Assembly: GCA_007136585.1 (NCBI GenBank)
Contig: SLGR01000192.1
Location: 1-11,470 of the forward strand
DNA length: 11,470 nt
Direction: 5' to 3'
Source: Candidatus Sumerlaeota bacterium
GTDB lineage: Bacteria; CG03; SLGR01
Below the pieces are notes generated by a model. It saw only the letters and a program-made list of their open reading frames with translations, was not told the DNA's origin and did not search any database. Position 1 is the stretch's first letter. The number at the start of each line of letters is the position of its first letter. The position numbers and the translations under genes were made by a program. Below, one piece after another: positions 1 to 11,470 of this stretch.

Positions 1-1796
1 ACCCCAGAAAAAGAAATCCTTCCAAACCTCCGGATTCCCGTAAACCCGGGAAACAGAGGGGAAAGAAACCGGGCGGGCGCCTGAAAACAAAAAACCCCAC
101 CCTTGATATAGATGATACTGTCAGGGTTTCTGTAGAAAAAGTAAATGAGCTTATGAACCTGGTTGGCGAGATGGTTTTAAGCTGGCAGAAGTTTCAGAAC
201 TACTCAACTGATTTAAGGGTTGCCATAAGCAGCATTACCTCCTGCCAGATACCGGAAATAACCCAGAGACAGGATAGACTTAAGAACCTGTCAAAGGATT
301 ATAAGGAAAACACAAAAGTTCTGGATACCACTCTGAACCAGCTTCAGGATATCGTGATGGGAATAAGAATGCTTCCCGTATCCACGGTTTTCGCTCTTCT
401 TCCCAGGGTCGTTCATGATGTGGCCCTTGAGTTTAATAAGAAAGTTGAAGTTGAGATAAAAGGAGAAGGGACCGAGATTGATAAAAGGATGATAGAGCAT
501 CTCAAAGATCCTCTTGTTCATATCATACGAAACGCCGTATACCACGGGATAGAGTCTCCTGAAGAGAGGAAGGAAAAAGGAAAACCCGAGACAGGAAAGA
601 TAATCCTCTCAGCTTATCAGCAGGGAGACCGGGTTTTTATTGAGGTTAAAGATGACGGGGGGGGGATAGACCCGGAAAAGATCAGAGAGGCTTCCGTAAA
701 AAAAGGGTTTTTTGAAAGAAGTGAGGCCGAGAACCTGAGCCGGGATGAACTTCTTCAGCTGATATTTAATACGGGTTTCTCCAGCAGGGAGGAGGCTGAC
801 AGTATCTCGGGGCGCGGAGTAGGCCTGGATGTTGTAAAGAAAATTATAGAGGAAAACCTTGTGGGGCAGGTTATGATTGATACTGAGCCTGGGAAGGGTA
901 CGACTTTTACCCTGATACTTCCTCTTACGCTTCTTATTAACTCGGGCCTTCTGGCCGAAGTGGGAGACCAGACCTTTGTTTTCCTTGTAAATGCCGTTGA
1001 GACAGTGGCTTATATTCTTCCGGACGAGATAAAGTCTATGGAGGGGGAACCTGCCGTAAAAATACGCGATTATACGGTTCCCATCCTGCCTCTTGACGAG
1101 GTCCTGGGAATAAGGAATAACGGTTCCGGGGTTCTTCAGCAGGAGGAGATTCCCGTTATAGTAGTAAATTACGCCGGCCAGAAACTTGCTTTTGCCGTAA
1201 GCCGTCTTCTGAGGCAGAAAGATATTGTAATAAAAACTCTTCATCAGCCGGTGGGTAAACTCAAGAATGTGGCCGGTGTTACCATACTGGAAAACGGGCT
1301 TCCTACTGTTATCCTCCATATACCCGATCTTATAGAAGCCGCCAGGAAGAGAACTTTCTCAGCTTCCCGGGTTTCTACCGTACGGGAAAAAAAGGAAGAG
1401 ACCGGTACAGAGAAAAAAAGGATAATGCTTGCCGAGGACTCAGCGACCACCCGGGATCTTGAAAAGAGCATACTGGAGTCTTCCGGATATCTGGTTGATG
1501 CCGAGTCTGACGGCGCGAAAGCCTATAAAAGACTTACAGGCAGTCCTGCTGATACTTACGACCTTGTCTTTACGGATGTGAATATGCCTAATATGGACGG
1601 GCACCAGCTATGCCGCAGGATAAGGCAGAATGAGCAAATCAGGCATCTGCCCATTGTAATAGTCTCCTCTCTTGACAGTGATAAGGATAAGAGGAAAGGG
1701 CTTGAAGCGGGAGCTGACGCATATATGACAAAGAGTGAGTTCAATCAGAAGGATATTGTGGGTATCATAGAAAGGTTGATAGGAACAGATGGCTAA
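1..1796 (+). CDS. cheA: CheA histidine kinase with C-terminal receiver domain (hybrid), 5' partial
   Basis: Chemotaxis kinase that autophosphorylates from ATP in receptor arrays and passes phosphate to CheY/CheB-type receivers. The reading frame is open from base 3, so the gene starts upstream; the phosphotransfer (P1) domain and its histidine are outside the window. Visible in order: a Lys/Pro-rich linker (3-105), the dimerisation helices starting at RVSVEKVNELMNLVGEM (123-173), the ATPase domain with N-box RNAVYHGIE (528-554), DDGGGID (654-674) and GRGVGLD (810-830), a CheW-like P5 domain (about 930-1350), and a receiver (1419-1793). The receiver keeps its acidic pair (AED), phospho-acceptor Asp at 1575-1577 (FTDVNMP), Ser in IVSSL and Lys in MTKSEF. 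The N-box has Tyr (540-542) where family members usually have Asp (RNAxDHGIE). The stop overlaps the cheB start by 8 bp, indicating translational coupling. Hybrid CheA proteins occur in Frz, Pil-Chp and other alternative chemosensory systems. Confidence 0.97.
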   Translation, partial: PRKRNPSKPPDSRKPGKQRGKKPGGRLKTKNPTLDIDDTVRVSVEKVNELMNLVGEMVLSWQKFQNYSTDLRVAISSITSCQIPEITQRQDRLKNLSKDYKENTKVLDTTLNQLQDIVMGIRMLPVSTVFALLPRVVHDVALEFNKKVEVEIKGEGTEIDKRMIEHLKDPLVHIIRNAVYHGIESPEERKEKGKPETGKIILSAYQQGDRVFIEVKDDGGGIDPEKIREASVKKGFFERSEAENLSRDELLQLIFNTGFSSREEADSISGRGVGLDVVKKIIEENLVGQVMIDTEPGKGTTFTLILPLTLLINSGLLAEVGDQTFVFLVNAVETVAYILPDEIKSMEGEPAVKIRDYTVPILPLDEVLGIRNNGSGVLQQEEIPVIVVNYAGQKLAFAVSRLLRQKDIVIKTLHQPVGKLKNVAGVTILENGLPTVILHIPDLIEAARKRTFSASRVSTVREKKEETGTEKKRIMLAEDSATTRDLEKSILESSGYLVDAESDGAKAYKRLTGSPADTYDLVFTDVNMPNMDGHQLCRRIRQNEQIRHLPIVIVSSLDSDKDKRKGLEAGADAYMTKSEFNQKDIVGIIERLIGTDG

Positions 1797-2844
1797 GATA
1801 AAGCTGCTTATAGTGGATGATTCGGCTACCGTAAGGACCCTTATAAAGAAACTTCTCAGTAAGGAGAGCTCGATTGAAGTCGTGGGCTCAGCTGAGAACG
1901 GTAAGGAAGCTATAAAGAAAATTACCGAACTTAGGCCCGATATAGTCACAATGGATATAGAGATGCCCTTTATGGACGGGTTTAACACTATAAAATACAT
2001 AATGAAAGAGGATCCCGTTCCTATCCTGGTCATAGCCCGGTCCGCGTTCAGCAAGGGGGAGGATTTTATTTTTAAGGCGATCGAACTGGGGGCCCTTGAG
2101 ATACTTGAAAAACCGGACCTGTCAGACTGGAGCAAACTTGATAATTTCAGGAAGATTCTTATACGTGAGATAAAAAAACTGGCAAAGTCAGGGAGCGCAC
2201 CGGTCTCCTTAGTTGAATCCGATTCTGAAGCTTCTGAAAAAAAACCTGTAGATGTAAAGTCAGAGCTGGATGAGAGCTGTAAGGCTTATGTCGGGGTAGC
2301 GGCTTCAACCGGGGCTCCGGGTATCCTTAAAAAAATTCTTGCTACTTTACCCGGGAATTTTCCTGGTTGTATTTTCGTGGTCCAGCATATATCCAGCGGG
2401 TTTACCAAGGATTTTATAAGGTGGCTTGACGCGGAATCTGAGCTTAGCGTAGTTGAGGCGCAGGCGGGTGAGCGGATAAGGGAGCATACTGTTTACGTGG
2501 CCCAGGAAGATAAGCATCTTACCGTAAATAAGCTTAAGCGGATAGAGCTTACGGAAGGGCCCAAGAATAACGGTTTCAGGCCTTCCGGGAATGTTCTTTT
2601 TGAATCCTTGGGCAGGGTTTTCGGGAAAAAAAGCATCGGGGTTATACTATCAGGTATGGGTCAGGACGGGGTAGACGGCCTTGGTGTTATAAAAAAATCC
2701 GGCGGAAAGGTAATAGCTCAGGATCCGGAACATTGTGTATTAAAAACAATGCCCAGCCGGGCAGTTAAAGCCGGGGTTGTGGATAAAATCGCTCATCCGG
2801 ATAAGATAGCAGCTGAAATAATAAAATTTGCCGGAGGTAAATAA
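1789..2844 (+). CDS. cheB: CheB protein-glutamate methylesterase / deamidase
   Basis: Removes methyl groups from receptor glutamates (and may deamidate Gln), activated by phosphorylation from CheA; cytoplasmic. 351 aa, usual CheB length. Receiver at about residues 4-125 with D10/D11, phospho-acceptor D56 (TMDIEMP) and K108 (EKPD). A linker rich in Ser, Glu and Lys covers about 131-165. The methylesterase domain (167-348) has a complete apparent triad: S173 in AASTGAP, H200 in VVQHIS, D293 in GMGQDG. Two departures from the family: the receiver Ser/Thr switch position is A83 (PILVIARSA against the usual VSSLT pattern), and the nucleophile motif reads STGAP rather than STGGP. RPSGN (264-268) replaces the more usual RPSVD. 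It starts inside the end of cheA, and its last codons contain the ribosome binding site of the next gene. Confidence 0.96.
   Translation: MAKIKLLIVDDSATVRTLIKKLLSKESSIEVVGSAENGKEAIKKITELRPDIVTMDIEMPFMDGFNTIKYIMKEDPVPILVIARSAFSKGEDFIFKAIELGALEILEKPDLSDWSKLDNFRKILIREIKKLAKSGSAPVSLVESDSEASEKKPVDVKSELDESCKAYVGVAASTGAPGILKKILATLPGNFPGCIFVVQHISSGFTKDFIRWLDAESELSVVEAQAGERIREHTVYVAQEDKHLTVNKLKRIELTEGPKNNGFRPSGNVLFESLGRVFGKKSIGVILSGMGQDGVDGLGVIKKSGGKVIAQDPEHCVLKTMPSRAVKAGVVDKIAHPDKIAAEIIKFAGGK
2833..2838 (+). promoter_or_regulatory. Ribosome binding site for receiver 1, inside the cheB 3' end
   Basis: GGAGGT lies 7 bases before the ATG at 2846 and overlaps the last cheB codons. It decides the start at 2846 over an upstream in-frame TTG at 2828, which lies before this site. 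Confidence 0.8.
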
Positions 2845-2845
2845 A

Positions 2846-3223
2846 ATGGCTCTTTTCGGAAAAAGCAAACCCGTGATACTGGTTGTTGATGATTCTCCCA
2901 CTGTGCTTGAGATGAATGCGAGTATCCTTAAAATACATTACAGGGTCGTAAAAGCTTCTTCCGGAAAGGAAGCCATAGAAAAGGCTATGAAGATCAAACC
3001 CGACCTGATCGTTCTTGATGCGATGATGCCGGAGCTTGACGGATGGGAGGTCTGCAAGATAATAAAGGAAAACTCCTCCACTCGGAAGACCAAGGTGATA
3101 ATGTGTACGGGGGCTTCCAAGGGCAAGGAAGTGGAGAAGGCTTTTTCAATGGGGGCCGACAGTTACATAATAAAACCGGTTGTTCCGAATAAACTGCTTG
3201 AGAAGATAGAGAGCCTGCTTTAG
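2846..3223 (+). CDS. Stand-alone CheY-like response regulator (receiver 1)
   Basis: Single receiver domain of 125 aa with no output domain; phosphorylated on Asp, probably by the CheA next door, and acting by binding a partner or as a phosphate sink. After a short tail (MALFGKSKP) the fold runs to the C-terminus with all key residues: D15/D16 (VVDDSP), acceptor D58 (VLDAMMPELDG), T88 (IMCTGAS) and K110 (YIIKPV). The start is chosen from a good Shine-Dalgarno at 2833-2838; only one base separates the cheB stop from this ATG, so the genes are co-transcribed. It shares the 16-base run GTTGATGATTCTCCCA with the third receiver gene near 7333, which encodes the same acidic-pair motif and suggests paralogy. 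Its target (flagellar motor, pilus motor or other) cannot be told from sequence. Confidence 0.94.
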   Translation: MALFGKSKPVILVVDDSPTVLEMNASILKIHYRVVKASSGKEAIEKAMKIKPDLIVLDAMMPELDGWEVCKIIKENSSTRKTKVIMCTGASKGKEVEKAFSMGADSYIIKPVVPNKLLEKIESLL

Positions 3224-3314
3224 GAACCTGCGCTTTATCTTTTTTCTTCAAGCCCCGCCTGGTAAGATTTTTAAACGGCTTATTATGAGCAGCAGGTAAA
3301 TATAAGGGGTATAG

Positions 3315-3701
3315 ATGAGAAAACTGCTGATTGTTGACGATGATGAGTTTACGCGAACATTGCTTAAAACGATCTTTAAAGACAGTTTTGATATAACCGA
3401 AGCGGAGAACGGACGCGACCTTGTGGTAAGGGCGCAGGAGGTAAGGCCGGATCTTATAATAACCGATATAGTTATGCCGGTCTTAAGCGGGTACCGCGCC
3501 GTAGGCAGGCTTGCGAGGGAGCCTGTATTCAGAAAAACAGCGGTAATTTTCACTTCTAGCGCCGTAAGCGACCATGATCTGTATGAAATGTATAAACCCC
3601 CCCAGATGGTTACCGGTTTTATAAATAAACCGTTTTCCCGGTCGGAAATAACCGCCCTTGCTGAGGAGCTCCTGGAGAAGACCAGTGATACCTCCGGGTG
3701 A
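3315..3701 (+). CDS. Stand-alone CheY-like response regulator, divergent (receiver 2)
   Basis: Single receiver domain of 128 aa. Catalytic residues are kept: D8/D9 (IVDDDEF), acceptor D51 (ITDIVMP), T80 (IFTSS) and K105 (INKPF). The loop after the acceptor reads VLSG rather than the common xxDG, and the segment before the conserved Lys lacks the usual GAD motif, reading MYKPPQMVTGF instead, so the alpha4-beta5 face, which normally contacts targets, differs from receivers 1 and 3. It follows a 91-bp gap after receiver 1 with no convincing terminator. A purine-rich AAGGGG (3304-3309) serves as ribosome binding site. The stop lies 13 bases before the cheR start. Probably phosphorylated by CheA; the partner is unknown. 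Confidence 0.92.
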   Translation: MRKLLIVDDDEFTRTLLKTIFKDSFDITEAENGRDLVVRAQEVRPDLIITDIVMPVLSGYRAVGRLAREPVFRKTAVIFTSSAVSDHDLYEMYKPPQMVTGFINKPFSRSEITALAEELLEKTSDTSG

Positions 3702-3714
3702 AGATAAAGTTAAA

Positions 3715-5196
3715 ATGGGGCTTAGCGGCAGCGAGGTTAAGCTTTTCAGGGAATATATATATGACTCTGCCGGCCTGCAGCTTAATAAAGACGACAGGAT
3801 AGCAAAGGCTGTTGCTACGAGGATAACCGAACAGGGGTTCGTTAACCCCTATAATTACTTCAAGTACCTTAAATACCACCCTCAAGGGTCGGTTGAGCTC
3901 AGAAACCTTCTTACCCTGGTTACCATAAACGAGAGCTGTTTTTTCAGGAATGAACACCAGTACAAAGCCCTGCGGGAGATGGTGCTTCCGGATCTGCTTT
4001 GTAAAAAACTTCAGAGTTCTCCCCGGCCCAGTCTCTCGGTCTGGAGCGCCGGGTGTTCTTCGGGTGAAGAACCCTACTCCATAGCTGTAGAGATACTGGA
4101 AAAGGTTAATTTTTCCAGGCAGTTTGATATTGAGATACTGGGAACTGATGTGGATAAAGGGGTCCTGAAAGACGCCAAGAAGGCTTCCTATAATCTCTGG
4201 CGTCTCAGGAATGTAAGCCGTATTAGGCTTGAAAAATACTTTGACCGAGAGGGAAAAAAATATACTCTAAAACCTTCAGTCAGGCAGCTCTGCTCATTTG
4301 ATTATAATAACCTGATGGACGAGCATTATCCCCAGAGTTTTTTCGGGAAATGGGATATTATATTCTGCCGCAACGTATTTATTTATTTTAACAGGGAAAC
4401 CATTAAAAAAGTTCTTAAAAGGTTTGCTGAAATAATAAATGAGGGGGGGTATCTTTTCCTGGGGCATTCCGAGTCATTATACAGGATAACAGGTGAGTTT
4501 CAGCCTGTTCAGTACGGGAATGCTTTTATATACAAAAAAACAGCAGAAGGGGAAGAGGTCCTTCCGGTTCCGGAGCCTGTTGAGACGGTTCCGGGCAAAG
4601 AGAGTCAAGAAGTAAGAGTTATCAGCCCGGATGAAGAAGCGCGTGATGAACCTCTTGTTGAATTAGAGGAAAAAGAAAAGGAAGAAGAAGATAAGTTTGA
4701 GAAGGCCTATGAACTTTACATTAAGGAAAATTACGGCGAAGCCGGCGGGTTTATAGAAGAACACCTGGAAAAAACCCGGGATCTTGAGGGGCTGCTTCTT
4801 GCCGCAAAGATATTCACCGAGCAGAATAAGCTGGATAAAGCGCTTGAATATGCCTGCGAGGCTGTTGAAAAGGATTATCTGAACCCGTCCGGGTACTTTA
4901 TAGCAGGTATAATAAACCAGGGTAAGAACGATTTGGATGAGGCGGAAAAACACCTCAAGAAAGCGCTTTACCTGCAGAGTGATTTCGGGCTTGCCCATTT
5001 CAGGCTTGCCGAGATATATGAGAAGAAAGAACAATATGATAAGGCCCTGGTCGGTTACAGAAACACACTTAAGGTTTTTGAGGGGATGCTTGAAGAGGAA
5101 CCTCTTGAGCTTGGAGGCGGGTTTACCGTTAAAGCCCTGAGTGAGCTTGCCAGAAGCCGGATCAGAAAGCTCAAGGATACGGCCGGGAAGAATTAA
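3715..5196 (+). CDS. cheR: CheR receptor methyltransferase with C-terminal TPR module
   Basis: Transfers methyl groups from S-adenosylmethionine to receptor glutamates, the counter-reaction to CheB. 493 aa, well above the roughly 270-290 aa of a minimal CheR. N-terminal helical CheR domain at about 3-80, ending in TINESCFFR (70-78, the family TxNExxFFR signature). The catalytic SAM-binding domain covers 85-275 with SAGCSSGEEPYS (111-122), GTDVDKGVL (143-151), IIFCRNVFIYF (215-225) and LGHSESL (249-255). A Glu-rich linker (about 277-326) leads to about three TPR-like repeats (327-455). TPR-tailed CheR proteins are known in alternative chemosensory systems, where the repeats bind partners. The start is ATG 3715: an upstream in-frame TTG at 3658 would overlap receiver 2 heavily and add non-homologous residues. 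Ribosome binding is only fair (GGGTGA about 13 bases upstream), suggesting coupling to receiver 2. Confidence 0.96.
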   Translation: MGLSGSEVKLFREYIYDSAGLQLNKDDRIAKAVATRITEQGFVNPYNYFKYLKYHPQGSVELRNLLTLVTINESCFFRNEHQYKALREMVLPDLLCKKLQSSPRPSLSVWSAGCSSGEEPYSIAVEILEKVNFSRQFDIEILGTDVDKGVLKDAKKASYNLWRLRNVSRIRLEKYFDREGKKYTLKPSVRQLCSFDYNNLMDEHYPQSFFGKWDIIFCRNVFIYFNRETIKKVLKRFAEIINEGGYLFLGHSESLYRITGEFQPVQYGNAFIYKKTAEGEEVLPVPEPVETVPGKESQEVRVISPDEEARDEPLVELEEKEKEEEDKFEKAYELYIKENYGEAGGFIEEHLEKTRDLEGLLLAAKIFTEQNKLDKALEYACEAVEKDYLNPSGYFIAGIINQGKNDLDEAEKHLKKALYLQSDFGLAHFRLAEIYEKKEQYDKALVGYRNTLKVFEGMLEEEPLELGGGFTVKALSELARSRIRKLKDTAGKN

Positions 5197-5211
5197 ATCT
5201 TGAAAATCAGG

Positions 5212-5241
5212 TTGACAAGGTTTAATATCTTAAGTTAATAT
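5212..5241 (+). promoter_or_regulatory. Putative sigma70-type promoter for the parA-cheW-receiver 3 transcript
   Basis: A perfect -35 TTGACA at 5212-5217 is followed after 18 bases by TAATAT (5236-5241), 4 of 6 matches to TATAAT. It lies in the 94-bp gap between cheR and parA, the longest gap between che-cluster genes, and would start a transcript about 40 bases before the parA ATG. No terminator was seen after cheR, so readthrough is also possible. Confidence 0.5.
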
Positions 5242-5290
5242 TGACTGATGTGATGGCTCCGGGGAACGGGTGCAGAGGGAAATTAATTAA

Positions 5291-6133
5291 ATGCGAATAA
5301 TAGCGGTAATTAACCAGAAAGGCGGGGTGGGTAAGACAGTCACAGCGGTTAATATGGGGGCCTGCCTGGCTCTCCATAACAGGCGGGTTCTTATTGTAGA
5401 TTTTGATCCGCAGGCTAACTCCTCGCTTCTTCTTGGCAGAAATACAAGCCTTGACGAGCCTTCCGTATACGATGTGATGGCGGGTAATATAAACCCGGAG
5501 GAGATCATTGAGGAAACGTCTACAAAGAATCTGTTCCTGATGCCGTCCAATCTCAATCTGGCTGAGGCCGAGATAGACATAGTGGAAAGACCCGGAAGAG
5601 AGATTATTCTTGCCGAACAACTTATTTCCTCAATTGACAGGGGTTCTGTTATAGCCGGGTTTGATTACATAATAATAGACTGTTCGCCTTCGCTCAGCAT
5701 ACTGACAGTAAATGCCCTGATGGCCGCCAGGGAGATTTTTATCCCTATGCAGATGACTTATTTCGCGCTTAAAGGGGCAGATCATCTTATAAATATTGTT
5801 GAACTGGTCAATGAAGAGCTTGAGCACCCGGTTAGCATAACCGGTGTTATACCTACATTCTTTGAAAAGGATCCCGGGGATTACGAAAAGGTTCTTGAAG
5901 AGGTGAAGGAACTTTTCGGCGGGGCTGTTTTTGAGACGGTCATTCATCGGAGCACCGCATATGATAAAGCTGCAGCGGCGCAGAAAACTGTCTTTGAAAT
6001 TATGCCTGAATCCGACGCCAGCTGGGATTACAGGAACCTTACCCAGGAAGTTATCAAAATGGAACAGGAGGAAGAAGGAGACAGGGGCGAGAAAAAAGGG
6101 TTTTTAAGCAGTCTGTTTAAGAAAACGTACTGA
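5291..6133 (+). CDS. ParA-family ATPase (Soj/ParC/PpfA-like), likely chemosensory array positioning
   Basis: Deviant-Walker P-loop ATPase of 280 aa. Deviant Walker A KGGVGKT at 10-16 with signature lysine K10 and catalytic K15; DFDPQAN (37-43) is the switch I / A' motif; Walker B/switch II IIIDCSPSL (127-135). ParA proteins cycle between ATP dimers on a surface (nucleoid or pole) and ADP monomers, driven by a partner that stimulates hydrolysis. No ParB or parS-like gene is adjacent; the neighbours are cheR and a double CheW, so the likely cargo is the chemoreceptor array, as for ParC in Vibrio and PpfA in Rhodobacter. The C-terminus (259-280) is charged and ends in a basic GFLSSLFKKTY tail not typical of chromosomal Soj, possibly a targeting or docking peptide. 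AGAGGGA (5274-5280) lies 10 bases before the ATG. A chromosome-partition role is less likely but not excluded. Confidence 0.93.
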   Translation: MRIIAVINQKGGVGKTVTAVNMGACLALHNRRVLIVDFDPQANSSLLLGRNTSLDEPSVYDVMAGNINPEEIIEETSTKNLFLMPSNLNLAEAEIDIVERPGREIILAEQLISSIDRGSVIAGFDYIIIDCSPSLSILTVNALMAAREIFIPMQMTYFALKGADHLINIVELVNEELEHPVSITGVIPTFFEKDPGDYEKVLEEVKELFGGAVFETVIHRSTAYDKAAAAQKTVFEIMPESDASWDYRNLTQEVIKMEQEEEGDRGEKKGFLSSLFKKTY

Positions 6134-6135
6134 GT

Positions 6136-7308
6136 ATGAAAAGAGAAGATTTTAACAGGAAAATTCTGAAAAAAGGTCTGTTTAAGAATACGAGAAAAAC
6201 CTCCGGAGAAGAGAAAACCCGTAAAGAAACACCTGCGGGTCCCTCAGCTATATCGGCGGAGAAAAGGGCCCCGGAAGGTATGAGGCAGCTTCCCGAGACT
6301 CTTCAGGTAGTTAAGTTCAGGCTTAACGAGTATGAGTTCGGGCTTGATATAAGCCAGATTGAAAAAGTCATATGGATGGTAGAGATAACAAAGGTTCCCA
6401 ATGCCCCATCTATACTTGAGGGTATTATTGATCTGCAGGGAAGGATAATTCCGGTTATTGACCTTCATAAGGTACTGGGACTGGCATGGGGAGATTATAG
6501 AAAGGATACCCAGATTATAATCGCTACAACAGGAGATAAGGAGCTGGGCATTATAATAGATAAGATACAGCATGTCATTAACATAAACAGCAGGGATATC
6601 CTTATGCCTGATAAGAACGTCCCCCATAAAGAGATTCTCCTTGGTGTGGCCGAGACTTCCGGAGGGCTGATGCCCATACTGGATCTTGAGAAGGTGATTC
6701 CTCTTAACGAGGAGGAGCTTGAAAACCTGGTCTTTGATGAGAAGCAGAAAGCAAAGGGTATGCCTGCCGTTGAGGCTGAGAATGAGGAGTTAAGGAACCT
6801 TTTCCATAAGCGCGCACTGGATCTGGCGGAGAAAAGAGAGGTTAAGGAGGAGGATACTGAAAATTTCCTTGTTTTTGCCATTGAGAATGAATGGTATGCC
6901 CTGGATCTTACCAATATAAAGGAGGAACTGGTGCCGTTTTCAATAGTTCCGCTTCCTTCTGTTTCTTCCAGTGTTCTGGGGGTCATCAACCTCAGGGGGG
7001 ATATTCTGGCCGTGGTTGATCTTAAGAGCCTCTTTGAGCTCTCCCGGGGGGAGGAGAAAAGCCCTAAATCCAGGTTCATAGTAATTGAGAAGGGAGACGC
7101 CAAGTTCTGCCTGGTAGTTGACAAGGTTGAGGAGATATACAACCTTCCTCTTAACTCTATAGAACCGCCTCTCTCAACTATAGAAGAGGTTAAAATGGGG
7201 TACTTAAAGGGCGAGATAAGCTATATGGATAAGCTGATAGGGCTGATAGACCTTGATAATATAATAAAAGCCGTCAGCGGCTCCGGAGAGGTTAGGGGCT
7301 TAAAATGA
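6136..7308 (+). CDS. cheW: CheW-CheW tandem scaffold protein with basic N-terminal tail
   Basis: Adaptor that couples receptors to CheA in the array; here two CheW domains are fused (390 aa; a single CheW is about 150-170). Residues 1-54 are a low-complexity tail; the first 30 contain 12 Lys/Arg against 4 acidic residues. CheW domain 1 spans about 55-190 with EGIIDLQGRIIPVIDL (95-110); domain 2 about 242-380 with LGVINLRGDILAVVDL (281-296). Between them a helix LRNLFHKRALDLAEK (219-233) matches the helix often seen in front of CheW domains. Domain 1 has Gln where the conserved Arg of the NxRG motif would be, and domain 2 has Ala in place of the following Pro. The ATG is 2 bases after the parA stop with no clear Shine-Dalgarno, so translation is probably coupled to parA; the 3' end overlaps receiver 3 by ATGA. 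It could be the ParA partner (ParP-like) as well as the receptor coupler. Confidence 0.94.
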   Translation: MKREDFNRKILKKGLFKNTRKTSGEEKTRKETPAGPSAISAEKRAPEGMRQLPETLQVVKFRLNEYEFGLDISQIEKVIWMVEITKVPNAPSILEGIIDLQGRIIPVIDLHKVLGLAWGDYRKDTQIIIATTGDKELGIIIDKIQHVININSRDILMPDKNVPHKEILLGVAETSGGLMPILDLEKVIPLNEEELENLVFDEKQKAKGMPAVEAENEELRNLFHKRALDLAEKREVKEEDTENFLVFAIENEWYALDLTNIKEELVPFSIVPLPSVSSSVLGVINLRGDILAVVDLKSLFELSRGEEKSPKSRFIVIEKGDAKFCLVVDKVEEIYNLPLNSIEPPLSTIEEVKMGYLKGEISYMDKLIGLIDLDNIIKAVSGSGEVRGLK

Positions 7309-7706
7309 GCGGTACTTTGAAAAAGATAATGATAGTTGATGATTCTCCCAGTATAATCAAGTTCCTGGAAATGGTTCTGGGAAAGGAGCGGTATGCGGTA
7401 ATCAGCTACGGTAACGGGCTTGACGCCGTGGATTCGGTTGAAGAAGAAAGCCCTGACCTTATAGTTATGGATATGAATATGCCAAAACTCGGCGGAATAG
7501 ACGCCGCCAGGACCATAAAACAGAATATAAAGACATCCCACATTCCAATAATAATCATATCGGGACACGACCAGGAGGAAGAGGTCAGGAAGGCCCGTGA
7601 GGCCGGCGCTGATGATTTCCTGGTCAAACCGTATGCTCCCGAACAGCTGCTGGAGATAATTAAGGAAAAAATTGAGAGAGCGGATCGAAACTTACGGGAT
7701 ACTTGA
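7305..7706 (+). CDS. Stand-alone CheY-like response regulator (receiver 3)
   Basis: Single receiver domain of 133 aa. Key residues: D12/D13 (IVDDSP), acceptor D56 (VMDMNMP), S86 (IIISGHD) and K108 (FLVKPYAP). The loop after the acceptor is KLGG instead of the common MDG. The C-terminal ten residues (about 124-133) extend past the fold and are charged. It starts within the stop of the double cheW (ATGA), so it is translationally coupled to it. Being in the parA-cheW unit it may be the output of that module, but no target is visible. This is the last che gene in the window; no terminator follows directly. Confidence 0.94.
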   Translation: MSGTLKKIMIVDDSPSIIKFLEMVLGKERYAVISYGNGLDAVDSVEEESPDLIVMDMNMPKLGGIDAARTIKQNIKTSHIPIIIISGHDQEEEVRKAREAGADDFLVKPYAPEQLLEIIKEKIERADRNLRDT

Positions 7707-7953
7707 CACCGCGCATATTTTTTTGTATTCCAGTAATGACAAGACAAATGTATTTCATAGAAAAAACAATTATTCTCAGGAGTTTGCCATAATAAGACTT
7801 TTTTCGGGTATTTTAGGTGCCTGTATGACAAATCACTTTAAAACAAGGCAGCCCTTGGCTGAAACGGTTAGCGGAACTGCAGCTGCGCCGGAGTTCAGGC
7901 CTTTAGGGGGCTGCTTTCTCTATAATATGTCAGTAGTTGAGGATGCCGGAGGA

Positions 7954-7978
7954 GCCGGCCCGGTCTAAGCGGGCTGGC
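7954..7978 (+). repeat. Inverted repeat / RNA hairpin before the TonB receptor gene
   Basis: GCCGGCCCG (7954-7962) pairs with CGGGCTGGC (7970-7978), 9 pairs with one G-U, around a 7-base loop. The outer bases ATGCCGG (7943-7949) can instead pair with CTGGCAT (7974-7980), so two folds compete. No T-run follows, so it is not a standard terminator. Confidence 0.6.
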
Positions 7979-7995
7979 ATTTGGGTAATTTAGGT

Positions 7996-8001
7996 AAGGA
8001 G
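7996..8001 (+). promoter_or_regulatory. Ribosome binding site fixing the TonB receptor start
   Basis: AAGGAG lies 8 bases before the ATG at 8010. It overlaps an in-frame GTG at 8001, which therefore cannot be the start it serves; this supports 8010. Confidence 0.8.
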
Positions 8002-8009
8002 TGTTGTGT

Positions 8010-10013
8010 ATGTTTAAAAAGGTAATTTTACTTGCGCTTGTGCTGCCGGCTTTTATGCTATCGGGCGCATACGGTCTGGAGGAGCTTCTTTTTGAAGATT
8101 TTGAAGTAGTCTTCTCTGCCGCAAGGATGGAGCAGCCTATCGCGGAGTCTCCCGCTGCCATTACGGTCATAACCGAAGAGCAGATAAAGCAGTCGGGAGC
8201 AATGAGTATTCCCGAAGTGCTCCGCCAGGTGGTTGGGTTGAGCGTAATACAGGTGACGGTGGGCGAGTATCAGATCTCATCCAGAGGGTTTGACAAGATT
8301 CCAGGTAACAAAATGGCTTATCTTGTTGACGGTGTTCCTATGATCACTTATGCGGCTTATGACGCTCCTGTTTGGGATCTTCTTCCTATAACTGTAGAGG
8401 ATATTTCAAGGATAGAGGTTATACGCGGCCCGGGGTCCTCTCTCTATGGGAGTAATGCTATGCTCGGAGTTATAAACGTCATTACAAAAGACCCGGCCGA
8501 TACAACCGGCGGTTCTGTTGCTGCTTCAGCAGGAGAACTCGGTACATTAAGAGCTACGGCAAGGTATGGCGGAGTAACAGATAATTATAGCTACAGAGTT
8601 GGAGCCAATTATCTGGCTGCGGAAGAGTTTGGCCCCATGCCGATTTTAGGTGTGCTGACCGACCAGGAAATCGACACAGCTTCCGCAATGATGAAGTTGG
8701 ATTACTACACCGGACCTGAATCAACACTGAGCCTTTTTACCGGGTACTCCCAGGGCGATGGCGCAGTTGCTTACGAGACTACCGGTTACATGAATACTTC
8801 GGATTTCATGAAGCTGGATTTCGGGATTGGGTATAATATGCCCGGCACTGATTTTAACCTCTATGTTAAGTACCTTGATATTGGCGCAGTGGAGCTTTTG
8901 GGAGCGGATATTCCATTTGAGGAACTTTATGCTCAGGCTGAGGTCAGGCGCACCGAGCGCATAGGTAATCATACCCTGATAGGTGGCATTGAATATTCTC
9001 ACAATGCGGTGGAGACCGGTCTTTTTGACCGGGTTCCGGGAGAAAGCGACCAGGAGTCACTGGATGCTGTAGCGTTTTACCTGCAGGATGATTTCAGGGT
9101 TCTTGACCAGCTTCTCCTGAACGCTTCTATGAGGTATGATTATAACGAGATAGCCGAGGGGCATTTTACAACCAGGGCTTCCGCAATATACCTTCCGAAT
9201 GATATGCACTCACTGCGGTTCACATACGGGACATCATACAGGAACCCCAACTTCATAGAGTACTTCTACGAAGCGAATATGCCTCATACCGAGGCCACTC
9301 TCCTTATGCTGCCTCCGCCGCCGGGTGAGACGCACTGGTATTACAGCGTTGACGGAAGAGAAGAGAATGACCCCGAGGTTGCGGAGTCCTACGAGCTCGG
9401 ATACCGCGGGTCCCTTTCCGAAAACCTGGAACTTGGAGCAAATGTATTCTATATGAAGGTGAAGGACTTCACCGCCCTTCTTCCGACAGAATACTGGGAT
9501 ACCTCGTACCTTGTTCCTTTTATAGGCGCGGCTCCGGATGTTCCGAAAGTCATAAATCACATAAATACAGGTGAGGCGGAACAGTACGGCGGAGAGATTG
9601 AGCTCAGGTACCGGCTGACGGACTGGCTTGGAGGGTTTGTGAACTATACCTATCTTGAGCCTGAAGAAACCAAGCCTTTCATTGCCGAGAGGCTCTTGTG
9701 CACCGCGAGAAACCGGGCCAACGCCGGGGTCAATTTCTCTTTTGATAACGGATTGAGCGCAAACCTGCTTGTTCATTACTCAGATATGACCAGGTGGCCT
9801 CTTGCCGGGGCTGAAGAGTGGGGAGCCGGAGGAAAAGCAGACGCCTATACCATAGTTAATATGCGTATCGGGTATGAGCTTCCGGTAGGCGACAACCTGC
9901 TTGAACTCTCGGTACACGCCTTCAACCTGCTTGATGAAGAGCACTCGCAGTATCCTATAGAAAGCGCTCCGCTTACCAGGAAGGTTACAGGGACGGTGGC
10001 ATACAGGTTCTAG
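8010..10013 (+). CDS. TonB-dependent outer-membrane receptor, substrate unknown
   Basis: Outer-membrane beta-barrel that imports a scarce ligand (siderophore, cobalamin, metal or sugar) with energy from TonB-ExbBD. 667 aa. Signal peptide MFKKVILLALVLPAFMLSGAYG (residues 1 to about 22, shown up to the likely cleavage region), then a TonB-box-like VVFSAAR and a plug domain with SPAAITVITEEQI, LVDGVP, RIEVIRGPGSSLYGSNAMLG and GVINVITK motifs. The barrel contains a typical TonB-receptor segment LRFTYGTSYRNPNF and ends in VAYRF, the terminal Phe expected for barrel assembly. No transporter, TonB or ligand-synthesis gene lies beside it, so the substrate cannot be inferred. It is not obviously linked to the che genes. 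The start is ATG 8010, set by AAGGAG at 7996-8001. A strong terminator follows 24 bases after the stop, so it is probably monocistronic or the last gene of a transcript. Confidence 0.93.
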   Translation: MFKKVILLALVLPAFMLSGAYGLEELLFEDFEVVFSAARMEQPIAESPAAITVITEEQIKQSGAMSIPEVLRQVVGLSVIQVTVGEYQISSRGFDKIPGNKMAYLVDGVPMITYAAYDAPVWDLLPITVEDISRIEVIRGPGSSLYGSNAMLGVINVITKDPADTTGGSVAASAGELGTLRATARYGGVTDNYSYRVGANYLAAEEFGPMPILGVLTDQEIDTASAMMKLDYYTGPESTLSLFTGYSQGDGAVAYETTGYMNTSDFMKLDFGIGYNMPGTDFNLYVKYLDIGAVELLGADIPFEELYAQAEVRRTERIGNHTLIGGIEYSHNAVETGLFDRVPGESDQESLDAVAFYLQDDFRVLDQLLLNASMRYDYNEIAEGHFTTRASAIYLPNDMHSLRFTYGTSYRNPNFIEYFYEANMPHTEATLLMLPPPPGETHWYYSVDGREENDPEVAESYELGYRGSLSENLELGANVFYMKVKDFTALLPTEYWDTSYLVPFIGAAPDVPKVINHINTGEAEQYGGEIELRYRLTDWLGGFVNYTYLEPEETKPFIAERLLCTARNRANAGVNFSFDNGLSANLLVHYSDMTRWPLAGAEEWGAGGKADAYTIVNMRIGYELPVGDNLLELSVHAFNLLDEEHSQYPIESAPLTRKVTGTVAYRF

Positions 10014-10037
10014 TCTGAGAACTTAACCTGTTTTCAG

Positions 10038-10078
10038 CGGGGGGACCGTAAGAGAAATGCGGTCCCCCCGTTTTTTTT
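10038..10078 (+). terminator. Strong intrinsic terminator after the TonB receptor
   Basis: A perfect 11-bp inverted repeat, CGGGGGGACCG (10038-10048) and CGGTCCCCCCG (10060-10070), with an 11-base loop, is followed by eight T (10071-10078). It separates the receptor from the tRNA transcript. Confidence 0.95.
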
Positions 10079-10092
10079 ACCTGATAAGCGGT

Positions 10093-10120
10093 TTGACAAA
10101 CCGGGTTTTTGCGGTATAAT
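10093..10120 (+). promoter_or_regulatory. Consensus sigma70-type promoter of the tRNA-Arg transcript
   Basis: TTGACA (10093-10098) and TATAAT (10115-10120), both perfect, separated by 16 bases. The expected start near 10127 leaves only about 12 bases before the tRNA. It probably also drives the ThuA-like gene and the two small genes downstream, as no terminator lies between. Confidence 0.9.
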
Positions 10121-10138
10121 AATTCCGTAATTGAGAGT

Positions 10139-10214
10139 GCCCCCGTAGCTCAGCGGATAGAGCACCGGTTTCCTAAACCGGGTGTCGGATGTTCGATTCA
10201 TCCCGGGGGTACCA
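10139..10214 (+). tRNA. tRNA-Arg (anticodon CCT)
   Basis: 76-base cloverleaf with encoded CCA. Acceptor 10139-10145 with 10204-10210; D arm GCTC/GAGC (10148-10151, 10160-10163) with G18 G19 A20; anticodon arm CCGGT/ACCGG (10165-10169, 10177-10181) around loop TTCCTAA, anticodon CCT at 10172-10174, reading AGG; five-base variable loop; T arm GGATG/CATCC with loop TTCGATT. Discriminator A73. A20 and A73 fit bacterial arginine identity. The first acceptor pair is G-U rather than G-C. AGG is a frequent Arg codon in this window, so this is a useful tRNA here. Confidence 0.96.
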
Positions 10215-10221
10215 TTTTTTA

Positions 10222-10884
10222 ATGTCCCTTGAAACCGAAAAAAAAACGTTTCAGCCCGTAAAAACCCTTCTCTTATCCGGAGGAGAGGTTCACGATCACG
10301 CCGGTTGCGCGGATGTGATTTCGGAAATACTCTGTGACTCCGGAAGATTTAGCGCCGATCACGTTAAAGACAGCATAAATGTATTTGACGGAGGGCTTTC
10401 AGATTACAGGCTCCTTGTTTTTTATTATACAGGGGGGTATCTGCCGGATAAACTTTCCCGGGGCCTGCTTGATTGGGTCGGAAGAGGCGGTGGGGTTGCC
10501 GGTATTCATTCCGCGGCGGATTCTTTCAGGGGCTCGGAGAGTTACAGGAAGATGCTGGGCGGTTATTTTCTCTCACACGAAAAGTACGGACCCTTTACTA
10601 TCAGGATAACGGATAAACCCCATCCCGTAATCCGTGGTATTACGGGGCGGAGGTTCCTTGTGGTTGATGAGATGTACCGGACGGATTATATGGACGATAA
10701 TCTTATTCTGGCTTACTCGTCAGGAAGATCGGGTGATCCGGCCCCGGCGGCCTGGGTAAGGAAATGGGGTAAGGGGAGGGTGTTCTGGCTGGGGCTGGGT
10801 CACGACCCTGCGGCTTGCCGGGATGAGCTCTTTGCAACTCTCCTTTTAAACGGATCTCTATGGGTTTCGGGGGAACTGGAGTAG
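10222..10884 (+). CDS. ThuA-like domain protein (glutamine-amidotransferase-like fold)
   Basis: 220 aa, essentially a single ThuA-like domain (family first named for trehalose utilisation; a class I glutamine-amidotransferase-like fold, biochemical role in most members unknown). Seen: N-terminal LLLSGGEVHDHAG, GGGVAGIHSAADSF (about 93-106), LGGYFLSHEKYGPF, KPHPVIRGI, VDEMYRTDY, PAAWVRKWGKGRVFWLGLGHD (shown in part of the family as AWxRxxGKGRVFYxxLGH) and C-terminal LLLNGSLWVSG. No signal peptide, so probably cytoplasmic. The start must be ATG 10222: the only earlier in-frame ATG (10189) is inside the tRNA, and no start codon lies between 10222 and the conserved first strand. There is no Shine-Dalgarno; the start is 8 bases from the tRNA 3' end. 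A substrate or pathway cannot be assigned; no sugar transport or oxidoreductase gene is nearby. Confidence 0.88.
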   Translation: MSLETEKKTFQPVKTLLLSGGEVHDHAGCADVISEILCDSGRFSADHVKDSINVFDGGLSDYRLLVFYYTGGYLPDKLSRGLLDWVGRGGGVAGIHSAADSFRGSESYRKMLGGYFLSHEKYGPFTIRITDKPHPVIRGITGRRFLVVDEMYRTDYMDDNLILAYSSGRSGDPAPAAWVRKWGKGRVFWLGLGHDPAACRDELFATLLLNGSLWVSGELE

Positions 10885-11142
10885 ATGATATTCGAGACCG
10901 CGCTTACGGCTGCGGTAATATTCCTGGTTTTATATATAGGGGTATATCTTGCGCGCCCGGGAGATCGTAAGAAAAAAAGGTTGAAAAAAAGATATTCTGA
11001 GCTTATGAGGCTCCCTCCCCCGGCGGCGAAGAAAGCCCTTGAACGCCAGGTGGAAAAACTTAAAGAAAGGTATCCCGGGAAACCCGGATCCTGGTACATT
11101 GAGAAAGCGGTCTTTGACCTGGAAAAAGACAGATACAGATGA
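10885..11142 (+). CDS. Small single-span membrane protein, unknown function
   Basis: 85 aa, family not recognised. One hydrophobic helix at about residues 5-24 (TALTAAVIFLVLYIGVYLA), followed by a very basic stretch (RKKKRLKKRY) that by the positive-inside rule puts the C-terminal part in the cytoplasm. The remainder is charged and likely helical (AAKKALERQVEKLKERYPG), ending in SWYIEKAVFDLEKDRYR. ATG follows the ThuA-like stop TAG with no gap, so it is co-transcribed and probably coupled to it; a weak GGAG lies just upstream. Function cannot be inferred. Codon use is like that of its neighbours. Confidence 0.75.
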   Translation: MIFETALTAAVIFLVLYIGVYLARPGDRKKKRLKKRYSELMRLPPPAAKKALERQVEKLKERYPGKPGSWYIEKAVFDLEKDRYR

Positions 11143-11152
11143 GGAGAATAGA

Positions 11153-11158
11153 AGGAGG
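11153..11158 (+). promoter_or_regulatory. Ribosome binding site of the two-span membrane protein gene
   Basis: AGGAGG, a full Shine-Dalgarno core, is 6 bases before ATG 11165. It rules out longer in-frame versions reaching back into the preceding gene. Confidence 0.85.
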
Positions 11159-11164
11159 TTTAAG

Positions 11165-11413
11165 ATGAAGGCGCATCCTTACGCGGTAGCCGGGCTCATA
11201 ATGGGGATATTAAGTTATATACAGCTTCTGGGACTGGAGAAATCGGCAGCCGCCGTGCTTTTCGGTTACCTCGCCCTTAAAAAAACGGGAAAAGAGGAGG
11301 AGACTGAACCTGGGGGGAAGAAAATGGCCTATGCGGCGGTTATTCTTGGAGTAGCTTATGTTCTTCTGTTAGGGTACATTCTTTTTTTTCGCTCGCCCGT
11401 CCTGTTTCCCTAA
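11165..11413 (+). CDS. Two-span membrane protein resembling DUF4190
   Basis: 82 aa. Two hydrophobic segments: about 7-35 (AVAGLIMGILSYIQLLG and AAAVLFGYLAL) and about 54-75 (MAYAAVILGVAYVLLLGYIL), separated by a charged loop with KKTGKEEETEPGGKK. The pattern of A-x-x-G-L-I-x-G-I-L, then GYLALKK, then a polar loop and MAYAAVILG matches DUF4190-type proteins (xxAIAGLVLGILG, GHxALxxI, GMAIAGLVLG). No molecular function is established for that family. Start chosen from the AGGAGG site 6 bases upstream, 22 bases after the preceding stop; likely the third gene of the ThuA-like transcript. Confidence 0.78.
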   Translation: MKAHPYAVAGLIMGILSYIQLLGLEKSAAAVLFGYLALKKTGKEEETEPGGKKMAYAAVILGVAYVLLLGYILFFRSPVLFP

Positions 11414-11470
11414 ATATTATCCGGAACTCCGGTCTCTCTTGCCGACCGCAAATATATTATTTTCCGGTTG

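Follow-up and report, generated by a model that had tools for sequence, protein, structure and literature searches.

The window, an 11,470-nucleotide stretch of DNA that makes up one entire contig (C100) of a metagenome-assembled genome (1.88 Mb in 257 contigs, 88% complete), carries a chemotaxis operon in the order cheA (3' part), cheB, two cheY-like genes, a cheR encoding TPRs, parA, a double cheW, and cheY (table 1). Open reading frames and Pfam matches bear out an earlier note on this DNA, which had placed parA and cheW at the coordinates in the table with only 2 bp between them; both genes are on the forward strand. Promoter-like sites upstream of parA were found at no more than background level. 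The end of another contig, C91, encodes a periplasmic binding protein and two MCPs, followed by the 5' end of cheA.

Table 1. Features of the che operon in the window
Feature	Position	Strand	Basis
cheA, 3' part, with C-terminal receiver domain; N-terminal part on contig C91	3..1796	+	
cheB	1789..2844	+	Pfam
cheY-like response regulator; true start probably slightly downstream	2828..3223	+	
cheY-like response regulator	3315..3701	+	
cheR with C-terminal TPRs; true start probably near 3715	3658..5196	+	
che-associated ParA-family ATPase, 280 aa	5291..6133	+	Pfam AAA_31 4.6e-53; nearest solved structure ParA 8ray, 2.3e-41
D194, at DNA-binding R189 of B. subtilis Soj; G in ortholog	5870..5872	+	47-protein alignment
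A223, at Soj R218 = M. xanthus ParA R238; I in ortholog	5957..5959	+	47-protein alignment and alignment to M. xanthus ParA
Candidate MinD-like membrane-targeting sequence KKGFLSSLFKKTY	6092..6130	+	E. coli MinD tail match; MinD HMMs; kept in ortholog
Double-domain CheW, 390 aa	6136..7308	+	Pfam CheW 5.2e-57, two stretches; own-genome search
Conserved basic tip, CheW residues 6-21 FNRKILKKGLFKNTRK, candidate ParA-binding/activating peptide	6151..6198	+	Conserved in G001; ParB-like L-x-[KR]-G-L
CheW domain 1: DLQG replaces NLRG; groove V59, I72, I75, V78 all hydrophobic	6304..6699	+	
CheW domain 2: NLRG kept; groove L245, L258, I261; E264 at V33 position	6865..7272	+	
cheY-like response regulator; 4-bp overlap with cheW end	7305..7706	+	

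A search of 290 genomes identified one clear ortholog locus (G001:C79), which comes from the same family; its match to the public record PWEK01000003.1 (Elusimicrobia bacterium) places the window in Elusimicrobiota. Its gene order, binding protein, MCP, soluble MCP, cheA, cheB, cheY, cheY, cheR, parA, and cheW, matches that of the window operon, its parA and cheW are separated by 3 bp, and the two loci share 65% identity in ParA and 60% in CheW. Residues 1-152 of the G001 CheA match C91 and residues 137-729 match the window; given that the halves of CheA are split between them in this way, C91 and the window contig are most likely genomic neighbors, a conclusion drawn from synteny and not from overlap. 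A scan of named genomes with the single CheW gave 20 pattern matches, none of them a relative, and the scan with the two-row alignment returned the G001 record alone. What we infer below is drawn from sequence and effectively from two orthologs, both in metagenome-assembled genomes of one family. Genes for TonB-dependent receptors adjoin the che operon at both loci, downstream in the window (8001-10013) and upstream in G001 (L034:195-2387), and an ABC-type binding protein precedes the MCPs; this neighborhood suggests that the array may sense a substrate imported through the receptors.

The window ParA has a deviant Walker A motif (KGGVGKT) and a ParA/Soj-like core. We placed it in an alignment and tree of 47 ParA-family proteins, a set that includes 15 Elusimicrobiota Soj proteins and one FlhG and is without Vibrio ParC. 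A starred branch puts the window ParA outside the Soj clade, on which ground we rejected its origin as a recent duplicate of the Soj of the phylum; the window and G001 genomes both keep a normal Soj elsewhere. According to a passage in PMC3778016 citing Hester & Lutkenhaus 2007, R189 and R218 of B. subtilis Soj mediate non-specific DNA binding. The Elusimicrobiota Soj proteins have basic residues at both sites (15 of 15, one with lysine at the second) and no MinD-like tail, and, the FlhG row excepted, the two che-ParAs of the window and G001 are the only ones among the 47 in which both sites are non-basic. The combination of this loss with a MinD-like tail is likewise confined to these two proteins.

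MinD binds the membrane through a C-terminal amphipathic helix (PMC9178275), and the C-terminus of the window ParA, EKKGFLSSLFKKTY, resembles the membrane-targeting tail of E. coli MinD, EKKGFLKRLFGG. Both che-ParAs end with KKGFLSSLFKKT plus one residue and E. coli MinD ends with EEEKKGFLKRLFGG; the stretch EKKGFLSSLF of the window tail stands against EKKGFLKRLF in E. coli MinD, and an ordinary BLASTP alignment extends into the tail. NCBIfam MinD models match the window ParA through residues 275-276, the bacterial MinD model ends at residue 194 on the Soj of the same genome, and the score of the window ParA against TIGR01968 (MinD), 62.7 bits, is far below the 212.9 cut-off. The tail is maintained in the ortholog through synonymous codon change. 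We are cautious about the MinD-like match, strong as it is in sequence, given that tails this short can easily look alike by accident; in helical moment the window tail is indistinguishable from its shuffles, as is the E. coli MinD tail. The MinD-like C-terminus and the loss of both DNA-binding arginines were not part of the earlier note.

Based on the loss of both arginines and the MinD-like C-terminus, a nucleoid-based mechanism appears unlikely for the window ParA. Positioning on the nucleoid as in PpfA/TlpT or ParABS would require other residues to bind DNA, the CheW tip to activate ParA as ParB does, and the C-terminal helix to have some other purpose. The ParA/Soj-like, rather than MinD-like, core and the resemblance of the tip to ParB (see below) are in keeping with this explanation, as is the precedent of the chromosome-associated PpfA, whose partner TlpT is thought to act in a ParB-like manner through its N-terminus (PMC3964821); however, neither ortholog has a basic residue at the position of either arginine and the R238E substitution by itself abolishes DNA binding by M. 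xanthus ParA (PMC12462528), so we hold the explanation to be unlikely. The pocket that receives the ParB peptide is retained: the M. xanthus residues V116/L150/L152/L155/L187/L192 (PMC12462528) correspond to I95/L135/I137/V140/L172/L177 in the window ParA, hydrophobic at six of six positions. As these positions are well conserved across ParA proteins, they speak for retention and not for a new function.

The double CheW begins with a tail whose first 30 residues contain 12 K/R, as the earlier note had counted, and 4 D/E. This tail is unusually basic given that the most basic first-30 stretches elsewhere among 33 CheW-type ORFs, one of them the ortholog of the window CheW, reach 9 K/R. Conservation is concentrated in the tip: the pattern FNxxILKKGLFKNTRK recurs nearly unchanged in PWEK01000003.1, with residues 10-21 (ILKKGLFKNTRK) identical, and the rest of the tail diverges, conservation being poor after residue 21 until the fold starts near residue 52. 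The two orthologs agree at 15 of 20 tip residues, at eight of which the codons differ synonymously, from which we conclude that the match is held by selection and not by recency. In M. xanthus ParB, residues L11, R13, L15, L18, and I19 matter for the binding or stimulation of ParA (PMC12462528). The CheW tip has L11, K13, G14, and L15, with N18 and T19 in place of L18 and I19, and thus contains half of the motif; the N-terminus of the ParB encoded by the same genome is MKKVLGRGLDSLI. When the first 22 residues are shuffled, about 0.2% of the shuffled sequences contain L-x-[KR]-G-L in its strict form; none of the 32 other CheW-type ORFs examined has even a looser form within its first 25 residues. 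A 17-nucleotide direct repeat (94%) at window positions 6111-6127 and 6176-6192 encodes a peptide common to the ParA tail (SLFKKT) and the CheW tip (GLFKNT), a likeness that also occurs in G001 as peptide and not as a DNA repeat.

Given these features, the CheW tip probably couples the sensor array to ParA. The earlier proposal that the basic tail activates ParA gains from the conserved tip, the half motif, and the retained pocket, and has to be narrowed to about residues 6-21 of the 54 considered, with N18 and T19 counting against it; the conservation itself is seen in one homologous pair. In an alternative explanation, the tip binds DNA or membrane non-specifically and in this way places the array, with no action on ParA, which would have another regulator. 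FrzCD binds the nucleoid through a basic N-terminal tail (PMC5716589), and the LFK[K/N]T shared by the CheW tip and the ParA tail might mean that both bind the same surface. FrzCD tails, however, are conserved in charge and not in sequence (PMC5716589), in contrast to the 12 consecutive identical residues found here, and the basic stretch behind these residues in the window CheW is not conserved; there is accordingly little likelihood, in our judgment, that the tip serves only in this way.

The two CheW domains depart from the canonical sequence at different places (table 1; receptor-groove residues, including V33 of T. maritima CheW, are from PMC5706961), and they may therefore have divided roles in the array. 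The glutamine of DLQG in domain 1 and the groove residue E264 in domain 2 are both retained in G001. CheW-domain matches in the genome consist of the two domains of the double CheW and that of CheA, such that the double CheW is the only CheW protein found, with a second copy possible in the missing part of this 88%-complete genome. AlphaFold models of ParA and the double CheW built on two-row alignments were unusable (mean pLDDT of 52.7 and 30.2, respectively), and disorder, helices, and folds are therefore argued here from sequence.

We tentatively propose that a MinD-style, membrane-based ParA positions the chemosensory array through its own CheW. In this scheme parA and the double cheW would form a positioning module dedicated to one chemosensory array. 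ParA would dimerize on ATP and the dimer would bind the inner membrane, and not the nucleoid, through the MinD-like C-terminal helix; the double CheW would sit in the MCP-CheA array as the coupling protein with its basic tip (residues 6-21) held out, where contact with ParA is predicted to stimulate the ATPase. The cycle would place, spread, or segregate arrays along the envelope, possibly close to type IV pili. The membrane segment of MCP1 suits a membrane track; the second MCP looks soluble, which suggests that the array might be cytoplasmic and counts against the proposal, as does the DNA co-stimulus that activation of ParA by ParB normally requires (PMC12462528). The small number of orthologs (two), the missing half of the ParB motif, and the existence of other parA-cheW pairs without these traits (G042 and G174, below) also weigh against it. 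We are more doubtful of the further proposal that ParA switched its track from nucleoid to membrane while keeping ParB-style activation from a core CheW, yielding a two-gene system that would bridge the ParA and MinD mechanisms. The earlier suggestion that the double CheW is both array scaffold and ParA activator finds partial support: the place of the pair in a che operon, the lack of an adjacent parB, and the presence of a parAB pair on a different contig are favorable.

FlhA was not found in the six genomes searched and several T2SSE-family ATPases of PilB and PilT size (T4P-type) are present, which makes twitching a more likely output than swimming. We rejected a FliG_C match as a flagellar sign, since it lies in an odd 656-aa TPR protein and FlhA occurs in zero of the six genomes. 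This protein, with an apparent signal peptide, the middle and C-terminal domains of FliG, and TPRs, is encoded at L086:5504-7474 (G000:C145) and L087:6146-8086 (G001:C124), adjoining a UPF0164/TPR gene, in genomes without FlhA.

The literature that we searched contains no description of this exact layout, as the earlier note had supposed, although a parA beside a gene for a CheW-domain protein is known in principle from ParC/ParP. In Vibrio and polarly flagellated gammaproteobacteria, ParC/ParP likewise combines a ParA-type ATPase with a CheW-domain protein in the che operon, and the N-terminus of the array protein contacts the ATPase (PMC5706961); ParP, however, is present in addition to a separate CheW, carries a single CheA-P5-like AIF domain preceded by a proline-rich linker, and binds a CheA-LID, whereas in the window a two-domain CheW, the only one found, is the partner of an ATPase with a MinD-like tail. 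PpfA/TlpT of Rhodobacter sphaeroides is similar in that a ParA homolog adjoins an array protein with an N-terminus thought to be a ParB-like stimulator (PMC3964821), and differs in that PpfA is chromosome-associated and its partner is a cytoplasmic receptor, unlike the CheW partner of a ParA without DNA-binding arginines. The window ParA shares the C-terminal EKKGFLxxLF with E. coli MinD, and a membrane-release cycle driven by a small activator, as in MinD/MinE, is conceivable; in contrast to MinD/MinE, the ATPase core is ParA-like, the operon contains no minC or minE, and an array would be the cargo. In Haloferax volcanii, chemosensory arrays are placed by the MinD-family ATPase MinD4 (PMC11588486), which, however, is archaeal, also acts on archaella, and reportedly oscillates along the cell axis. 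ParABS (Soj) has in common with the window the ATPase core, the deviant Walker A, the ParB-peptide pocket, and a partner tip with L-x-K-G-L, and differs in the absence of an adjacent parB, the loss of both DNA-binding arginines, and the placement of the window ParA outside the Soj clade. The earlier note had also considered that parA might usually accompany parB/parS; in the one homologous pair parB is not adjacent, and a separate parA and parB-like gene lie on another contig (G000:C155; ParB N-terminus MKKVLGRGLDSLIPE). The best reading of these comparisons is that the pair would work like ParC/ParP and PpfA/TlpT and be MinD-like in its track, although, by the features compared, it lacks a defining one of each system.

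A diverged ParC/ParP system, with polar anchoring through a landmark protein and the double CheW as the equivalent of ParP, would follow the same principle, in which a CheW-like protein integrates into the array and binds ParA through an N-terminal region, and parC and parP are located in a che operon (PMC5706961). We nevertheless consider it improbable, given that a separate cheW together with a parP is absent: the neighbor of parA in the window is a two-domain CheW, and we found no ParP-type gene beside parA in addition to a CheW. Nor does the window ParA group with the che-ParA of G174, which has a ParP-like neighbor, with the caveat that long branches make this placement unsure.

MCPs occur in three of the 16 Elusimicrobiota genomes, and che-type ParA only in the two that have this che operon; in the third (G003), the CheW is of the single-domain type and the cluster lacks parA. 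Other parA-cheW pairs are found in G042, with a triple CheW, and in G174, with the order cheW, parA, and a ParP-like gene. Their ParAs do not join the window ParA in the tree, in which their branches are long and poorly placed. In the 47-protein alignment they are basic at both DNA sites and have no MinD-like tail, and the putative track switch therefore appears special to the family of the window ParA and its G001 ortholog. In other phyla, ParA is not encoded near the tandem CheWs (23-33% identical), the triple CheW of G042 excepted, and we rejected the double CheW alone as a marker of the system for this reason. That ParA and CheW are chance neighbors, with ParA riding in the operon and having an unrelated cellular role, is very improbable: orphan ParAs are common (PMC9178275) and other tandem CheWs lack a nearby parA, but the pair, its order, its near-abutment, and its tails recur in G001 at 60-65% protein identity (15 of 20 tail residues identical), and within the 16 genomes such a ParA accompanies only this operon.

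Several other ParA contexts were observed. Orphan ParAs at L089:1501-2639 and L092:1142-2262, from two different families, have a short partner starting with MKKTGLG[KR]DPLxWIQPT, a ParB-like tip. A fusion of ParA and a receiver domain (L093:1492-2742) adjoins a cheY-like gene and is possibly a phospho-controlled ParA. An orphan ParA-like ATPase (L091:1489-3577) lies immediately upstream of an ftsZ-family gene.

The nucleoid is the typical track of ParA proteins and the membrane that of MinD proteins (PMC13246001), and the window ParA looks like a ParA-type core with a changed track. Given that the array cargo and the CheW partner are already beside it, this change could be studied directly; the bench predictions are clear and only two small proteins are needed. 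If our proposal of a membrane-based ParA acting through its own CheW is true, a phylum of mostly uncultured bacteria would provide a case in which the core coupling protein itself takes on positioning, without a separate adaptor of the ParP kind.
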